In this document: piece by piece, positions 1 to 64,000 of the stretch
Numbering within the stretch: position 1 is the stretch's first letter
How the letters are laid out: every line of letters starts with the position of its first letter
NCBI RefSeq assembly: GCF_027213645.1
Contig: NZ_JAPWGL010000003.1
Location: 806,001 to 870,000, forward strand
Length of the DNA stretch: 64,000 bases
DNA from: Pedobacter rhodius
Lineage (GTDB): Bacteria > Bacteroidota > Bacteroidia > Sphingobacteriales > Sphingobacteriaceae
Direction: 5' to 3'
Notes under the pieces: model-generated
Databases searched by the model: none
Told to the model about the DNA's origin: nothing
The model's input: only the letters and a program-made list of their open reading frames with translations
Program-made: the position numbers and the translations under genes

Positions 1-1
1 C

Positions 2-1435
2 GGCGGATTCTCTAATAAGGCATACTCGGCACAAATTAAGGTGCTTCAGAATACAAACAGGGAAAGAAAAATAATTGACGTTTCAGAATCTGATTTTGGA
101 ATCTATAAACCAAAAAATGGTGATACCTATATAGTGGAAGCTATTTTAGATCGCTTTGAAAACCGTGTTGAAATTAACGGAGCCGTTTTTCGCCCAGGCC
201 AGTACGAGCTTGAGAGCGGTTTAACTTTAAAATCGCTAATCAAAAAAGCGGATGGAGTTAAAGAAGATGCATTTTTAAATCGTGCTTATATCTCCAGATT
301 AAATGCGGATAACAGCCAGAACTTACTTTCATTTGATGTAACCAAACTTTTAGACGGTTCAATTCCTGATATTAAACTTCAAAGGGAAGATAAGATAACC
401 ATTAACTCTATTTTCGACTTACGCGAAGAATATAAGGTAACTATTCAAGGTGAAGTAAGAGATCCGGGAACATTTGCTTATGCTGATAACATGAATTTAG
501 AGTCTTTAATTCAAATGGCTGGAGGTTTTAAAGAAGGTGCGACACCTAACCGAATTGAGATTTCAAGAAGAATAAAAAACAGTGATGCAACATCTGCATC
601 GGCGCAAACGGCTGAAGTTTTTACAGTTAACGTTGATCGTGATTTAAAGATACAAGACCAGGGTTTTACTTTGAAACCATTTGATATCGTATCTATTCGT
701 AATTCGGAAAGCTACCACATTCAGCGTCAGATAAAGTTAGAAGGCGAAGTACTCTATCCGGGAGTTTATACCATCATCAAGAAGGATGAAAGGGTGTCTG
801 ATCTGATTGAACGGGCCGGTGGACTGAGTCCGCTCGCTTATGTTGAAGGGGCATCATTAAGAAGAAAAGGTGGTTTTGATTCGAAAGCGATGGATGCGGC
901 CGAAATTCAGCGAGAAGAAAGAGAAAAGCTCTTAAATCTGCAAAGATTAAAACAATCAGGCGCCAGGGATACCACTAGCCTAGATAAAGATTTGCAAATT
1001 TTAAGGAGTGATTTGGTTGGCATCGATTTAAAGAAAATTATGGATAAACCTTTATCCAGATATGATCTGATTGTAGAAGATGGAGATGTTATCAGAGTAC
1101 CCAAGGAACTGCAAACGGTTAGGGTTACAGGCGAAGTTTTAAAACCAAATAGTATTGTTTATACAAAAGGAAAAAGCTTTACCGGCTACATTAGCGGTTC
1201 AGGAGGTTTTAGTTATAATGCCTATAAAAAAGGTGCTTTCATTGTGTATTCTAACGGTTCTGTAGCGGCAAACAGAAAGTTTCTGTTCTTCAATAATTTC
1301 CCGCAGGTTAAGCCAGGCTCAGAGATTTTTGTGCCTAAACGAGCTGAAAGAGAGAAAATAGGGATTGCTGGTTTGGTTGGTATTTCAACAGCTGTGGCTT
1401 CAATCGCTGCAATTATTGTTTCTTTATTACGATAA
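2..1435 (+). CDS. SLBB-domain polysaccharide export protein (5' partial)
   Basis: Outer-membrane/periplasmic polysaccharide export protein of the Wza/SLBB class. The frame is open from base 2 through an internal GTG at 41, so the true N-terminus, signal peptide and export domain lie upstream of the window. At least four SLBB-type repeats are visible, each with an 'x-GEV-x-PG/PN' turn (GAVFRPGQY, GEVRDPGTF, GEVLYPGVY, GEVLKPNSI). A hydrophobic C-terminal helix covers about the last 25 residues (IGIAGLVGIS to IVSLLR). It sits 5 nt before a Wzz gene, so it very likely exports the locus A polymer. It has many more SLBB repeats than the 269-residue Wza of locus B, which is typical of long Bacteroidota export proteins. 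Confidence 0.9.
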   Translation, partial: GGFSNKAYSAQIKVLQNTNRERKIIDVSESDFGIYKPKNGDTYIVEAILDRFENRVEINGAVFRPGQYELESGLTLKSLIKKADGVKEDAFLNRAYISRLNADNSQNLLSFDVTKLLDGSIPDIKLQREDKITINSIFDLREEYKVTIQGEVRDPGTFAYADNMNLESLIQMAGGFKEGATPNRIEISRRIKNSDATSASAQTAEVFTVNVDRDLKIQDQGFTLKPFDIVSIRNSESYHIQRQIKLEGEVLYPGVYTIIKKDERVSDLIERAGGLSPLAYVEGASLRRKGGFDSKAMDAAEIQREEREKLLNLQRLKQSGARDTTSLDKDLQILRSDLVGIDLKKIMDKPLSRYDLIVEDGDVIRVPKELQTVRVTGEVLKPNSIVYTKGKSFTGYISGSGGFSYNAYKKGAFIVYSNGSVAANRKFLFFNNFPQVKPGSEIFVPKRAEREKIGIAGLVGISTAVASIAAIIVSLLR

Positions 1436-1440
1436 ATACT

Positions 1441-2505
1441 ATGTCTGAAAATAATAGTCGGGAAATTACCGTAAGAGAATTAGTACTTAAACTATATGAT
1501 TGGTTCAATTATTTAAAATCTAAATGGACTATTTTGATACTAGCCTGCATTTGTGGGGTGGTTTTAGGTTATTTTTATTCAACCTATAAAAAGCCTTTAT
1601 ATGTAGCTGTGAGTACTTTTGCTTTGGAAGATTCGGACAGTGGGGGTGCACTCGGTCAGTTTGGTGGTTTAGCTTCTATGATCGGGGTAGATTTAGGCGG
1701 TTCCGGTAATAGCGGTATCTTTCAGGGGGATAATCTTATTGAATTATATAAATCCAGAAAGATGATTCAGGAAGCTTTACTCGCTGAAAATATATTTAAT
1801 GGGAAAAGACAGTCCTTAATTAACAGATATGTTGAATTTAACAATCTAAAAGCGCAATGGGCTAACAATCCGGTTTTAAAAAATCTGAATTTTAAACCAA
1901 CAAATAACCTTAAACTATTAAGAGCACAGGATAGTGTTTTAGGCGAGGTTGTTAAAGAAATTGGGAAAACTAGTTTAGTTGTTACCAAACCAGATAAAAA
2001 ACTTAGCATCATTAAAGTTCAGGTTACTTCAAAAGACGAGCTTTTTTCTAAAGCCTTTAACGATCAGATAGTGAAAAATGTGAATGAGTTTTATGTAAAT
2101 ACCAAAACAAAGAAATCGACCCAAAACGTTTCTATTTTACAACATCAAACAGATTCTGTTAAAAGAGAGTTAAATGGGGCTTTATCTGGCGTTGCCGCAC
2201 TTACTGATGCAAATCCAAATCCCAATCCTGCAAGGCAGATATTACGTGTTCCTTCTCAGCGAAGACAGGTAGACGCACAGGCGAACACTGCTATCTTAAC
2301 TGAGCTGGTTAAAAACCTCGAGCTTTCTAAAGTTTCACAACGGAAAGAAACACCATTAATCCAGATGATTGACGCACCGATATTACCTTTGCAAAAAGTT
2401 GTTACGACTAAAACTAAGGGAATGGTAATTGGTGGTTTTGTTTTCGGATTTTTAATGGCCGGTTTTTTACTTACCCGAAGAGGTTTCAAGTCTATCGTTA
2501 GCTAA
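1441..2505 (+). CDS. Wzz-family chain length determinant, no kinase domain
   Basis: Inner-membrane polysaccharide co-polymerase controlling O-antigen/EPS chain length. The 354 residues show the Wzz architecture: a cytoplasmic N-terminus, a first membrane helix at about 31-47 (WTILILACICGVVLGYFY), a long periplasmic stretch rich in predicted helix, and a second membrane helix at about 329-347 followed by a short RRG tail. There is no Walker motif, so it differs from the Wzc kinase of locus B. It starts 5 nt after the SLBB protein and ends 5 nt before the flippase gene, so the three are co-transcribed. The glycine-rich segment at about 66-86 matches the LGG-like stretch seen early in many Bacteroidota Wzz proteins. 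Confidence 0.88.
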   Translation: MSENNSREITVRELVLKLYDWFNYLKSKWTILILACICGVVLGYFYSTYKKPLYVAVSTFALEDSDSGGALGQFGGLASMIGVDLGGSGNSGIFQGDNLIELYKSRKMIQEALLAENIFNGKRQSLINRYVEFNNLKAQWANNPVLKNLNFKPTNNLKLLRAQDSVLGEVVKEIGKTSLVVTKPDKKLSIIKVQVTSKDELFSKAFNDQIVKNVNEFYVNTKTKKSTQNVSILQHQTDSVKRELNGALSGVAALTDANPNPNPARQILRVPSQRRQVDAQANTAILTELVKNLELSKVSQRKETPLIQMIDAPILPLQKVVTTKTKGMVIGGFVFGFLMAGFLLTRRGFKSIVS

Positions 2506-2510
2506 AGCCT

Positions 2511-3959
2511 ATGTCGGTTTTAAAAAGGAATATCGCATTTAATACCTTATTGTCGATTTCCCAAATCCTTTTTCCACTGGTTACTTTTCCATATGCCTCG
2601 AGGGTTTTAGGTCCACAAGCTATGGGGGCTGTAAGTTTTGCAGATAATTTTACCACTTACTTTTTAATTTTTTCTGCCTTGGGAATTCCTTTGTATGGCA
2701 TAAGGGAAGTAGCTAAGGCCAAGAACAATCCGGAAGCGCTGGGGAAGGTATTTTCAGAATTAATTTTCATTCATTTTTTAACTTCAGTTATTTCGGTAAT
2801 TGTCTTATTTATAATTAGTTACTTTACACATAGGCTGAGAACAAACTTTGCGCTGTATCAAATAGGTATGGCTGTTCTTATGGGCAATGTGTTTATCGCT
2901 GAATGGTTTTTTCAGGGAATAGAGAAATTTAAATACATAGCGCTAAGAACGGTGTTTATCAGAATGTTAACCGTTGCTTTGCTATTTTTACTGGTTCATA
3001 GTATTGAAGATAGAAATACCTATTATGCTTTAAATCTGCTCGCGACGATTTTAGCTGCTGTTACAAATATGTATGCCGTGAACAAAATCGTAAAGATTTC
3101 ATTTAAGCAGCTTTCCTTAAAAAAACATTTGAAACCTTTATTTATTATATTTTCAAACAGTGTTGTAACCACAATCTATTTGGTTTTTGATTCGATTATT
3201 TTAGGTTTTCTAACCAGGGATGTAAACGTTGGGTATTACTCCGCGTCTATGAGGATCAGTAAATTGTCATTAGCGATTATTGGCGTGCTTTCTGCAGTTT
3301 TATTACCGCGCTTAACAATTGCTTTTCAAAAGGAAGACTTAACCGAGGCTAAATCTTTATTAGCAAAATCGATGAACTTTGTTATTTTTTTAAGTGTGCC
3401 AATTGCATTGGGGACCTATTGTTTATCTGAAGAGATTATTTTGCTGTTTGCGGGAAAAAGTTATCTGCCTGCCGTTAGTTCATTGCAGATATTGTGTTTC
3501 ATTGTAATCTTTGTGGGTATTGCACAAATTTTTAGCCACCAGATTTTGCTTCCCCTCCATCAGGAAAAAAAAATCCTGTATGCATCTCTTTTCGGTGTAT
3601 TTGTTAGCCTTAGCTTGAATTTCATTTTAATTCCATTTTTGAAACAGGATGGTGCCGCTATAAGTTCGCTCATAACCGAGCTCTGTGTTACCATCGCCTT
3701 ATTCTTTTACGCATTTAAACTTTTAAACTTTAAGTTTCCGGTTTTGCAGGTCATTCAATCGATGCTCACCTGCATGGCGTTTTTTATTTTTAAATATTTC
3801 GTTTTAAAGCTGACGTTAATTCCAATTTTGGTCATTTTATATACAGTTATTCTGTCGGGAATCTTTTATCTTGTTGCACAGTTATTTATTTGGAAAAACA
3901 GAAATGTATTGGATATATTGTCTGGTTTCGGCCCGTTAAAATTTTTGCAAAAGATATGA
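2511..3959 (+). CDS. Wzx-type oligosaccharide flippase, locus A
   Basis: Lipid-linked oligosaccharide flippase of the polysaccharide-transport (MOP/MATE-like) superfamily, moving undecaprenyl-PP-linked repeat units across the inner membrane. The 482-residue protein is almost entirely hydrophobic with about 12-14 membrane helices. The N-terminal region (NTLLSISQILFPLVTFPYAS, then RVLGPQAMGAVSF) is the classic Wzx signature. Its stop codon overlaps the next start (ATGA at 3956-3959), implying translational coupling. It differs clearly from the locus B flippase at 30536 and the third one at 58788, so the window has three unrelated-looking members of the superfamily. Confidence 0.9.
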   Translation: MSVLKRNIAFNTLLSISQILFPLVTFPYASRVLGPQAMGAVSFADNFTTYFLIFSALGIPLYGIREVAKAKNNPEALGKVFSELIFIHFLTSVISVIVLFIISYFTHRLRTNFALYQIGMAVLMGNVFIAEWFFQGIEKFKYIALRTVFIRMLTVALLFLLVHSIEDRNTYYALNLLATILAAVTNMYAVNKIVKISFKQLSLKKHLKPLFIIFSNSVVTTIYLVFDSIILGFLTRDVNVGYYSASMRISKLSLAIIGVLSAVLLPRLTIAFQKEDLTEAKSLLAKSMNFVIFLSVPIALGTYCLSEEIILLFAGKSYLPAVSSLQILCFIVIFVGIAQIFSHQILLPLHQEKKILYASLFGVFVSLSLNFILIPFLKQDGAAISSLITELCVTIALFFYAFKLLNFKFPVLQVIQSMLTCMAFFIFKYFVLKLTLIPILVILYTVILSGIFYLVAQLFIWKNRNVLDILSGFGPLKFLQKI

Positions 3960-4783
3960 TGGACAGGAAAGCATGTATTATAATACCAATGTATCGATTA
4001 GATATCAGCGAGTATGAGCAGATATCGATTCAACAATGTTTCCGGATATTAGGCAAACATCCAATCTATTTTGTGATTCCGAAACGTCTTGAAGCATCTG
4101 TTCAAAGTATTGAATATATTAAAGAAGGGAAAGCCAGGTACAAAGCCTTCGACGATGCTTTTTTTGATGATATTATGGCTTATAACCGGTTATTGAAATA
4201 CCCGGGGCTGTATAAGTCTTTTTTGGAATATGAATTCATGCTGATTTATCAACTCGATGCTTTTGTATTTAAAGATGAACTTCATTATTGGTGTAGCCAG
4301 GGAAACGATACCATCGGCGCTCCGCTATTTGAAGGCCTTATCTCTGCAAAACCTGATAGTTCTTTAATTGGGCAAGGAAACGGAGGCTTCTGTTTGCGAA
4401 ATATCCGTAATTGCTATAAAATTGTAACACAGTTCAGGAAATTAAAGTTTACCCGAACGTTTGAAGATGATAATCGTCCGTTTTACATTAACTTTTACCG
4501 GTATATAAAACATCAGCTAATCTATATTTATTCAGGTTACCCTTTTCAGCCAATTATTAACGAAGACTTGTTCTGGGCTGAGGTAATTCCCGATAATTTT
4601 CCGGATTTTAAAGTCCCAGGTCCGGCGGAAGCCATGAAATTCAGTTTTGAGGTCAATCCGGATATTCTGTTTGAAATGAATCAGAATGAGCTACCATTCG
4701 GATGTCATGCATGGTGGAAATACAATCTTGAATTTTGGGTTTCGCATATAAATAAATTCGGCTATAATATTAAGATTAACTAA
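3956..4783 (+). CDS. DUF5672-type glycosyltransferase-like protein
   Basis: Putative cytoplasmic sugar transferase of the DUF5672 family. The start was placed at the ATG in the ATGA overlap with wzx (3956), giving 275 residues; the longer frame from 3890 would lie mostly inside wzx. The N-terminus (CIIIPMYR) is a Rossmann-like beta strand, 'YQLDAFVFKDEL' at about 100-110 supplies a D-x-F motif like the metal site of GT-A folds, and 'IGQGNGGFCLRN' at about 140 is a family-conserved block. Family recognition is from memory of these motifs. The acceptor and donor cannot be read from sequence. The position inside the GT run of locus A supports a role in repeat-unit assembly. Confidence 0.7.
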   Translation: MMDRKACIIIPMYRLDISEYEQISIQQCFRILGKHPIYFVIPKRLEASVQSIEYIKEGKARYKAFDDAFFDDIMAYNRLLKYPGLYKSFLEYEFMLIYQLDAFVFKDELHYWCSQGNDTIGAPLFEGLISAKPDSSLIGQGNGGFCLRNIRNCYKIVTQFRKLKFTRTFEDDNRPFYINFYRYIKHQLIYIYSGYPFQPIINEDLFWAEVIPDNFPDFKVPGPAEAMKFSFEVNPDILFEMNQNELPFGCHAWWKYNLEFWVSHINKFGYNIKIN

Positions 4784-4813
4784 ATTTTATAAAAATTTGC
4801 ACATTTGTAATCT

Positions 4814-5791
4814 ATGGGAATAAAAATGCGATTGCTGCAATCTAACGATGATGAATACTTTCTTGATTGTATCGATGAATTGTATCGCACCATCGAACAA
4901 GATTCAGCAGGGTTTAGCCCTCAACGCATTCTGGTTAGATTTTCCCGTTTTAAAACATTTCTGGTCCGCAAACTGATTCTTTTTCCAAAACTTTTTAAGT
5001 TGCAGCCAAAGATTTATGACCGGCAGGTCGTAAACTTTGCATCCATGATTAGTGGAGATTTTAGGTTGTTAATTCCTTCTTCTTTTTCATCATCAAACAA
5101 TTTTATTTACATGTATGATGTTTGGCCAAGGTTTCATTCCTGGATATTTCCTTTACTTGATTTTTTTAGCGTTAAATATGTTTTTTTCTCTTCGAAACAG
5201 GTTTGGGAAATTTTTAATGAAAAATACGGACATATTAAATGTAAAGCGAGCTGGGTTCCGGAAGCATTGATTGCAGGCGATTATAGTTATAAAAGTTATA
5301 TTGAACGTACTATCGATGTGCTTGAGTTTGGCCGAATGTACGATGAATACCATGAGTTGATAAAGGGCACATTGGCTTTGAATAAAAAGAATCATGTGTA
5401 CAGAACGCCTGATAAGTATTTTCTTTTTGCTGATAAAGCAGCATTTACTGACGCCTTAGCATCTTCTAAAATAGTAATTTGTGTGCCCTCAAATATTACC
5501 AATCCAGAACGATCTGAATTTATTTCTTCAATGACGCTAAGGTATTTGCAAGCCATGGCCTCTAGATGTCTAGTAGTGGGTTCTTTACCATCAGATATGG
5601 AAGAGATATTTGGATACAATCCGGTTGTGGAAATCGATATGGAAAATGCGTCATCTCAAATCATTGAGATTCTGGACAACTACGAAAGCTACCTGCCTTT
5701 AATTGAAAGAAATTATAAAGAAGTTTTGGCTAAACATCAATGGCAAAACAGATGGACAATTATGAAGGCGAAAATTGAGGAGGTTTTATGA
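4814..5791 (+). CDS. Glycosyltransferase, GT1/GT4-like C-terminal domain
   Basis: Probable GT-B fold sugar transferase. The N-terminal half (about 1-180) is poorly conserved. The C-terminal part resembles the group 1 C-terminal domain (PF13524-like): a stretch reading 'IVICVPSNITNPERSEFI' followed by 'TLRYLQAMASRCLVVG', where a sugar-nucleotide-binding glutamate and the helix after it would be expected, then a terminal helix 'HQWQNRWTIM'. The start at 4814 was kept; Met5 (4826) is an alternative. It follows the DUF5672 gene by 30 nt and overlaps the next GT2 gene by ATGA. The substrate is unknown. Confidence 0.68.
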   Translation: MGIKMRLLQSNDDEYFLDCIDELYRTIEQDSAGFSPQRILVRFSRFKTFLVRKLILFPKLFKLQPKIYDRQVVNFASMISGDFRLLIPSSFSSSNNFIYMYDVWPRFHSWIFPLLDFFSVKYVFFSSKQVWEIFNEKYGHIKCKASWVPEALIAGDYSYKSYIERTIDVLEFGRMYDEYHELIKGTLALNKKNHVYRTPDKYFLFADKAAFTDALASSKIVICVPSNITNPERSEFISSMTLRYLQAMASRCLVVGSLPSDMEEIFGYNPVVEIDMENASSQIIEILDNYESYLPLIERNYKEVLAKHQWQNRWTIMKAKIEEVL

Positions 5792-6732
5792 ACAAACCTT
5801 TAGTCAGCATCATTATTCCTACCTACAACTATGCTAAGCTTATAACAGAAACCCTTGAAAGTGTTTTAGGTCAAAGTTACGATGCCTGGGAGTGTATAAT
5901 TGTTGATGATGGTTCGACGGATAATACGGAAGACATAGTTAAGGATTTTATTAACTGCCATTCAACATATTCATTTACCTACATCAAAAAAGTTAATGAA
6001 GGCACATCTGTTGCCAAGAATACAGGAGTTAACATTGCTGCTGGAAAGTATGTTCAATTTTTGGATGCCGATGATTTGATAAGCGTAGATAAATTAGCGG
6101 TTCAGGTTTCACTTCTTGAATCGGGTATCGCCGGTGTAGTCTTTTCAAAATCAGTGTTTTTTACGGATGATAATTCAAGAAGGAAATTAATAGATAGGTA
6201 CCCAAACGGTTTTTTAGCTGAAGAAACGCTTCATGGTTCTGCTCTTCTAAAGCGAATGGTTAAAAATAATATTGTTACCATAGGCAGTCCGCTGGTAAAA
6301 AAGGACATTCTTCTTGAAGCCGGTCTATTTGATACTGAACTGAAAAATAATGAAGATTGGTTGCTTTGGTTTAAGGTTGGTGTAATCTGTAGAAAGTTTG
6401 TTTACGACGACAATATTAAGTCATACACCAGCATCAGGGTTCATCATGCAAGTGCGATGAACAATCACTCGAAAATGTTTCAAGGTGAGGTTATTGTTCG
6501 GAGGGAGATTGAGTCTGCATTGAGTGGCTCCGAAGCAGATAAGGAATTAGAACAATTGAGGAAGTTGAATTCAGAACTACTTGCCTTACATGAGGTCCGT
6601 TCTCTTAATATCGCTAACGGCATGAGATATATTTTAAGTAGTTTTGCTAAAAATCCCGTTGGTGAGTTCAATTTACTTACAAGAGCACTATTTAAATTAG
6701 GTGTTAGGATTTATAAAAGTGCAATATCTTAA
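5788..6732 (+). CDS. Family 2 glycosyltransferase
   Basis: Inverting GT-A sugar transferase. The N-terminus 'VSIIIPTYNYAKLI' is the GT2 nucleotide-binding strand, followed by 'VDDGSTDNT' at about 40-48 and 'FLDADD' at about 92-97, the DXD metal/nucleotide site. 'NNEDWLLWFK' at about 188-197 contains the ED-W motif carrying the catalytic Asp region. No membrane anchor is evident. ATGA overlap with the upstream GT and a TAATG junction with the downstream polymerase gene (shared base 6732) show tight coupling. It likely adds one residue of the locus A repeat; donor and acceptor are not determinable. Confidence 0.9.
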   Translation: MNKPLVSIIIPTYNYAKLITETLESVLGQSYDAWECIIVDDGSTDNTEDIVKDFINCHSTYSFTYIKKVNEGTSVAKNTGVNIAAGKYVQFLDADDLISVDKLAVQVSLLESGIAGVVFSKSVFFTDDNSRRKLIDRYPNGFLAEETLHGSALLKRMVKNNIVTIGSPLVKKDILLEAGLFDTELKNNEDWLLWFKVGVICRKFVYDDNIKSYTSIRVHHASAMNNHSKMFQGEVIVRREIESALSGSEADKELEQLRKLNSELLALHEVRSLNIANGMRYILSSFAKNPVGEFNLLTRALFKLGVRIYKSAIS

Positions 6733-8033
6733 TGGAAAGTAAACCTTATGTATTAATACTTATAATCTGCGCTCTTTTGATAGTTGACGCATTATTGATA
6801 AGCAGGTATGCATCGTGGGGTTGTACAGCGGAGGAATTGATTCCTTATGGTATTTTTTTAATCCTTGCTGAGTCTGTATCTGTTTTTTCTGTTGTGAGAT
6901 TCAAACAGTTTATTAACCCATTTACGATATATAGTTTTTTCATTTATATAGCCGGGTTTTCATTTCTCATCATCTCTGACAGACAAGTAGGCTATGATTT
7001 AAATTTTATTTTAATAATTACGTTTAGCATTGCTTCATTTATCATAGGTGGGCTGGTAGCCATGAAAACTTTTGCATTTAATTTTCAAAATATTATCCCG
7101 CCACTGAGCCAAAGAATCAGCCTGTTTTTTTTACTTTTCCTATTCATTGCCGGAATTGGCGTATTTGCGTTGGAAGTTGGTCAGTTAGGTTATTTGCCGG
7201 TTTTCAATCTTGCCAATGCCGCTGTTTATGAAGAACTTAACGAAAATGAAGTAACTCCATTACATAATTTTATAGTTTTGAATTCTGTTTTGCCAGCCAT
7301 GTTTTTCATAACGTATAAAAAGGGCACGATACGTTTCTGGCAGTTTTTGTTGCTCACCTGTGTTTGTGGATTTATAATTCTGAATTTTTTCAGTAGACAA
7401 ATCATTGTTCTGTTCTTCTTTTCATTATTAATGGCATACAGCTATTATAAACGAATTCCATTTTTAAAATTGTTTTCAATAGGTGCGGTTTGTGTCGTTT
7501 TATTTATCGTTTTAGGGCAATTAAGAAGTAGTTCTGATGAAAATGCCAATTCAATTTCAGTAAACGATTTCCTTAGAGATTACGGAGACATCACCAAGCC
7601 TACTAATATTCTCGAAACTTATCTTTCCCTATATGGTGGTGTTAACTTTTCGGCAGGTGATGCTATCGTTCATGATGCCATTCGTGATGGTTATGTGAGC
7701 TACGGCGCCTATACTGCCAGGCCTGTGATAACACTTTTACCTGCAGATAAAAATGCACTTTATCCTCTTCTTTATAGTTCTTATACAAAAATAGGAACTT
7801 ATATGATTGATCCGTATTTAGATTTCAGATGGTTTGGTGTTATTGGATTAAACTTTCTTTACGGTTTATTCTCAATGAACTCTTTTAAAAATTATCTGGC
7901 AAAAAATGGCGAATATTATATTGTAGAATGGTCGTTATTTATCTTTTGTATTTTCATGTGCGCCTTCACCAATTTCTTTCATATGTTCTTTGTGGCTTTT
8001 TTCTTTATCGTAAATCGAATAGCAATAAAATAA
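6732..8033 (+). CDS. O-antigen polymerase (Wzy-like), locus A
   Basis: Multi-spanning membrane protein of 433 residues with about 11-12 hydrophobic segments and a large periplasmic loop at about 270-355 rich in D, Y and R. It lies between GT genes, in the position and with the shape expected for Wzy, the enzyme that joins flipped repeat units at the periplasmic face. Bacteroidota annotate similar proteins as oligosaccharide repeat unit polymerases. Wzy proteins are poorly conserved in sequence, so the call rests on topology, loop position and context. A second, unrelated-looking polymerase is at 33985. Confidence 0.75.
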   Translation: MESKPYVLILIICALLIVDALLISRYASWGCTAEELIPYGIFLILAESVSVFSVVRFKQFINPFTIYSFFIYIAGFSFLIISDRQVGYDLNFILIITFSIASFIIGGLVAMKTFAFNFQNIIPPLSQRISLFFLLFLFIAGIGVFALEVGQLGYLPVFNLANAAVYEELNENEVTPLHNFIVLNSVLPAMFFITYKKGTIRFWQFLLLTCVCGFIILNFFSRQIIVLFFFSLLMAYSYYKRIPFLKLFSIGAVCVVLFIVLGQLRSSSDENANSISVNDFLRDYGDITKPTNILETYLSLYGGVNFSAGDAIVHDAIRDGYVSYGAYTARPVITLLPADKNALYPLLYSSYTKIGTYMIDPYLDFRWFGVIGLNFLYGLFSMNSFKNYLAKNGEYYIVEWSLFIFCIFMCAFTNFFHMFFVAFFFIVNRIAIK

Positions 8034-8034
8034 C

Positions 8035-9021
8035 ATGAGTGAGCTACCATTGTTAACAATTTTAATGGCGACATATAATGGCGGTAAATATCTGATTGCT
8101 CAACTAGAAAGTATATTGGCTCAAACCTACCAAAATTGGGAGTTGGTGATAAGAGATGATAATTCTACAGATACTACTCAAAAAATTATTACCGAATATT
8201 TAAGTAAGGATAAACGATTACGGCAATTGAAATTTGGTGATTTACACGGAACAGCATGTCGTAATTTTTCGCAATTATTTGATTGGGCCTGTCAGGAAAA
8301 CAAACAATATATACTCTTTGCCGACCAGGATGATATATGGTTGCCGGATAAGATTGAACTTTCTTTAAAGGAGATTAAGGAAGATGAAAAAGTTTATGGT
8401 TTTACTACACCGTTGGCAAAATACAGTAGTTTTGAATTTATTGATGAGGAGGATAATCCGATTGATAGGATATTAAAATTACCAGCTGAATTGACTTTGA
8501 GGGTTTTACTTAACGAAAACTATGCATGGGGCTGCACCATGATTTTAAATCGGGCAGCTGTTGACTTGATAAAGCACATTCCACCAGAATCTGTAAATCA
8601 CGATTATTATATTGCTTTGGTTGTTAGTGCTTTTGGTCGTATTTCTTTAATAAACAAAGATTTGGTGTTATACCGACAACATCAAAATAACGTTAGCGGA
8701 AACGTAGAAAACATGGGGTTTTCCAGCCGTTTCGATCGCTATTTTAGAAATACTTCAGTAATGATAAAACCACTAACTCAAAATTATGCGCTCGTTAAGT
8801 CATTTTATGAGCATTATTCTGATAAGTTATCTCCGGAAAATAAACGATTAATATCCGGTTTCTTGTCTTCATACCAATCAGGCTTCTTTAACTTGCTAAA
8901 AACGCTTTTTAAATTTGGGATATTTAAAATTGGCCTTGGAAAGAACCTGGTTTATATTTATACATTGTTTCTTTACCGCAAAAAGGTTATTGATGCCATT
9001 TATAAATCTTCGAAAAAATGA
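8035..9021 (+). CDS. Family 2 glycosyltransferase, rhamnosyltransferase-like
   Basis: GT-A transferase. 'LTILMATYNGGKYL' opens the domain, 'IRDDNSTDTT' is at about 39-48, and 'LFADQDDIWLP' at about 96-106 is the extended DXD motif common in the RfbF/WbbL rhamnosyltransferase subgroup. The C-terminus from about 280 is basic and hydrophobic, suggesting peripheral membrane association. The gene begins 1 nt after the polymerase stop and overlaps the next GT4 gene by ATGA. Transfer of a deoxyhexose is a family-level guess only. Confidence 0.88.
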   Translation: MSELPLLTILMATYNGGKYLIAQLESILAQTYQNWELVIRDDNSTDTTQKIITEYLSKDKRLRQLKFGDLHGTACRNFSQLFDWACQENKQYILFADQDDIWLPDKIELSLKEIKEDEKVYGFTTPLAKYSSFEFIDEEDNPIDRILKLPAELTLRVLLNENYAWGCTMILNRAAVDLIKHIPPESVNHDYYIALVVSAFGRISLINKDLVLYRQHQNNVSGNVENMGFSSRFDRYFRNTSVMIKPLTQNYALVKSFYEHYSDKLSPENKRLISGFLSSYQSGFFNLLKTLFKFGIFKIGLGKNLVYIYTLFLYRKKVIDAIYKSSKK

Positions 9022-10058
9022 AGATACATTACGATAATCTGATATACAGCCTGCAACGTGCAGGTGGCATTTCCACTTATTGGTCGGAATTAACTTCGAG
9101 GTTGTTGCAAGACAAGGAAGATATTTCCTTTACTGAATCCTTTAATCATAATGTGGCAAGAAAAACTTTGTCTATTCCTCCACATTGCATTTTCCAGAAT
9201 AAGCATAAACAAACACTTATCAGCCGTTTTCAACGCATCTCATTGCCATTTAAAACTGAGTTTATCTTTCATTCCAGCTACAATAGGGTAACGAATAACC
9301 CAAAAGCAAGGCAGGTGGTGACCATTCATGATTTTGTGCATGAAAAATTTTATGGAGGAATAAGGCGCTACCTGCACTTACATCAGAAAAATAAATCTAT
9401 AAATGCTGCAGCTAAAATTATAACCGTTTCAGAAAACACGAAACGCGATTTACTTGAGTATCATCCACATTTATCTTCACAAAACATAGCGGTTATTTAT
9501 AATGGTGTTTCAGAAGATTTTTATCCGTTAAAAGATAAATCTATAGCTAAGAAACCTTATTTACTATTTATCGGTTCAAGAGCTTATTATAAAAACTTCA
9601 GCTTTACAATTGATGTGGTTAAGCAGCATAGCGATTTTGATTTATTTATTGTTGGTTCCGCGCTGAATAAAAAAGAGACGGATGAATTAAACAATAAGTT
9701 GAAAGGAAAGTGGAAACTCTTTTCGGGTATTGATAATCAATTGCTTAATGAATTGTACAACAATGCTTTTTCTGTAATTTATCCCTCTGCCTACGAGGGG
9801 TTTGGCATTCCATTGTTGGAAGCTATGAAAGCCGGTGTGCCTTTTATTGCGTTGAATAGCTCATCAATCCCTGAAGTAGCTGGTGATGCCGGAATACTGG
9901 TTAACGATTTAGATCTTCAACAGTTTGCTCAGGCCATTAATATTGTTGACGCCCAGCGACAGCAAATTGTTGATAAAGGATTTTTACAGGCTCAGAAGTT
10001 TTCGTGGGAAAAAAGTTATGCAGAAACAAAAGCTGTTTATCAAAGTTTAGGGTTATGA
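9018..10058 (+). CDS. Family 4 glycosyltransferase
   Basis: Retaining GT-B sugar transferase of 346 residues. The N-terminal domain contains 'RAGGISTYW', a loop typical of GT4 mannosyl/glucosyl transferases, and 'VVTIHDFVHEKF' at about 100. The C-terminal domain has 'LLFIGSRAYYKNF' at about 185 and the E-x7-E motif in 'YPSAYEGFGIPLLEAMKAG' at about 255-273. ATGA overlaps occur at both ends. Resembles the GT4 at 35469 in overall layout, so the two loci may use similar linkages. Confidence 0.9.
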   Translation: MKIHYDNLIYSLQRAGGISTYWSELTSRLLQDKEDISFTESFNHNVARKTLSIPPHCIFQNKHKQTLISRFQRISLPFKTEFIFHSSYNRVTNNPKARQVVTIHDFVHEKFYGGIRRYLHLHQKNKSINAAAKIITVSENTKRDLLEYHPHLSSQNIAVIYNGVSEDFYPLKDKSIAKKPYLLFIGSRAYYKNFSFTIDVVKQHSDFDLFIVGSALNKKETDELNNKLKGKWKLFSGIDNQLLNELYNNAFSVIYPSAYEGFGIPLLEAMKAGVPFIALNSSSIPEVAGDAGILVNDLDLQQFAQAINIVDAQRQQIVDKGFLQAQKFSWEKSYAETKAVYQSLGL

Positions 10059-10801
10059 AGATATCCATTATAACCGTTGTTTTTAATAACGAGTCGACAA
10101 TTTCGACGGCAATTGAATCCGTATTAAATCAAACTTATAAGGACGTAGAATATATTATTATTGATGGAAAATCGACTGATAATACCCTCGAAATCATTAA
10201 TAAATATGCCTCATCTATCAGTAGAATTGTATCAGAGCCTGATGGGGGAATATACGATGCGATGAATAAAGGCATAGCTTTAGCAACCGGAGATGTAATC
10301 GGTATATTAAATTCTGATGATGTGTATGCAGATAATAACGTATTGAGCAACATCATGCAGGAGTTCAACGAGCCAACAATTGATGTGGTTTACGGAAACC
10401 TGGTTTATGTGAAAAGTAACGATTTAAACCAGGTGGTTCGGAAGTGGCAATCCAAAAGTTACTACCCCAATTTTTTTGAGGATGGTCACGTCCCGCCACA
10501 CCCATCTTTATTTATAAGGAAAGAAGTGTATGCCAGGGTAGGCACTTTTAATCAAAAGATGAGGTTGGCGGCAGATTATGAATTTATGCTCCGCCTGTTT
10601 AAATTACATAATTTCAAGAGTAAATATATTGACAAGTTATTTGTAAAAATGCGATTAGGCGGTGCGACTAATGGCAGCGTGAAAAATATTATCGATGGTA
10701 ATAAAGAAATTCTGAAGGCCTGGAAAAATAATCATTTGAAAGCGCCATTTTTGCTTATGCCTAAAAGGATACTTAAACGATTAATTCAATTTATAAAATG
10801 A
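10055..10801 (+). CDS. Family 2 glycosyltransferase (WcaA-like)
   Basis: GT-A transferase of 248 residues, with the start chosen at the ATGA overlap (10055) because the preceding 17 codons of the longer frame lie in the GT4 gene. Motifs are 'ISIITVVFNNESTI', 'IIDGKSTDNT' at about 35-44, 'SEPDGGIYDAMNKG' at about 63-76 and 'LNSDDVYAD' at about 87-95, the combination typical of the colanic-acid-like WcaA/WcaE GT2 subgroup. It overlaps the next SDR gene by ATGA (10798-10801). It probably catalyses an early step in locus A repeat-unit assembly. Confidence 0.9.
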   Translation: MKISIITVVFNNESTISTAIESVLNQTYKDVEYIIIDGKSTDNTLEIINKYASSISRIVSEPDGGIYDAMNKGIALATGDVIGILNSDDVYADNNVLSNIMQEFNEPTIDVVYGNLVYVKSNDLNQVVRKWQSKSYYPNFFEDGHVPPHPSLFIRKEVYARVGTFNQKMRLAADYEFMLRLFKLHNFKSKYIDKLFVKMRLGGATNGSVKNIIDGNKEILKAWKNNHLKAPFLLMPKRILKRLIQFIK

Positions 10802-11685
10802 GGATTCTTTTAACCGGCGCTACAGGATTTTTGGGATTAGCTATTCAACGTCATTTTGAAGGTCATGAAGTAGTCACTGTTGGCAGGAGTAATTGTGAGG
10901 TAATTGCACATCTCGAAAAAGTCATCCCTGTTTTGCCTGAGGCCGATTTAGTCATTCATGCGGCCGGGAAAGCACATTCCGTACCTAAAACCAAAGCACA
11001 GGAAAAAGAGTTTTTTGATGTTAATGTTAAAGGTACTGAGAATTTGCTCAAGACCCTGGAACGTTCTGCCACGTTACCAGAGTCATTTGTTTTTATCAGC
11101 TCAATTGCTGTTTATGGTGCTGAGGAAGGTATTCTTATAGATGAAAGTTTTCCATTGTCTGCCAACGATGCTTATGGTAAAAGTAAAATTGGAGCCGAAA
11201 AGCTTATCATCGACTGGTGTGAGTTAAATAAAATTAACTGTACAATTTTGCGTTTACCGCTTCTGGCCGGCTCAAATCCTCCGGGAAATCTCCGTGCAAT
11301 GATAAAGGGAATTCAGAAGGGCTATTATGTTAATATCGCTGGAGGAAAAGCAAAAAAAAGCATGGTCATGCGGGAGGATGTTGTTTCAATAATTTTAAAG
11401 GCTTCACAAAAAGGGGGTATTTATAATCTTACTGATGGTCATCACCCTTCTTTCGCGGAACTTTCTGAAGTTATTTCAAAGCAATTAAATAAGCCCAATC
11501 CCTTTAACATCCCGCTTTGGTTTGCGAAACTGATGGCATTCGGAGGTGATTTAATTGGTAATAAAGCCCCAATTAACAGCAAAAAACTCGGTAAAATTAC
11601 TAAAGATCTTACCTTTGCAGATGATAAAGCGAGAACAGCGTTAGGATGGAAGCCTGAGCCTGTACTTGAACGATTTAAAATATGA
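10798..11685 (+). CDS. NAD-dependent epimerase/dehydratase (WbpV-like 4-reductase candidate)
   Basis: Extended short-chain dehydrogenase/reductase acting on a nucleotide sugar. 'GATGFLG' (about 7-13) is the NAD(P)-binding GxxGxxG, 'FISSIAVYG' at about 99-107 holds the catalytic Ser, and 'YGKSK' at about 124-128 gives the Tyr-x3-Lys pair. The gene stands directly before a WbpL-like initiating transferase and a WbpM-like dehydratase. In Pseudomonas O-antigen clusters the same trio makes UDP-QuiNAc or UDP-FucNAc and loads it on undecaprenyl phosphate; the SDR reduces the 4-keto intermediate. Function as such a reductase is inferred from this order. It could also be a 4-epimerase. Confidence 0.82.
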   Translation: MRILLTGATGFLGLAIQRHFEGHEVVTVGRSNCEVIAHLEKVIPVLPEADLVIHAAGKAHSVPKTKAQEKEFFDVNVKGTENLLKTLERSATLPESFVFISSIAVYGAEEGILIDESFPLSANDAYGKSKIGAEKLIIDWCELNKINCTILRLPLLAGSNPPGNLRAMIKGIQKGYYVNIAGGKAKKSMVMREDVVSIILKASQKGGIYNLTDGHHPSFAELSEVISKQLNKPNPFNIPLWFAKLMAFGGDLIGNKAPINSKKLGKITKDLTFADDKARTALGWKPEPVLERFKI

Positions 11686-12656
11686 ATTTTACCATCTCTT
11701 TAATTCTTCTAGTGGTGCTCTTTTTTCTAATGCTGCTTTATATTAAAACAGCAGAGAAATTTAAGATAATTGATAAACCTAACAGAAGAAGTTCTCATAC
11801 CGATCATATCGTAAGGGGTGGTGGCATCATCTTTCCAATAGCGATTTTAACACAATTTCCGATTTTTGGCTTTCAAAATTTTTGGTTTGTAGCAGGCCTG
11901 GTTCTAATCAGCCTCATTAGTTTTATCGATGATGTCAAGCCGGTTGCTAATCGAATCCGTTTGTTTTTTCACTTAGCTGCCGTTGCATTGCTCTTTTATC
12001 AATTACAGGTTTTTGAATTGCAATGGTATTTTATCTTCCTGGCTTTCTTCTTTGTGATTGGTACAATAAACGCGGTCAATTTTATGGACGGCATCAATGG
12101 AATAACAGGAGGATATGGTTTGATAACGCTCATTTCGCTTTTATATATTAACCAGACAGTGGAATTTACCGATTCGAACTTAATTCTTTGTGCAATTATG
12201 GCGGTTCTTGTCTTCAATTTTTTCAATTTCCGTAAAAAAGCTAAATGTTTTGCCGGCGATGTGGGTAGCATAAGCCTTGCCTTTATATTGGTTTTTTTTC
12301 TGTTGCAGTTAATAATAAGCACTCAGAACATCACCTACATCATGCTGCTTTTAGTCTATGGTTTGGATGTGGTTAGTACCATAATGTTTAGGTTGATTCG
12401 GAAAGAAAATATTTTTGAAGCGCATCGTAAACATTTTTATCAATTTTTAGTAAATGAGAAAAAAATGCCTCATTTGGCAGTCGCCATCTTATACAGTATG
12501 GTACAATTGGGCATTAACTTTTGTTTAATTCGGTTTCCATTCAGCTCTTTAGCTTATCTTCTTATCATTTTATCGATATTAGGCATGTTTATTGTTATAT
12601 TGCGCTTTGTTTTCGAAGGTTATCGGCGATTAACAAAGAATGCTGGTATAGACTAA
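11682..12656 (+). CDS. Polyprenyl-phosphate N-acetylhexosamine-1-P transferase (WbpL/WecA family)
   Basis: Integral membrane enzyme of the MraY/WecA family that transfers a HexNAc-1-phosphate from UDP-sugar to undecaprenyl phosphate, starting a lipid-linked oligosaccharide. About 10 membrane helices. Key motifs: 'SFIDDVKPV' at about 82-90 (Asp pair), 'FMDGINGITGG' at about 135-145, 'FAGDVGSISL' at about 188-197 and 'AHRKHFYQ' at about 243-250. Preference for QuiNAc or FucNAc is inferred from the neighbouring SDR and dehydratase. This is the initiating enzyme of locus A; locus B has a different type (PHPT) at 37874. Confidence 0.9.
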   Translation: MNFTISLILLVVLFFLMLLYIKTAEKFKIIDKPNRRSSHTDHIVRGGGIIFPIAILTQFPIFGFQNFWFVAGLVLISLISFIDDVKPVANRIRLFFHLAAVALLFYQLQVFELQWYFIFLAFFFVIGTINAVNFMDGINGITGGYGLITLISLLYINQTVEFTDSNLILCAIMAVLVFNFFNFRKKAKCFAGDVGSISLAFILVFFLLQLIISTQNITYIMLLLVYGLDVVSTIMFRLIRKENIFEAHRKHFYQFLVNEKKMPHLAVAILYSMVQLGINFCLIRFPFSSLAYLLIILSILGMFIVILRFVFEGYRRLTKNAGID

Positions 12657-12671
12657 CAATTAAGAAATACT

Positions 12672-14615
12672 TTGTTTAGCAAAATCAATATCGTACCCCG
12701 CTGGCTTATATTTATCATTGATTTGGTAATCTGCCTTGTTTCTTTAGGGATAGCTTACTTCATTAAATATAATTTCGATCTTACCGGTGTAGTATTCTCT
12801 TCTTTCGGACGGAATATTTTAATTACAACTATTATTAATATTGGTGTATTTCTAAATGTGAAATCCTATTCTGGTATTATACGTTACACCAGTGCTCAGG
12901 ATACCTTTCGCATTTTATTTGCTGTTTTAATCAGCAATTTTATTCTTTTTGGAGCTAATTTGGTGATGGGTACTTTTTTAACTGAGCCACTCATTTCCAA
13001 CATTATCATTGTTGTGAATGGCCTTGTCAGCTTTGTAATGCTCATAACCTATAGAATATTGGCCAAATATTTCTTCATTTACATAAAAAATCTTCACCTC
13101 GACAAACTCCGGGTAATTATTTATGGCGCAGGTGAGGCTGGGGTGGCTACGAAACGTACTTTCGACCATGATAATCGTGTTAACAAAAATATTATTGCAT
13201 TTGTTGATGATGATGAACGTAAAGTTGGTAAAACAATTGATGGTATCCGGATTCTGGAAGCAAAGAATTTAGAAAAACTTATTGCGGAACATGAAGTTGA
13301 TGAAGTTATTTTTGCAGCTTATAGTATTCCCGTTGATAGAAAAAACGAAATTGTCGATGCCTGTTTAGAGCATGATGTAACCGTTCTGAATATTCCGCCC
13401 TCTAATGTTTGGATAGATGGTAAATTGCAGACTTCACAAATACAAAATATTAATATTGAAGACCTGTTAAATCGTAAGAGTATTGAAATTGATGTTGAAG
13501 GAATAAGAAACCAATTAAGAAATAAAAGGGTTCTGATTACCGGAGCTGCGGGTTCTATCGGAAGCGAGATTGTTCGGCAATTGCTGAAGTTCGAACCCAG
13601 CTTGATCATATTAAACGACCAGTCTGAAACAGCCTTACATGAGCTTTACCTGGAGCTTGAAGAAAATAACCATAGCTATAATTTTCACGCATTTGTAGGT
13701 GATGTGAGAGATAATAAAAGAATGGAGCACCTTTTTAAAACCTACAAGCCCCAATATGTTTATCATGCCGCCGCTTATAAGCACGTGCCTTTAATGGAAG
13801 ACAATCCAAGTGAGGCCATAAAAACAAACGTGTCTGGAACCAAGATTGTTGCCGATTTATCAATCAAATATGGTGTGCGTAAATTTGTAATGATTTCGAC
13901 AGATAAAGCCGTAAACCCAACAAATGTTATGGGGGCGTCTAAGCGTATTGCAGAAATTTATGTGCAATCCTTAAATAATACCCTTAGTGATCACAACCAT
14001 ATTTTTAGCAATGGTTTAAGTTATATCAATGAAATTGAAGTGAAACCAATTACTAAGTTTATCACGACACGTTTTGGAAATGTTTTGGGATCAAGTGGTT
14101 CGGTTATTCCAAGGTTTAAGCAACAAATCGAAAAGGGAGGGCCTGTAACGGTTACGCATCCTGAAATAACCCGATACTTCATGACCATTCCCGAAGCCTG
14201 CCGGTTAGTACTGGAAGCGGGAAACATGGGCTCAGGAGGTGAGATATTTATCTTTGACATGGGTAAATCGGTTAAGATTGTAGAATTAGCCAAAAAAATG
14301 ATCAGATTGGCCGGTTTGATTCCAAATCAGGATATCAAAATTCAATACACAGGGTTAAGACCAGGAGAAAAATTATTTGAAGAACTTCTCAATGATAATG
14401 AAAATACCATGCCTACCCACCATCACAAAATTATGATCGGTAAGGTAAGGGAATATGTATTTAATGATGTTGAAAAACAAATTTACAGATTAATTGACTG
14501 TGCCAAATTAAATGAAAACCGACAAGTGGTCGTCATGATGAAAGAACTGGTACAGGAATATAAAAGCAACAATTCTATTTATGAAGAACTCGACCATGCC
14601 GATGAAACAAACTAA
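12672..14615 (+). CDS. Membrane UDP-GlcNAc 4,6-dehydratase-like (WbpM/PglF/CapD family)
   Basis: Large nucleotide-sugar dehydratase converting UDP-GlcNAc to the 4-keto-6-deoxy sugar. The 647-residue protein has four N-terminal membrane helices (about 10-120), a CoA-binding-like domain with 'YGAGEAG' at about 154-160, and a C-terminal SDR domain with 'ITGAAGSIGSE' at about 287-297. The catalytic region reads 'MISTDKAVNPTNVMGASK': Ser, then Met where soluble SDRs carry Tyr, then Lys, i.e. the SMK triad known for WbpM/PglF-type enzymes. The start is a TTG at 12672, since no in-frame ATG precedes the conserved first membrane helix. It completes the initiation trio with the two genes upstream. Confidence 0.9.
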   Translation: MFSKINIVPRWLIFIIDLVICLVSLGIAYFIKYNFDLTGVVFSSFGRNILITTIINIGVFLNVKSYSGIIRYTSAQDTFRILFAVLISNFILFGANLVMGTFLTEPLISNIIIVVNGLVSFVMLITYRILAKYFFIYIKNLHLDKLRVIIYGAGEAGVATKRTFDHDNRVNKNIIAFVDDDERKVGKTIDGIRILEAKNLEKLIAEHEVDEVIFAAYSIPVDRKNEIVDACLEHDVTVLNIPPSNVWIDGKLQTSQIQNINIEDLLNRKSIEIDVEGIRNQLRNKRVLITGAAGSIGSEIVRQLLKFEPSLIILNDQSETALHELYLELEENNHSYNFHAFVGDVRDNKRMEHLFKTYKPQYVYHAAAYKHVPLMEDNPSEAIKTNVSGTKIVADLSIKYGVRKFVMISTDKAVNPTNVMGASKRIAEIYVQSLNNTLSDHNHIFSNGLSYINEIEVKPITKFITTRFGNVLGSSGSVIPRFKQQIEKGGPVTVTHPEITRYFMTIPEACRLVLEAGNMGSGGEIFIFDMGKSVKIVELAKKMIRLAGLIPNQDIKIQYTGLRPGEKLFEELLNDNENTMPTHHHKIMIGKVREYVFNDVEKQIYRLIDCAKLNENRQVVVMMKELVQEYKSNNSIYEELDHADETN

Positions 14616-16233
14616 AACCATGCTTAGATTTGTTTTTTCCCTGGCCATTTTGCTTGTTTTTCGCCTTCAGTTTGCACAGGCACAAACACCAAATCAAAAT
14701 ATCCCTTATTCTTTTCAGTTTTATCAAAAATTAAATAATTCCGTTTATGATGTAAACTCGCGTTTCCATAGTTCTATAAAAGGCTATTATGGCGATGATA
14801 GTCTCTTGAATAATCAATTTAAAAGCCTGATGCAATTAGGTGTTGATACTTTGAATAAAAAGAGCTGGGTTAGAAGGAAGCTTACCGATGAGCATTTAAT
14901 CAACTTTACCGGCGACGACTTCGTTGTTTACGCAGATTTCTTACCTGATTTTCAAATCGGTCGCGAGTTTGATGAAAATAAAACAACCTGGAAAAACACA
15001 AGAGGTTTCCAGATAGGAGGCAACGTTGGCGAAAAGTTTTCTTTTTACGCAAATGCTTATGAGAACCAGGGTGTTTTTGCAAATTATGTAACCAATTTTA
15101 TCAATACGAACCAGGTTGTACCCAGTGAAATGACTGGTAAACTTGGTAATGTTACAAAGGATTGGTCTTACGCAACTGCATTATTATCATTTACGCCTAA
15201 TAAGCATTTAAACCTTGCATTGGGATATGATAAGAACTTTATTGGTGATGGTTATCGGTCGATGCTGCTATCAGATGTAGCAGCCAATTATTCTTTTTTG
15301 CGACTTCGGGCCACTTTAGGGAATGTACAATATCAAACCATTTTTGCTTATATGCTCGATCCGGGGGCCGAAAAGTTGACCACCGACAGGCGTTTAGGTG
15401 ATAGGGGTAAATGGATGGCTGCGCACTATTTAGACTGGAACATTACAAAACGTTTTTCAGCAGGTTTTTTCCAGGCGGTTACCTGGGCTGATGCCGAGGT
15501 TGAAGGAAAAAGAGGCTTTGATTTCAATTATGCGCACCCTTTTATTTTTCTACGATCTGTTGAAGGTGCAAACACCACTTCTCCAGATAAAATGCGTTTG
15601 GGTGTCAACTTAAAATATGAAGTTTTAGATAAAACCACGCTATATGGAGAGTTCATGTTTGATGAATTTACGGCAAGGGAAGTTTTTTCAAACAGGGGTT
15701 ACTGGGCAAATAAATTTGCCATGCAAATCGGATTCAGGGGTTCGGATTTATTTAAGGTTCAAAACCTTAATTACCTGGCCGAATTCAATACGGCAAAACC
15801 GTATACATATGCCCATTTCGATAGGGTTTCCAATTATGGAGCGATGAACCAACCACTGGCCCATCCTTTTGGTGCTAATTTTAGAGAATTTGTGGGCTTG
15901 CTAAATTACAGTTACAAGCGCTTCGATTTACAGGGACAAATGATTTATGCAAATTACGGACAGGATCCCGCAGGATTAAATTATGGTAAGAATATTTTTC
16001 TTAGTTATGAAACCAGGGTTCAGGATTATGGGAACTTTATTGGTCAAGGCATAAAGACAAACTTATTTTTTACCGAAGCAAAAGTTTCTTATTTAATTAA
16101 TCCCAAATATAATCTTCGAGCAGAGTTGGGTGGTGTTTACAGAAGAGAATCTTCTGCTGCTGCCATCCAAAATACAGCGTTGGTTACCATTGGTATCCGT
16201 AGTACTTTCAGAAATCTATATCAGGATTTTTAG
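14602..16233 (+). CDS. Wzi/RemB-like outer-membrane protein, locus A
   Basis: Secreted beta-barrel protein of about 543 residues. The start at 14602 (MKQTKTML) is preferred over ATGs at 14581 and 14596 because it begins a normal signal peptide ending 'QFAQAQ'; all overlap the dehydratase gene end. The body shows alternating aromatic strands and short turns ('GYDKNFIGDGYRSMLLSD' at about 212), as in Wzi-type capsule assembly porins and in gliding protein RemB of Flavobacterium. It lacks any enzyme motif. Its place directly after the initiation trio suggests it binds or passes the locus A polymer at the cell surface. RemB-like versus Wzi-like cannot be resolved by eye. Confidence 0.72.
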   Translation: MKQTKTMLRFVFSLAILLVFRLQFAQAQTPNQNIPYSFQFYQKLNNSVYDVNSRFHSSIKGYYGDDSLLNNQFKSLMQLGVDTLNKKSWVRRKLTDEHLINFTGDDFVVYADFLPDFQIGREFDENKTTWKNTRGFQIGGNVGEKFSFYANAYENQGVFANYVTNFINTNQVVPSEMTGKLGNVTKDWSYATALLSFTPNKHLNLALGYDKNFIGDGYRSMLLSDVAANYSFLRLRATLGNVQYQTIFAYMLDPGAEKLTTDRRLGDRGKWMAAHYLDWNITKRFSAGFFQAVTWADAEVEGKRGFDFNYAHPFIFLRSVEGANTTSPDKMRLGVNLKYEVLDKTTLYGEFMFDEFTAREVFSNRGYWANKFAMQIGFRGSDLFKVQNLNYLAEFNTAKPYTYAHFDRVSNYGAMNQPLAHPFGANFREFVGLLNYSYKRFDLQGQMIYANYGQDPAGLNYGKNIFLSYETRVQDYGNFIGQGIKTNLFFTEAKVSYLINPKYNLRAELGGVYRRESSAAAIQNTALVTIGIRSTFRNLYQDF

Positions 16234-16270
16234 ATATATAAATTCCTATTACAGTTTAATTTATAAACAT

Positions 16271-16894
16271 ATGGTTACCGCAGAGAAAGTTTATTACTAT
16301 TTCAGACAAAAGTTCATCAGGAAGTTTTTATATCGTTTTGGAATTGGAAGCCCGGTTGGTAAGAATGTATGGGAAGAGCAGTTTAAAAATGGGGCCTGGG
16401 ATTATCTTTATTCAGATACAGAAGCGCTTCACTACAAATCAATTGTTAAATTTTATAAACAATACGGTGGAGGCAGTGTGCTCGATGCGGGTTGTGGACA
16501 AGGTGTTTTGTTTCATTACCTTAAATCGGATATTAAAAACCCTGACGATTACCTGGGCTTTGATATTTCAGAAAATGCTGTTGAACAAGCAAGAAAAGCC
16601 TTCCCCCCTTATCGTTTTGATCAGATGGATTTCAATAAGTCTACGCCGAGTGAAAGATTTGATTTTGTTATTTTCAATGAATGTGTTTACTATTTTAAAA
16701 AGCCTGTTGAACATTTGCAGTCCTATCTTGATAAAACTTTAAACCCGGGTGGATACGTTATCATCTCCATGTTTTATTATGCTGAACATGCACAACTCTG
16801 GAAAAGATTTGCTGAAAAATATAACTTTTTAGATTGGGAAGAAGTGACGAATGAAAATGGCCAGAAATGGAGAATATGTATATTTAAGCCTTAA
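16271..16894 (+). CDS. Class I SAM-dependent methyltransferase
   Basis: Soluble methyltransferase of 207 residues. Motif I 'VLDAGCGQG' at about 72-80 binds S-adenosylmethionine, 'YLGFDISENAVEQAR' at about 97-111 supplies the acidic residue after strand 2, and 'FDFVIFNECVYYF' at about 131-143 is motif IV. The start was set at 16271 (MVTAEKV); the longer frame from 16130 lies mainly inside the porin gene. The gene is 37 nt downstream of the porin, so it may methylate a sugar or chain end in locus A. Its stop overlaps the convergent deacetylase by 11 nt. Confidence 0.85.
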   Translation: MVTAEKVYYYFRQKFIRKFLYRFGIGSPVGKNVWEEQFKNGAWDYLYSDTEALHYKSIVKFYKQYGGGSVLDAGCGQGVLFHYLKSDIKNPDDYLGFDISENAVEQARKAFPPYRFDQMDFNKSTPSERFDFVIFNECVYYFKKPVEHLQSYLDKTLNPGGYVIISMFYYAEHAQLWKRFAEKYNFLDWEEVTNENGQKWRICIFKP

Positions 16895-17651
16895 AAAGCT
16901 TATTCTTAAATAAAATGATTGGATCATAAAATAAACGCATTAACCTATACCTACTGTTCAGCTTCATGTTTATAGTTTGTTTATCGTCCTGTTCATTAAT
17001 GGCAAACCGGCGTAAGGTATAATTTGTTTCATAAGGGCTATAAATGGATAAACCAAATTTATAGCCTGCCTTTATTAACAGTTGTTGGTGCTGTGCAGGA
17101 ATTTTACCATACGGATAGGCGAAAGAATATACTTTATTGTTAAGCAAGCCTTCCAAAGTTATCTTTGAATTTAGCATGTCGTTATAGGCCAGGTCTTTGC
17201 TCACTAAATTCAGCTTAATGTGTTTCTCACCATGACTTCCTACCTCCATACCCATTGAAACCAATTGCTGTAACTGAATTGCATTCATCAGTTTTACGCT
17301 AATCATCGAATGTTCCTCAATGTCCCAAATGTTTAAACCGTCAATATGCTCTGAAGGCATATAAAATACGGCTTTCATTTTTCTCCGCAGTAATTCGGGA
17401 ATGGCGAAGTCAAACAAAGCTGCAGCGCAATCATCGAAAGTGATAATAACCTTGTTTTTTAAGTGTTTTTCGTTAAAATCTGATTCACTAATCTCCTGAA
17501 AAGTTGTGGTTGTTAAGCCATTTTGTTCGATGCAATCTAAAAATTCAAGAAATTTATTCCGGCTAATACACCATTTTTTCAAACTCGGGTGAGGCTGATC
17601 AGCTACATGATGTAACATTACAATCGGAATATTCAATTTCTTCGGAATCAA
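16884..17651 (-). CDS. Polysaccharide deacetylase (NodB/CE4 family)
   Basis: Metal-dependent N- or O-deacetylase of carbohydrate esterase family 4. 'IITFDDC' at about 69-75 carries the catalytic/metal Asp pair, 'GSHGEKHIKLN' at about 138-148 is the His-x4-His metal site, and 'YSFAYPYGKIP' at about 173-183 is motif 3. No signal peptide is obvious, so it may act in the cytoplasm or at the membrane. It is the only minus-strand gene in the polysaccharide region and stands between the two loci, convergent with the methyltransferase and divergent from the locus B Wzi gene. It may modify either polymer. Confidence 0.88.
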   Translation of the reverse strand: MIPKKLNIPIVMLHHVADQPHPSLKKWCISRNKFLEFLDCIEQNGLTTTTFQEISESDFNEKHLKNKVIITFDDCAAALFDFAIPELLRRKMKAVFYMPSEHIDGLNIWDIEEHSMISVKLMNAIQLQQLVSMGMEVGSHGEKHIKLNLVSKDLAYNDMLNSKITLEGLLNNKVYSFAYPYGKIPAQHQQLLIKAGYKFGLSIYSPYETNYTLRRFAINEQDDKQTINMKLNSRYRLMRLFYDPIILFKNKLFKA

Positions 17652-17893
17652 TCTAACCTTATCTATTCAAACTCAAATAAACGTAATATATCGCTTAAAA
17701 CCTTAAAATTCGATGTTTTTTTCTCAAGGAAAAATAATAGCATTGTTTTTTGATTTTTTTTTCTTAGTGTATTAGACAAAATTTGTTTGAATAACCCGCT
17801 TATAAAACCTTGATTTCTATGGATTAACGTATATTCGTTATAAATGTGTTTTCTGCAATGAGGAAAAGCTTCATCACGTTTAAAAACTTTATA

Positions 17894-17901
17894 TACCTTT
17901 G
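17894..17901 (+). promoter_or_regulatory. Candidate -7 box (TACCTTTG) of locus B
   Basis: Exact match to the Bacteroidota TAnnTTTG -7 element, 40 nt before the Wzi start at 17942. No clean -33 TTTG is visible at the usual distance, so this is a candidate only. The 290-nt gap 17652-17941 otherwise shows only AT-rich sequence and would have to hold the deacetylase promoter too. Confidence 0.5.
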
Positions 17902-17941
17902 CACACATTTTAACGTTAATTATCAAACATTAATCTATTCT

Positions 17942-19657
17942 ATGAGGAATCTTTATATTTTTTTAATCCTTTTGGTTTTCAGTAAAAGTTCTTTTGCGCA
18001 AACCCTGCCTGTAGGTTTGCTGGAAAACGTAGAAGATGCTTATAGAAGGCAACAGCTGCTGGGTAAAGATAGTTCTAATAGTTCTTACATGATTCGACCA
18101 ATGTTTATGTCGAATAAGAACAACCTACAGTTGGATTCAGCTTTTTCGGTGAACAATTTTATAAAATTGTTATATTCGAATCCTAAGCTTAAAACAGAAG
18201 TGTATGCTTTACCAGTGGTTTGGCAACAACAGTTTAATTCCCACCATCCTTACGGCATGAATGACGGTTCGATGGTGCAGGCGAAAGGCTATCAAACACA
18301 AATTTCGGCAGGTATTTATGCGAAAATAGGCCCATTAAGTATTCAATTCAGACCAGAATATGTTTATGCAGAAAATAAAGGTTTTCAACGCTTGGCAGAT
18401 GCTCCAAATGGGGTTTATTGGAATACGCCATATACCACATATTATAACCAAGTTGATTTGCCAGATAGATTTAATGATGGTTCTTATTCTAAATTAAGTT
18501 TAGGTCAAAGTAGCGTTCGATTAAATTTTGGCCCATTATCTGCCGGATTTTCCAATGAAAATTTATGGTGGGGTCCTGGTGTTCGAAATTCCTTATTGAT
18601 GAGTAACAATGCTTCTGGTTTTCGCCATTTAACCTTAAATACGATACGACCAATTAAAACCTATATTGGTTCGTTCGAAACGCAAATTATTGGTGGACGT
18701 TTAGAGCAATCGGGCGTAAATTTAAAGAATGATTTGACAGTACCCTTAGCCATAAGAAATGAACTTGTTCAGAAGCCTTATGAGTGGCGTTATATTTCTG
18801 GTATTGTGTTGACCTACCAGCCAAAATGGGTACCTGGTTTGTATTTAGGTTTTGACAGGACTTTTATAGTAAACCGTTCGAAGATGGGTAGAAGTTTCGG
18901 TGATTATTTTCCTATTTTCTCAAAGGTAGAAAAAGTAGGCTTTGTTACCCCTGAGGGAATATATAGTGAAGATGCTGCAGAGCGAGATCAGTATATTTCA
19001 TTTTTTACTAGGTATGTTTTACCAGAAAGTAAAGCAGAAATTTATTTTGAATACGGAAGAAATGATCATGCATACGATTTAAGGGATGCTTTAGTCGAAC
19101 CAGAGCATACTAGAGCATATATTGTAGGCTTTAGAAAGTTAGTACCTTTAAGAAAACCTGATGAATTTATACAAATTGGGGTTGAATTAACACAATTAGA
19201 AAAAAGTAATACTAGTCAAACCAGAGACACCCCTCCATGGTATATACACGGATTTGCATTAGATGGCTACACCAATAAAGGCCAGGTATTGGGTGCTGGC
19301 ATCGGGCCGGGAAGCAATATGCAATCTTTAAATGTGAGCTGGGTAAAAGGCTTAAAAAGGATAGGTTTTCAATTTGAACGCACCGTAAACAATAATGACT
19401 TATTTTATAGTTTTGCCTACGCTTCTGCAGACCGACGACAATACATTAACAGGCACTGGGTAGATTTAGCATTTGGCGGAAATTTTTCATGGACTTACAA
19501 GCAGTTTTCATTAAATACCCAGCTAACCTATATTCGATCACTTAATTATCAATATCAATGGCAGGATAGCACCCCTCCGGGTGACTATTGGAATTGGGAT
19601 AAGCAAGATGTTAATAATTTACATCTTAAGGTTGGTATACTCTATAATTTTAAGTAA
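17942..19657 (+). CDS. Capsule assembly Wzi-family outer-membrane protein, locus B
   Basis: Outer-membrane beta-barrel lectin-like protein thought to anchor or organise exported capsule at the surface. The start at 17942 gives a signal peptide (MRNLYIFLILLVFSKSSFAQ) and 571 residues; the frame upstream to 17846 runs through the promoter. 'NENLWWGPGVRNSLLMSNN' at about 202-220, followed by 'GFRHLTLNTIRPI', is the characteristic Wzi-family block. It opens locus B on the + strand, separated by 174 nt from the Wza gene, and is the second Wzi-like gene within 2 kb. Confidence 0.85.
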   Translation: MRNLYIFLILLVFSKSSFAQTLPVGLLENVEDAYRRQQLLGKDSSNSSYMIRPMFMSNKNNLQLDSAFSVNNFIKLLYSNPKLKTEVYALPVVWQQQFNSHHPYGMNDGSMVQAKGYQTQISAGIYAKIGPLSIQFRPEYVYAENKGFQRLADAPNGVYWNTPYTTYYNQVDLPDRFNDGSYSKLSLGQSSVRLNFGPLSAGFSNENLWWGPGVRNSLLMSNNASGFRHLTLNTIRPIKTYIGSFETQIIGGRLEQSGVNLKNDLTVPLAIRNELVQKPYEWRYISGIVLTYQPKWVPGLYLGFDRTFIVNRSKMGRSFGDYFPIFSKVEKVGFVTPEGIYSEDAAERDQYISFFTRYVLPESKAEIYFEYGRNDHAYDLRDALVEPEHTRAYIVGFRKLVPLRKPDEFIQIGVELTQLEKSNTSQTRDTPPWYIHGFALDGYTNKGQVLGAGIGPGSNMQSLNVSWVKGLKRIGFQFERTVNNNDLFYSFAYASADRRQYINRHWVDLAFGGNFSWTYKQFSLNTQLTYIRSLNYQYQWQDSTPPGDYWNWDKQDVNNLHLKVGILYNFK

Positions 19658-19729
19658 TAAAAATGCATCTATTTCACATTAAAACCTATATGTCATAATT
19701 TTCATTTTTATTAATTGCAATTTAATGAT

Positions 19730-19737
19730 TAAGTTTG
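19730..19737 (+). promoter_or_regulatory. Candidate -7 box (TAAGTTTG) for wza-wzc
   Basis: Exact TAnnTTTG match in the 174-nt gap between the Wzi gene and the Wza gene, about 94 nt before the start at 19832. The nearest upstream TTG (19715-19717) is only 12 nt away, closer than the usual spacing, so the call is tentative. It would make the export/biosynthesis operon independent of the Wzi gene. Confidence 0.4.
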
Positions 19738-19831
19738 CTGGAGTATTAAACTATGCATTTCTATCTACTTATTTGGCAATAAATACAAAATCATAAGAAT
19801 TAGGTATGCTTTTTTAATATCATTTACAACT

Positions 19832-20641
19832 ATGAATAAATCCATTTTTTCTTTTTACCGCCTTAGTGGGGTTCTTTTTATATTAATAATAGCTTTTACA
19901 TCTTCTTGTGTTAGCAATAAAAAAATCACGTATTTTCAGGACATACAGACAGTTAATCAAGCCAAACTGGAGAATGCAGCTGCATTTGTTGAACCGATCA
20001 TACAGTCTGATGACATATTAAGCATAAATATCTTTACGCTCAATCCACAAAGTGGTGCGGTTATAAATCAAGCAGCATCAAATACCGTTTTGGGAGGAGG
20101 CGCGAGTTCTGCTGTAGCCGCACAGCAAGTTAATGGTTTCTTAGTAGATAAAAATGGAGACGTAGAACTTTCATTAATTGGTAAAGTAAAGGTTTCGGGT
20201 TTAACTACCTACCAAGCACGTGAATTGGTACGAGAAAAAGTAAGTGCTTTTTATAAAGAACCTAATGTACAACTTAGATTTGTTAATTTCAAAGTTAGTG
20301 TTTTAGGTGAAGTTAATGCACCTAGTACTTATACCTTACCCAATGAAAAAGTATCAATTCTTGATGCCTTGAGCTTAGCGGGAGATTTGACAATTTATGG
20401 TAAAAGAGATAATGTTTTGGTTGTGAGGGATAATAATGGCAAAAAGGAGTTCGCCCGGTTAAATTTAAATTCTTCAGATATTTTTAATAGCCCTTTTTAT
20501 TACTTAAAGCAAAATGATGTTATTTACGTAGAGCCAAATAAAGCTAGGGTTTCAGCTAATAATGCAGCTCAAATTCAAACAATTGGTATTGTAACATCAA
20601 TATTGTCAGTCCTAGTATTGGCCATTTCAACATTTAGATAA
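19832..20641 (+). CDS. Wza-like polysaccharide export lipoprotein
   Basis: Outer-membrane polysaccharide export lipoprotein. The signal peptide ends in a lipobox with Cys26 (FTSSC). The export (PES) domain covers about 55-150 ('IQSDDILSINIFTLNPQ', 'VDKNGDVELSLIGKVKVSG') and one SLBB domain follows at about 155-215 ('VSVLGEVNAPSTYTLPNEKV'). A hydrophobic C-terminal helix (about 245-268) ends the protein, as in Wza proteins whose C-terminus forms the outer-membrane pore. It is 15 nt upstream of the Wzc kinase, its usual partner, and forms with it the locus B export apparatus. Confidence 0.92.
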   Translation: MNKSIFSFYRLSGVLFILIIAFTSSCVSNKKITYFQDIQTVNQAKLENAAAFVEPIIQSDDILSINIFTLNPQSGAVINQAASNTVLGGGASSAVAAQQVNGFLVDKNGDVELSLIGKVKVSGLTTYQARELVREKVSAFYKEPNVQLRFVNFKVSVLGEVNAPSTYTLPNEKVSILDALSLAGDLTIYGKRDNVLVVRDNNGKKEFARLNLNSSDIFNSPFYYLKQNDVIYVEPNKARVSANNAAQIQTIGIVTSILSVLVLAISTFR

Positions 20642-20656
20642 TTTTAATTTTTATAA

Positions 20657-23005
20657 ATGCATACTCAAGTAGACTCTCAAACTGCTGACATTCAAAAGGA
20701 TGATATTGATTTTAAAAATATCCTTCACAAACTCTTTGAAAAGTGGTCATGGTTTTTAGTAAGTGTAATATTTTTTCTTGTTTTTTCGTTCTTCTATCTG
20801 CGATTCACTGTACCTCAATATCAAATCAATTCAAAGCTGCTCGTTAATGACAATGACAATGGAAGCGCAGCAAGTAAAAAAGGAAGTTTGATGGACTTAG
20901 GAGGGCTAATTGGTGCCAGTAATTCAGTAGATAATGAAACTGAAATTTTGAAAACACGATTTTTGATGGAAAAAGTTGTGCGGAAGATGCAACTTAATAT
21001 TATTTATTATCAAAGATCGAATTTCATTAATGAAGAATTATATAGCAAACCATTTAAGCTAAATATAATTAAAAGTGTAGATACTATAAATTTTACTGCT
21101 TTTAACATTACTAAAATAGATGCAAATAAAGTTCTTGTTAAAACAAAAAAATTCGAAAAGCAGGTTTTTTGGAATCAAGTATTTAATGTTGCAGGAGTTG
21201 GCTCTATTATGCTTACAAAAGAACCCGGGCAAAATTTTTCCAATAACCACCATTATGTAGTTAAAGTAAGCTCTCTTGACGAAAGGGTGGCTACATTAAT
21301 GCAGCAGCTATCTGTCAAAGCAGGTAAACAGGCAACAATAATTGATTTGGGTTTAAGTTATCCAATTCCGAAAAAGGGGGAAGATATTTTGAATGAATTG
21401 ATTGCTCAGTATACTGCTGCAAATATAGATGATAAAAATGCAATTGCAGATAGTACTGGTAAATTTATAAAAGAGCGGTTGACTGTTATTGCTTCAGAAT
21501 TAGGCGATCAAGAAAATCAGGTCAAAGACTACAAGCAGAGAAATCAACTTTCTGATATGAGTGAACAAGGTAAATTATTGGTTCAAAATACCGGTGAGTT
21601 TACAAATGAGTTGGCAAGAGCCGAAACCCAAATTTCGATTATGAATGATCTCGAATCTTATTTAAAAGACGAGTCAAAAAATAAGCGAGTTTTTCCATCC
21701 TCTTTATTGCCTCAAGACATGGTATTCTCTAACCTGATGAACCAATATAATAGTCTTTTAATTGAAAGAGACAGATTACTTATCAGCGATACTGAAGACA
21801 GCCCCTTCATTAAAAACCTTGACTTGCAAATTAGTGGGCTCAGAAGGGGGGTGCTTTCAAATATTCAAAGTACTAGAAATACATATCTTTTAACCCGAAA
21901 TAAACTAAGGTCTCAATTGAGTGAAGCAGAAGGACAAATCCGAGCTGTTCCGGAAGTTGAAAAAAATTATTTGAAATTGGCTCGAAATAAAGACATTAAA
22001 CAAGAGCTTTATATTTTTCTTATGCAAAAGGCAGAAGAGACGGCCATCTCAAAGACATCCAATATTTCTGTTGCTAAGACAATCGATCCACCTAAATCAC
22101 AAGTTGAACCAATTTCTCCTAAAAAAAACGTTATATATTTCATTAGTCTAATTATGGGATTCGTAATCCCTATTGTTATTATTCTTTTGGCTAATTTATT
22201 TAACACGTCGATAAATACTAAAGTAGATATTGAAGCGCTTACTTCCGTGCCTGTTATAGGGGAAATTAATCATAATGAATCTTCTGATAATTTGATAGTC
22301 GCAAATCAGGGTCGATCTGCAATTTCTGAACAATTTAGAGCACTTAGAACGAATTTATCTTTTTATCTGAAGAGTAAAGATGAAAAAGTTATCTTGCTAA
22401 CATCTAGTATGTCTGGAGAAGGTAAATCATTTACGGCTATAAATCTTGCTAATATCTTTGCTTTATCAGGTAAAAAAGTACTTTTAATGGAATTAGATTT
22501 GAGGAAGCCAGGTTTATCCTCTAAATTGGGTTTGGACAATCGAATTGGATTCAGTAATTACACAATAAATCCTGAAATCAAAATTTCCGATATTATTAAA
22601 CCAATCTCTATCAGTACTAATATGTTTATCATTTCTTCAGGGCCTTTACCACCAAACCCCGCTGAAACATTACTATCGGATAAAGTAGATGCTTTAATTA
22701 CAGAATTGAAGAAACAATTTGATTATATAATAATGGATGCTCCACCTATTGGAGTAATTACTGATGCCCAGTTATTGGTTCCATATTCTAATGCAATACT
22801 CTATTTGGTTAGACAAAAAGTAACCAAAAAAGACCAGTTATCAATAGTTGATGATTTGTACAAAACGGGTAAAATGAAAAATATTGGTATTGTTGTGAAT
22901 GATATCTCAAATAAAGAATATGGTTATGGCTACGGTTATGGTACTTATGGAGAAGAAAAGCCTTTGACTACGTTTCAAAAAATTATAGGAAGATTTAAAG
23001 TTTAA
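20657..23005 (+). CDS. Wzc-like polysaccharide co-polymerase / BY tyrosine kinase
   Basis: Inner-membrane chain-length regulator fused to a bacterial tyrosine autokinase, 782 residues. A Wzz domain with membrane helices at about 33-54 and 495-517 encloses a coiled periplasmic region; the cytoplasmic kinase has Walker A 'SGEGKSF' at about 584-590, Walker A' 'LLMELDLRKP' at about 608-617 and Walker B 'YIIMDAPP' at about 689-696. The tail 'YGYGYGYGTYG' at about 754-764 is the tyrosine cluster that is autophosphorylated in this family. No dedicated tyrosine phosphatase gene is seen in the window. It follows the Wza gene and precedes the CDP-sugar genes. Confidence 0.95.
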   Translation: MHTQVDSQTADIQKDDIDFKNILHKLFEKWSWFLVSVIFFLVFSFFYLRFTVPQYQINSKLLVNDNDNGSAASKKGSLMDLGGLIGASNSVDNETEILKTRFLMEKVVRKMQLNIIYYQRSNFINEELYSKPFKLNIIKSVDTINFTAFNITKIDANKVLVKTKKFEKQVFWNQVFNVAGVGSIMLTKEPGQNFSNNHHYVVKVSSLDERVATLMQQLSVKAGKQATIIDLGLSYPIPKKGEDILNELIAQYTAANIDDKNAIADSTGKFIKERLTVIASELGDQENQVKDYKQRNQLSDMSEQGKLLVQNTGEFTNELARAETQISIMNDLESYLKDESKNKRVFPSSLLPQDMVFSNLMNQYNSLLIERDRLLISDTEDSPFIKNLDLQISGLRRGVLSNIQSTRNTYLLTRNKLRSQLSEAEGQIRAVPEVEKNYLKLARNKDIKQELYIFLMQKAEETAISKTSNISVAKTIDPPKSQVEPISPKKNVIYFISLIMGFVIPIVIILLANLFNTSINTKVDIEALTSVPVIGEINHNESSDNLIVANQGRSAISEQFRALRTNLSFYLKSKDEKVILLTSSMSGEGKSFTAINLANIFALSGKKVLLMELDLRKPGLSSKLGLDNRIGFSNYTINPEIKISDIIKPISISTNMFIISSGPLPPNPAETLLSDKVDALITELKKQFDYIIMDAPPIGVITDAQLLVPYSNAILYLVRQKVTKKDQLSIVDDLYKTGKMKNIGIVVNDISNKEYGYGYGYGTYGEEKPLTTFQKIIGRFKV

Positions 23006-23013
23006 ACTTAGCT

Positions 23014-24045
23014 ATGAATTACTCGCTCAAGGTTATAGATAAGCGTCAAGAAACTAATGATACAGTTACCTTGTGTTTTAAACAACCCGGACTAAAAAAG
23101 ATTAAATATCTTGCCGGTCAATATCTGACATTGATATTCAGGATCAACGGCAGGCGCTACATTAGGCCCTATTCATTTTCTTCATGTCCCATAGTTGACG
23201 AGTATCTTGAAGTTACTGTAAAACGCGTTTTGAATGGGATTGTATCAAATCATATTAATGATGAAGTTAAGGTGGGTGATACAATAGAGGTGATGTCTCC
23301 TATGGGTGACTTTATATTTGAAGAAGATGTTACTTATCGTGATGTCTATTTTTGGGGCGTAGGTAGTGGGATTACTCCTCTAATTTCGATTATAAAATAT
23401 ATTCTATCTTCAATTGAAAATGTAAAAGTACATTTGAATTATGGTAATAGAAACCATGATACCACTATCTTTAGAAATCAGATAGAAGAACTGAAATCTA
23501 AGTATCCGGATCGTTTAATTGTAAGGCACTTTCATACTAAGTTTATTATTGAAGAAAATAATCCCCACATTATCCAGGGAAGAATTGATTTTGAACGAGC
23601 AATACAAATATTGGAAGAAAATGAAAGTTTAAGTTTATCAGCACATTATATTTGTGGGCCACCCGGATTAAAGGAGTCTGTAAAAGATGCCTTAGCTAGT
23701 AAGGGGGTAGATATTGAAAATATTTACACAGAAGATTTCGAATTAGTTAAAAATCCTGAGGATTTCAAGGATATAAAAACACAAAATGTCGTTGTTGATT
23801 TTAATGGCACCCATTTTGGCTTGGAGGTTGTTAAAGGTAAGAGTATTTTGGAGGCAGCACTCGACAGCGATATAGAATTACCTTACTCTTGCCAAACGGG
23901 TAATTGTAGTACTTGCAAAGCAAGGGTGTTGACTGGCGAAGTAAAAATGATTGGTTTAAGTAAAGAACGAAGTGACTTAAGCGATGGAGAATTTCTACTC
24001 TGTTGTTCACATCCACTAACAGAAAACGTTTACATAGAATTATAA
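23014..24045 (+). CDS. Flavin/[2Fe-2S] reductase, DdhD/AscD-like role, domain order permuted
   Basis: Likely NAD(P)H reductase passing electrons to the C-3 dehydrase RfbH. N-terminal FAD domain with 'RRYIRPYSFSSCP' at about 46-58 (RxYS flavin motif), then NAD-binding domain with 'WGVGSGITPLISI' at about 114-126 and 'YICGPPGLK' at about 210-218, then a C-terminal plant-type ferredoxin with Cys pattern C-x4-C-x2-C (SCQTGNCSTC) at about 294-303 and a fourth Cys in 'LLCCSHP'. Known AscD/DdhD carry the ferredoxin domain at the N-terminus, so this one is permuted, like PaaE-type reductases. Role inferred from position 2 nt before rfbF. Confidence 0.82.
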   Translation: MNYSLKVIDKRQETNDTVTLCFKQPGLKKIKYLAGQYLTLIFRINGRRYIRPYSFSSCPIVDEYLEVTVKRVLNGIVSNHINDEVKVGDTIEVMSPMGDFIFEEDVTYRDVYFWGVGSGITPLISIIKYILSSIENVKVHLNYGNRNHDTTIFRNQIEELKSKYPDRLIVRHFHTKFIIEENNPHIIQGRIDFERAIQILEENESLSLSAHYICGPPGLKESVKDALASKGVDIENIYTEDFELVKNPEDFKDIKTQNVVVDFNGTHFGLEVVKGKSILEAALDSDIELPYSCQTGNCSTCKARVLTGEVKMIGLSKERSDLSDGEFLLCCSHPLTENVYIEL

Positions 24046-24047
24046 AA

Positions 24048-24824
24048 ATGAAAGTAGTAATATTAGCAGGCGGGCTCGGAACGAGGTTAATGGAGGAGAC
24101 CGAAGCAAGGCCAAAACCAATGGTTGAAATCGGAGGAAAGCCTATTTTATGGCACATTATGAAAATATATGAGGCTTATGGCTATAATGATTTTGTATTG
24201 TGTCTTGGCTATAAAGCCCAAAGTATTAAAGAATATTTCCTGAATTATTACCTTTATAATTCTGACGTTTCTATTGATATTGAAAAAAATAAAGTTGATG
24301 TCCATTTTTCAAATTCTGAATCATTTAAAGTAACCTTAGTTGACACTGGATTAACCACAAACACGGCAGGAAGAATCAAGAAAATTCAGAAATATGTAGA
24401 GGGAGAAACCTTCATGTTAACCTATGGTGACGGTGTTGCTGATATAAATATTAAAGAATTAGTAAATTTCCACAAACAACATGGAAAACTAGCTACCCTA
24501 ACGACTATTCAAACCCCAGGCAGATTCGGAAACATCGAAATGGATACTAATGGCAATGTTCAACACTTTGTTGAAAAACCTCAAGGTGATGGGATGTGGA
24601 TTAACGGAGGATTCTTCGTGTTAGAACCGGGAATATTCGATTATTTAAAAGAGGAAGTTGATGATATACAATGGGAGAATAAACCACTAAAGGAAATTGC
24701 ACAAGATGGTCAATTAAGTGCTTTTAGACATTCTGGCTTTTGGAAACCAATGGACGCACTTAGAGATAGGATTGAGCTTGAAAAGCTATGGAGTAGTGGA
24801 GAAGCAAAATGGAAAATCTGGTAA
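24048..24824 (+). CDS. rfbF: Glucose-1-phosphate cytidylyltransferase
   Basis: Makes CDP-D-glucose from glucose-1-phosphate and CTP, the entry step to CDP-3,6-dideoxyhexoses (also called DdhA). 258 residues from ATG 24048, matching the family length. 'ILAGGLGTRLMEET' at about 5-18 is the nucleotide-binding loop, 'RPKPMVEIGGKPILWH' at about 21-36 is the conserved continuation, and 'YGDGVADI' at about 126-133 holds the Mg-binding Asp. 'WINGGFFVLEPG' at about 183-194 is a family block. It precedes rfbG by 1 nt, as in Salmonella and Yersinia. Confidence 0.96.
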   Translation: MKVVILAGGLGTRLMEETEARPKPMVEIGGKPILWHIMKIYEAYGYNDFVLCLGYKAQSIKEYFLNYYLYNSDVSIDIEKNKVDVHFSNSESFKVTLVDTGLTTNTAGRIKKIQKYVEGETFMLTYGDGVADINIKELVNFHKQHGKLATLTTIQTPGRFGNIEMDTNGNVQHFVEKPQGDGMWINGGFFVLEPGIFDYLKEEVDDIQWENKPLKEIAQDGQLSAFRHSGFWKPMDALRDRIELEKLWSSGEAKWKIW

Positions 24825-24825
24825 T

Positions 24826-25929
24826 ATGATGGAAAAATTAAGAAGTACCTATCAAGGGAAAAAAGTTTTAATTACAGGTCATACTGGATTTAAAGGCGCT
24901 TGGCTATTAAAAACACTTAATATGTTGGGTGCAGAAATTAAAGGTTACGCATTAGAGCCTGAAACTAAATCCGACCTATATCATCTTATTGATGGGAATG
25001 ATATTTGTCATTCTGTAATAGGTGATCTGCGTAATCGTGAGAAATTAAAGAAAGAAGTATTTGATTTTCAACCTGATTTTATCTTTCATTTGGCTGCTCA
25101 GCCATTAGTAAGGCTATCATATGAAATTCCTTCAGAAACATTTGAGGTCAATGCGATTGGAACTGCCAACTTGTTAGATGCAGTTAGAATATTAGAAAAC
25201 AAATGCTCAGTTGTATTAATTACTACAGATAAGGTTTATTACAATAATGAATGGGATTATCCGTATAGAGAGAATGATCGTTTAGGAGGATATGATCCCT
25301 ATAGTGCAAGTAAAGCCTGTGCAGAATTGGTAATCGATTCATATCGAAACTCTTTTTTTAATATCTCTAAATATAACGTTCATCAAAAAGGGATAGCAGT
25401 AGGTCGTGCAGGTAATGTTATTGGTGGAGGAGATTGGTCAAAAAATAGATTGATTCCGGACATAGCAAAAGCTTTATTAGAGGATAATCAGATTATTTTG
25501 AGAAATCCTGGTTCCGTTCGTCCTTGGCAACACGTATTGGAGCCTATTGGAGGATACCTGTTGTTAGGAGCAGCTCTTTCTGTTGAACCTGTGAAATTTG
25601 GAGATGCATATAACTTTGGTCCTAATTCTAGCGATGCACTTTCGGTAGAGGAAATGTTGAAACTGGCTATTAAATGTTGGGGATCAGGTACGTTTAGAGT
25701 TGAGAGAGACGCCAATCAACTACATGAAGCGGGATTGTTGAAGTTGGATATTAGTAAGGCTACCGCCGATTTGAAATGGTTGCCAAAATGGAATGCTGAT
25801 TCAACAGTAAAGAAGACAATTGAGTGGTATCAGCATTTCTCTGCTCACCCTGCTGAAATAAAGGGGTTTACTGAACGTCAAATAAACGAATACTTCCATC
25901 TAACTGAATTAGAGATAAATCAACAATAG
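24826..25929 (+). CDS. rfbG: CDP-glucose 4,6-dehydratase
   Basis: SDR enzyme converting CDP-glucose to CDP-4-keto-6-deoxyglucose (DdhB). 367 residues from ATG 24826 (a second ATG follows at 24829). '[13 protein letters not shown]' at about 17-29 is the NAD motif, with the FKG-W variant typical of this enzyme; 'TTDKVYYN' at about 131-138 includes the catalytic Thr-Asp, and '[13 protein letters not shown]' at about 155-167 gives Tyr-x3-Lys. 'RPWQHVLEP' at about 234-242 is another signature. It follows rfbF by 1 nt and leads into rfbH. Confidence 0.96.
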
Positions 25930-25973
25930 TAAGGAACTATTGTTGCAAACAAATATTACAAAAATTCATTCAT

Positions 25974-27275
25974 ATGTTAAAAAATATTACTGATCCTGCT
26001 TTTGAAGAATATATAAGATCTTCAGCGAGAAGTAAAACTAAACAAACTATAATAGCAGGTACGAACTATATACCAGTAACTGGAAAAGTTTTGGATGAAG
26101 AAGATATTCTTCTGAGCGTCGATGCAACGATGGATGGGTGGTTGACAGCTGGACGATTTGCAAGTCAGTTTGAGCACGATTTTGCTCAATATTTTGGGTC
26201 GACTAAGTCATTGCTAGTAAATTCTGGATCTTCTGCAAATTTGGTCGCTTTCTATGCATTAACATCTCCAAAATTAGGAGAGCGGGCTATAAAACCTGGT
26301 GATGAAGTAATTACTGTTGCTGCAGGTTTTCCAACTACTGTTAACCCAATCATCCAATTTGGAGCCATTCCGGTATTTGTTGATGTTGATATTGCTACGC
26401 ATAATGTTCTAGCAGAAGACATTGAAAAAGCTGTATCATCCAAAACTAAAGCCATTATGATAGCACACTCATTAGGTAATCCGTTTGACTTGGACGAGGT
26501 GATGCGTGTGGCAAAAAAATACAATCTTTGGGTTGTAGAAGATGATTGTGATTCATTAGGCGCAACTTACAAAGGCAAAAAAACAGGGACTTTTGGTGAT
26601 ATTTCTACGTTTTCATTTTATCCTGCTCACCACATTACAATGGGGGAAGGCGGAGCGGTTTTAATTAATAATCCTGAGTTGTCAAAACTAGCAGAAAGTT
26701 TTAGGGATTGGGGTCGTGATTGCTATTGTTTGCCAGGCAAGGATGACACATGCGGGTGTCGTTTTGGACAGCAACTTGGCTCACTTCCCTATGGTTATGA
26801 CCATAAATATACTTATTCACATATTGGTTTTAATTTAAAGGTAACTGATATGCAGGCCGCTTTTGGTGTGTCTCAATTGAAAAAGTTAGATTATTTTGTT
26901 CAACGTAGAAGGGAAAATTATGCTGAATTGTATCAAAGGATGAAAACATTAGAAGATATATTCATCCTTCCAGAGCCAACACCAAATTCTGATCCATCTT
27001 GGTTCGGTTTTCTACTAACCTTGAGGGAGGGTGATTCCAATGATAGGCACATGCTGGTTCAGCATCTTGAAGAAAAAAAAATTGGCACTCGACTTTTGTT
27101 TGGGGGTAATTTGCTGAGACAACCTGCGTATGCAAACATAAATCACCGTGTCGTTGGGGATTTAAGAAATACTGACATAATTATGAATCAATCATTTTGG
27201 TTGGGTGTTTGGCCGGGACTAAACGACAGCCATTATGATTATATTTTAAATGTGTTGCAGAAGTATTTATCATAA
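25974..27275 (+). CDS. rfbH: CDP-4-keto-6-deoxyglucose 3-dehydrase (E1, RfbH/DdhC)
   Basis: PMP- and [2Fe-2S]-dependent dehydrase that removes the C-3 hydroxyl of CDP-4-keto-6-deoxyglucose, the committing step to 3,6-dideoxyhexoses. The aminotransferase fold is clear ('[11 protein letters not shown]' at about 83-93, '[11 protein letters not shown]' at about 187-197). Where aminotransferases have the PLP lysine there is His220 in '[13 protein letters not shown]', the diagnostic change for E1. Iron-sulfur ligands fit Cys250, Cys252 and Cys260 (C-x-C-x7-C), with an extra Cys262. It needs the reductase at 23014 for electrons. 433 residues is a full-length member. Confidence 0.96.
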
Positions 27276-27310
27276 TCTGTTTTCTAAGAAATTAAAATTT
27301 TAATGTTAAT

Positions 27311-28213
27311 ATGAAGGTTTCGCTAATTGGCACAAATGGATTACTATCTAGTAGTATTGGCCTTTATTGTAATAGTAATGGTCATGATCTAAATGTTTAT
27401 GGTCGATCGGCTCCTATTCACCATTCGTTTAATAGACATATTAAGATAAATCTGTTAGATGAAGTAATTGATTACACTGCTTTAGTTAAATCTGATGTAA
27501 TTATTTATTCCGCAGGGGCAGGCATTCAAGCAAATCTAAACCAGGGTGCAGATGTTATATTTGAATTAAATGTCAATGTTCCTATAAAAATATATAATGC
27601 TTTAAAACTGAATGGATTCGAGGGCATATTTATAAGTTTCGGCTCCTACTTTGAAATCGGTGAAAATTTGGACGATAAAAGGTTCTCTGAAGGTGACCTA
27701 TTAACATCTCAGTTGGTCGCTCCGAATGACTACACAGTTTCAAAAAGACTATTAACAAGGTTTTTTAGTTCCACAATTAGTCCATTTAAATTTTATCACT
27801 TCATTTTACCAACAATTTATGGTGAAAATGAATCAGCAAATAGGCTTATTCCTTACACGCTCAAGGCAATCGCCTATAATGATGATTTAGGATTCACCTC
27901 GGGGGATCAGGTACGTCAGTATATATATATTGAAGATGTTGTGGAAGTGATTTTTAGTGCATTAAGAAGTGATATAATTAGTGGGATATATAATATCGAG
28001 GGCGTAGAGGAATTGACGGTTAGAGAATTAGTCTCAAAATTATTTGAACTTAACTCTGTGGATCTCCCCCAAGATACATTTGGTAAGCTTGCCCGTAAGG
28101 ATGTCGGAATGAAAATGCTGAAGTTAGATGGCAATAAGTTGCAAAAGTCGATCGATTATCAACCCCGTACACAAATTGCAGATGTTTTTAAAAAATATGA
28201 TTTTAAAAGATAA
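27311..28213 (+). CDS. SDR reductase, candidate CDP-3,6-dideoxyhexose synthase
   Basis: Extended SDR, 300 residues, likely the final 4-keto reductase forming a CDP-3,6-dideoxyhexose (abequose, paratose, ascarylose or similar). The Rossmann motif 'GTNGLLSSS' at about 7-15 is degenerate: the third glycine is replaced by Ser. 'FISFGSYFEIG' at about 108-118 supplies Ser, and 'DYTVSKRLL' at about 139-147 supplies Tyr-x3-Lys. 'RQYIYIEDV' at about 204-212 is a usual extended-SDR block. It follows rfbH by 35 nt and overlaps the cupin gene by 17 nt. The stereochemistry of the product cannot be read from sequence. Confidence 0.78.
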   Translation: MKVSLIGTNGLLSSSIGLYCNSNGHDLNVYGRSAPIHHSFNRHIKINLLDEVIDYTALVKSDVIIYSAGAGIQANLNQGADVIFELNVNVPIKIYNALKLNGFEGIFISFGSYFEIGENLDDKRFSEGDLLTSQLVAPNDYTVSKRLLTRFFSSTISPFKFYHFILPTIYGENESANRLIPYTLKAIAYNDDLGFTSGDQVRQYIYIEDVVEVIFSALRSDIISGIYNIEGVEELTVRELVSKLFELNSVDLPQDTFGKLARKDVGMKMLKLDGNKLQKSIDYQPRTQIADVFKKYDFKR

Positions 28214-28598
28214 AATAGAGATTATACCTCGAAAATTTTTAAAAGATGAAAGAGGTTGGCTTTTCAAAACTCTTACGGGTACAGAAAAAGGTTTGCCCAA
28301 TTATACAGGAGAGATATACACAGTTTGCGGTTTGCCAAATCAAATTAGAGGTGGTCACTATCATAAAGAGGCCACAGAATGGTTTACAATCATTGGGGGG
28401 GAAGCAACATTGAAGCTCAAAGACATTCTTACTTTAGAAGAGTTAACATTGAAATTGAGCATAGAAGAACCGATAACTATTGTGGTTCCCCCATTGGTAG
28501 CCCATCAATTTGAAAATCCTTCAGATAAGGAATTTTTATTATTAGCGTATTCGAATCTTTTATATGACCCCAAAGACACTATAATATTTAACTTGTAA
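28197..28598 (+). CDS. Cupin nucleotide-sugar isomerase/epimerase (WxcM/FdtA-like)
   Basis: Small cupin of 133 residues from ATG 28197; the longer frame from 28128 lies inside the SDR gene. 'IRGGHYHKEATEWFTIIGGEA' spans the first cupin motif at about 51-70, with the two histidines and the Glu of the active-site pocket, and 'VVPPLVAHQFEN' at about 99-110 is the second motif. Such proteins epimerise or isomerise keto-sugars (RmlC, FdtA, WxcM C-terminal domain). In the ascarylose pathway an RmlC-like epimerase acts just before the reductase, so the pairing here is suggestive. At 133 residues it is shorter than RmlC. Confidence 0.72.
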   Translation: MILKDKIEIIPRKFLKDERGWLFKTLTGTEKGLPNYTGEIYTVCGLPNQIRGGHYHKEATEWFTIIGGEATLKLKDILTLEELTLKLSIEEPITIVVPPLVAHQFENPSDKEFLLLAYSNLLYDPKDTIIFNL

Positions 28599-28599
28599 T

Positions 28600-29607
28600 A
28601 TGGCTTTAGTAGAAAATCCTATTCTAACAATATGTATCCCAACATATAATAGAGCTAATAAAGTTTATGAGTTAGTTTTAGATTTATTGAAATTTGAAGG
28701 AAATGAGATACAGATCGTTGTATTAGATAATATTTCTAATGACGATACAGAGCAGCGATTATCAACAATAAATGACTTGCGGTTCCATTATGTGAAAAAC
28801 AGCGAAAATATAGGAGGGCCATTAAATCACCTTAAAGTTCTTACACTAGGTAATGGATTGTTTTCCTTGCTATGCTTAGATAAAGATTTTATCAATTTTA
28901 AAAGTTTAAAACAATTTTTGGAAAAGCTTTTATCAGATAAAGAAATCGTATTTGGCCATTGTGAACTTAATCTGGTAAGAAGTTCAGTAGATAAACTTTA
29001 TGATAAAGGTTACATGTCTATAAAAAACATGGCTTATCGTTCTCAACATCCTTCAGGAATGTTTTACAGAACAAGTATTTTGAAAAACTTAACCATCTTA
29101 CCAAAGATTTTTGATGAGAGATTAAAGTTTGGTTTTTATCCAGATATACTCAATGGTGAAATGGCAACTAGAGGTAAATCAATGCTATTCAAATCCCCAC
29201 TAGTTTTTACGGAGTCGAAAACAGAATGTGCTAAAACGCCTTCTTTTACTTACGATGAGAATGATGTTTTTTTTGCCCCACGACAACGAATTTTTGAATT
29301 TGATATTTATTCGAAATATATTTTTGAATTGCATTTGTCCAAAAAACTATCAACTAAGCTTATCAAAGTAAACTACTTAAGAAGACTTATGGCAGCAACA
29401 ATAGAATATAGATCAATACTCAAGGATAATGAAGTGTGCCAGCATTATGGAGTGATCTCCAGAAAAGTCACAATAGGGGAGATACTAACAAACGCAAATA
29501 GGTTTACTGATCATTTTCATGAGAATACAAAAAAGGTTAGATTTTTAGACAAATTATATATTACATCAATAGGGCGTCTAATTGTTTTTATAAAATTGTT
29601 TTTATGA
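28600..29607 (+). CDS. Family 2 glycosyltransferase
   Basis: GT-A transferase of 335 residues. 'LTICIPTYNRANKV' at about 8-21 and 'VVLDNISNDDTE' at about 45-56 are the usual GT2 nucleotide-binding elements. The place of the DXD motif is taken by 'LLCLDKDF' at about 89-96, still Asp-x-Asp. The C-terminal half (about 200-335) is unusual and basic, with no membrane helix. It starts 1 nt after the cupin gene and overlaps the next gene by ATGA. A good candidate for the dideoxyhexosyl transferase because of its position right after the CDP-sugar genes, but this is only positional. Confidence 0.82.
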   Translation: MALVENPILTICIPTYNRANKVYELVLDLLKFEGNEIQIVVLDNISNDDTEQRLSTINDLRFHYVKNSENIGGPLNHLKVLTLGNGLFSLLCLDKDFINFKSLKQFLEKLLSDKEIVFGHCELNLVRSSVDKLYDKGYMSIKNMAYRSQHPSGMFYRTSILKNLTILPKIFDERLKFGFYPDILNGEMATRGKSMLFKSPLVFTESKTECAKTPSFTYDENDVFFAPRQRIFEFDIYSKYIFELHLSKKLSTKLIKVNYLRRLMAATIEYRSILKDNEVCQHYGVISRKVTIGEILTNANRFTDHFHENTKKVRFLDKLYITSIGRLIVFIKLFL

Positions 29608-30539
29608 GTAGTCAAGTTGACAAAAAACGCTTGTCTATTTGCATTCCTACAAGGGGTAGAAGGGAAATATTAAGGACGACTTTATTAAGTATTTTTAGTT
29701 CAGGCATATCTACACAACTTTATGAAGTTGTGGTCTATGATAGCTCAGATAGCAATTTGGATTTGAATAGCTTCTATGGTAGTTTTGGCATGGCAAATCT
29801 ACGATTTGTTCATGGGGTAAACTATGGATATCTGAACCTTATTGAAGCCTTAAAATTGGGCGAAGGCGAATATCTAAAATTGCATAATGATTATTCAAGT
29901 TTTTTACCTAATTCCTTGAATATAATGATTGAGGAAGTTGGAAAGGCAGCAATTGAAAAACCATTACTTGTTTTTTCTAATAATACACTTGAAAAAATGC
30001 CTAATAAGCTGACTGCAAGTACATTTAATGATTTTTTATATATATTGTCATATTATAGCACCTGGAGTACTTTATTTGGAGTTTGGAAAGAAGATTTTGA
30101 TTTAGTTAAAGATTGCTCCATAAATCCGATGTTTCCTCATACATCTATTTTGTACGCCAATTCCTACAAAAATTCTTACAGCATTAATAACAATCTTCTC
30201 TTCTTTAATCAAGAAGTTGGGAATAAAGGAGGTTATAATTTGTTTAGGGTATTTGCTGTTGAATTTTTAAATATGGCAAACGAATTGAGGATAAATTCAA
30301 TTATAGTAGATAAAACATTTAACAAAATCAAACGTGACATGTTCTTTACTTTCCTTATTAGATGGTATAGTGAAACCAAGATTTTAAAAAATTCATATAC
30401 ATTTATCCTGTCAAATATTAGAGAGTCTATTCTTATACATTATTCCTTAAAAGATTATTATTTATTATTATTTTTAGCATATGTAAGAAGCATAAAGAAA
30501 GTACTTATCAAGATGTTTTTGGGTAGTAAATCAGTATGA
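29604..30539 (+). CDS. Family 2 glycosyltransferase-like, atypical
   Basis: 311 residues. The N-terminus 'LSICIPTRGRREIL' and 'YEVVVYDSSDSN' (about 39-50) place it in GT2. At the DXD position it reads 'LKLHNDYSSF' at about 92-101, so only one Asp is present and the metal site looks incomplete. It could be a diverged active enzyme or a non-catalytic partner of the GT2 just upstream, which has a similar fold. ATGA overlaps link it to that gene and to the flippase downstream. Confidence 0.68.
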   Translation: MSSQVDKKRLSICIPTRGRREILRTTLLSIFSSGISTQLYEVVVYDSSDSNLDLNSFYGSFGMANLRFVHGVNYGYLNLIEALKLGEGEYLKLHNDYSSFLPNSLNIMIEEVGKAAIEKPLLVFSNNTLEKMPNKLTASTFNDFLYILSYYSTWSTLFGVWKEDFDLVKDCSINPMFPHTSILYANSYKNSYSINNNLLFFNQEVGNKGGYNLFRVFAVEFLNMANELRINSIIVDKTFNKIKRDMFFTFLIRWYSETKILKNSYTFILSNIRESILIHYSLKDYYLLLFLAYVRSIKKVLIKMFLGSKSV

Positions 30540-32023
30540 TGGATAAAGAAGATTCTTATAAGCAGATTGCAAAATCGACCGGCGTAGTTGGGGGAACTCA
30601 AATATTGAATATTTTAATTGGAATAGTAAGAATGAAGGTTCTGGCAATTCTACTTGGGCCTTCTGGAGTTGGTATTGCAGGTATTTTTCAGACTATTGTG
30701 GATTTGGTTAAGGATGCAACTGGATTTGGAATTAATTTTAGTGGTGTAAAGAAGATTGCAGAGGTAAGTGAAAGTCGAGATCCTAAAAAGATTTCGCGAA
30801 ATATTAAGGTGCTTCGTCGATGGGCCTTGGGAACTGGTTTATTTGGAACATTCATAATTATTGGCTTTAGTCAATATTTTAGTATCTTCTCTTTCGGCAA
30901 CTCTGATTATACTAGGAGTATTATTTTCCTTTCCATAATCGTTTTCACCTCAACAATTTCAGCAAGTCAGATAGCCCTATTGCAAGGTTTAAGGAAAATA
31001 TCGGAAATGGCAAAGGCTAACTTATTTGGTACAATTGCTGGTACAGTTGTGAGTTTGCCCCTGTATTGGTGGTTTGGAAATAAAGGCATAGTACCAGGAA
31101 TGGTTTTAACATCTATTTGCGCTATGTGTGTTTCTTGGATATTTTCCAGAAAAATTAAGATACAACATGTCGATCTAACGATTTCACAGTCTTTTAAAGA
31201 CGGTTTGGGGATGGCAAAATTAGGCTTTTTTATTGTTGTAAATGGCTTCGTTGCAACTCTGTCAATGTACATAATCAGAAAAATAATAATTTCACACCTA
31301 AGCTTAACATCTGTTGGATTTTTTCAAGCTGTTTGGACTATTTCAACTGTTTACATTAATGTATTGCTTCATGCAATGCTTGCTGATTATTTTCCTCGTT
31401 TGACTATGTTACAAAATGATAACCAAGCATCTAATAAACTCATTAATCAACAATTGGAGGTTACTCTCTTAATTGGTACTCCTATGTTAATTGGAATGAT
31501 TGTTATGGCGCCAATTGGTTTAAATATATTATATTCTGCGTCTTTTGATGTAGCGGTTCCAATTCTGAGGTGGCAAATGGCGGGCTCTTTTTTTACGCTA
31601 TTAAGTTGGCCATTAGGGGTGTTATATTTATCCAAAAATGAAGGATGGTATTGTGTGATTAGTGAATCTTTACGCCAATTATTTTATATATCCTTTGTGT
31701 ATTTTGCTTGGAAATATTTTGGTTTTAATAGTTTAGGAATCGGATTTTTACTTGCTGGAGTTGTCAACGTTATATTTGTATATTTTAGCTTGAAAAAAAT
31801 TAGTGGATTTAAGTTTTCCTTAATTAATATTAAATTTATCATCATTTTCGGCACAGCAGTTATTTCAATTCTATCACTATGTTTACTATTTAACGGATGG
31901 CTCACATATTTATTTAGTTTTGGTGTAGTTTTATTATTTACGATCTTTTGTTTCAAAAAACTTGATCAATTAATAGGGATAAAACAAATAATTGTAAATA
32001 AATTCAGTTTAAAAAATAACTAA
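30536..32023 (+). CDS. O-antigen translocase (WzxE-like flippase), locus B
   Basis: Multi-spanning MOP-superfamily flippase, 495 residues (or 494 from the second ATG at 30539). 'KSTGVVGGTQILNILIGIVR' at about 9-28, followed by 'KVLAILLGPSGVGIAG', is the signature of the WzxE/O-antigen translocase subfamily, a different branch from the locus A flippase. About 12 membrane helices are visible. It overlaps the preceding gene by ATGA and is 5 nt before the acetyltransferase gene. It likely flips the dideoxyhexose-containing unit. Confidence 0.9.
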   Translation: MMDKEDSYKQIAKSTGVVGGTQILNILIGIVRMKVLAILLGPSGVGIAGIFQTIVDLVKDATGFGINFSGVKKIAEVSESRDPKKISRNIKVLRRWALGTGLFGTFIIIGFSQYFSIFSFGNSDYTRSIIFLSIIVFTSTISASQIALLQGLRKISEMAKANLFGTIAGTVVSLPLYWWFGNKGIVPGMVLTSICAMCVSWIFSRKIKIQHVDLTISQSFKDGLGMAKLGFFIVVNGFVATLSMYIIRKIIISHLSLTSVGFFQAVWTISTVYINVLLHAMLADYFPRLTMLQNDNQASNKLINQQLEVTLLIGTPMLIGMIVMAPIGLNILYSASFDVAVPILRWQMAGSFFTLLSWPLGVLYLSKNEGWYCVISESLRQLFYISFVYFAWKYFGFNSLGIGFLLAGVVNVIFVYFSLKKISGFKFSLINIKFIIIFGTAVISILSLCLLFNGWLTYLFSFGVVLLFTIFCFKKLDQLIGIKQIIVNKFSLKNN

Positions 32024-32028
32024 ATTGA

Positions 32029-32652
32029 ATGAAAAAACTTGCAATCCTAATTGGACAGATATTAAGCATATTATATATTGCAAAATTTTGTCACAGTTGT
32101 TCTAAACTATTTAATTATATATATTCAGGCACACTGAATAGATCATTTGGACATTGTGGACTCAATTTCTATGTTCAATATCCCTGTTATCTTGCAGGTG
32201 TTGGAAACATTACCATAGGCGAAAATTTTGTCTCATTCAAAAGATTGAGACTGGAAGCTTATACAGAACATAATGGATTCTCATTCATGCCAGAAATTAT
32301 CATAGGCGATAACGTGGCTTTAAATTACGATTGTCATATAACGGCGATAAACAAAGTTGTTATAGGTAATGGTGTGCTAATAGCAAGTAGAGTATTTATC
32401 ACTGATCATTTTCATGGAAATAACTCTTTAACAGACTTGCAATTAGAACCAAACAAAAGGAAATTGCACAGTAAGGGGCCAGTCATAATTGGAAACAATG
32501 TTTGGATAGGAGAAAATGTTTCAATTATGCCTGATGTAAAAATCGGGGATAATTGTATTATAGGAGCGAATAGTGTTGTTACCAAATCATTTCCTGAGAA
32601 TTCTATAGTTGCAGGCGTTCCTGCCAAACTTATAAAAAGTATAATAAATTAA
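32029..32652 (+). CDS. Hexapeptide-repeat O-acetyltransferase
   Basis: Left-handed beta-helix acetyltransferase of the LacA/CatB/maltose acetyltransferase type, 207 residues. Hexapeptide turns occur in 'GVGNITIGENF' (about 61-71), 'IIIGDNVALNYDCHITAINKVVIGNG' region (about 91-114) and 'VIIGNNVWIGENVSIMPDVKIG' region (about 153-174). The catalytic His lies in 'FITDHFHG' at about 123-130. The N-terminus is somewhat hydrophobic, so it may sit at the membrane. It probably O-acetylates a sugar of locus B. TAATG-type overlap (base 32652) with the next GT. Confidence 0.88.
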   Translation: MKKLAILIGQILSILYIAKFCHSCSKLFNYIYSGTLNRSFGHCGLNFYVQYPCYLAGVGNITIGENFVSFKRLRLEAYTEHNGFSFMPEIIIGDNVALNYDCHITAINKVVIGNGVLIASRVFITDHFHGNNSLTDLQLEPNKRKLHSKGPVIIGNNVWIGENVSIMPDVKIGDNCIIGANSVVTKSFPENSIVAGVPAKLIKSIIN

Positions 32653-33929
32653 TGAAAAAAGCTGTTTTTACAATTGTAGCTAAAAATTATTTTGGTTTCG
32701 CGAAAGCCCTCTATGTATCTGTAAAGAAGCATAATCCAGAAATAGATTTCTTTGTTTTGCTTTCAGATGAAATTGATAATCCTGAGGATTTCAAAAGTCA
32801 GGATTTTGAGATTCTTGAAGCAAAAAATATTGGAATTGGTTCGTATAGTGAATTAGCTTTTAAGTATAATGTAACTGAATTTTCAACAGCCATAAAACCA
32901 TTTTTCTTTTCTTATCTGTTTGAAAAAGAATATGAAAAAGTGATTTATTTTGATCCAGACATCTACATATATGATAATTTGGATTCCATTTATGATAAAT
33001 TAGCTGAACATGATATAATTCTTACGCCCCATTTTGTTTCTCCTGAATTGGTCAGTACGGCAAATGCGCCAGAAACATTAACGCTTTTTGCCGGAATCTA
33101 TAATTTAGGATTTATTGCTGTTAAAAGAACTGAAATTGGTACAGCAATGATAAAATGGTGGGAAGCTCGGCTGCATAAATATTGTTTTGTTGATAAATTT
33201 GATGCCCTCCATGTAGACCAAAAATGGATGGATTTTGTTCCGGCTTTATTCGGAGATAAAGTATTGATATTAAGAGAACTTGGTTATAATATCGCATATT
33301 GGAATATACATGAACGTAGTATTTCCGAAAAAAACAACAAAATAATTATATCTAACAGGCTGACTGGTCGGGAAGAATTTCCATTAATATTTATTCATTT
33401 TTCAGGATTTAACCCAAAAAATATATATGATAACAAACAATGTCCGATACTGGATTTAAGGCAATATGCAGATTTCATTCCTTATTTTGTCGAATATGCA
33501 GAATTTCTAAATGAAAATAACTTTGACATGTATTTTCATAAAAAATATACTTATGGAAGTTTTGATGGCGGAGTATCGATTAATTTATTCCAGCGCCGTC
33601 TATTTAGAAGATTGGTAAATGAAGGTTATCATTTTGAACGCCCTTTTGGTATTGAAAATAATGATTTTTATACCATTTTAAAACAAAATAAACTGTTATC
33701 AAATTCTGTCGCAAATGTAGATAAGTTGAACGAAAGGAATTTTCAAGATCTGGATTCTAAAATTAGTAAATTAAACATTATTATGAAATGTTTGAAATGG
33801 GTTTTAGGCTTTGACAGATATGTTTTGTTATTGAAGTTTTGCCAGCGTTATTTCAGGCCTGAAAATCAGACTTTCTTGATAAAAGAGTATAATACGTTGA
33901 AATTTTTAAATGAAAATGTAAAGAAATAG
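32652..33929 (+). CDS. GT8-like glycosyltransferase
   Basis: Glycosyltransferase with a GT-A fold of the GT8-like type, 425 residues. 'AVFTIVAKNYFGFAKALYVS' at about 4-23 is the N-terminal strand and helix, and 'KVIYFDPDIYIYDNLDSIY' at about 96-114 holds the DPD metal motif typical of GT8 proteins. 'DQKWMDFVPALFG' at about 187-199 is a conserved DQ block. The C-terminal 120 residues are a separate helical extension of unknown function. It lies between the acetyltransferase and the Wzy gene. Confidence 0.8.
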   Translation: MKKAVFTIVAKNYFGFAKALYVSVKKHNPEIDFFVLLSDEIDNPEDFKSQDFEILEAKNIGIGSYSELAFKYNVTEFSTAIKPFFFSYLFEKEYEKVIYFDPDIYIYDNLDSIYDKLAEHDIILTPHFVSPELVSTANAPETLTLFAGIYNLGFIAVKRTEIGTAMIKWWEARLHKYCFVDKFDALHVDQKWMDFVPALFGDKVLILRELGYNIAYWNIHERSISEKNNKIIISNRLTGREEFPLIFIHFSGFNPKNIYDNKQCPILDLRQYADFIPYFVEYAEFLNENNFDMYFHKKYTYGSFDGGVSINLFQRRLFRRLVNEGYHFERPFGIENNDFYTILKQNKLLSNSVANVDKLNERNFQDLDSKISKLNIIMKCLKWVLGFDRYVLLLKFCQRYFRPENQTFLIKEYNTLKFLNENVKK

Positions 33930-33984
33930 TTCATTAAAATATGTTTCTCACACAATAATTATTAAATCTAATATTGAAGGTAAA

Positions 33985-35328
33985 TTGAATACTATAGAAC
34001 TTTTTGGTGGATTATTAAGATTTGATAAGTATCTTATTATAATAGACATTGCTCTAATTATACATTTTATCTATGACTGGTATCGGATGTATAAAAGAAC
34101 AGGTTGGACACTAGATTATTGGACCGTTTCTATGAGCCTAATTTATTTTTTGCCATTTTTAATTATTTATCCATTTTCATCATCATTATACAATGCAATA
34201 TCGGTTGGCGGAAATGTAATTCGTATTCAAGAAGTTATTAATGAGTGTTATATAGTTTTCCTTGCAGGCTATCTTTCCATATATCTAGGAAGGTACATTT
34301 TTAATAAATACAAATTTAATACGCCGATAAATTATGTTTTGATTAGGCCGTTTGAGAAAACGTTGACCAAATTATTTGAAGTCTCGGTAAAGAATGACTT
34401 TACTTCAAGAATTTTATTTTTGTTTTATTTTATAGGCTTACTTGGTATTTTAGCTTTTGGCCGTCAATTTGGAGGAAATGACATTCGAGCTGTTTTTCAG
34501 GCGAATCCTGAAATTAGAGCGCTTTATAATTTCGTTTTGATACTGAGTTCGGTAGTTTCGTTAGTTTTAATTGCACGGATTTTTCAATTCAACAGTTTAA
34601 TAGATAAAATCTTATTAGGTATTTTTTTTCTTCTGACATTATTTATTGGTGCACGTGCATTTCTTGCTCAACCAATAATCTATCTTTTTGGATTTCATGT
34701 TTATTATAATCTTAAAGGAAAAATTAATTTAATAAAGGTTGGAATTACCGGCTGTATTGTTTTGGTACTTGGAATTGGTATGAGTTCAGTTAGGGCGGGC
34801 GAACTTGATACTTCCTTAATTTTGGCTGGTTTAGGCGACCAGATTTTATTTGGAAATTCATATTCAGATCTCCGTGATTTTGCTTGGGTTTTTGCTTATT
34901 GGGACCACGCACTTTTGTTAGGAAAAACTTATTTAGCTGGTTTTATGTCTTTTATTCCAAGTTTTCTTTCTGATTTCCGTACCGAATGGAGCATAGGTAA
35001 GTTTACTGCAACAACAGTAGGCTTTGATCCATTAATACATCCTGGTCTAAGGCCAGGTATATTTGGAGAAGTTTTTTTTAATTTCGGCTATTTAGGAGTG
35101 ATAATTTTGGGTGTAATTTTGGGTTATGGCACACGCTATATCGATTTTAATATAAAGGTATCATCAAATAGCTTAAACAAGCTATTAGGATTTAGCTCTA
35201 TTGTTTCAACTTTTTTTATTTTTAACCTTACAATTACTGCAGGTTTCTTTTCTCTATACGTTTTTATTATTGTGCTTCTTCTAGCTTCTATTTTATCTAT
35301 AAGCCTGAAAATTCTAAGTAAAAGATAA
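33985..35328 (+). CDS. O-antigen polymerase (Wzy-like), locus B
   Basis: 447-residue membrane protein with about 11 helices and a periplasmic loop at about 270-355 rich in aromatic and charged residues, the topology expected of Wzy/oligosaccharide repeat unit polymerase. It starts with TTG at 33985, preceded by a GAAGG ribosome-binding-like sequence at 33976-33980; no suitable ATG is upstream. It shows no obvious similarity to the locus A polymerase, so the two loci probably polymerise different linkages. Call based on topology and context. Confidence 0.75.
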   Translation: MNTIELFGGLLRFDKYLIIIDIALIIHFIYDWYRMYKRTGWTLDYWTVSMSLIYFLPFLIIYPFSSSLYNAISVGGNVIRIQEVINECYIVFLAGYLSIYLGRYIFNKYKFNTPINYVLIRPFEKTLTKLFEVSVKNDFTSRILFLFYFIGLLGILAFGRQFGGNDIRAVFQANPEIRALYNFVLILSSVVSLVLIARIFQFNSLIDKILLGIFFLLTLFIGARAFLAQPIIYLFGFHVYYNLKGKINLIKVGITGCIVLVLGIGMSSVRAGELDTSLILAGLGDQILFGNSYSDLRDFAWVFAYWDHALLLGKTYLAGFMSFIPSFLSDFRTEWSIGKFTATTVGFDPLIHPGLRPGIFGEVFFNFGYLGVIILGVILGYGTRYIDFNIKVSSNSLNKLLGFSSIVSTFFIFNLTITAGFFSLYVFIIVLLLASILSISLKILSKR

Positions 35329-35468
35329 ATTTAAATTAACTAAGAGGAAATAGTGATTGCCTGATTATTATGGTCGATATTTTATGATAAGAACTAGCCG
35401 ATTTATTTTTTGACCTCAAACAGCTTTTGTGTATATCTACTCCTGGCTGAAATTAATCTTTGACTAAA

Positions 35469-36569
35469 ATGAGCAATATAAAAACGATATGCATAGATTG
35501 CAGGATACTTACAACTGGTATAGGAACTTACGTAACTAGTATATTAGCTTATTTTAAGGGGAATGATGATTGGTTAATATATGCTTTAGTTGCAGAAGGG
35601 CAGAACGAAATACTACCCTTAAATATAAAATTAATTCCTTTTAAGGCGGGTGTTTATTCTGTTCGAGAACAATTTGAGTTTTCGTGGAAAATTCCTAGAG
35701 TAGATATATTTTGGTCACCTCATTATAACATACCTCTTTTGCCTATTAAAGCAAAAGTCCGAATTGTCACAATTCATGATGTCTACCATTTGGCATACCG
35801 TAGTGAACTCACTTTAAAACAAAAAATTTATTCAAAAATTGTACTCGCCGCAGCAGTAAAACTTAGTAAAAAAGTTATTACAGTTTCAGAATTTTCAAAG
35901 TCTGAAATCATTAAGTATTTAAAATTTGATAAAAATAAAATAAACGTCATTGAAAATGGAGTAAAACAAATAAGGAATTTAAAAAGTTTTGATGCTATTC
36001 AAAAGAAATATAATCTTCCTAGTAAATATATTCTTTATTTGGGTAGCGTAAAGCCTCATAAGAACTTAAAGCGTCTGCTTGAAGCCTACGAACAATTAAA
36101 TTCAACAGTAAAAGAAGCTAATAAAGTTGTTATAGTTGGTAAAGTTGATGGATTTATAACGGGGGATCCAAAGTTAATCAGTTATATAAGAGAAAACCCT
36201 AGCTTAAAAGAAAATGTTGTCTTTACGGGTTTTATTGAGGATGTGGATATGGATGCAATTTATAGCAATGCAAACATATTTGTTTTTCCATCCCTTTATG
36301 AGGGCTTTGGTTTACCCCCTTTGGAAGCTATGTTAAATGAATGTCCTGTAACGACTTCATCAATACCCAGTCTTAAGGAAGTTTGTGGTAATGCAGCGAT
36401 GTATTTTGACCCGTCCAATATTGAAGATATCAAGCAAAAGATTGAATCATTTATTATGGATGAGGACCTAAAACAGCAATTCGTTGAAAGAGGTAAGATA
36501 TGCGTCAAAAATTTCACTTGGAAGAATTCATATGAGAAACATTTAAAAATTTTCGACACAATTAATTAA
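35469..36569 (+). CDS. Family 4 glycosyltransferase
   Basis: Retaining GT-B transferase, 366 residues from ATG 35469; a TTG at 35460 would add three residues. 'RILTTGIGTYVTSI' at about 13-26 is the N-terminal loop, 'VTIHDVYHLAYRS' at about 99-111, 'YLGSVKPHKNLKRLLEAY' at about 191-208 opens the C-terminal domain, and 'FPSLYEGFGLPPLEAM' at about 274-289 is the E-x7-E motif. The 140-nt gap before it (35329-35468) shows no clear promoter or hairpin. Likely acts in repeat-unit assembly of locus B. Confidence 0.92.
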   Translation: MSNIKTICIDCRILTTGIGTYVTSILAYFKGNDDWLIYALVAEGQNEILPLNIKLIPFKAGVYSVREQFEFSWKIPRVDIFWSPHYNIPLLPIKAKVRIVTIHDVYHLAYRSELTLKQKIYSKIVLAAAVKLSKKVITVSEFSKSEIIKYLKFDKNKINVIENGVKQIRNLKSFDAIQKKYNLPSKYILYLGSVKPHKNLKRLLEAYEQLNSTVKEANKVVIVGKVDGFITGDPKLISYIRENPSLKENVVFTGFIEDVDMDAIYSNANIFVFPSLYEGFGLPPLEAMLNECPVTTSSIPSLKEVCGNAAMYFDPSNIEDIKQKIESFIMDEDLKQQFVERGKICVKNFTWKNSYEKHLKIFDTIN

Positions 36570-36576
36570 ATATATT

Positions 36577-37686
36577 TTGAAAGTAGCAATAATACAAGAA
36601 TGGCTAACCACTATGGGTGGCTCGGAAAAAGTAGTTCAGTCAATCGCAGAATTATTTCCTCAAGCAGATATCTTTGCTTTAGTTGCGGATCCTAAATTAG
36701 TTAAAGACCTTGCATTGCAAGATAGAAAACTTACTACTTCAATTATTCAGAAGCTTCCGTTTGGTTTAAAGAGATATAAAAGCTATTTGCCATTATTTCC
36801 CTTTGCAATAGAGCAATTTGATCTGAGTGAATACAATTTAATTATTTCATCAAACCATGCTGTTTCTAAAGGCGTATTAACAAATGGTGACCAACTCCAT
36901 ATTACATATTGCCATAGTCCTATCCGGTATGCATGGGATTTACATCATCAATATTTAAATGAAGAAGGTCTGGGTTTTGGTTTCAAAGGTCTGTTGGCGA
37001 GGTACTTTTTACATAGAATTAGGATTTGGGATTATCTTTCATCTAAGAGACCTGATTTTTTTATTAGTAACTCAAATTTCATAGGAAAGCGAATTCAAAA
37101 AGTTTATCAACAGAATTCTACAACAATTTACCCACCCATTGAAATAGATCAATTTGTTTTACAAACACAAAAGAAAGATTTTTATGTTACATCATCGAGA
37201 ATGGTGCCGTATAAGAAAATTGACTTAATTGTAGAAGCATTTTCAAAAATGCCCGATAAAAAATTAATTGTGATTGGAGATGGACCGGATTTTAATAAAA
37301 TTAGGCTTTTAGCAACACAGAATATTGAATTTAAAGGTTATTTGCCAATGCATCAACTTATTTTATACTTGCAAGAGGCAAGGGCATTTGTATTTGCTGC
37401 AATAGAAGATTTTGGAATGTTACCCGTAGAAGCTCAAGCTTGTGGAACGCCTGTAATTGCTTTGGGAAAAGGGGGGAGTTTGGAAACCGTTAGGGATGGG
37501 ATAACAGGCATTTTATTCCGTGAGCAAACTGTGAGTTCTCTTATCGATGCAGTAAATTTATTTGAAACTAAATCCTTTTCTCCAAGTAAGATTCGGGAAC
37601 ATGCCGAAAGCTTTAGTAAGGTTAAATTTAAAGAAAATTTTTTAAGCTTTATTAATGAAAAAATGAGTTGTAAAATGTTAGATTAA
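36577..37686 (+). CDS. Family 4 glycosyltransferase
   Basis: GT-B transferase, 369 residues from TTG 36577, which directly begins the conserved first strand 'KVAIIQEWLTTMGGSEKVV' (about 2-20). 'ITYCHSPIRYAWDLHHQYL' at about 109-127 is typical of the WcaC-like GT4 subgroup, 'IGDGPDF' at about 231-237, and the nucleotide-sugar region 'VFAAIEDFGMLPVEAQACG' at about 271-289 has the E-x7-E pair. It is 7 nt downstream of the previous GT4 and probably works next to it in the same chain. Confidence 0.92.
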   Translation: MKVAIIQEWLTTMGGSEKVVQSIAELFPQADIFALVADPKLVKDLALQDRKLTTSIIQKLPFGLKRYKSYLPLFPFAIEQFDLSEYNLIISSNHAVSKGVLTNGDQLHITYCHSPIRYAWDLHHQYLNEEGLGFGFKGLLARYFLHRIRIWDYLSSKRPDFFISNSNFIGKRIQKVYQQNSTTIYPPIEIDQFVLQTQKKDFYVTSSRMVPYKKIDLIVEAFSKMPDKKLIVIGDGPDFNKIRLLATQNIEFKGYLPMHQLILYLQEARAFVFAAIEDFGMLPVEAQACGTPVIALGKGGSLETVRDGITGILFREQTVSSLIDAVNLFETKSFSPSKIREHAESFSKVKFKENFLSFINEKMSCKMLD

Positions 37687-37750
37687 TTATAGATAACTAA
37701 ATTTATCTTTTTTAGGTATAAAGAATATTTGCAAATAAATAGGCACAAAA

Positions 37751-37787
37751 TTTGCTTAGTATATTCGGATAATTTGTAATAACTTTG
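37751..37787 (+). promoter_or_regulatory. Bacteroidota-type promoter for the PHPT gene
   Basis: TTTG at 37751-37754, a 25-nt spacer and TAACTTTG at 37780-37787 fit the TTTG-N(17-26)-TAnnTTTG consensus. The predicted transcription start is about 85 nt before the PHPT coding start. The initiating transferase may therefore be transcribed separately from the rest of locus B. Confidence 0.6.
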
Positions 37788-37873
37788 CATGAATTGTAAT
37801 ATTATTATAATTTAATTAGAATCCCCTTAATCATTAATAAATTTATAACATATGGTGATTGAAGGAAAAATAC

Positions 37874-39229
37874 ATGCCTATGTCACACCGTTACTCTAAA
37901 CATCTTCCTTTAGTTGTTTATCTGAATGATTTAATTATACTAAATTTTTCAGTTATATTGATGAGTTTTTATCATCTGGGTGTATCATTTATAGCAAATA
38001 AAGAATCAATTTTACTCTTATTAGTTTCAAATATAAGTTGGGCATTTCTATCTTTTTTTCGTAAGAACTTTATAGTTCACAGGCCTTTAGTTTTATCAAA
38101 TAACATCAATAATTTCTCTATAACACTTGTTTATCATATTGCATTTATATTTTGCGGTTTATACATATCTGAAATTTTTGATATTTCTAAATTTGTCCTT
38201 TTATCTCATTTGGCTATATTCTTTGTTCTCATTTTAACACAGCGTTCATTAATGTTCTTTTTTCTGGACTATATCAGAAAAAAAGGATACAACCATCGCC
38301 GTGTTTTGATTATTGGCAAGAAAAATATCGCAATCCGGTTAAAACAGTCATTTAAGCGCCATCCGGAATATGGGTATGACATTGTTGGCTATATATCTGA
38401 CGAAAGTTTAAAGAATTTTACAGCAGAACAATTAAATACGGCGGTAATAAACAGACGGGTGGATGAGCTTTATATCTGTAATTTAGATTTGTCATCAGAT
38501 ACAAATGGTATAATGGATTTTTTTCTGCGAAATAAAACGATTATCAAGGTGGTTTCTGATATGCAATTTGACGTTCAAAAAGCGGAGTACCTGGATTATA
38601 ACGAACTGCCGGTATTCAGACTTTTACCACATGCAGTACAGAGTTTAAAGATAAGATTATTAAAAAGGGGCTTCGATTTAGGATTTGCCAGTTCGGTAAT
38701 GTTTTGCGGTATGCCAGTCTTTGTATTAATAATCGCAATTACTAAATGCACATCAAGAGGACCGATTTTTTATAAACAACAAAGGATAGGTAGAAACGGG
38801 AAGCCTTTTTACATCTACAAATTCCGAAGCATGTATATTGATGCCGAAAAAATGGGTCCACAGCTTTCTAAAGATAATGACCCTCGAATTACCAAATGGG
38901 GCAGAATTATGCGTAAGACAAGATTGGACGAGTTACCCCAATTCTATAATGTATTTAAAGGTGACATGTCGGTAGTCGGGCCTAGACCTGAAAGGCAACA
39001 TTTTATCGAACAAATAATAGAGCGTGCACCTCAATACACTAATTTACTTGCTATCAAACCAGGGATAACTTCAATTGGACAGGTTAAGTATGGTTATGCT
39101 GAAAACGTTGATCAAATGGTTGAGCGTATGTCACATGATTTAGTTTATTTAGGTAAATTAAAACTTAGGACTGATGTTTCAGTGATTTTTGATACGGTAA
39201 AAGTTATGGTTGCGGGAAAAGGAAAATAA
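37874..39229 (+). CDS. Polyprenyl-phosphate hexose-1-phosphate transferase (WbaP/WcaJ family)
   Basis: Initiating sugar-phosphate transferase (PHPT) of locus B, loading glucose- or galactose-1-phosphate on undecaprenyl phosphate. Four N-terminal membrane helices (about 10-120), a CoA-binding-like domain with 'VLIIGKKNIAIR' at about 147-158, then the bacterial sugar transferase domain from about 265: 'KRGFDLGFA', 'FYKQQRIGRNGKPF' at about 303-316, 'YKFRSMY' at about 319-325 and 'DELPQFYNVFKGDMSVVGPR' at about 353-372. Start set at ATG 37874, 8 nt after AAGGAA; TTG 37859 and ATG 37880 are alternatives. It ends locus B. Confidence 0.92.
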   Translation: MPMSHRYSKHLPLVVYLNDLIILNFSVILMSFYHLGVSFIANKESILLLLVSNISWAFLSFFRKNFIVHRPLVLSNNINNFSITLVYHIAFIFCGLYISEIFDISKFVLLSHLAIFFVLILTQRSLMFFFLDYIRKKGYNHRRVLIIGKKNIAIRLKQSFKRHPEYGYDIVGYISDESLKNFTAEQLNTAVINRRVDELYICNLDLSSDTNGIMDFFLRNKTIIKVVSDMQFDVQKAEYLDYNELPVFRLLPHAVQSLKIRLLKRGFDLGFASSVMFCGMPVFVLIIAITKCTSRGPIFYKQQRIGRNGKPFYIYKFRSMYIDAEKMGPQLSKDNDPRITKWGRIMRKTRLDELPQFYNVFKGDMSVVGPRPERQHFIEQIIERAPQYTNLLAIKPGITSIGQVKYGYAENVDQMVERMSHDLVYLGKLKLRTDVSVIFDTVKVMVAGKGK

Positions 39230-39328
39230 TTAAACTTTCATTATCTAATCTATTGATGATAGATATCTTTGATTTGAAGATTTCATCCGATAGACTCAGA
39301 TGGGCATCATGCTATTAAAGACAATGCA

Positions 39329-41257
39329 TTACCCCACCATTGTGTTCGTCGTACGTTTTACGCCAACTTTTCTTACGGTTTCAATAATCGAGGCCTTATC
39401 ATAACCGCACTCTGCCCAAAGTTCGGGCTGCTCACCATGATCGATAAATTGATCAGGAATGCCTAAACGAATTACATTTGCATGGTAGCCATTATCAGCC
39501 ATAAATTCTAATATTGCCGAACCGACGCCACCTTGCAGGGTTCCATCTTCCACCGTAATGATGTGTTTATACTTAGCGAAAACCTCATGAAGCATTTCCT
39601 CGTCCAAAGGTTTAACAAAACGTAAATCGTAATGTGCGGGATAGATGCCTTCGCTGTTCAATTCAGCACGTGCTTCTACAGCAAAATTTCCTACGTGGCC
39701 GATCGTTAATAAAGCAACTTCTTCACCATCACAAATTTTGCGGCCTTTTCCAATTTCTAAAGTCTTGAATGGTCTTTTCCAATCGGGCATGACGCCATTT
39801 CCCCGTGGGTAACGGATTACAAACGGACCGGCATTTTCCTGTTGTGCAGTAAACATTAAGTTTCTTAACTCTTCCTCATTCATTGGCGATGAAACGACCA
39901 AGTTAGGAATGCAGCGCATGAAAGCGATATCGTAAGCACCGTGGTGTGTTGCCCCATCGGCACCCGCTAAGCCTGCCCGGTCTAAACAAAAAACAACATT
40001 AAGCTTTTGTATGGCAACATCGTGAATAACCTGATCGTATGCCCGCTGCATAAAGCTGGAGTAGATGTTACAAAAAGGAACTAATCCCTGCGCGGCTAAT
40101 CCGGCAGAAAAAGTTACGGCATGTTGCTCGGCAATACCAACATCAAATGCGCGTGTTGGCATGGCTTTCATCATAATGTTTAATGATGAGCCTGAAGGCA
40201 TAGCAGGTGTAATGCCTACAATTTTATCATTGGCCTCCGCAAGTTCAACCATGGTGTGCCCAAAAACATCCTGATATTTCGGTGGCTGCGGTTTGTCAGG
40301 AACGCTTTTCTTAATTTCTCCTGTTATTTTATCAAACAAACCCGGTGCATGCCATTTCGTTTGGTCTTTCTCGGCCAATGCAAACCCTTTACCCTTAACG
40401 GTAACACAATGCAATAACTTCGGACCAGGAATAGCGGCCAAATCTTTTATAATTGCTGCTAAACGCTTAACATCATGGCCGTCAACCGGGCCAAAATACC
40501 TGAAGTTTAGCGATTCAAATAAATTACTTTGCTTAAGTAAAGTGCCTTTTATACTTTTTTCAATCTTCTTAACGTATTTATGTGCATTCGGCCCTAATTT
40601 AGAAAGTCCGGTTAACACATTCGAAATATCATCGCGGAAGCGATTGTACGATTTAGAAGTAGTAATATTTGTTAAATATTCTTTTAAAGCCCCAACGTTC
40701 GGATCGATAGACATACAGTTGTCGTTCAGGATAACCAGAACATTACTATTTTCAATACCGGCATGGTTTAAACCTTCGAATGCTAAGCCTGCAGTCATAG
40801 CGCCATCACCAATAACGGCAACATGCTGTCTGTCGGTTTCGCCCTTAATCTGAGAAGCCACGGCCATCCCCAAGGCTGCTGAAATAGAGGTAGAAGAGTG
40901 GCCAACACCAAAAGTATCGTATTCACTTTCGCTGATTTTTGGGAAACCGCTAATGCCTTTATAAATACGGTTTGTATGGAAAAGTTCGCGGCGGCCGGTT
41001 AATATTTTATGACCATAAGCCTGATGACCAACATCCCAGACTAACTTATCATAGGGCGTATTTAATGCATAATGTAATGCTACTGTTAATTCAACAACAC
41101 CTAAACTGGCGCCAAAGTGGCCGCCATTCACGCTCACCACGTCGATAATGTACTGACGTAATTCCTGGCTTATTTGTTCTAAGTCAGCTTCGCTATATTG
41201 CTTTAAATCAGCAGGATAGTTAATTTTAGATAATAATGGACCAGCTTTTACTTGCAT
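39329..41257 (-). CDS. dxs: 1-deoxy-D-xylulose-5-phosphate synthase
   Basis: Thiamine-diphosphate enzyme condensing pyruvate and glyceraldehyde-3-phosphate, first step of the MEP isoprenoid pathway, which also feeds undecaprenyl phosphate used by the polysaccharide loci. 642 residues from ATG 41257 (a TTG at 41287 would add 10). '[15 protein letters not shown]' at about 70-84, the ThDP motif 'GDGAMTAG ... LNDNCMSI' at about 149-183, and the transketolase block '[15 protein letters not shown]' at about 425-439 are all present. Runs convergently to the PHPT gene and divergently from scpA. Confidence 0.97.
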
Positions 41258-41447
41258 TCGGTATTTTGGAAAAGAAACAAGATACAAAGAAAGGTATTTT
41301 TGTTCTAATATTTAAGAAAAAAACATGCAATAACAACAACCGCCAATTCGCATTAAAAAAGTCAATAATAATGGTAATTGAATGACATATTATATTTAAC
41401 TTTTATATTTTTAATTAGGTTTACAAAAACGGGTATTCATTTTTTAT

Positions 41448-41455
41448 TATGTTTG
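41448..41455 (+). promoter_or_regulatory. scpA: Candidate -7 box (TATGTTTG) of scpA
   Basis: Exact TAnnTTTG match that overlaps the upstream ATG at 41449. If it is the -7 element, translation must begin at the next in-frame ATG, 41464, only 8 nt further. A weaker TTTA at 41420-41423 stands at about the -33 distance. Confidence 0.45.
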
Positions 41456-41463
41456 CTTTAGCA

Positions 41464-42207
41464 ATGCAAGAAGAAAATTTTGAAATCAAGCTTCCCGTTT
41501 TCGAAGGTCCTTTCGATTTGTTATTGTTTTTCATCGAACGGGATGAACTCAATATCCAGGACATTGAAATTGCGAAGATTACCAATGATTTCCTCTCTTA
41601 TATTCATCAGCTTCTGGCGCTGAACGTAGAAGTTGCCAGTGAATTTATTCTCGTTGCTGCAACGCTGATGCGCATTAAGTCTAAAATGCTGTTACCAAGA
41701 ATTGAATTAGATGAAGCCGGCAATGAGATTAATCCCGAACAGGATTTAATCGCCAGGCTTATTGCTTACAAACAATTCAAATCTGTTGCTGAAGAACTCA
41801 AAGTTTTTGAAGCGGGTAGGATGCAGCAAGAGCGGCGAGGTAATATCGATTATGATTTAACTTTAGCTGCTGAATCTTCCGCACATCAGGATGAACTGCT
41901 TTCGCTGGATTTATATAAGCTATTAATGGTTTATCACAAATCTATGCAGAAATATGAATTGCGCAGCCAGGAGGTGAAACACACCGTTGTTCAATATCCT
42001 TATACAATAGAACAACAAAAACATTTTATAGCTAATCTTTTGGATATAAATAAGCAGCTGGATTTTGCTCTGGTACTCAAAAACTCAGAAAATAAAGTTC
42101 ATTTTGTTTATAATTTTCTGGCTATCCTGGAAATGTTGCAACAACAAATCGTTGAGATAACTATTGGCAGCGGCTTTAATAACTTTAATGTAAAAGCAAC
42201 TGCTTAA
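41464..42207 (+). CDS. scpA: Segregation and condensation protein A
   Basis: Kleisin subunit of the SMC-ScpAB chromosome condensation complex, 247 residues. The N-terminal block 'EIKLPVFEGPFDLLLFFIER' at about 6-25 is the SMC-binding signature, followed by 'FILVAATLMRIKSKMLLPR' at about 62-80. The C-terminal winged helix is at about 175-245. The ATG at 41464 is preferred to 41449 because the latter overlaps a promoter-like box and the shorter protein begins like other ScpA. scpB is not adjacent; glyA follows with its own promoter. Confidence 0.93.
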   Translation: MQEENFEIKLPVFEGPFDLLLFFIERDELNIQDIEIAKITNDFLSYIHQLLALNVEVASEFILVAATLMRIKSKMLLPRIELDEAGNEINPEQDLIARLIAYKQFKSVAEELKVFEAGRMQQERRGNIDYDLTLAAESSAHQDELLSLDLYKLLMVYHKSMQKYELRSQEVKHTVVQYPYTIEQQKHFIANLLDINKQLDFALVLKNSENKVHFVYNFLAILEMLQQQIVEITIGSGFNNFNVKATA

Positions 42208-42234
42208 TACAGCCGTAATTAACTTCTAATTTCT

Positions 42235-42242
42235 TACTTTTG
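42235..42242 (+). promoter_or_regulatory. glyA: Candidate -7 box (TACTTTTG) of glyA
   Basis: TAnnTTTG match 27 nt before the glyA start, in the 62-nt gap after scpA. No clear -33 TTTG upstream. Gives a short leader of about 20 nt. Confidence 0.5.
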
Positions 42243-42269
42243 CCAAAAAAATAACAAACCCGATATAGG

Positions 42270-43541
42270 ATGAAACGCGACAGCCAAATTTTTGAACTTA
42301 TTAATAAGGAATTGAACCGCCAGGAACACGGTTTAGAGCTTATAGCATCAGAGAACTTTGTAAGCAAGCAGGTTATGGAAGCCGCTGGCTCAGTACTAAC
42401 CAATAAATATGCAGAAGGCTTACCTGGAAAACGCTATTATGGTGGCTGCCAGGTTGTAGATGTGGTAGAGCAAATCGCTATCGATAGGGCTAAGGAATTA
42501 TTTGGCGCAGCATGGGTTAACGTTCAGCCACATTCTGGTGCACAGGCCAATGCGGCAGTAATGCTTGCGGTTATTCAGCCAGGCGATAAAATTTTAGGTT
42601 TCGATTTGTCACACGGTGGACACCTAACACATGGTTCTCCGGTAAACTTTTCAGGTAAATTATACCAGCCATATTTTTACGGTGTAGAGAAAGAAACCGG
42701 TTTAATTGATTATAAAAAATTAGAAGAAGTAGCATTAGCTGAAAAACCTAAATTAATTATTTGCGGTGCTTCGGCTTATTCACGTGAGTGGGATTATGCT
42801 TTCATCCGTTCTGTAGCGGATAAAATTGGTGCTTTAGTTTTAGCTGATATTTCTCATCCGGCAGGTTTAATTGCTAAAGGATTATTGGCAAACCCTCTTC
42901 CGCATTGCCATATTGTAACCACAACTACACACAAAACTTTGCGTGGCCCTCGTGGTGGTATGATTATGATGGGACAGGATTTTGAAAATCCATGGGGTTT
43001 AAAAACACCAAAAGGCGAGCCTCGTATGATGAGTAACCTGCTTGATATGGCTGTTTTCCCTGGTACTCAAGGGGGGCCGTTAGAACATATTATCGCTGCT
43101 AAAGCAATTGCCTTCGGCGAAGCATTAAGCGATGAATATGGTACTTACATTAAACAAGTTGCTGCGAATGCACAGGCGATGGCAAAGGCTTTCGTTGCTA
43201 AAGGCTATGGCATCATTTCCGGCGGAACAGATAATCATTTAATGTTAATCGACCTTCGCAATAAAAACATTACCGGTAAAGTTGCTGAAAATGCTTTAGA
43301 GAAAGCAGAAATTACCGTGAATAAGAATATGGTTCCTTTCGATGATAAATCGCCGTTTGTTACTTCAGGTATCCGTGTGGGAACTGCAGCAATTACAACC
43401 CGTGGTTTGAAAGAAGCTGAAATGGAGAAAATTGTAGATTTAATTGATCAGGTGTTAACCAACCCGGAAGATGAAGCAAACTTAAGCGCAGTCAAAGCTG
43501 AAGTTATAAAATTGGTAAGTGCCTTTCCGCTTTACAAATAA
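42270..43541 (+). CDS. glyA: Serine hydroxymethyltransferase
   Basis: PLP enzyme interconverting serine and glycine while loading tetrahydrofolate with a one-carbon unit. 423 residues, full length. '[20 protein letters not shown]' at about 20-39, '[15 protein letters not shown]' at about 45-59, '[14 protein letters not shown]' at about 89-102, and the PLP lysine Lys222 in '[13 protein letters not shown]'. It has its own promoter box and ends in a hairpin terminator, so it is probably monocistronic. Confidence 0.98.
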
Positions 43542-43563
43542 TTACTAAACCGTATGGTTAAGA

Positions 43564-43596
43564 AGAGCTTTACATGAATTTGTAAGGCTCTTTTTC
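43564..43596 (+). terminator. Rho-independent terminator of glyA
   Basis: Stem AAGAGC/GCTCTT (43564-43569 with 43588-43593) extended by TTAC/GTAA inside, an 8-nt loop, then a T-run to 43596. It begins 22 nt after the glyA stop. Confidence 0.8.
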
Positions 43597-43695
43597 GTCT
43601 GTAGCCTTGATAACTTTTAATAGTATTACACAAAGAATTTGTCAAATCTGATCAACCTGAAATCCTTTAATCCAGAAAATCCTGGTTTAAAAGTA

Positions 43696-43731
43696 AAGGG
43701 CCGATATTCTTTTGAAGAAATATCGACCCTT
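43696..43731 (-). terminator. Hairpin, probable terminator of the 43807 lipoprotein gene
   Basis: Strong stem: AAGGG and CGATATT pair with AATATCG and CCCTT with one mismatch; the inner CTT/AAG can pair too. On the minus strand it is followed by CTTTACTTTT, a moderate U-rich tail, 75 nt beyond the lipoprotein stop codon. No T-run on the + strand. The rest of the 43542-43806 gap is featureless. Confidence 0.6.
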
Positions 43732-43806
43732 ACCATCTAAATTAACGCTCTCGAATATATAAACGCTGTCGGTTATAAAATGTTTTATAAAAAGATAAAA
43801 AAAATA

Positions 43807-45177
43807 TTAATTCTCATAACAGCCTAAAGATGAGGGGAAAATTCTGTTTTTATTTTTTAAATCTTTATTAAGGTAGGTGTTGAAATAGATGTCGCTGCTT
43901 AAATCCAAGCCTTTTTTTATTGCAGGACTCCTGGTGCCAGGCATAAAGTTTTCAAAACTTACTGAAGCGAATAATGGGTCTGCGTTAATTATATTTCCGA
44001 TATTGTAACTCGTGCTGGTTGTTTTAATCAAATTACCATTTAAGCTAACCTGCGAAGAAACCGCTGATTTCTTTTGTATATCCAATTCATTTGCTAAACT
44101 TCCCCAGATTATATTGTTTGTTAAATCAAGCTGTAATTTATTATAAGCTTTTGCAGATAAATAATCAGAGAAAGTTAAGGAAGCTGTTTTACGGGGAAAA
44201 TTCGAATTATACCCGGCAAAGGTATTTTGCTTCAAATTATAATTTCCTCCCCCAATGGCATAGATCAAGTAATTCCCGCAATTATAAAACAAATTATTAA
44301 ATGCCAGTAATTCAGAATGATAACCAATATATGCTGCAACCTGCATGTTTTTAATAATACTATTACTGAGAATGAGTTTAGGGCCGGCACCTGGCGATAA
44401 TGAATCGGAAGTTATTGCAACTGATGCATTTTTAATAATCACATTTTTAAGAATCCCGCTTCCGGTTTGTTTGATATAAATCCCTCTCCACTGGCCGGGT
44501 TCATCATTGTATATATTTTCCAATCTATCACTGCAAAATTCTATAGGCTCATTAACTGATCCATCCGCTTTTAAAATGCCGTCTACATTCATAACAGCAT
44601 CTCTGTGAAAATAAATTTTTGCACCTGGTTCAATAGATAAAGTTGAGCTATTTTTGATATTAACCGATCCATTTATAATATAAGGTAGACTTTTAGTCCA
44701 GGTTGTATTTGCACTAATCATCGCATTATTTAAGAAAACCGCATTTTGTCCATAGGCTAATAGCTGAATTGCTTTGCGGTTTCCATTTGAAGTAATTATT
44801 ATAGAATCCTGTACTAAGAATGTACTATTGTTTGCGTTTGGATTAATAGTTACTTTAACAAATATATTTAAAGAGTCCTGTCCATATAAAATAAGGTTAT
44901 TTACGGTTGAAGAGTTCTGACCATTTATATTTATACTGAAAGATGAAGTATTACCGCCGGAAAGCTTAATTTCTGAAATGTTTAATGCATTGCTGTTCTT
45001 ATTTAAAAGCTTAATTTTTCTCGCGGCAGAACCAATAGAAGTGAAGATGGTATCAAATAAAATGCTGTCTTTTGATAGCGTAAGTTTTGCATTGGCATCC
45101 GTTGTAATGCGTTCATCTTTACGGCAAGCCGATAGGAATGTAGTCAAAACGAAGAAACTAAATAACAGGTAACGCAT
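43807..45177 (-). CDS. Lipoprotein with right-handed beta-helix repeats
   Basis: Secreted lipoprotein of 456 residues: signal peptide with lipobox Cys18 (FLSAC). The region about 30-145 looks like an immunoglobulin-like beta domain ('GSAARKIKLLNKNSNALNIS'), as in proteins with DUF1573/HYDIN-like repeats. From about 165 the sequence is rich in N, I and G with regular strand-turn spacing ('GSVNIKNSSTLSIEPGAKI', 'GSGILKNVIIKNASVAI'), a parallel beta-helix, the fold of surface carbohydrate-binding or lyase-like proteins. No catalytic motif seen. 18 nt downstream of comF, so in one operon. Confidence 0.7.
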   Translation of the reverse strand: MRYLLFSFFVLTTFLSACRKDERITTDANAKLTLSKDSILFDTIFTSIGSAARKIKLLNKNSNALNISEIKLSGGNTSSFSININGQNSSTVNNLILYGQDSLNIFVKVTINPNANNSTFLVQDSIIITSNGNRKAIQLLAYGQNAVFLNNAMISANTTWTKSLPYIINGSVNIKNSSTLSIEPGAKIYFHRDAVMNVDGILKADGSVNEPIEFCSDRLENIYNDEPGQWRGIYIKQTGSGILKNVIIKNASVAITSDSLSPGAGPKLILSNSIIKNMQVAAYIGYHSELLAFNNLFYNCGNYLIYAIGGGNYNLKQNTFAGYNSNFPRKTASLTFSDYLSAKAYNKLQLDLTNNIIWGSLANELDIQKKSAVSSQVSLNGNLIKTTSTSYNIGNIINADPLFASVSFENFMPGTRSPAIKKGLDLSSDIYFNTYLNKDLKNKNRIFPSSLGCYEN

Positions 45178-45195
45178 AAATCAAATATGAGAAAA

Positions 45196-45915
45196 TTATT
45201 CTGCGAATGCCAAAGCTGCGAGACTAACTTTGGATGCGCCACTATCTAGCAAGGCACTGGCACAGGCTTCCAGTGTAGCGCCCGTAGTGACCACATCATC
45301 AATAAGTAAAATGTGCTTATCTTTAATTTTACCAGGGTTTTGTATTTTAAAAACGGCCTTCATGTTTTCATAACGATTATAGCGGCTTTTTTTCGTTTGG
45401 GTTTCTGTAGCGATATTCCGGATTAAAATTGCTTCACTGAAATTAATGTCCATTTTCTCAGAGGCGCCTGCCGCAATAAAGGTACTTTGATTATAGCCCC
45501 TTGAGCGTAGCTTTTTCTGATGCAGGGGAACAGGAACAATTAAATCTACATTTTCATAGAGCGGACTGGCCTTTAATCTTTCTCCTAATAAATTGCCCAG
45601 CATTACACCAACATCGGTTTTGTTATTGTACTTTAAATTGTGAATCAGGTTTTGAACTTTAGCCCCTTTTCTGAAATATAACATGGCCATTGCCGCGTTT
45701 AATGGTAATCTTCCCCAGAGCTGCTTAGCTATCCGGTTTTCTGCATGAATATGGTAATCTGTAAATGGTAAATCATACAGGCATTTGGTACAAATTAAAT
45801 ACTCGCTTTGAAACAAAGTTATCCCACAGGCATTACAAAGATTAGGAAATAACAATCCGACTAAATCAGAACCCCATCGTCTGAATCGTGATTTACTTGA
45901 TTTATGGATTTCCAT
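45196..45915 (-). CDS. comF: ComF family phosphoribosyltransferase-like protein
   Basis: 239-residue member of the ComF/GntX family linked to DNA uptake and recycling in naturally competent bacteria. Zinc-type Cys pairs 'CNACG' and 'CTKC' lie at about 22-41. 'VPVPLHQKKLRSRGYNQS' at about 126-143 is the family block, and the PRPP-loop 'ILLIDDVVTTGAT' at about 200-212 is intact. Molecular role is not established in most species. Preceded by a 118-nt gap after rlmN, followed by the beta-helix lipoprotein. Confidence 0.9.
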   Translation of the reverse strand: MEIHKSSKSRFRRWGSDLVGLLFPNLCNACGITLFQSEYLICTKCLYDLPFTDYHIHAENRIAKQLWGRLPLNAAMAMLYFRKGAKVQNLIHNLKYNNKTDVGVMLGNLLGERLKASPLYENVDLIVPVPLHQKKLRSRGYNQSTFIAAGASEKMDINFSEAILIRNIATETQTKKSRYNRYENMKAVFKIQNPGKIKDKHILLIDDVVTTGATLEACASALLDSGASKVSLAALAFAE

Positions 45916-46033
45916 AATAAAGACTGTAAATATTCAGCTAAAAATTAGCTAAATAAATATAATGTCTTTATCAGGATTTTCAAAATTAAAGGTTTTGAGG
46001 ATGAAGGTTTCGATTTACCAGGCAGATTAAAAA

Positions 46034-47095
46034 CTAGGCTTTAGCTTCTTCTTTTACAGCTAACTGTCCGCACGCGGCATCAATATCTTTACCACGGCTG
46101 CGGCGAATATTGGTGTTAATGCCCTGGCTTTTTAAATAGTTGGAAAATGCATCAATTTTATCGCCCTCTGCATTGGTGAAATCGGCAAATGAAATCGGGT
46201 TATATTCGATAAGGTTAACTTTACATGGAATGTGCTTACAGAACTTTGCCAAATCCATGGCATCCGAAATCTCATCATTAAAATGATTAAAAACAATGTA
46301 TTCGTAAGTAACCGGGTTTTTGGTTTTAGCGAAATAATACTTCAGGGCATCGGCTAAGGCTTTCAAAGAATTTGCCTCGTTGATTGGCATAATTTCATTA
46401 CGTTTTTTATCATCAGCCGCATGAAGCGAAAGTGCGAGATTAAATTTTGCGCCGTCATCACCAAGCTTTTTAATCATTTTCGCAATGCCCGCAGTTGAGA
46501 CTGTGATGCGTTTATAGCTCATGTTTAAACCGTCGGGCGCGGTAATGCGCTCGATAGATTTGAGTACGTTGGCATAATTTAAAAGCGGCTCACCCATGCC
46601 CATATACACGATATTGGTTAATGGATTATTGTAGTTTTGTTTTGCTTGCTTGTCAATTAGCACCACCTGGTCGTAAATTTCATCGGCATTCAGGTTACGT
46701 TTACGATCCATGTAACCGGTTGCGCAAAATTTACAGGTTAAGCTACAGCCAACCTGCGAGCTCACACAGGCCGTCATCCGGTCTTCCAAAGGAATTAAAA
46801 CACCCTCCACAATATTGCCGTCGGCTAAACGAAAAGTATTTTTAATGGTATGGTCGTTACTGAATTGAGAGTTGTTAACCTGAACAGCGTTAATGGCGAA
46901 ACTTTCATCTAATGCCTTACGCAAATCTTTAGAAAGATTGCTCATGTCATCAAAACTAGTTGCCGATTTTTCCCATAACCACTGGTAAATTTGCTTGGCC
47001 CTGAATGCAGGTTGTAGCATAGCCGTCAAGTGCTGCTGCAACTGAGGCAAATCCAATGAGCGGATATCGAGTTTTTTTGCTGTTTTTTCTAACAT
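46034..47095 (-). CDS. rlmN: Dual-specificity 23S rRNA/tRNA adenine-C2 methyltransferase RlmN
   Basis: Radical SAM enzyme methylating A2503 of 23S rRNA and A37 of some tRNAs. 353 residues. The [4Fe-4S] ligands are Cys117, Cys121 and Cys124 (CSLTCKFC); 'GMGEPLLNY' at about 167-175 and 'ISTAG'-like 'VSTAGIAKMI' at about 200-209 follow; the methyl-carrying Cys near the C-terminus is in 'DAACGQL'. The ATG is only 2 nt downstream of the stop of the decayed toxin gene, so rlmN may be read from the antitoxin promoter. Confidence 0.97.
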   Translation of the reverse strand: MLEKTAKKLDIRSLDLPQLQQHLTAMLQPAFRAKQIYQWLWEKSATSFDDMSNLSKDLRKALDESFAINAVQVNNSQFSNDHTIKNTFRLADGNIVEGVLIPLEDRMTACVSSQVGCSLTCKFCATGYMDRKRNLNADEIYDQVVLIDKQAKQNYNNPLTNIVYMGMGEPLLNYANVLKSIERITAPDGLNMSYKRITVSTAGIAKMIKKLGDDGAKFNLALSLHAADDKKRNEIMPINEANSLKALADALKYYFAKTKNPVTYEYIVFNHFNDEISDAMDLAKFCKHIPCKVNLIEYNPISFADFTNAEGDKIDAFSNYLKSQGINTNIRRSRGKDIDAACGQLAVKEEAKA

Positions 47096-47096
47096 T

Positions 47097-47377
47097 TTAT
47101 TTATCGCCGTAATGACCCATAGCAGCTATAATGAAAACGGTAACAATGTTTTCATCTACTTTATAAATCATTCTATCTTTCTGATTAATTTTTCTTGCCC
47201 AAAAGCCTGTTAGCTCATGTTTTAATAATTCAGGTTTGCCTACGCCGTGATAAGGTGTTTCAGTAAGTTCAGCAAGAATTTTTTCTATTTTCTTGATACT
47301 GCACCATTGCCTGATTTGTAATGTTTTTTGAGATGAGTTTGTGCTAGTTCTTATATTTCAAGCCTAAACTTCCCCAT
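47097..47377 (-). pseudogene. Decayed YoeB/Txe-like toxin
   Basis: Remnant of an mRNA interferase toxin next to the DUF2683-type antitoxin. Reading from ATG 47375-47377 (inside the antitoxin's Asp-Val-Trp codons) gives MGKFRLEI, then an in-frame TAA (47351-47353), then 'ELAQTHLKKHYKSGNGAVSRK'-like sequence, then a -1 shift in the A-run at 47288-47291; the next frame continues 'IEKILAELTETPYHGVGKPE' and ends 'GHYGDK', the usual family C-terminus. Rejoined length is about 93 residues, normal for the family. Nearest comparison in the window is the intact toxin at 57172. A sequencing error could explain the shift but would not remove the stop. Confidence 0.8.
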
Positions 47378-47556
47378 ACGTCATTTGGATCAATAATTTT
47401 AAAATTTCCTCTTTTCTCTGCAGTTTTTATCATTTTTACAAACTCAGTGTTATAAGGACTTTTTTTAGTTTCAATATTAACCTTCAAAACCTTCGCTATC
47501 GCCTTTAACGCTGCTAACTGCTCTTTGGTTTCGGGATGCATAATTAACGTTTCCAT
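47344..47556 (-). CDS. DUF2683-type antitoxin
   Basis: 70-residue antitoxin-like protein. 'METLIMHPETKEQLAALKAI' at its N-terminus is nearly the same as that of the antitoxin at 56984, and the central 'SPYNTEFV' also matches. It ends 'DVWGSLGLKYKN'. Such proteins sit before RelE/YoeB-type toxins in Bacteroidota; binding to the toxin and autorepression are family expectations. Here the partner toxin is broken, so the gene may be an orphan. It overlaps the toxin remnant by 34 nt and has a good promoter. Confidence 0.8.
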   Translation of the reverse strand: METLIMHPETKEQLAALKAIAKVLKVNIETKKSPYNTEFVKMIKTAEKRGNFKIIDPNDVWGSLGLKYKN

Positions 47557-47590
47557 AGCTTAATCTTTATTTCGTGGCAAACAATTAATG

Positions 47591-47627
47591 CAAAGATAAC
47601 AAAAAGCTTTTAGACAGAAAGACCAAA
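47591..47627 (-). promoter_or_regulatory. Promoter of the orphan antitoxin
   Basis: On the minus strand TTTG (47627-47624), a 25-nt spacer and TATCTTTG (47598-47591) fit the Bacteroidota consensus, 34 nt before the antitoxin ATG. It may also drive rlmN, whose start follows the toxin remnant by 1-2 nt. Confidence 0.6.
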
Positions 47628-47672
47628 ACAAAAAGCAAAGCTTTGGATTTCAGAATTTTACAATTTGTTGGC

Positions 47673-48644
47673 TTATCGCCCTCTTTGTCTGGTATTTGAT
47701 TTCCCTGCCGGTTTGCCTTTTGCGGGTCGTGCATTCCTGGCAGATGAACCACTTTTATTCGAAGATTTAGCCGATGAATGTGCAGCTGGTTTTTTGCCGG
47801 TAGATTTTTGTGAAGGCTTTGATGGTTTAAAAGATTTTTTTGCTTGTTCAGGTTTCAACTCCGGAATTTCTTCCCAGGAATTGGTTTTTTTCCTGGTATT
47901 TTTCGGTTTTGACGCGGCCTCTGAAGATGATTTTTCGACACTCTTCATTAGGCTATTCATCTCCTCTTCAGTAAGCTCCCTGAACTCTCCCGTTGGAATG
48001 CCCTTCAGGTTGATATTCATTATCCTGGTTCGTTCCAATTTGGTTACTTCATAGCCAAAATGTTCGCACATTCTACGGATTTGCCTGTTTAAGCCCTGAA
48101 TTAAAATAATATTGAATACAAATGGACTAATTTGGCGGACCTTGCATTTACGGGTATTTACACCTAAAATAGGAACACCGTTACTCATCTCAAAAATGAA
48201 ATCTTCGGTAATTGGTTTGTTTACAGTAACCACATACTCTTTTTCATGCTTGTTTCCGGCCCTCAGAATTTTGTTAACGATATCGCCATTATTGGTAAGA
48301 AAAATTAAACCTGACGAGTCTTTATCTAAACGACCGATTGGGAAAATACGTTCGCTGTGATTAACGTAATCGACAATGTTATCCTTAACATTTGACTCTG
48401 TTGTGCTTGTAATCCCGACAGGTTTATTGAAAGCCAATAGAATAAAATTAGATTCTTCTTTCGGCTCGATGTTATGGCCATTTACCATTACCCGGTCGCC
48501 GGCAACAACCTGATCGCCGATTTTAGCCCGTTTACCATTAATGAAAACAGTACCTTTTTCGATAAACCTGTCTGCCTCGCGGCGAGAACACAATCCGCTT
48601 TCGCTGATAAATTTATTTAACCGGGTGGCAGACGTGTTATTCAT
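47673..48644 (-). CDS. rluF: 23S rRNA pseudouridine synthase, RluF-type, with basic C-terminal tail
   Basis: Pseudouridine synthase of the RsuA/RluB/E/F group. S4 RNA-binding domain at about 8-55 ('[20 protein letters not shown]'), catalytic Asp in '[15 protein letters not shown]' at about 98-112, and '[17 protein letters not shown]' at about 182-198. This pattern fits RluF, which modifies U2604 of 23S rRNA in E. coli. About 90 residues from 235 on are a Lys/Ser/Pro/Arg-rich low-complexity tail, absent from E. coli RluF and probably disordered and RNA-binding. Monocistronic in appearance. Confidence 0.9.
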
Positions 48645-48700
48645 GCTGCAATTTTACGGAAATAAATTGTTAATCAGCCACTATTAGGTACATGGAAATC

Positions 48701-48796
48701 AACCACAGCGCACACAAAGTTTTAACAGAGAGACAGCGCATATTATTCATCTAACTTTGTGTTCCTTTGTGCTTTTTCTTTGTGTGCTCCGTGGTT
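48701..48796. repeat. Intergenic inverted-repeat element, 96 bp
   Basis: Terminal inverted repeats AACCACAGCGCACACAAAG (48701-48719) and CTTTGTGTGCTCCGTGGTT (48778-48796) match at 17 of 19 positions. An inner pair, CACAAAGT at 48713-48720 and ACTTTGTG at 48754-48761, adds a second fold. The text resembles widespread short intergenic repeats built on CCACAGAG/CTCTGTGG-like arms. It fills most of the gap between the DinB and rluF genes and carries no ORF. Confidence 0.75.
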
Positions 48797-48802
48797 AAAC
48801 AA

Positions 48803-49300
48803 TTAAAAATTATGGTCGTCAGCGCTTGGACCGTAACTTCCCGGGATTGGAATGTTTAATAATCTTAAATACACGCCCAGTTGTGCCCGATGGTGGGTGG
48901 TTTGACTGAAAGCGATGCGCATCATTTCATATTTTGTTAAATCACCTAAAATTTGTTCGCCATTACGCAATATCCACTGCTTGTCAAAATCTTCTTCCCT
49001 TGCTTTTTCTAATTCAGCTTTGCCGCTTTCATAGCTTTCCGTTAACAGTTTTAGCAGGTCTTCATTGCTTTCGACTTTTTTTTCCTCATAAGGCGCCGTC
49101 GCAAAATCCAATTCATCAGTTGTGAATGCTAATGCCACCCAACCCGGTAACTCAGCAATGTGGCTGGCCAGCGATTTCATTTTCATGCTTTTTTCATGCG
49201 GTGCCCAGTCAAATTTATCAACAGGTACCAATTCCATAAATTTTTTAGTCGTGTTAAATTCTGATTCGAATTCTTTCAACAATGCTTTAATAATATCCAT
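48803..49300 (-). CDS. DinB-family protein
   Basis: Four-helix-bundle protein of the DinB/YfiT superfamily, often metal-dependent thiol transferases; substrate unknown. 165 residues from ATG 49300 (MDIIKALLKEFE), which fits the family's first helix; an ATG at 49363 would add 21 residues. Metal-ligand candidates are the His in 'LASHIAELPGW' at about 46-56 and 'TTHHRAQLGVYLRL' at about 134-147. It ends in 'PGSYGPSADDHNF', a common family ending. Flanked by the 96-bp repeat downstream. Confidence 0.85.
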   Translation of the reverse strand: MDIIKALLKEFESEFNTTKKFMELVPVDKFDWAPHEKSMKMKSLASHIAELPGWVALAFTTDELDFATAPYEEKKVESNEDLLKLLTESYESGKAELEKAREEDFDKQWILRNGEQILGDLTKYEMMRIAFSQTTHHRAQLGVYLRLLNIPIPGSYGPSADDHNF

Positions 49301-49508
49301 ATTTTTTTGTTTTATTTTTTCAATTGTATTTAGTTCCATCAATAATAAGTCTGCTATGCTCATGGTTTTTCGGGTTTGTTATACAAAGGAAATAGGGGTG
49401 AGTGACAACCCTATGGCAGCGTGAAAAATAAAATTGATTTTTATTTCTAATAATTTACCACCACCTGTCCCTTCTAAAATAGACGGCTATATAGTGGTTC
49501 TCATTTAA

Positions 49509-50198
49509 TTAAAAATTAACCGGTAACATGTTCATATAATCGCTTAAGGGAATGTGGTCTATTATTAAGAATGGCTTATCCAAAGTTTTCAGGCAGATAA
49601 TTCTGGTTAAATTAAAATCCCGGTATTGGTTTCTGAAATGGCACCAGGCAATTAAGTGCCAGCTGAACGCATAAAAGATTAAGCCGATAGGTTCTACTTC
49701 GCGTATACTCGATTCTTCTTTCGCGTTCTTATAGTCCAGCTCAATCATTTTCCTATCAGAAATCGCTTGCTGAATAACCGAAAGGTATTCGTAATTAAAC
49801 GTTAAACGCTCGGGTATCTGCAATTTAATATGCTGGTTCATCGTTTCCAGCTTTTCTTTCTGACTGGTTTTTAAAACAGCTTTTACTTTGGTAAGTGCAG
49901 CCGAATAGTGCAATCGGATGGAATTATCAGCAAAACCATTAACCAAACTTTCTACTAAGAGCAACGCGTTTGCTTCATCCATATTGAATGAAACAGGTGG
50001 TAAAAAATAGCCTTGGACTAAAAAATAACCTTTTGGCTGCTCAAATCCAACCGGAATTCCCTGTTCTTGCAAAGCCTTAACATCACGATAAACCGTACGA
50101 ACGCTGATGTTAAACCGATCCGAAATTTTATCAGCAGAAACGTATTTCTTTGATTGAAGTAAAGTTAAAATTCCAAAAAGGCGATCGATACGGTTCAT
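49509..50198 (-). CDS. YafY-type HTH/WYL transcriptional regulator
   Basis: DeoR-like helix-turn-helix regulator with a WYL ligand-sensing domain, 229 residues. Start at ATG 50198 (MNRIDRLFGILTLLQ) is the standard family N-terminus; the longer frame reaching 50369 runs through non-coding hairpins. HTH at about 5-55 ('YVSADKISDRFNISVRTVYR'), WYL-like core at about 130-190 ('IELDYKNAKEESSIREVEPI', 'FYAFSWHLIAWCHFRNQYR'). Targets unknown; the divergently placed DinB gene is downstream rather than divergent, so autoregulation is the simplest guess. Confidence 0.9.
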   Translation of the reverse strand: MNRIDRLFGILTLLQSKKYVSADKISDRFNISVRTVYRDVKALQEQGIPVGFEQPKGYFLVQGYFLPPVSFNMDEANALLLVESLVNGFADNSIRLHYSAALTKVKAVLKTSQKEKLETMNQHIKLQIPERLTFNYEYLSVIQQAISDRKMIELDYKNAKEESSIREVEPIGLIFYAFSWHLIAWCHFRNQYRDFNLTRIICLKTLDKPFLIIDHIPLSDYMNMLPVNF

Positions 50199-50337
50199 AG
50201 GTGTTGGCTTGGTTAAAAATAAATAAAATTGCCACGGAAACATAGATTTACAGAGAATAATTTCCATGAATTCCGGATAGCATTGGCATAGAGTAACCTC
50301 TAAATAAAACAGTGTAAATAGAAGGTAACAAGATTGA

Positions 50338-50386
50338 CTGCCGTCGGTCGGCAGACTTATGCCCCGCATCTGACCGCTATCAGATG
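50338..50386. repeat. Two adjacent perfect hairpins in an intergenic gap
   Basis: CTGCCG-5 nt-CGGCAG at 50338-50354 and CATCTGA-6 nt-TCAGATG at 50367-50386. They are far more GC-rich than the surrounding gap (50199-50490), which otherwise shows only AT-rich sequence and no clear promoter. Could be a palindromic repeat unit or a bidirectional regulatory site; no T-run follows. Confidence 0.5.
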
Positions 50387-50490
50387 ACGAGATAATTTAA
50401 AACTTCTGCGCCATGTTATTTGTATTAATTAGTTAAACATGTGTTTTTACGAAAAAATTCGTTTTATGTAAAAGGCAAAATCTACAATTA

Positions 50491-52962
50491 ATGGCAGTTG
50501 AAATTCAGAAACGTTTTTTCAGGGCAGTAAAAAGTAAGGTAATCATCGGGTTTTTGTTTGCCTGTTTTGCTTTGCTTTTGGCTTGGGGCATCAGCAAGTT
50601 TGCTTTTACGCGAATGCTGGATACCGTTGAAGAAATTTCAGCACCAAACGATAAGTTAAGAATTGTAAACGACTTATCACACAAAATCGCCAGACTTGAC
50701 CAGCTGCAACGTGATGAAGCATTTAAAAAGCAAGGCAATTCGGGTTTTTTAAAAGAATCGAGGACGTTAAGGATGAGTTTAGATACGCTTCGTAAGCTTT
50801 ACGCGGGCGATTCTTTACAACTCGCCAGGATTAAATCCATCAAAAATTTACTTAACCAACGCGATAAACAGTTTATTTCGTACCTCCAGGTTCGCGAAAC
50901 GCTGGTTAATACAAAATCTTTTTCTAACGAGGTTCAAAAGCTGAATGAGTTGGTGGCCTCTCGTGCCTTGCAAACCGACAGTGCCATTTTAACCACCGAA
51001 ACCACTACGTCTACCACTACGGTTGCACCTGATGAAGAAGAAAAATCAAGAGGATTTTTAAGTAAGCTTTTTGGAAAAAAGAAAGCCGATGTTTACAAAA
51101 TCATCAACGAAGAATTTAAAGTTAAACGCGATACTTTAAATGCAAAGGCAGAAGACAGCATTATGAAAAGCATGACTGGTTCGCTGAAAAATATTGAAGT
51201 AGAACAACGAAAGAAAAGTCAGAAATTTTTAAAACGTGAGGCTGATTTATCCAATGCCAGTAATGCTTTAACCAACCAGATTTTACAAATTCTACGCGAA
51301 GTTGAGGGGCAGGCAGTTGCCCAGGTCGACCTTAACGGCATTCAGGCAAAAAAGGTGGTGAATGATGGGATTACCCAAATTACAGCAATCATTATAGCTT
51401 TTTTTTTACTGACGGTTATTTTGCTGTATCTGATTTTAACAGACATCACAAAAAGTAACCGCTACCGCCGGGAACTGGAGCAAGCCAAAGATGAAGCCGA
51501 GTACCATGGCAAAGCTAAACAACGGTTTCTTTCAAACATGAGTCATGAAATCAGGACTCCGCTGCAATCCATCCTGGGTTATGCCGAATTGATTACGCAA
51601 CAGGATAATCCGAAGAAAAAGGCTATTGATGCGATTTACCAATCGTCTATCCACTTACTTCAAATTGTGAATGAGGTACTTGATTATAACAGGATCATTT
51701 CAGGCGAATTCAGTTTTAACAATCAGGTTTTTGATGTCAGAAAAATTTTAGATGAGGTTACCTCAGTTGTTCGCCCGCTGGCGGAACAAAAGTCATTACA
51801 TTTAGTTACAGATTTAGATTTGGGCGATGTTGAATTTGTTAAAGGCGATGCTTTCCGATTGAAGCAAATCCTTTTCAACCTGCTTGGGAATGCGGTTAAG
51901 TTTACGCTAAAAGGGGAAATTAGTCTTCGCATTTCCTGTAAGAAACAGCTTGATAACCTGCATTTTCATTTCACCATTAAGGATACCGGTATTGGTTTCG
52001 AAGAGAAAGACATGTCGAGGATATTTAATGAATTTGAACAAATTGAATCCCCGGAAAGATATGTGCTGAATCAAACCGGTACAGGTTTGGGCCTGCCTAT
52101 TGTTAAATCACTTATCGAAGCGCAGGGCGGACGAATTCATGTGAAGAGTAAAGTTGGCATCGGTACTACATTCAATATATACCTGACTTATCAGCAAACT
52201 TGTGAAAAGATAAACGATGCTTTAGATTTAGAACATTATGCAATCGTTAATCCGGGTATGGTTTGGATAATTGATGACGACAAGCTTATTCTCGACCTCT
52301 GCGGACTGATTTTCGAGAAAAACAAAATACCACATAAGCGTTTTAATCAGGTTGCGGATATTTTGCAGCAAGAGCCGGATACAGACCTGAAATACGTTCT
52401 GGTTGATATGCGTTTGCCTGAAATGACGGGTTTGGAACTTTGTCATTTGTTAAAGAAAAAACTGCCTGCCGACGTTAAGTTTTATGCCATTACGGCACAA
52501 GTGTTACCCGAAGAACGGGAAATGGTTTTAAGTGAAGGTTTTGATGGTTTAATTATGAAGCCTTTCCGTACTGTTGATTTGCTTTCTATTTTTGATAAAA
52601 CTGAAATTTTATTGGAAAAACCGGAATTTGATTTTTCTTCAGTTGAAAAAATGACTTTCGGCGACCAGCAGATGCTGGAGAAAATCCTGAATCGGTTTAA
52701 GCAAGACTGCATTAATGATGCCGCAGAATTGAAAATGCATCTCGGGGAAAATAACCAGGATAAAAGCAGGTTAATTGTTCATCGTTTGGCAGGCAGAACA
52801 GCACAAATGGGTTCCAGAACTTTGGCACAATCTTTCCGGATTTTAGAAATTGAAATCGCTGAAAAAGGATTGCAGACCAGTATCAAAAAATCGGTTATAA
52901 ATCAATTGAAGAAATTAGATGCATTGATTGCTGTTATGGAAGAGATGGATTATTCAGCGTAA
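50491..52962 (+). CDS. Hybrid sensor histidine kinase with receiver and HPt domains
   Basis: Membrane phosphorelay kinase, 823 residues. Membrane helices at about 17-38 and 293-313 bracket a periplasmic, coiled sensor region that contains a Thr/Ser-rich, then basic insert (about 165-200). HisKA has His352 in 'SNMSHEIRTPLQS'; the ATPase has 'LLGNAVKF' at about 463-470 and 'DTGIGF' at about 497-502. A receiver follows with the acidic pocket at about 594-596 and phospho-acceptor Asp639 ('LVDMRLPEM'), then an HPt domain with His764 ('VHRLAGRTAQMGS'). The nearby NtrC-type regulator, transcribed toward it, is the likely output. Signal unknown. Confidence 0.92.
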   Translation: MAVEIQKRFFRAVKSKVIIGFLFACFALLLAWGISKFAFTRMLDTVEEISAPNDKLRIVNDLSHKIARLDQLQRDEAFKKQGNSGFLKESRTLRMSLDTLRKLYAGDSLQLARIKSIKNLLNQRDKQFISYLQVRETLVNTKSFSNEVQKLNELVASRALQTDSAILTTETTTSTTTVAPDEEEKSRGFLSKLFGKKKADVYKIINEEFKVKRDTLNAKAEDSIMKSMTGSLKNIEVEQRKKSQKFLKREADLSNASNALTNQILQILREVEGQAVAQVDLNGIQAKKVVNDGITQITAIIIAFFLLTVILLYLILTDITKSNRYRRELEQAKDEAEYHGKAKQRFLSNMSHEIRTPLQSILGYAELITQQDNPKKKAIDAIYQSSIHLLQIVNEVLDYNRIISGEFSFNNQVFDVRKILDEVTSVVRPLAEQKSLHLVTDLDLGDVEFVKGDAFRLKQILFNLLGNAVKFTLKGEISLRISCKKQLDNLHFHFTIKDTGIGFEEKDMSRIFNEFEQIESPERYVLNQTGTGLGLPIVKSLIEAQGGRIHVKSKVGIGTTFNIYLTYQQTCEKINDALDLEHYAIVNPGMVWIIDDDKLILDLCGLIFEKNKIPHKRFNQVADILQQEPDTDLKYVLVDMRLPEMTGLELCHLLKKKLPADVKFYAITAQVLPEEREMVLSEGFDGLIMKPFRTVDLLSIFDKTEILLEKPEFDFSSVEKMTFGDQQMLEKILNRFKQDCINDAAELKMHLGENNQDKSRLIVHRLAGRTAQMGSRTLAQSFRILEIEIAEKGLQTSIKKSVINQLKKLDALIAVMEEMDYSA

Positions 52963-53027
52963 TTTAAATTTAACTGCAATGCTAAACGATTATAACACAA
53001 TTCGCTTGGCCATATTTTACGGCTGAT

Positions 53028-53050
53028 CTTTATGTCCTCTGCGGTTAAAT
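53028..53050. repeat. Half copy of the intergenic repeat
   Basis: CTTTATGTCCTCTGCGGTTAAAT closely resembles the right arm of the 48701-48796 element (TTTGTGTGCTCCGTGGTTAAAC). No matching left arm is seen in the 96-nt gap, so it looks like a degraded or partial copy. It lies between the convergent kinase and regulator genes. Confidence 0.45.
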
Positions 53051-53058
53051 AAAGAAAG

Positions 53059-54390
53059 TTACTCAATCCCGTACTTCTCCATCTTTGCATAAAGTGTTTT
53101 CCGGTCGATATTCAACATCTTTGCTGCTTTAGATTTATTATATTTTGCTTTAATTAAAGTTTCGGCAATTAAGGTTTTTTCATTGTGTTCATTTACGGCC
53201 TTTAAATCTGATGAACTTCCAGGCAGGGTTTGCTGGTTAACTGAAATCATCATTTCATCAGGTAAGGCCGTAGCCTGAGCAACATCGCCGGGGGTTAATA
53301 AAACCATACGTTTAATTACGTTACTTAATTCACGTAAATTTCCGGGCCAATCGTAATTTAACAGTAATGATTTAGCTTCTGCAGAAATACCTTTTACATT
53401 CCTGTCCAAATCACGGTTTGATAAACCAATAAAATGATTAATGAACAATTCTAAATCGCCACCTCTATCTCTTAAAGCGGGCAATTGAATTTTAAATTCA
53501 TTTAAACGATGGTACAAATCTTCCCGGAATGCACCACTTGAAATGCTGTTTAGTAAATCATCATTTGTGGCGGTAACAATCCGAACATCAACCGCAATTT
53601 GTTTAGTACTGCCTAGCGGTTGAATGGTCCGCTCCTGCAAAGCACGAAGTAATTTTACCTGAACTTCATAACTTAAGTTTCCTACTTCATCTAAAAATAA
53701 CGTTCCGCCGTTGGCCGCCTCAAACTGACCTTTTTTATCGTTTAACGCACCTGTGAAAGCACCTTTAATATGCCCGAACAATTCGCTCGCCGCTAAATCT
53801 TTTGACAAGGCACCACAATCAATCGCCACAAAAGGTTTATCAGCACGTTTACTTTGCTGATGTAAAGTTCTGGCTGCAAATTCCTTTCCTGTTCCGCTTT
53901 CACCCTGAATGATGACCGACATATCCGTTGGTGCTACCAGCGCGATGTGTTCATACAATCTATCAGCAATGGCACTTTTACCTTTTATAAAATCAGAATC
54001 AGTTGCTTCAATTTTTGCTTCTTTCGAATCTTTTTTTGTTAAAGAATTCTTAATCACCATTAAAAGCTCATCCGGGTTAACAGGTTTCGTGATGTAATCG
54101 AAAGCACCCATTTGCATGGATTTTACAGCTGTTCTGACATCATTAAAGCTGGTCATGATAACAATTGGCGTAGAAATTCCAAGATTTCTGGAATGTGTGA
54201 TGACTTCAAAACCAATTCCATCCGGCAAACGATAATCGATTAAAAACAAATCGAATTCCTGATTTTCGATTAATTTAAAAGATTGCTTAATATGTGTAAC
54301 CAGCGTAACCTCATGGTTATTTTTTGTTAAAAAACCTTCAAGTAATTGAGCAAATGTTGTATCATCTTCCAGAATCAGAATTCTCGCCAT
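53059..54390 (-). CDS. Sigma-54-dependent response regulator (NtrC family)
   Basis: 443-residue activator. Receiver domain with phospho-acceptor Asp52 ('LFLIDYRLPDG') at about 1-120; AAA+ domain with Walker A 'GESGTGKE' at about 165-172, the sigma-54-contacting 'GAFTGA' at about 216-221 and Walker B 'GGTLFLDEVGNL' at about 234-245; C-terminal Fis-type HTH 'NKSKAAKMLNIDRKTLYAKM' at about 418-437. It should open sigma-54 promoters when phosphorylated, plausibly through the HPt of the kinase at 50491. No convincing -24/-12 promoter was found nearby. Confidence 0.95.
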   Translation of the reverse strand: MARILILEDDTTFAQLLEGFLTKNNHEVTLVTHIKQSFKLIENQEFDLFLIDYRLPDGIGFEVITHSRNLGISTPIVIMTSFNDVRTAVKSMQMGAFDYITKPVNPDELLMVIKNSLTKKDSKEAKIEATDSDFIKGKSAIADRLYEHIALVAPTDMSVIIQGESGTGKEFAARTLHQQSKRADKPFVAIDCGALSKDLAASELFGHIKGAFTGALNDKKGQFEAANGGTLFLDEVGNLSYEVQVKLLRALQERTIQPLGSTKQIAVDVRIVTATNDDLLNSISSGAFREDLYHRLNEFKIQLPALRDRGGDLELFINHFIGLSNRDLDRNVKGISAEAKSLLLNYDWPGNLRELSNVIKRMVLLTPGDVAQATALPDEMMISVNQQTLPGSSSDLKAVNEHNEKTLIAETLIKAKYNKSKAAKMLNIDRKTLYAKMEKYGIE

Positions 54391-54405
54391 ACAACAAAAA
54401 TAAGA

Positions 54406-54429
54406 AAAGCCAGTTAAAAAACTGGCTTT
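54406..54429 (-). terminator. Rho-independent terminator of the 54459 gene
   Basis: Perfect 10-bp stem AAAGCCAGTT/AACTGGCTTT with a 4-nt loop; on the minus strand it is followed by TCTTATTTTTG. It separates the small secreted protein gene (stop at 54459) from the response regulator start (54390). Confidence 0.8.
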
Positions 54430-54458
54430 CTTGTAATAGGTAGATGTAATATTTAGGA

Positions 54459-54773
54459 TTATTGAACTGGTTTACCGTTTTTGTCGATTTTTACAGAACC
54501 TGTTTCTGCTTCTTTTTTAACATTGATTAGGTAATATTCTTTTGTTCCTTCTTTAACCGACCAGGCTTCCGTAGCTGTCCAGCCTTTATAAGCATCAGAT
54601 TTTAATGCAGTTGTAACCGGCTCAGGTAGTTCTTCTAATTTAACCGGCGTTTTAACTGCGCTATCCTGAACTGCTACAATTGCAGCGTTTTTCAATGTAT
54701 TTACTTCACTTGCCTGTACTGCTGAGAATCCTGCAAATGCCAGGAACGCAGCTGATAAAATTAACTTTTTCAT
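54459..54773 (-). CDS. Small secreted protein, tandem copy 1 (PepSY-like?)
   Basis: 104-residue exported protein with signal peptide 'MKKLILSAAFLAFAGFSAVQA'. The mature part is short: 'KLEELPEPVTTALKSDAYKG' at about 43-62, then 'WTATEAWSVKEGTKEYYLIN' and a terminal 'VKIDKNGKPVQ'. This pattern resembles the PepSY-like small periplasmic proteins of Bacteroidota. It is nearly the same as the protein encoded at 54885-55199 (a few substitutions such as N/D and T/A), so the pair arose by recent tandem duplication. Function unknown; a periplasmic binding role is a guess. Confidence 0.85.
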   Translation of the reverse strand: MKKLILSAAFLAFAGFSAVQASEVNTLKNAAIVAVQDSAVKTPVKLEELPEPVTTALKSDAYKGWTATEAWSVKEGTKEYYLINVKKEAETGSVKIDKNGKPVQ

Positions 54774-54795
54774 TTTTCAAATATTTTAATGTGAT

Positions 54796-54814
54796 GAAAC
54801 TGATGAACAGTTTC
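54796..54814. promoter_or_regulatory. Perfect inverted repeat upstream of copy 1
   Basis: GAAACTG-5 nt-CAGTTTC at 54796-54814, 22 nt before the start of the copy 1 gene (54773). It may be an operator or a leader hairpin. Copy 2 has no equivalent repeat in its upstream region. Confidence 0.4.
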
Positions 54815-54833
54815 TTGGTTATAATTTAATTGT

Positions 54834-54853
54834 GCGCAGCCCTAAAGCTGCGC
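54834..54853 (-). terminator. Hairpin after copy 2, probable terminator
   Basis: Perfect 7-bp GC-rich stem GCGCAGC-6 nt-GCTGCGC, 31 nt beyond the stop of the copy 2 gene on the minus strand. The following sequence (ACAATTAAATTATAA) is AT-rich but has no long T-run, so termination may be weak and copy 1 may be partly co-transcribed. Confidence 0.5.
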
Positions 54854-54884
54854 CTATGTGATTATGCCTTATTTCGGGCCGGTA

Positions 54885-55199
54885 TTATTGAACTGGTTTA
54901 CCGTCTTTATCAATTTTCACTGAACCTGTTTCAGCTTCTTTTTTAACGTTAATTAAATAATATTCTTTTGCACCTTCCTTAACCGACCAGGCTTCTGTTG
55001 CTGTCCAGCCTTTATATGCATCAGATTTTAATGCAGTTGTAACTGGCTCAGGTAATTCTTCTAATTTAACCGGCGTTTTAACTGCGCTATCTTGAACTGC
55101 AACAATTGCAGTATTTTTTAATGTATTTACTTCACTTGCTTGTACTGCTGAGAACCCTGCGAACGCTAAGAATGTAGCTGATAAAATGAACTTTTTCAT
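54885..55199 (-). CDS. Small secreted protein, tandem copy 2 (PepSY-like?)
   Basis: 104 residues from ATG 55199 with signal peptide 'MKKFILSATFLAFAGFSAVQA'; an upstream ATG at 55265 would put a non-signal extension in front and is rejected. The mature sequence is almost identical to copy 1, with 'KLEELPEPVTTALKSDAYKG' unchanged and 'KDGKPVQ' instead of 'KNGKPVQ' at the end. Strong conservation after duplication suggests both are used. The 55200-55558 stretch upstream (359 nt) shows only AT-rich sequence, an imperfect GTGTAGAG/CTCCACAC hairpin near 55323-55341 and a C-run near 55482, up to the tRNA promoter region. Confidence 0.85.
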   Translation of the reverse strand: MKKFILSATFLAFAGFSAVQASEVNTLKNTAIVAVQDSAVKTPVKLEELPEPVTTALKSDAYKGWTATEAWSVKEGAKEYYLINVKKEAETGSVKIDKDGKPVQ

Positions 55200-55536
55200 A
55201 GTATGATTTTTAAATTTAATATGTGTAACAATACTTGCTAAGGTTTCATAATGATGCCAAAGCACGATAAATAGTTAAGTGACTTATTTACAGTTGTTTG
55301 TTTGTGTGCCAGAAAAAACTAGGTGTAGAGAAGCTCCACACATTGGGGTTAATGACTGCATATTTCGCGCTGGTTTTAATGTTTAGCGCATTTTTAAATC
55401 GATTGAGTTTGTTCCTAAAAAAATAATATTTAAACTATAGTACAATTAACCAATTTGGTTACTAACTAGATTTCTTAGCCCCCCCCTCCCGAAATCAATA
55501 AGTCGAAAAATATTTTATCAGAAGAATATTTTTTTC

Positions 55537-55544
55537 TATACTTG
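55537..55544 (+). promoter_or_regulatory. Candidate -7 box of tRNA-Thr
   Basis: TATACTTG differs from TAnnTTTG at one position and ends 14 nt before the tRNA, a suitable distance for a processed 5' leader. No clear -33 motif. Confidence 0.35.
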
Positions 55545-55558
55545 CAGCCCGAATAAAA

Positions 55559-55631
<73 letters not shown>

Positions 55632-55637
55632 CTTTTT

Positions 55638-55756
55638 TAAATTACGATTGTAGATTGACGATTTTAGATTATGCTCAATATCTAAAATCTCTCCAAAGCA
55701 TTTTACTTCTCCGCTTCATTAGAAATCGTAATTCGTAAATCCAAAATCGTAATTTT
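55638..55756. repeat. Intergenic inverted repeat between tRNA-Thr and amidohydrolase
   Basis: AAATTACGATT (55638-55648) and AATCGTAATTT (55746-55756) are perfect 11-nt inverted repeats. Inside are further near-copies of the same words (GACGATTTTAGAT, AAATCGTAATTCG, CCAAAATCG). The whole 130-nt gap looks like a palindromic intergenic repeat; its right end overlaps the promoter-like box of the next gene. Confidence 0.45.
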
Positions 55757-55757
55757 G
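55750..55757 (+). promoter_or_regulatory. Candidate -7 box (TAATTTTG) of the amidohydrolase gene
   Basis: Exact TAnnTTTG match ending 4 nt before ATG 55762. If used, the mRNA would be leaderless or nearly so. It lies inside the inverted-repeat right arm, so it may be coincidental. Confidence 0.35.
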
Positions 55758-55761
55758 TTTC

Positions 55762-56931
55762 ATGCTAAAATACTTTTCAGCCGATTGGATTTTTCCGGTA
55801 AACACTCCACCGATAAAAAATGGCGTAATTGGAGTTAGTAGCGATGGCGAAATCAAGGATGTCCTAATCGACGATGTTGCCAAAAATCTCAATTTGCAAA
55901 TTGAGAAACACAAAGGCGCAATCGTTCCGGGTTTCATCAATACACATTGCCATTTAGAATTATCGCACATGTCTGGTCAAATTCCAATGCATACGGGCCT
56001 GGTAGAATTTGTGCAAAGCATTATTAAAAGCCGAGGGGCAGATACCGAAAAAATTACTGCCGCTATGCAAAACGCGGATGCAGAAATGTTCGATAATGGT
56101 ATTGTAGCGGTCGCTGATATTTCAAATCAGATGATATCAAAAGAAATCAAGCAGCAAAGTAAAATTTATTACCACACTTTTGTAGAGGCCATGGGCTTTA
56201 ATCCAGAAAGGGCAAATGTGATTATGGATAATGCGACAGGAATAAAGAATGAATTTTCCCCGCTGCCTGCATCAGTAGTTCCACATGCACCATATTCTAT
56301 TTCTCCGGAGCTTTTAAAGTTAATAAATGATAAAGCAGAAACCGATGATACTGTAATGAGCATTCACAATCAGGAAACTACCAATGAAAATACATTCTTT
56401 GAAAGTAAAACCGGAGGTTTTTTAGAACTCTATAAATTTCTTGGTTTAGATATCCGGTTTTTCAAACCAACGGGGAAAACATCATTACAAAGCTGGTTGC
56501 CATATATTAAAAAACAGAGAACACTTTTGGTTCATAATACGGTTTCAAGTAAAGCAGATATCGAATTTGCAAAGCAAAGCCATCCAGATTTATATTGGTG
56601 TCTTTGCCCACAGGCCAATTTATACATCGAAAATACTTTGCCCGATGTTGATTTACTCATCGAAGAAAATGTTAAACTCACTTTAGGAACCGATAGTTTG
56701 GCAAGCAATCACCAATTGAATATCTTATCTGAAATGAAGACCTTGCAGCAGCATAAAAATGTGGCTTTTGAAAAGCTTTTGCTTTGGGGAACGCTTAATG
56801 GTGCTGAATTTTTGGGCGTAAATAACCGATTTGGAAGTATCGAACCTGGTAAAAAACCAGGTTTGAATCTTATTCAGTTATCAGAAGATTTTGTAATTGA
56901 AAGTGATAAAGTGATTAAATTGATATGTTAA
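55762..56931 (+). CDS. Amidohydrolase, candidate aminodeoxyfutalosine deaminase
   Basis: Metal-dependent deaminase of the SAH/chlorohydrolase branch, 389 residues. 'PGFINTHCHLELSHMSG' at about 57-73 has the HxH metal pair; 'HAPYSIS' at about 176-182, 'SIHNQET' at about 200-206 and 'LGTDSLASNHQLNI' at about 309-322 give the other His and Asp ligands. In Bacteroidota, enzymes of this type act as aminodeoxyfutalosine deaminase in menaquinone synthesis; other mqn genes are not in the window, so the substrate is uncertain. It stands alone between tRNA-Thr and a toxin-antitoxin pair. Confidence 0.78.
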   Translation: MLKYFSADWIFPVNTPPIKNGVIGVSSDGEIKDVLIDDVAKNLNLQIEKHKGAIVPGFINTHCHLELSHMSGQIPMHTGLVEFVQSIIKSRGADTEKITAAMQNADAEMFDNGIVAVADISNQMISKEIKQQSKIYYHTFVEAMGFNPERANVIMDNATGIKNEFSPLPASVVPHAPYSISPELLKLINDKAETDDTVMSIHNQETTNENTFFESKTGGFLELYKFLGLDIRFFKPTGKTSLQSWLPYIKKQRTLLVHNTVSSKADIEFAKQSHPDLYWCLCPQANLYIENTLPDVDLLIEENVKLTLGTDSLASNHQLNILSEMKTLQQHKNVAFEKLLLWGTLNGAEFLGVNNRFGSIEPGKKPGLNLIQLSEDFVIESDKVIKLIC

Positions 56932-56949
56932 GCCAAAGAACCAATCTAA

Positions 56950-56980
56950 TTTGTTCAATGATAAGTTTTACGTAATTTTG
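56950..56980 (+). promoter_or_regulatory. Promoter of the intact toxin-antitoxin pair
   Basis: TTTG at 56950-56953, a 19-nt spacer and TAATTTTG at 56973-56980 match the Bacteroidota consensus well. The antitoxin ATG (56984) begins 4 nt after the box, so the transcript would be leaderless. Confidence 0.6.
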
Positions 56981-56983
56981 AAT

Positions 56984-57181
56984 ATGGAAACATTAATAGT
57001 ACATCCTGAAAACAAAGCGCAGTTATCGGCACTTAAAGCATTTATGAAAGCTTTTAATATTTCTTTCGAAGAAAATAAACAGCCATATAATGCTGAATTT
57101 GTTGAAAAAATGAAAGTGAGTAAACAACAGGCTAAAGAAGGGAATACCATCAAAGTTAGCTTGGACGATATATGGAAATAG
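56984..57181 (+). CDS. DUF2683-type antitoxin
   Basis: 65 residues from ATG 56984; an ATG at 56951 would add 11 residues and lies upstream of the promoter box. 'METLIVHPENKAQLSALKAF' matches the antitoxin at 47344 closely and 'QPYNAEFVEKM' repeats its middle. The C-terminus 'VSLDDIWK' overlaps the toxin start. Expected to neutralise the toxin and repress the operon, from family knowledge of type II systems. Confidence 0.85.
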   Translation: METLIVHPENKAQLSALKAFMKAFNISFEENKQPYNAEFVEKMKVSKQQAKEGNTIKVSLDDIWK

Positions 57182-57432
57182 AGTTTACGCTTGTTGCATT
57201 AGAAGATTTAAACTATTTTAAAAAATCAGGAAATCAATCTGTTTTAAAAAAGATTAGAAGTCTTTTAGAGAGTATTCAGGCAACTCCATTTACCGGAATT
57301 GGCAAACCTGAGGCACTTAAGTACGAACAATCAGGAAATTGGTCTAGAAGAATTAATCAGGAACATCGTCTAGTTTACGAGGTTCGAGATAGTATCATAC
57401 CTGTCCATTCACTACGGGGGCATTATATTTAG
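57172..57432 (+). CDS. YoeB/Txe-like mRNA interferase toxin (type II TA)
   Basis: 86-residue intact toxin of the RelE/YoeB fold. 'FKKSGNQSVLKKIRSLLESI' at about 16-35, 'TGIGKPEALKY' at about 41-51 and 'NWSRRINQEHRLVYEV' at about 56-71 are typical Txe/YoeB blocks; the C-terminus 'GHYI' keeps the His-Tyr pair that in YoeB is essential for ribosome-dependent mRNA cleavage. The ATG sits inside the antitoxin's Asp-Ile-Trp codons, giving a 10-nt overlap. Same architecture as the decayed pair at 47097-47556. Confidence 0.9.
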   Translation: MEIEFTLVALEDLNYFKKSGNQSVLKKIRSLLESIQATPFTGIGKPEALKYEQSGNWSRRINQEHRLVYEVRDSIIPVHSLRGHYI

Positions 57433-57445
57433 TAAGCAATCGCTT

Positions 57446-58402
57446 ATGAACCCAATCTGCAAACTCTTCAACATAAAATACCCGATTATACAGGCCGGAA
57501 TGGTTTGGTGCAGTGGCTGGAAACTGGCATCAGCGGTTTCTAACGCGGGTGGGTTAGGCATTATTGGTGCCGGCTCGATGTACCCAGACGTATTACGTGA
57601 GCATATCCAAAAATGTAAACTTGCTACTGATAAGCCCTTTGGTGTTAATATTCCTTTATTGTATCCAAATATCCAAGATATTATCGATGTCGTAATTAAC
57701 GAAGATGTAAAAATCGTTTTTTCATCGGCTGGTAATCCGGCAACATGGACAAGCATTTTAAAAGAAAAAGGGATTACGGTTGTCCACGTTATTGCAAATA
57801 CCAAGTTCGCATTAAAAGCACAAGAGGCTGGTGTTGATGCCGTTGTTGCCGAGGGTTTCGAGGCCGGTGGACATAACGGTCGCGAGGAAACCACAACCAT
57901 GTGTTTAATCCCAATGATTAAAGCAACGGTTAAAATCCCTGTAATCGCTGCCGGTGGAATAGGCAGTGGAAAATCGATGCTGGCGGCTTTTGCACTTGGA
58001 GCCGATGCCGTTCAAATCGGTTCTGCTTTTGCTGTTGCGGAAGAATCATCTGCACACCCGGCATTTAAGAATAAAGTTATTTCATCAGCCGAGGGCGATA
58101 CGAAACTCGCCATGAAAAAACTGGTTCCAGTAAGGTTGCTGAAAAATAAATTTGCTGATGCGGTTGCACAAGCTGAGGCGGAGGGCGCTAGCCGGAATGA
58201 GCTCATGGAATTGTTAGGCAGGGCAAGAGCAAAACTCGGAATGTTTGAGGGCGACATGGAAAATGGTGAACTCGAAATCGGGCAAATATCAGCTATGCTA
58301 CAAGAAACAAAACCAGCTAAACAGATTTTAGAAGAAATTTGGGCAGAATATAGCGCAGGTTTAAAAAGATTCAAGGATTTACATGACGAATTGCAGCATT
58401 GA
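57446..58402 (+). CDS. Nitronate monooxygenase / 2-nitropropane dioxygenase family protein
   Basis: FMN-dependent TIM-barrel oxidoreductase, 318 residues. 'YPIIQAGMVWCSGWKLASAV' at about 12-31, 'AVVAEGFEAGGHNGRE' at about 132-147 with the conserved His near the flavin, and 'IPVIAAGGIGSGKSMLAAFA' at about 165-184 for phosphate binding. The family also includes FabK enoyl-ACP reductases, so the substrate (nitronate or enoyl-ACP) is not certain. Begins 13 nt after the toxin stop. Followed by its own-looking promoter for acylphosphatase. Confidence 0.82.
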   Translation: MNPICKLFNIKYPIIQAGMVWCSGWKLASAVSNAGGLGIIGAGSMYPDVLREHIQKCKLATDKPFGVNIPLLYPNIQDIIDVVINEDVKIVFSSAGNPATWTSILKEKGITVVHVIANTKFALKAQEAGVDAVVAEGFEAGGHNGREETTTMCLIPMIKATVKIPVIAAGGIGSGKSMLAAFALGADAVQIGSAFAVAEESSAHPAFKNKVISSAEGDTKLAMKKLVPVRLLKNKFADAVAQAEAEGASRNELMELLGRARAKLGMFEGDMENGELEIGQISAMLQETKPAKQILEEIWAEYSAGLKRFKDLHDELQH

Positions 58403-58427
58403 ATATCTGTATAAACATTTGGTTTAC

Positions 58428-58435
58428 TAACTTTG
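58428..58435 (+). promoter_or_regulatory. Candidate -7 box (TAACTTTG) of acyP
   Basis: Exact TAnnTTTG match 23 nt before the acylphosphatase ATG at 58459, with a TTG at 58399-58401 at about the -33 distance. Confidence 0.5.
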
Positions 58436-58458
58436 CAACATTTCAAATTTTAACATGA

Positions 58459-58731
58459 ATGAAGCACCTCGATATTAAGATTACCGGAAAAGTTCAGGGC
58501 GTTGGCTTTAGAGAAACGACTAAAATTGTGGCTAACCAGATGATGGTTCAGGGCTTTGTTAGAAATGAAAAAGATGGATCTGTTTATATTGAAGCCGAAG
58601 GTGAAGACATTTTTCTGGAAGAATTTATAAACTGGTGCCATGAAGGGCCAGACCGCTCCCGTGTGGAAAATGTTTCAGTAAGCGAGGGCGAAGTGAAAAA
58701 CTATCGTAATTTTGAAGTCTTTAAAAAGTAG
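58459..58731 (+). CDS. acyP: Acylphosphatase
   Basis: 90-residue enzyme hydrolysing acyl phosphates. 'GKVQGVGFRE' at about 10-19 is the phosphate-binding loop with catalytic Arg18, and Asn36 in 'GFVRNEKDGSV' is the other catalytic residue. Length is normal for the family. An out-of-frame ATG at 58455 is not used. The following flippase gene begins 57 nt later. Confidence 0.95.
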   Translation: MKHLDIKITGKVQGVGFRETTKIVANQMMVQGFVRNEKDGSVYIEAEGEDIFLEEFINWCHEGPDRSRVENVSVSEGEVKNYRNFEVFKK

Positions 58732-58787
58732 CAAGACAGCTAGCACTGTGCTCATCTTGATACCTGATACTTTTATCTCGATACTAA

Positions 58788-60275
58788 ATGTCTGTATATA
58801 AAAAGTTTCTCGGGCAAACAATGGTTTATGGCATCAGTACCATAGTTTCCCGTTTGCTGAACTTTATTTTAACGCCAATCTTTACCAGAACCTATGCTGC
58901 AGCTGCTTATGGCATTTTTACCAAAATGTATAGCTATGCTTCATTAATTAATGCTGTTTTAGCATTCGGTATGGAGACAACTTTTTTTCGATACCTGAAT
59001 AAGCATGAAGATAAAAAACAGCAGGTTTACAACAATTCCTTTTTAGTAATTGCTTTCATTTCTTCATTATTTTTAATTACCGGCCTGATTTTCACCGATT
59101 CAATTACAAAATGGCTGTTAAATAATAACATGTCGCAATTTCAAGACCAGCGGCGCTATGTACAATATTTTTTGTGGTTATTGTTTTCCGATGCAATCTG
59201 TGTTATTCCTTTTGCTAAGCTGAGGGCCGATGGAAAACCATTTCGGTATAGCTTACTGAAATTTCTAAATATTTTAACCTATGTTTCTGTTTGTTTGTTT
59301 TTCATTTATGGTATTCCGGCGATAATTAAACACGATTTACCCGGCGCAAATTTTTTCAAGGACTTTTTTAGAGCGAAATGGATTGGTTATGTATTTATCG
59401 CAAATCTTATTGCAAGTGCCCTTACTTTTATTTTACTTATTCCCGAGTTTTTAAAACTCCAGTTGAAATTCGATAAAGCATTATTTATGACCATGCTTTC
59501 GTACAGCTGGCCGGTATTGGTCGCGAATTTATCATTTATCATTAATGAGAATCTCGATAAAATTTTGCTTGATAAATATTCTACAGAAGTTCAGGTGGGT
59601 ATTTATGGAGCGGTATGCAAAATCGCAATTTTCATGAGCATTTTTAATACTGCATTTCGATTGGGCGCAGAACCATTCTTTTTCAGTCATGCAAAAAATG
59701 CGAATGCTAAACAAACTTATGCAGCAATCCTGCAGTATTTTGTCATTGCGCTCACACTTTTATTTGTTGCTCTGGTTGCCAATATTGAAGTATTAAAGTA
59801 TTTCATCAGCAGGGATGAAGCGCATAGAGCTGAATATTGGGTTGGTTTACCAGCTGTTCCTTATCTATTACTAGGGTATGTTTGTTTGGGTATTTACATG
59901 AATTTATCGGTCTGGTATCGTCTTTCAGACCAAACTCGATTTGGGTTATATATTTCACTTGTTGGAGCTTTTATCACAATCGTATTCAATATTTTGCTTA
60001 TCCCAAAATATGGCTATATGGGTTCTGCCTGGGTTTCGATGGCGGCCTATGCCACCATGACGCTTATATCTTACATCCTCGGACAGAAATATTACCCCAT
60101 TCCTTATAACCTAAAAAAGATTTTAGCTTACATCACCGTTTCAACTGTAATAGTTTTCGCTTCATTTTTTATCTTTAACAGGAATATTTACATCGGTAAT
60201 GCCATGCTTATTGCTTTCGTTGCGGGTATCGCTTATTTCGAAAAGAAAGATTTGATGAAAATGCTGAAAAGATAG
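58788..60275 (+). CDS. Polysaccharide flippase / lipid II flippase-like membrane protein
   Basis: MOP-superfamily transporter, 495 residues with about 14 helices. 'FLGQTMVYGISTIVSRLLNF' at about 6-25 then 'LTPIFTRTYAAAAYG' is the common N-terminal block of O-antigen flippases, and the C-terminal polysaccharide-biosynthesis domain is present. It lies away from the two polysaccharide loci, next to dut, a conserved order in Bacteroidota. Possibly a general or peptidoglycan-precursor flippase rather than an O-antigen one; that is inference. Confidence 0.8.
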   Translation: MSVYKKFLGQTMVYGISTIVSRLLNFILTPIFTRTYAAAAYGIFTKMYSYASLINAVLAFGMETTFFRYLNKHEDKKQQVYNNSFLVIAFISSLFLITGLIFTDSITKWLLNNNMSQFQDQRRYVQYFLWLLFSDAICVIPFAKLRADGKPFRYSLLKFLNILTYVSVCLFFIYGIPAIIKHDLPGANFFKDFFRAKWIGYVFIANLIASALTFILLIPEFLKLQLKFDKALFMTMLSYSWPVLVANLSFIINENLDKILLDKYSTEVQVGIYGAVCKIAIFMSIFNTAFRLGAEPFFFSHAKNANAKQTYAAILQYFVIALTLLFVALVANIEVLKYFISRDEAHRAEYWVGLPAVPYLLLGYVCLGIYMNLSVWYRLSDQTRFGLYISLVGAFITIVFNILLIPKYGYMGSAWVSMAAYATMTLISYILGQKYYPIPYNLKKILAYITVSTVIVFASFFIFNRNIYIGNAMLIAFVAGIAYFEKKDLMKMLKR

Positions 60276-60362
60276 TACTTGCTGAGTTGTTTTATTGTTG
60301 ATAAAGGTGGCTTTCTGAAATTTTGGCTATTGACCATTAACTATCAACCTTAACTGTGAAAA

Positions 60363-60797
60363 ATGAATATCAAAATTATCAACAAATCTGAGCATCCTTT
60401 GCCGCAATATGAAACCACCCATGCTGCGGGGATGGATTTAAAAGCATTTATTACGGCAGAAATTACACTTAAACCTTTACAACGATTACTCATTCCAACT
60501 GGTTTGTTTATCGAATTACCTATTGGTTACGAAGCGCAAATCAGGCCAAGAAGTGGTTTGGCTTATAAGCATGGAATTAGTATTGTAAATTCTCCCGGAA
60601 CGATTGATGCAGATTACCGCGGAGAGCTAAAAGTTTTATTGGTCAATTTATCAGATACCGATTTCAAAATCGTTAATGGTGATAGAATTGCGCAGATGGT
60701 GGTGGCTAAACATGAAACAGTAACCTGGCAAGCTGTTGAGGTACTTAGCGAAACAAATAGAGGCGAAGGTGGCTACGGGCATACAGGAAAAGGTTAA
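60363..60797 (+). CDS. dut: dUTP diphosphatase
   Basis: Trimeric dUTPase cleaving dUTP to dUMP and PPi. 144 residues. 'AGMDLKAF' at about 22-29 (motif 1), '[12 protein letters not shown]' at about 63-74 (motif 2), '[11 protein letters not shown]' at about 80-90 (motif 3, catalytic Asp/Tyr), 'GDRIAQMVV' at about 107-115 (motif 4), and '[10 protein letters not shown]' near the C-terminus (motif 5) are all intact. Confidence 0.97.
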
Positions 60798-60885
60798 TGA
60801 TAGCATTAGAGAATGATTGATTGAGGGAATAAAACTTCGCCAAATATTCACTCATTCGAATTTAATTCATTCAAATTTCAATTTT

Positions 60886-62574
60886 ATGATTAGAGGATAT
60901 ATTTTTCTTGCCATTATTACCTTTAGCCTTAAAGCTAACGGACAAATGAATTCTGCTTCAAATCGTGATAGTAACATGGTAAAGCAATTATTTTTTGCTG
61001 GTTTGAAAGAAAAAATGGCTGATAACTATGTTGGCGCAACAAGTAACTTCAATAAGGTTTTAAGCATGGATCCTGCTAATCATGCAGCCTATTTCGAATT
61101 GGCGAGTGCAAATCTCCGCCAGGATAAACTGGCCGAGGCCGAACTGAACATTAAACAAGCCGTTAAATTAAATCCGGATAATAAATGGTATTTACGATTA
61201 CAGGGCGAAGTTTACAAGCGCAGCAATAAAATGTCCGAATTGATTGCTGTTTTTAATCAGTTAATTCAAATCGATCCGGGTAACGATGCTTATTATTTTG
61301 ATAAAGCGAATGCACAATTTCTCGCTAACGAGCCTGAGGAGGCCCAAAAAACCTATGGTATTATCGAGAAAAAATTTGGCGAGTCGGCTGCATTAACGAA
61401 TGCAAAGAGACGTTTTCAGCAAAATGGCCAGGCGAGTGACAGTGACATTGTAAAGTTGTTGGAAGGCAATCAGGCCGATGTAAAAAATTATCTATATGCC
61501 GCCGGTTTACTGCTGCAGAAGAATAATGAAGCAGAAGCTTTAAAAGTTTTGCAAAAAGCGAAGGATTTAGCGCCAAATAACTTTGAGGTAAACTTAGGTT
61601 TAGCCGATGTTTATCGTAAGCAAAAAAATGATGATGCCGCTTTTGCAGCATTAAAACTGGCTTTTGAAGATGGTGAAATGCCTTTAAGTGAAAAGGTAAA
61701 GATAATTGCAGCACTGTTCCCGAACCTTAACCAGCCTATCGTTGCAAAAAATGTAACCGAATTAAGTAAACTTGTTGCAGAAAAAAATCCTGCTGATGCA
61801 AAAGCCCTGGCACTTTACGGCGATGTTTTATATCAGCAAAATAAATTGAAAGAGGCATTGGTTCAGTATCAATCTGCGCTCAAACTTAATGAACAGGTAT
61901 ATGCAGTTTGGGAACAGGTTATCAATATTCAAACTTTACTCGGTCATTATGCAGACGCGGTAAAAATTGGCGATGAAGCGCTGGCTGTTTATCCAAATCA
62001 GGCCAGTTTATATTATTATATGGCCTATGCTTTATACAAAACCGGAAAATATGATGTTGCCCAGAGTAATTTAAAAAACGCACTTCAGTTAGATGTGGAT
62101 AATAAAAGTTTGCAGGCGCAGGTGTACGCATTACAGGGTGATATATACATCAATCAGAATAACTTCGCATTGGCTAAAACTGCCTTCGAAAAAGCGATTG
62201 TAACCGAGCCAGATAACTACCTCATCATGAATAATTATGCTTATTACCTGGCATTAAAAAATGATGATTTGGTAAAAGCAGCCAGGTATGCAGAAATTGC
62301 AGCGAATGCAATGCCCGAAAATTCTTCTGTAGCAGATACCTATGCGTATATTTTATTTAAACAGCAAAAGTATGATTTAGCAAAAACCTGGATTGAAAAA
62401 GCCCTGCAAAACAATAGCAATAAGAATGGTGTTTACCTGGAACGTTATGGTGATATTCTGTTCATGAAAGGTGATAAAGAAGCTGCCCTAATCCAATGGC
62501 AAAAAGCAAAAGACGCCGGCAATGGGTCTGACCTATTAAATAAAAAGATAAATGAAAAAAAATATTTTAAATAG
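60886..62574 (+). CDS. Secreted tetratricopeptide-repeat protein
   Basis: 562 residues from ATG 60886, which begins a signal peptide (MIRGYIFLAIITFSLKANGQ); an ATG at 60817 would precede a non-signal extension. The rest is a run of TPR units with the W/L-G-Y-A-F-A-P pattern ('GATSNFNKVLSMDPANHAAYFELA', trimmed here, at about 47-70, and many more to the C-terminus). No enzyme domain. Likely a periplasmic scaffold for the envelope; overlaps the DUF4292 gene by 23 nt, so translation is coupled. Confidence 0.85.
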   Translation: MIRGYIFLAIITFSLKANGQMNSASNRDSNMVKQLFFAGLKEKMADNYVGATSNFNKVLSMDPANHAAYFELASANLRQDKLAEAELNIKQAVKLNPDNKWYLRLQGEVYKRSNKMSELIAVFNQLIQIDPGNDAYYFDKANAQFLANEPEEAQKTYGIIEKKFGESAALTNAKRRFQQNGQASDSDIVKLLEGNQADVKNYLYAAGLLLQKNNEAEALKVLQKAKDLAPNNFEVNLGLADVYRKQKNDDAAFAALKLAFEDGEMPLSEKVKIIAALFPNLNQPIVAKNVTELSKLVAEKNPADAKALALYGDVLYQQNKLKEALVQYQSALKLNEQVYAVWEQVINIQTLLGHYADAVKIGDEALAVYPNQASLYYYMAYALYKTGKYDVAQSNLKNALQLDVDNKSLQAQVYALQGDIYINQNNFALAKTAFEKAIVTEPDNYLIMNNYAYYLALKNDDLVKAARYAEIAANAMPENSSVADTYAYILFKQQKYDLAKTWIEKALQNNSNKNGVYLERYGDILFMKGDKEAALIQWQKAKDAGNGSDLLNKKINEKKYFK

Positions 62575-63346
62575 CCTGTTTATTTTAGCAGCTGTATTTT
62601 TGGTAACCGCATGCAAACCTAAAAAGGAAATTGTAGTTGCGCCTGCAAAAACACCGGAAACAAAAACTGATAATTCTAAAGCAGAAGCCTTAACCTTATT
62701 AAATAATAAACAATTAAAATTTAATACCTTATCATTAAAAGCAAAAGCAACACTTGATATAAATGGTGAAGCGAATGAGGTTACCATGAATTTCCGTATG
62801 AAAGATAAGGAAACCATTTGGGTTAGCATTACCGCATTGGGTGGTTTGGCGGAAGTTGCAAGGGCACTGATTACACCCGATAGCATCAAAATTCAAAATA
62901 AGCTGAAGAGCGAATACCTTAAAAAACCTTTTAGTTATATTTATAATTTCACGAATAAACAAGTTAACTTTAATACGCTTCAAGCGGTATTAACGGGTAA
63001 TGCCATGGGCGAGTTTCTTACCGATAAATCGGATGTAAAACAAGAAAATGGCATGTGGGTAGTTTCTGGCACTCAAGAAAATTTGGCTTATAAATTGTTA
63101 TTTAATACCTTACTCAGGGTTGCAGAAACCAATCTTAATGATGCTAAAAGCGGACAGGCTTTAAAGGTAACTTACTCCGATTATCAGAAACTCAACGAAT
63201 TCTTATTCCCGGGCGCTTTAAAAATCAATACACTTTCTGGTGCTAAGAAAATTAATATCGATTTGCAGTATGTAAAAATAGATGGCAATGTTCCTGTCGA
63301 TTTTCCGTTTACTGTACCAAAGAGGTATACCCTGGTAAATAAGTAA
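62552..63346 (+). CDS. DUF4292 lipoprotein
   Basis: 264-residue lipoprotein with lipobox Cys21 (VTACK). The core from about 45 is beta-rich ('NTLSLKAKATLDINGEANEV', 'MNFRMKDKETIWVSITALGG') as in DUF4292 proteins, a family of unknown function with a LolA/LolB-like flavour. Located between a TPR protein and an EnvC-like protein, so a role in the cell envelope or lipoprotein traffic is plausible but unproven. Confidence 0.82.
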   Translation: MKKNILNSLFILAAVFLVTACKPKKEIVVAPAKTPETKTDNSKAEALTLLNNKQLKFNTLSLKAKATLDINGEANEVTMNFRMKDKETIWVSITALGGLAEVARALITPDSIKIQNKLKSEYLKKPFSYIYNFTNKQVNFNTLQAVLTGNAMGEFLTDKSDVKQENGMWVVSGTQENLAYKLLFNTLLRVAETNLNDAKSGQALKVTYSDYQKLNEFLFPGALKINTLSGAKKINIDLQYVKIDGNVPVDFPFTVPKRYTLVNK

Positions 63347-63444
63347 CTCCCCGTTCTTCATGAAGTTTGGGTGAAGAACAATTTTCTTTTGGCCCTGATG
63401 CCTTTGGTATATCAATTTTAATATTTTTTACTACAAAATTTTTA

Positions 63445-63452
63445 TACTTTTG
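63445..63452 (+). promoter_or_regulatory. Candidate -7 box (TACTTTTG) of the EnvC-like gene
   Basis: Exact TAnnTTTG match ending 5 nt before ATG 63458. A TTTG at 63403-63406 is 38 nt upstream, further than usual. If used, the mRNA would be leaderless. Confidence 0.4.
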
Positions 63453-63457
63453 GCTTA

Positions 63458-64000
63458 ATGAAGCTACATAAACTTGTATTTATTCTGTTTTTAAGTGTGT
63501 TTACCTTGTCGGTTTCGGCTCAGACAGCAAACGAACTCAGAAGAAAGAAAGAGGCTATCGAACGTGATATTGAGCAACTTCAAAAAAGCCTGAACAAAAC
63601 AGCAAATGGTAAAAAACTGACGTTGCAGCAAATTAATGTTATAAATGCTCAAATCAGATTGCGCCAGGATAAAATCGGAACCATTAATTCTGAAATAAAA
63701 AACCTAGATAACCAAATCTCTCAGAACACAAATACCGTACATACATTACAAGGTCAGTTAGGCGATCTTAAAAAAGAATATGCAGGCATGATTCGCTTTG
63801 CGCAGCGCAACAGGAACTCATATGATAAAATGATGTTTATTTTTGCTGCAAAAGATTTTAATCAGGCTTATAAAAGAATAAAATATTTACAGCAGTTTAG
63901 TCAATACCGTAAAAAACAGGCTGGCTACATTGAGAATACCCAGCAAGATCTGAATGGAAAAATCAAAGTTCTGGATAGGACATTGAAGGCGAAAAGTGAT
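63458..64000 (+). CDS. EnvC-like murein hydrolase activator (3' partial)
   Basis: N-terminal 181 residues of a secreted coiled-coil protein; the window ends inside it. Signal peptide 'MKLHKLVFILFLSVFTLSVSAQ', then a coiled coil rich in K, E, Q, L and I ('ERDIEQLQKSLNKT', 'IKNLDNQISQNTNTVHTLQG'). This is the start of EnvC/NlpD-type proteins, which carry a C-terminal M23 (LytM) domain outside the window. They activate amidases during cell division. Family call rests on the N-terminal pattern only. Confidence 0.75.
   Translation, partial: MKLHKLVFILFLSVFTLSVSAQTANELRRKKEAIERDIEQLQKSLNKTANGKKLTLQQINVINAQIRLRQDKIGTINSEIKNLDNQISQNTNTVHTLQGQLGDLKKEYAGMIRFAQRNRNSYDKMMFIFAAKDFNQAYKRIKYLQQFSQYRKKQAGYIENTQQDLNGKIKVLDRTLKAKSD

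Follow-up and report, generated by a model that had tools for sequence, protein, structure and literature searches.

An overlapping reductase–cupin gene pair of Pedobacter rhodius that probably finishes a CDP-linked L-3,6-dideoxyhexose, such as ascarylose, with an epimerase of another kind than the known one

In the AscE–AscF pair, the ascarylose ending of Yersinia pseudotuberculosis, an epimerase and a reductase act after RfbF, RfbG, RfbH and DdhD. Several related systems have been described. In CapF/WbjC (Cap5F), of the UDP-L-FucNAc pathway, a PF14667 cupin follows an SDR reductase, and the enzyme epimerises and then reduces a 4-ketosugar, inverting C3 and reducing C4 (PMC3699295). RmlC-type cupins are described as acting on C3 and C5 alike with His as the base and Tyr as the acid (PMC9095892, PMC7949155) and as binding no metal (PMC3765361). 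One of them, WbcA (5BUV), is listed as a CDP-sugar epimerase, the CDP-6-deoxy-D-xylo-4-hexulose epimerase (PMC9095892, Table 1), and has no RfbH step before it. In C. jejuni HS:41, an epimerase and a reductase (HS41.18/HS41.19) convert CDP-4-keto-6-deoxyglucose into CDP-D-fucose or CDP-6-deoxy-L-altrose; the epimerase is provisionally annotated as a dTDP-4-dehydrorhamnose epimerase and would thus be RmlC-type (PMC12369002). A reductase of the SDR type can also epimerise C3 by itself, as reported for RubS3 (PMC8152690).

The locus described here lies in a 64,000-nucleotide stretch (the window) of the 4.68 Mb genome of Pedobacter rhodius. Within a polysaccharide cluster, it comprises a run of six genes (Table 1) that probably make an L-3,6-dideoxyhexose such as ascarylose, using an epimerase of another kind than the known one. 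An initial annotation had placed an SDR and a 133-residue cupin, overlapping by 17 nt, right after rfbH, and these coordinates were confirmed, with a gap of 35 nt between the end of rfbH and the SDR start. It had counted five enzymes, however, and so missed the DdhD-type reductase, which passes electrons to RfbH and brings the pathway to six genes. The cupin frame runs from an ATG at 28197 to a stop codon at 28596-28598; an in-frame ATG further upstream, at 28128, would give a cupin of 156 amino acids, but homologues align to the 28197 start instead.

Table 1. Coordinates of the pathway genes and of selected features within the window
Feature	Coordinates	Strand	Basis
DdhD-type FAD/[2Fe-2S] reductase, RfbH electron donor	23014..24045	+	Pfam FAD_binding_6, NAD_binding_1, Fer2; Cys 293/298/301/331
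rfbF, glucose-1-phosphate cytidylyltransferase	24048..24824	+	TIGR02623 393 bits, cut-off 300
rfbG, CDP-glucose 4,6-dehydratase	24823..25929	+	TIGR02622 462 bits, cut-off 278
rfbH, CDP-4-keto-6-deoxyglucose 3-dehydrase (E1)	25974..27275	+	NF011936 699 bits, cut-off 423
SDR, proposed C4 reductase, 300 aa, ATG start, stop TAA 28211-28213	27311..28213	+	PF01370 65.7 bits
Cupin, 133 aa, proposed CDP-4-ketosugar C5 (or C3/C5) epimerase	28197..28598	+	PF14667 64.4 bits, cut-off 28.7
SDR/cupin overlap, 17 nt	28197..28213	+	ORF coordinates
Codon of cupin Lys24 (Arg19+5), proposed cytosine-reading residue	28266..28268	+	Lys/Glu comparison
Cupin motif 1, His54-x-His56-x4-Glu61, putative metal ligands	28356..28379	+	Invariant in 14/14 A3 sequences
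Cupin motif 2, His103-x3-Asn107	28503..28517	+	His103 invariant in A3; Asn107 not
Tyr118 and Asn120 of cupin	28548..28556	+	Alignment with RmlC (by hand), CapF and orthologues

The first four of these genes appear to encode an intact route to CDP-4-keto-3,6-dideoxyglucose, and the ascarylose-type upstream pathway that had been proposed for the locus stands, with genes and motifs intact. RfbF, RfbG and RfbH all score far above the curated NCBIfam cut-offs. In RfbH the PLP lysine is replaced by His (PAHH at 217-220) and four cysteines, C192-X57-C250-X1-C252-X7-C260, follow the E1 pattern C-X57-C-X1-C-X7-C, and DdhD retains four cysteines in its Fer2 domain; together with the scores, these residues indicate that C3 deoxygenation should work. 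The rfbG gene is single-copy, the next best match in its own genome reaching 42 bits.

RfbH orthologues (E <= 1e-120) are found in 69 of 399 genomes of the same family, and we analysed the neighbourhoods of rfbH in 60 of the 68 genomes other than that of the window. A DdhD homologue precedes rfbF in 48 of these 60 loci. The endings are varied: 28 loci carry a TPP enzyme (YerE-like) and 10 an RmlC-type (AscE-like) epimerase with a reductase, while another 10 have no recognised ending apart from an AbeJ-like reductase. An acetaldehyde dehydrogenase-like gene is found in 8, in 7 of which a recognised aldolase accompanies it, leaving 4 others. AbeJ here, and YerF below, are used as labels of reductase classes; the reductase at the ten AscE-like loci is RmlD-like in six and AbeJ-like in four. 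The 133-residue cupin is absent from the listed neighbours of all 60 loci and, conversely, of the four family genomes with a close relative of the cupin, only that of the window encodes RfbH. The RmlC-type, ascarylose-like solution is therefore present close by in the family but is not used in the window. Searches of the window's own genome gave no convincing AscE-like, AbeJ-like or TPP-enzyme ending: the best AscE-like match is a 35% identical RmlC homologue beside an rmlB-like gene, AbeJ-like reductases reach 29 bits at best and the TPP enzyme finds one full-length match at 36%.

By family models, the cupin classes as PF14667, the family of the CapF C-terminal domain, and not as AscE/RmlC-type. 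It clears the PF14667 cut-off (Table 1) and reaches 16.1 bits with PF00908, under the cut-off of 27, which does not support an RmlC-like epimerase as in the ascarylose pathway. In NCBIfam the model for CapF-type reductases comes first, with 35 bits, far under the cut-off of 500. When a profile of 14 orthologues was run against the PDB, CapF (2.5e-12) and the bicupin Sll1358 (2.9e-12) were nearly tied, followed by oxalate decarboxylases, FdtA (1.5e-7) and an RmlC-type protein (1e-4). The cupin profile gives 51-59 bits with CapF proteins against 24-39 bits with AscE-like proteins, which differ from the window cupin in being PF00908 proteins (159 bits for that of locus L127) of 178-180 amino acids, with H-x-Q replacing H-x-H and without the metal motif. 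That the SDR and cupin are a true AscE/AscF pair, merely diverged, is scarcely credible in view of these scores and of the separate existence of AscE-like proteins in the same family, even though a profile–profile comparison of the two cupin groups returns a probability of 97.5 over 109 columns and both have the Lys discussed below.

The cupin had also been described as possibly WxcM/FdtA-like. This stands insofar as PF05523 gives 34.2 bits, over its cut-off of 23, but PF14667 is 30 bits better. A 3,4-ketoisomerase of the FdtA/QdtA/WxcM type would have the same fold and length as the window cupin; the WxcM-like FdtD is the first PDB match to the single sequence in phmmer (1.6e-6, with CapF third at 4e-4), and QdtA and FdtD are the best Foldseek matches (E about 1e-9) to its AlphaFold2 model (pLDDT 92.4). 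The orthologue profile nevertheless favours CapF over FdtA, and the comparison of active sites that had been suggested as a check showed a pattern not matching the ketoisomerase, FdtD having Gln, a gap and Phe at the positions of Glu61, His103 and Tyr118; the ketoisomerase active site that had been named as grounds for refuting the initial idea is therefore not seen. Moreover, a ketoisomerase could not act after RfbH, since with the C3 oxygen gone a shift of the keto group from C4 to C3 is impossible, and we regard such an activity as very improbable. Fold comparison did not discriminate between reactions: QdtA, FdtD, CapF and RmlC-type proteins all fall within about 1e-9 to 1e-8 in Foldseek, and ketoisomerases, RmlC-type chains and WbcA have Z scores of 14-16 (FdtD, WbcA, MlghB and RmlC-type chains 15-16; WbcA 15.6). 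The top of the Z list is 3ejk (17.9), a sugar-isomerase family protein without a stated function, and CapF is absent among the 50 fold matches listed.

Residues H54, H56, E61, H103 and N107 of the cupin form the full canonical metal motif, given as HXH(X)3,4E (motif 1) and H(X)3N (motif 2) in PMC3765361, and the first four are also found in the CapF alignment; metal binding is putative, and the epimerase may thus be metal-dependent. The cupin retains all 18 columns that are invariant in the alignment of 14 sequences (A3, window included), including the metal motif, and its terminal branch is of ordinary length (0.71 against a median of 0.59), so there is no sign of decay. Tyr118 falls at the position of the acid Tyr of RmlC when aligned by hand, where CapF has Trp. 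At position 120 the window alone has Asn, against Asp in all 16 orthologues, and CapF has Asn too. An explanation of Asn120 as an adaptation to a linked RfbH was considered and rejected, since Asp is found both in G595, which has a DdhD remnant, and in G789, where rfbH is possibly linked, and since Asn occurs in CapF.

The nucleotide carried by the substrate may be read by Lys24, which lies five residues after Arg19 (Arg+5) and closes a motif D-x-R-G-x-x-x-K/E. This motif ends in Lys in each of the 17 cassette cupins (window included; CDP is assumed for three of these, L044, L049 and L055, where an rfbG orthologue was not seen), in 10/10 AscE-like proteins and in an RmlC-type protein at locus L051, whereas it ends in Glu in 14/14 CapF proteins (from 26 loci, L006-L031, of which 12 yielded no ORF under the filter used and are missing) and in 2/2 RmlC proteins of the dTDP type. 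An RmlC-type protein beside the rfbH cluster of Bacteroides fragilis has Glu, and is probably a dTDP enzyme since the adjoining gene looks, by inspection, thymidylyltransferase-like. WbcA reads DERGEFVKT here, with Lys, against DERGYFMET, with Glu, in the dTDP enzyme 1ep0. As a CDP-sugar epimerase, WbcA had been expected to have Lys, an expectation noted together with the search that showed it. In GDP-heptose epimerases, according to PMC7949155, Arg28 binds phosphate and Thr33 hydrogen-bonds guanine; judging from the numbering, Arg19 and Lys24 would occupy the same positions. The Lys thus supports a CDP-sugar as the substrate of the cupin, with a presumed structural role in contacting the base. 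If this is true, the nucleotide used by such cupins may be predictable from whether Lys or Glu stands at Arg+5.

Sequence and model support the assignment of the SDR as an NDP-sugar SDR of the 4-ketosugar-reductase type, with reduction at C4 as its predicted function. The third glycine of its nucleotide-binding motif is indeed degenerate, as had been pointed out: the motif reads G7-T-N-G10-L-L-S13 (27329-27349). This is a family trait and not decay, since eight of ten members (window included) have Ser or Ala at this position and two keep Gly, and the YxxxK motif is intact (Y141/K145, 27731-27745). AlphaFold2 gives a Rossmann fold of the NDP-sugar SDR type, with a pLDDT of 83 for the best model and 50-83 across five. 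A profile of the cassette SDRs scores 66-91 bits with YerF-type reductases, 50-71 with AbeJ-like, 15.5-29.4 with RmlD-type (the RmlD-like reductases of AscE-type loci) and 6-28 with CapF, to which the SDR is thus only distantly similar. Among the classes compared, this ranking favours reductases of which one, the AbeJ-like, is the sole recognised ending of ten rfbH loci in the family. The SDR might then end the pathway alone, giving CDP-paratose or CDP-abequose, both D sugars, with the cupin having been inherited along with it, the two being physically coupled and hence travelling together, and being idle or nearly so on a 3-deoxy substrate. Asn120, unique to the window among the orthologues, would fit an idle cupin, but CapF shares it, and both the invariant columns, metal motif included, and the ordinary end branch speak against loss of function; we consider this outcome unlikely.

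How widely the cupin occurs was assessed in several overlapping genome samples. Matches at E <= 0.001 are present in 59 of the 399 family genomes, though close relatives (at least 50% identity) are found in only four: the window's own, G173, G280 and G332. The other family matches listed are CapF-length frames of about 370-400 amino acids, with a minority short. The cupin is found in 3 of 145 genomes of the genus, in 2 of 395 of the phylum sample (plus one CapF-length match) and, in the class sample of 395, in that of the window only (plus three CapF-length matches). A scan of named genomes gave 14 cupin loci, from which L056, a 27% identical Micrarchaeota cupin, was dropped and excluded from the alignments; one of the 13 kept is G280 again. 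Besides the window, there are in total 16 orthologues.

These orthologues define an rfbF-rfbG-SDR-cupin cassette, scattered mainly over Bacteroidota and mostly without RfbH, to which the pair in the window belongs. Both rfbF and rfbG adjoin 13 of the 16, the thirteenth (L057) after extension of the locus to L164; in the locus DNA examined, L044, L049 and L055 have no rfbG orthologue. An SDR of the window type lies beside nine, and one of a different kind in L045, L050, L051 and L054. In eight of the nine the SDR and cupin abut, overlap (by 14 nt in L046, L052 and L053) or are fused, in the domain order of CapF, into a single ORF (435 amino acids in G332); in L047, rfbG lies between them. With orthologues of both proteins in the same order in other genera, the arrangement is above chance. 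No report on this cassette was found among the open-licence PMC matches listed. The likeness to CapF ends with the genes, separate and overlapping in the window, with a CDP and not a UDP cluster, with Lys and not Glu at Arg+5, and with the C3 centre, which is gone after RfbH.

In the locus DNA examined (short for L044, L048, L049 and L054), rfbH adjoins none of the 16 orthologues. Whole-genome searches found no RfbH orthologue in 14 of the 16 genomes, where the best matches, most of them partial, did not exceed about 44% identity; several of these genomes are MAGs and may be incomplete. The two exceptions are Bacteroides fragilis Q1F2, whose rfbH belongs to a different cluster that also encodes a YerF-like SDR and a TPP enzyme, and the G789 MAG, where rfbH is on another short contig. 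A DegT aminotransferase gene is cut at the contig ends, with its rear part opening the rfbH contig and a front part closing that of the cupin, so rfbH and the cupin may be neighbours in G789. In the 14 genomes the cupin must meet a substrate with a 3-hydroxyl group, and the CapF enzyme, with its cupin, inverts C3. The window cupin could accordingly precede RfbH in the pathway and epimerise CDP-4-keto-6-deoxyglucose at C3 (or at C3 and C5), with the SDR and cupin making a 6-deoxy sugar and RfbH and DdhD forming a second branch or acting on the epimerised ketone. However, a second reductase that could serve a 3,6-dideoxy branch of its own is not evident; by inspection there is no other SDR in the 17.8-39 kb of the cluster, although SDRs occur elsewhere in the genome, and rfbH lies between rfbG and the SDR in a single gene run. 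We therefore hold an action before RfbH to be improbable.

Our preferred reading places the cupin after RfbH. RfbF and RfbG would make CDP-4-keto-6-deoxy-D-glucose, and RfbH with DdhD would take off the C3 oxygen. Since C3 is then CH2, C5 is the only epimerisable centre left beside the ketone. The cupin, a CapF-type epimerase with a metal motif, would read cytosine via Lys24, remove the C5 proton beside the C4 ketone and re-protonate on the opposite face to give an L-series ketone, which the SDR would afterwards reduce at C4. The product would be a CDP-L-3,6-dideoxyhexose, either CDP-ascarylose or its C4 epimer (L-xylo, colitose-like), which is the most economical product for this set of genes. 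As one ending serves substrates both with and without a C3 hydroxyl, C5 inversion followed by C4 reduction would be the chemistry common to both; in HS:41, an epimerase and a reductase likewise act on a CDP-4-ketosugar, one that keeps its 3-OH.

We give this reading in full (C5 epimerisation by a Lys24-reading cupin, then C4 reduction to a CDP-L-3,6-dideoxyhexose) an even chance. Locus L051 carries an RmlC-type protein as well as the cupin, which suggests distinct roles there, and the cupin may have a role that an RmlC lacks. CapF, its nearest relative of known function, epimerises C3, the SDR RubS3 can epimerise C3 by itself, and Asn120 is particular to the window among the orthologues. The SDR profile ranks YerF-type and AbeJ-like reductases, the latter also able to end pathways alone, above the RmlD-type, and the window is the single case of a linked rfbH, G789 being a possible exception. 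That the pair finishes a CDP-4-ketosugar of some kind is, in our judgement, highly likely. Of the ascarylose-type ending first proposed, what remains is an epimerase-fold cupin and a 4-ketosugar-type reductase following the pathway; the cupin is not AscE-type. If the reading is correct, not every CDP-sugar epimerase that inverts C5 is RmlC-type, and stand-alone PF14667 cupins beside rfbF-rfbG acquire a specific, testable reaction.

Further clues come from the history of the cassette. In G595, the DdhD gene precedes rfbF as usual but is disrupted by several in-frame stops and changes of frame. The SDR and cupin there are intact, and a whole-genome search found no rfbH orthologue, which suggests that the deoxygenation module can be lost from the SDR-cupin ending. 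The tree places the window SDR in a clade (100/99) with four SDRs of rfbF-rfbG cassettes, none adjoined by rfbH; its closest relative, 57% identical at best, is in a Symbiothrix MAG, with whose cupin the window cupin also pairs (87/92, under the starred level, the Symbiothrix branch being long). Identity to the rfbH operons of the family reaches 89% for rfbH and 74% for rfbG. The ending may simply have been grafted onto a local rfbH operon, but rfbF shows about 90% identity to rfbH loci and to cassette L034, which lacks rfbH, alike, and G595 suggests that loss occurs too. The history would be one of an exchanged ending or of an RfbH module that is gained and lost. A more tentative idea, possible but somewhat doubtful, is that the CapF-type cupin is metal-dependent, epimerises CDP-4-ketosugars at C5 as an independent counterpart of AscE and belongs to a switchable cassette that would yield CDP-L-3,6-dideoxyhexoses with RfbH/DdhD and CDP-6-deoxy-L-hexoses where these are missing or, as in G595, lost. 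An ending that gains and loses RfbH/DdhD would, if this is true, be a compact natural example of surface-sugar diversification.

There is no signal of recent transfer in the composition of the SDR and cupin genes (GC 0.343 against 0.354 for the window), and a search of a plasmid collection with the SDR gave zero matches at 1e-8. The downstream glycosyltransferases, searched for a clue to the product, gave only weak, scattered matches. A GT2-type glycosyltransferase gene starts directly after the cupin, at 28600, and a flippase-like protein was noted by inspection among the later genes of the cluster.

Set beside the Pedobacter rhodius window, other genomes with this cupin vary in how the SDR and cupin genes are arranged. 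The two are fused as a single ORF in G332, an analogue of the architecture of CapF (the SDR–cupin fusion protein of the UDP-L-FucNAc pathway) but located in a CDP cluster. An Ignavibacteriales locus carries both an RmlC-type protein and a PF14667 cupin after rfbF-rfbG, whilst in Bacteroides fragilis Q1F2 the gene order is rfbF-cupin-rfbG-SDR, with rfbH in a separate cluster elsewhere. In a Bacteroidales MAG, one contig ends in the front part of a DegT aminotransferase gene and another begins in the rear part of one; should these contigs be neighbours, the distance between rfbH and the cupin would be a few kb. Within the cupin itself, residue 120 is Asn in the window protein, as in CapF, but Asp in 16 of 16 orthologues.

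In genome G595, a remnant of DdhD, the RfbH electron donor, is interrupted by several in-frame stops and frame changes. Downstream lies an intact rfbF-rfbG-SDR-cupin set, and no rfbH orthologue was found in the genome. Apparently, a dideoxysugar pathway has here been converted to a 6-deoxysugar pathway.

Coordinates of the features compared
Feature	Location	Detail
SDR–cupin fusion, G332	L033:9647-10954	435 aa
RmlC-type protein and cupin, Ignavibacteriales	L051:6537-8414	
rfbF-cupin-rfbG-SDR, B. fragilis Q1F2	L047:7181-10362	rfbH in L165
Front and rear parts of a DegT gene, Bacteroidales MAG	L049:3204-3460; L166:1-772	
Cupin residue 120	window 28554-28556	
DdhD remnant, G595:C2	L164:5396-6411	
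Acetaldehyde dehydrogenase-like rfbH loci	L092, L115, L123, L128, L139	in part L112, L116, L118
TPP-enzyme rfbH loci	L101, L106	26 further
SDR, glycosyl-1-phosphate transferase, FlaA1/WbpM-like gene	window 10798-14615	by inspection

The commonest rfbH ending among the Sphingobacteriaceae loci examined (28 of 60) includes a TPP enzyme of ~572 aa, and yersiniose-type branched sugars may therefore be common in these bacteria. Eight of the 60 loci have, shortly before rfbH, a gene like that of an acylating acetaldehyde dehydrogenase, and seven of these eight also have a recognised 4-hydroxy-2-oxovalerate aldolase-like gene there, perhaps a different route to a carbon-branched dideoxysugar.

Elsewhere in the window, an SDR, a glycosyl-1-phosphate transferase and a FlaA1/WbpM-like gene resemble, by inspection, a QuiNAc-type initiation set.
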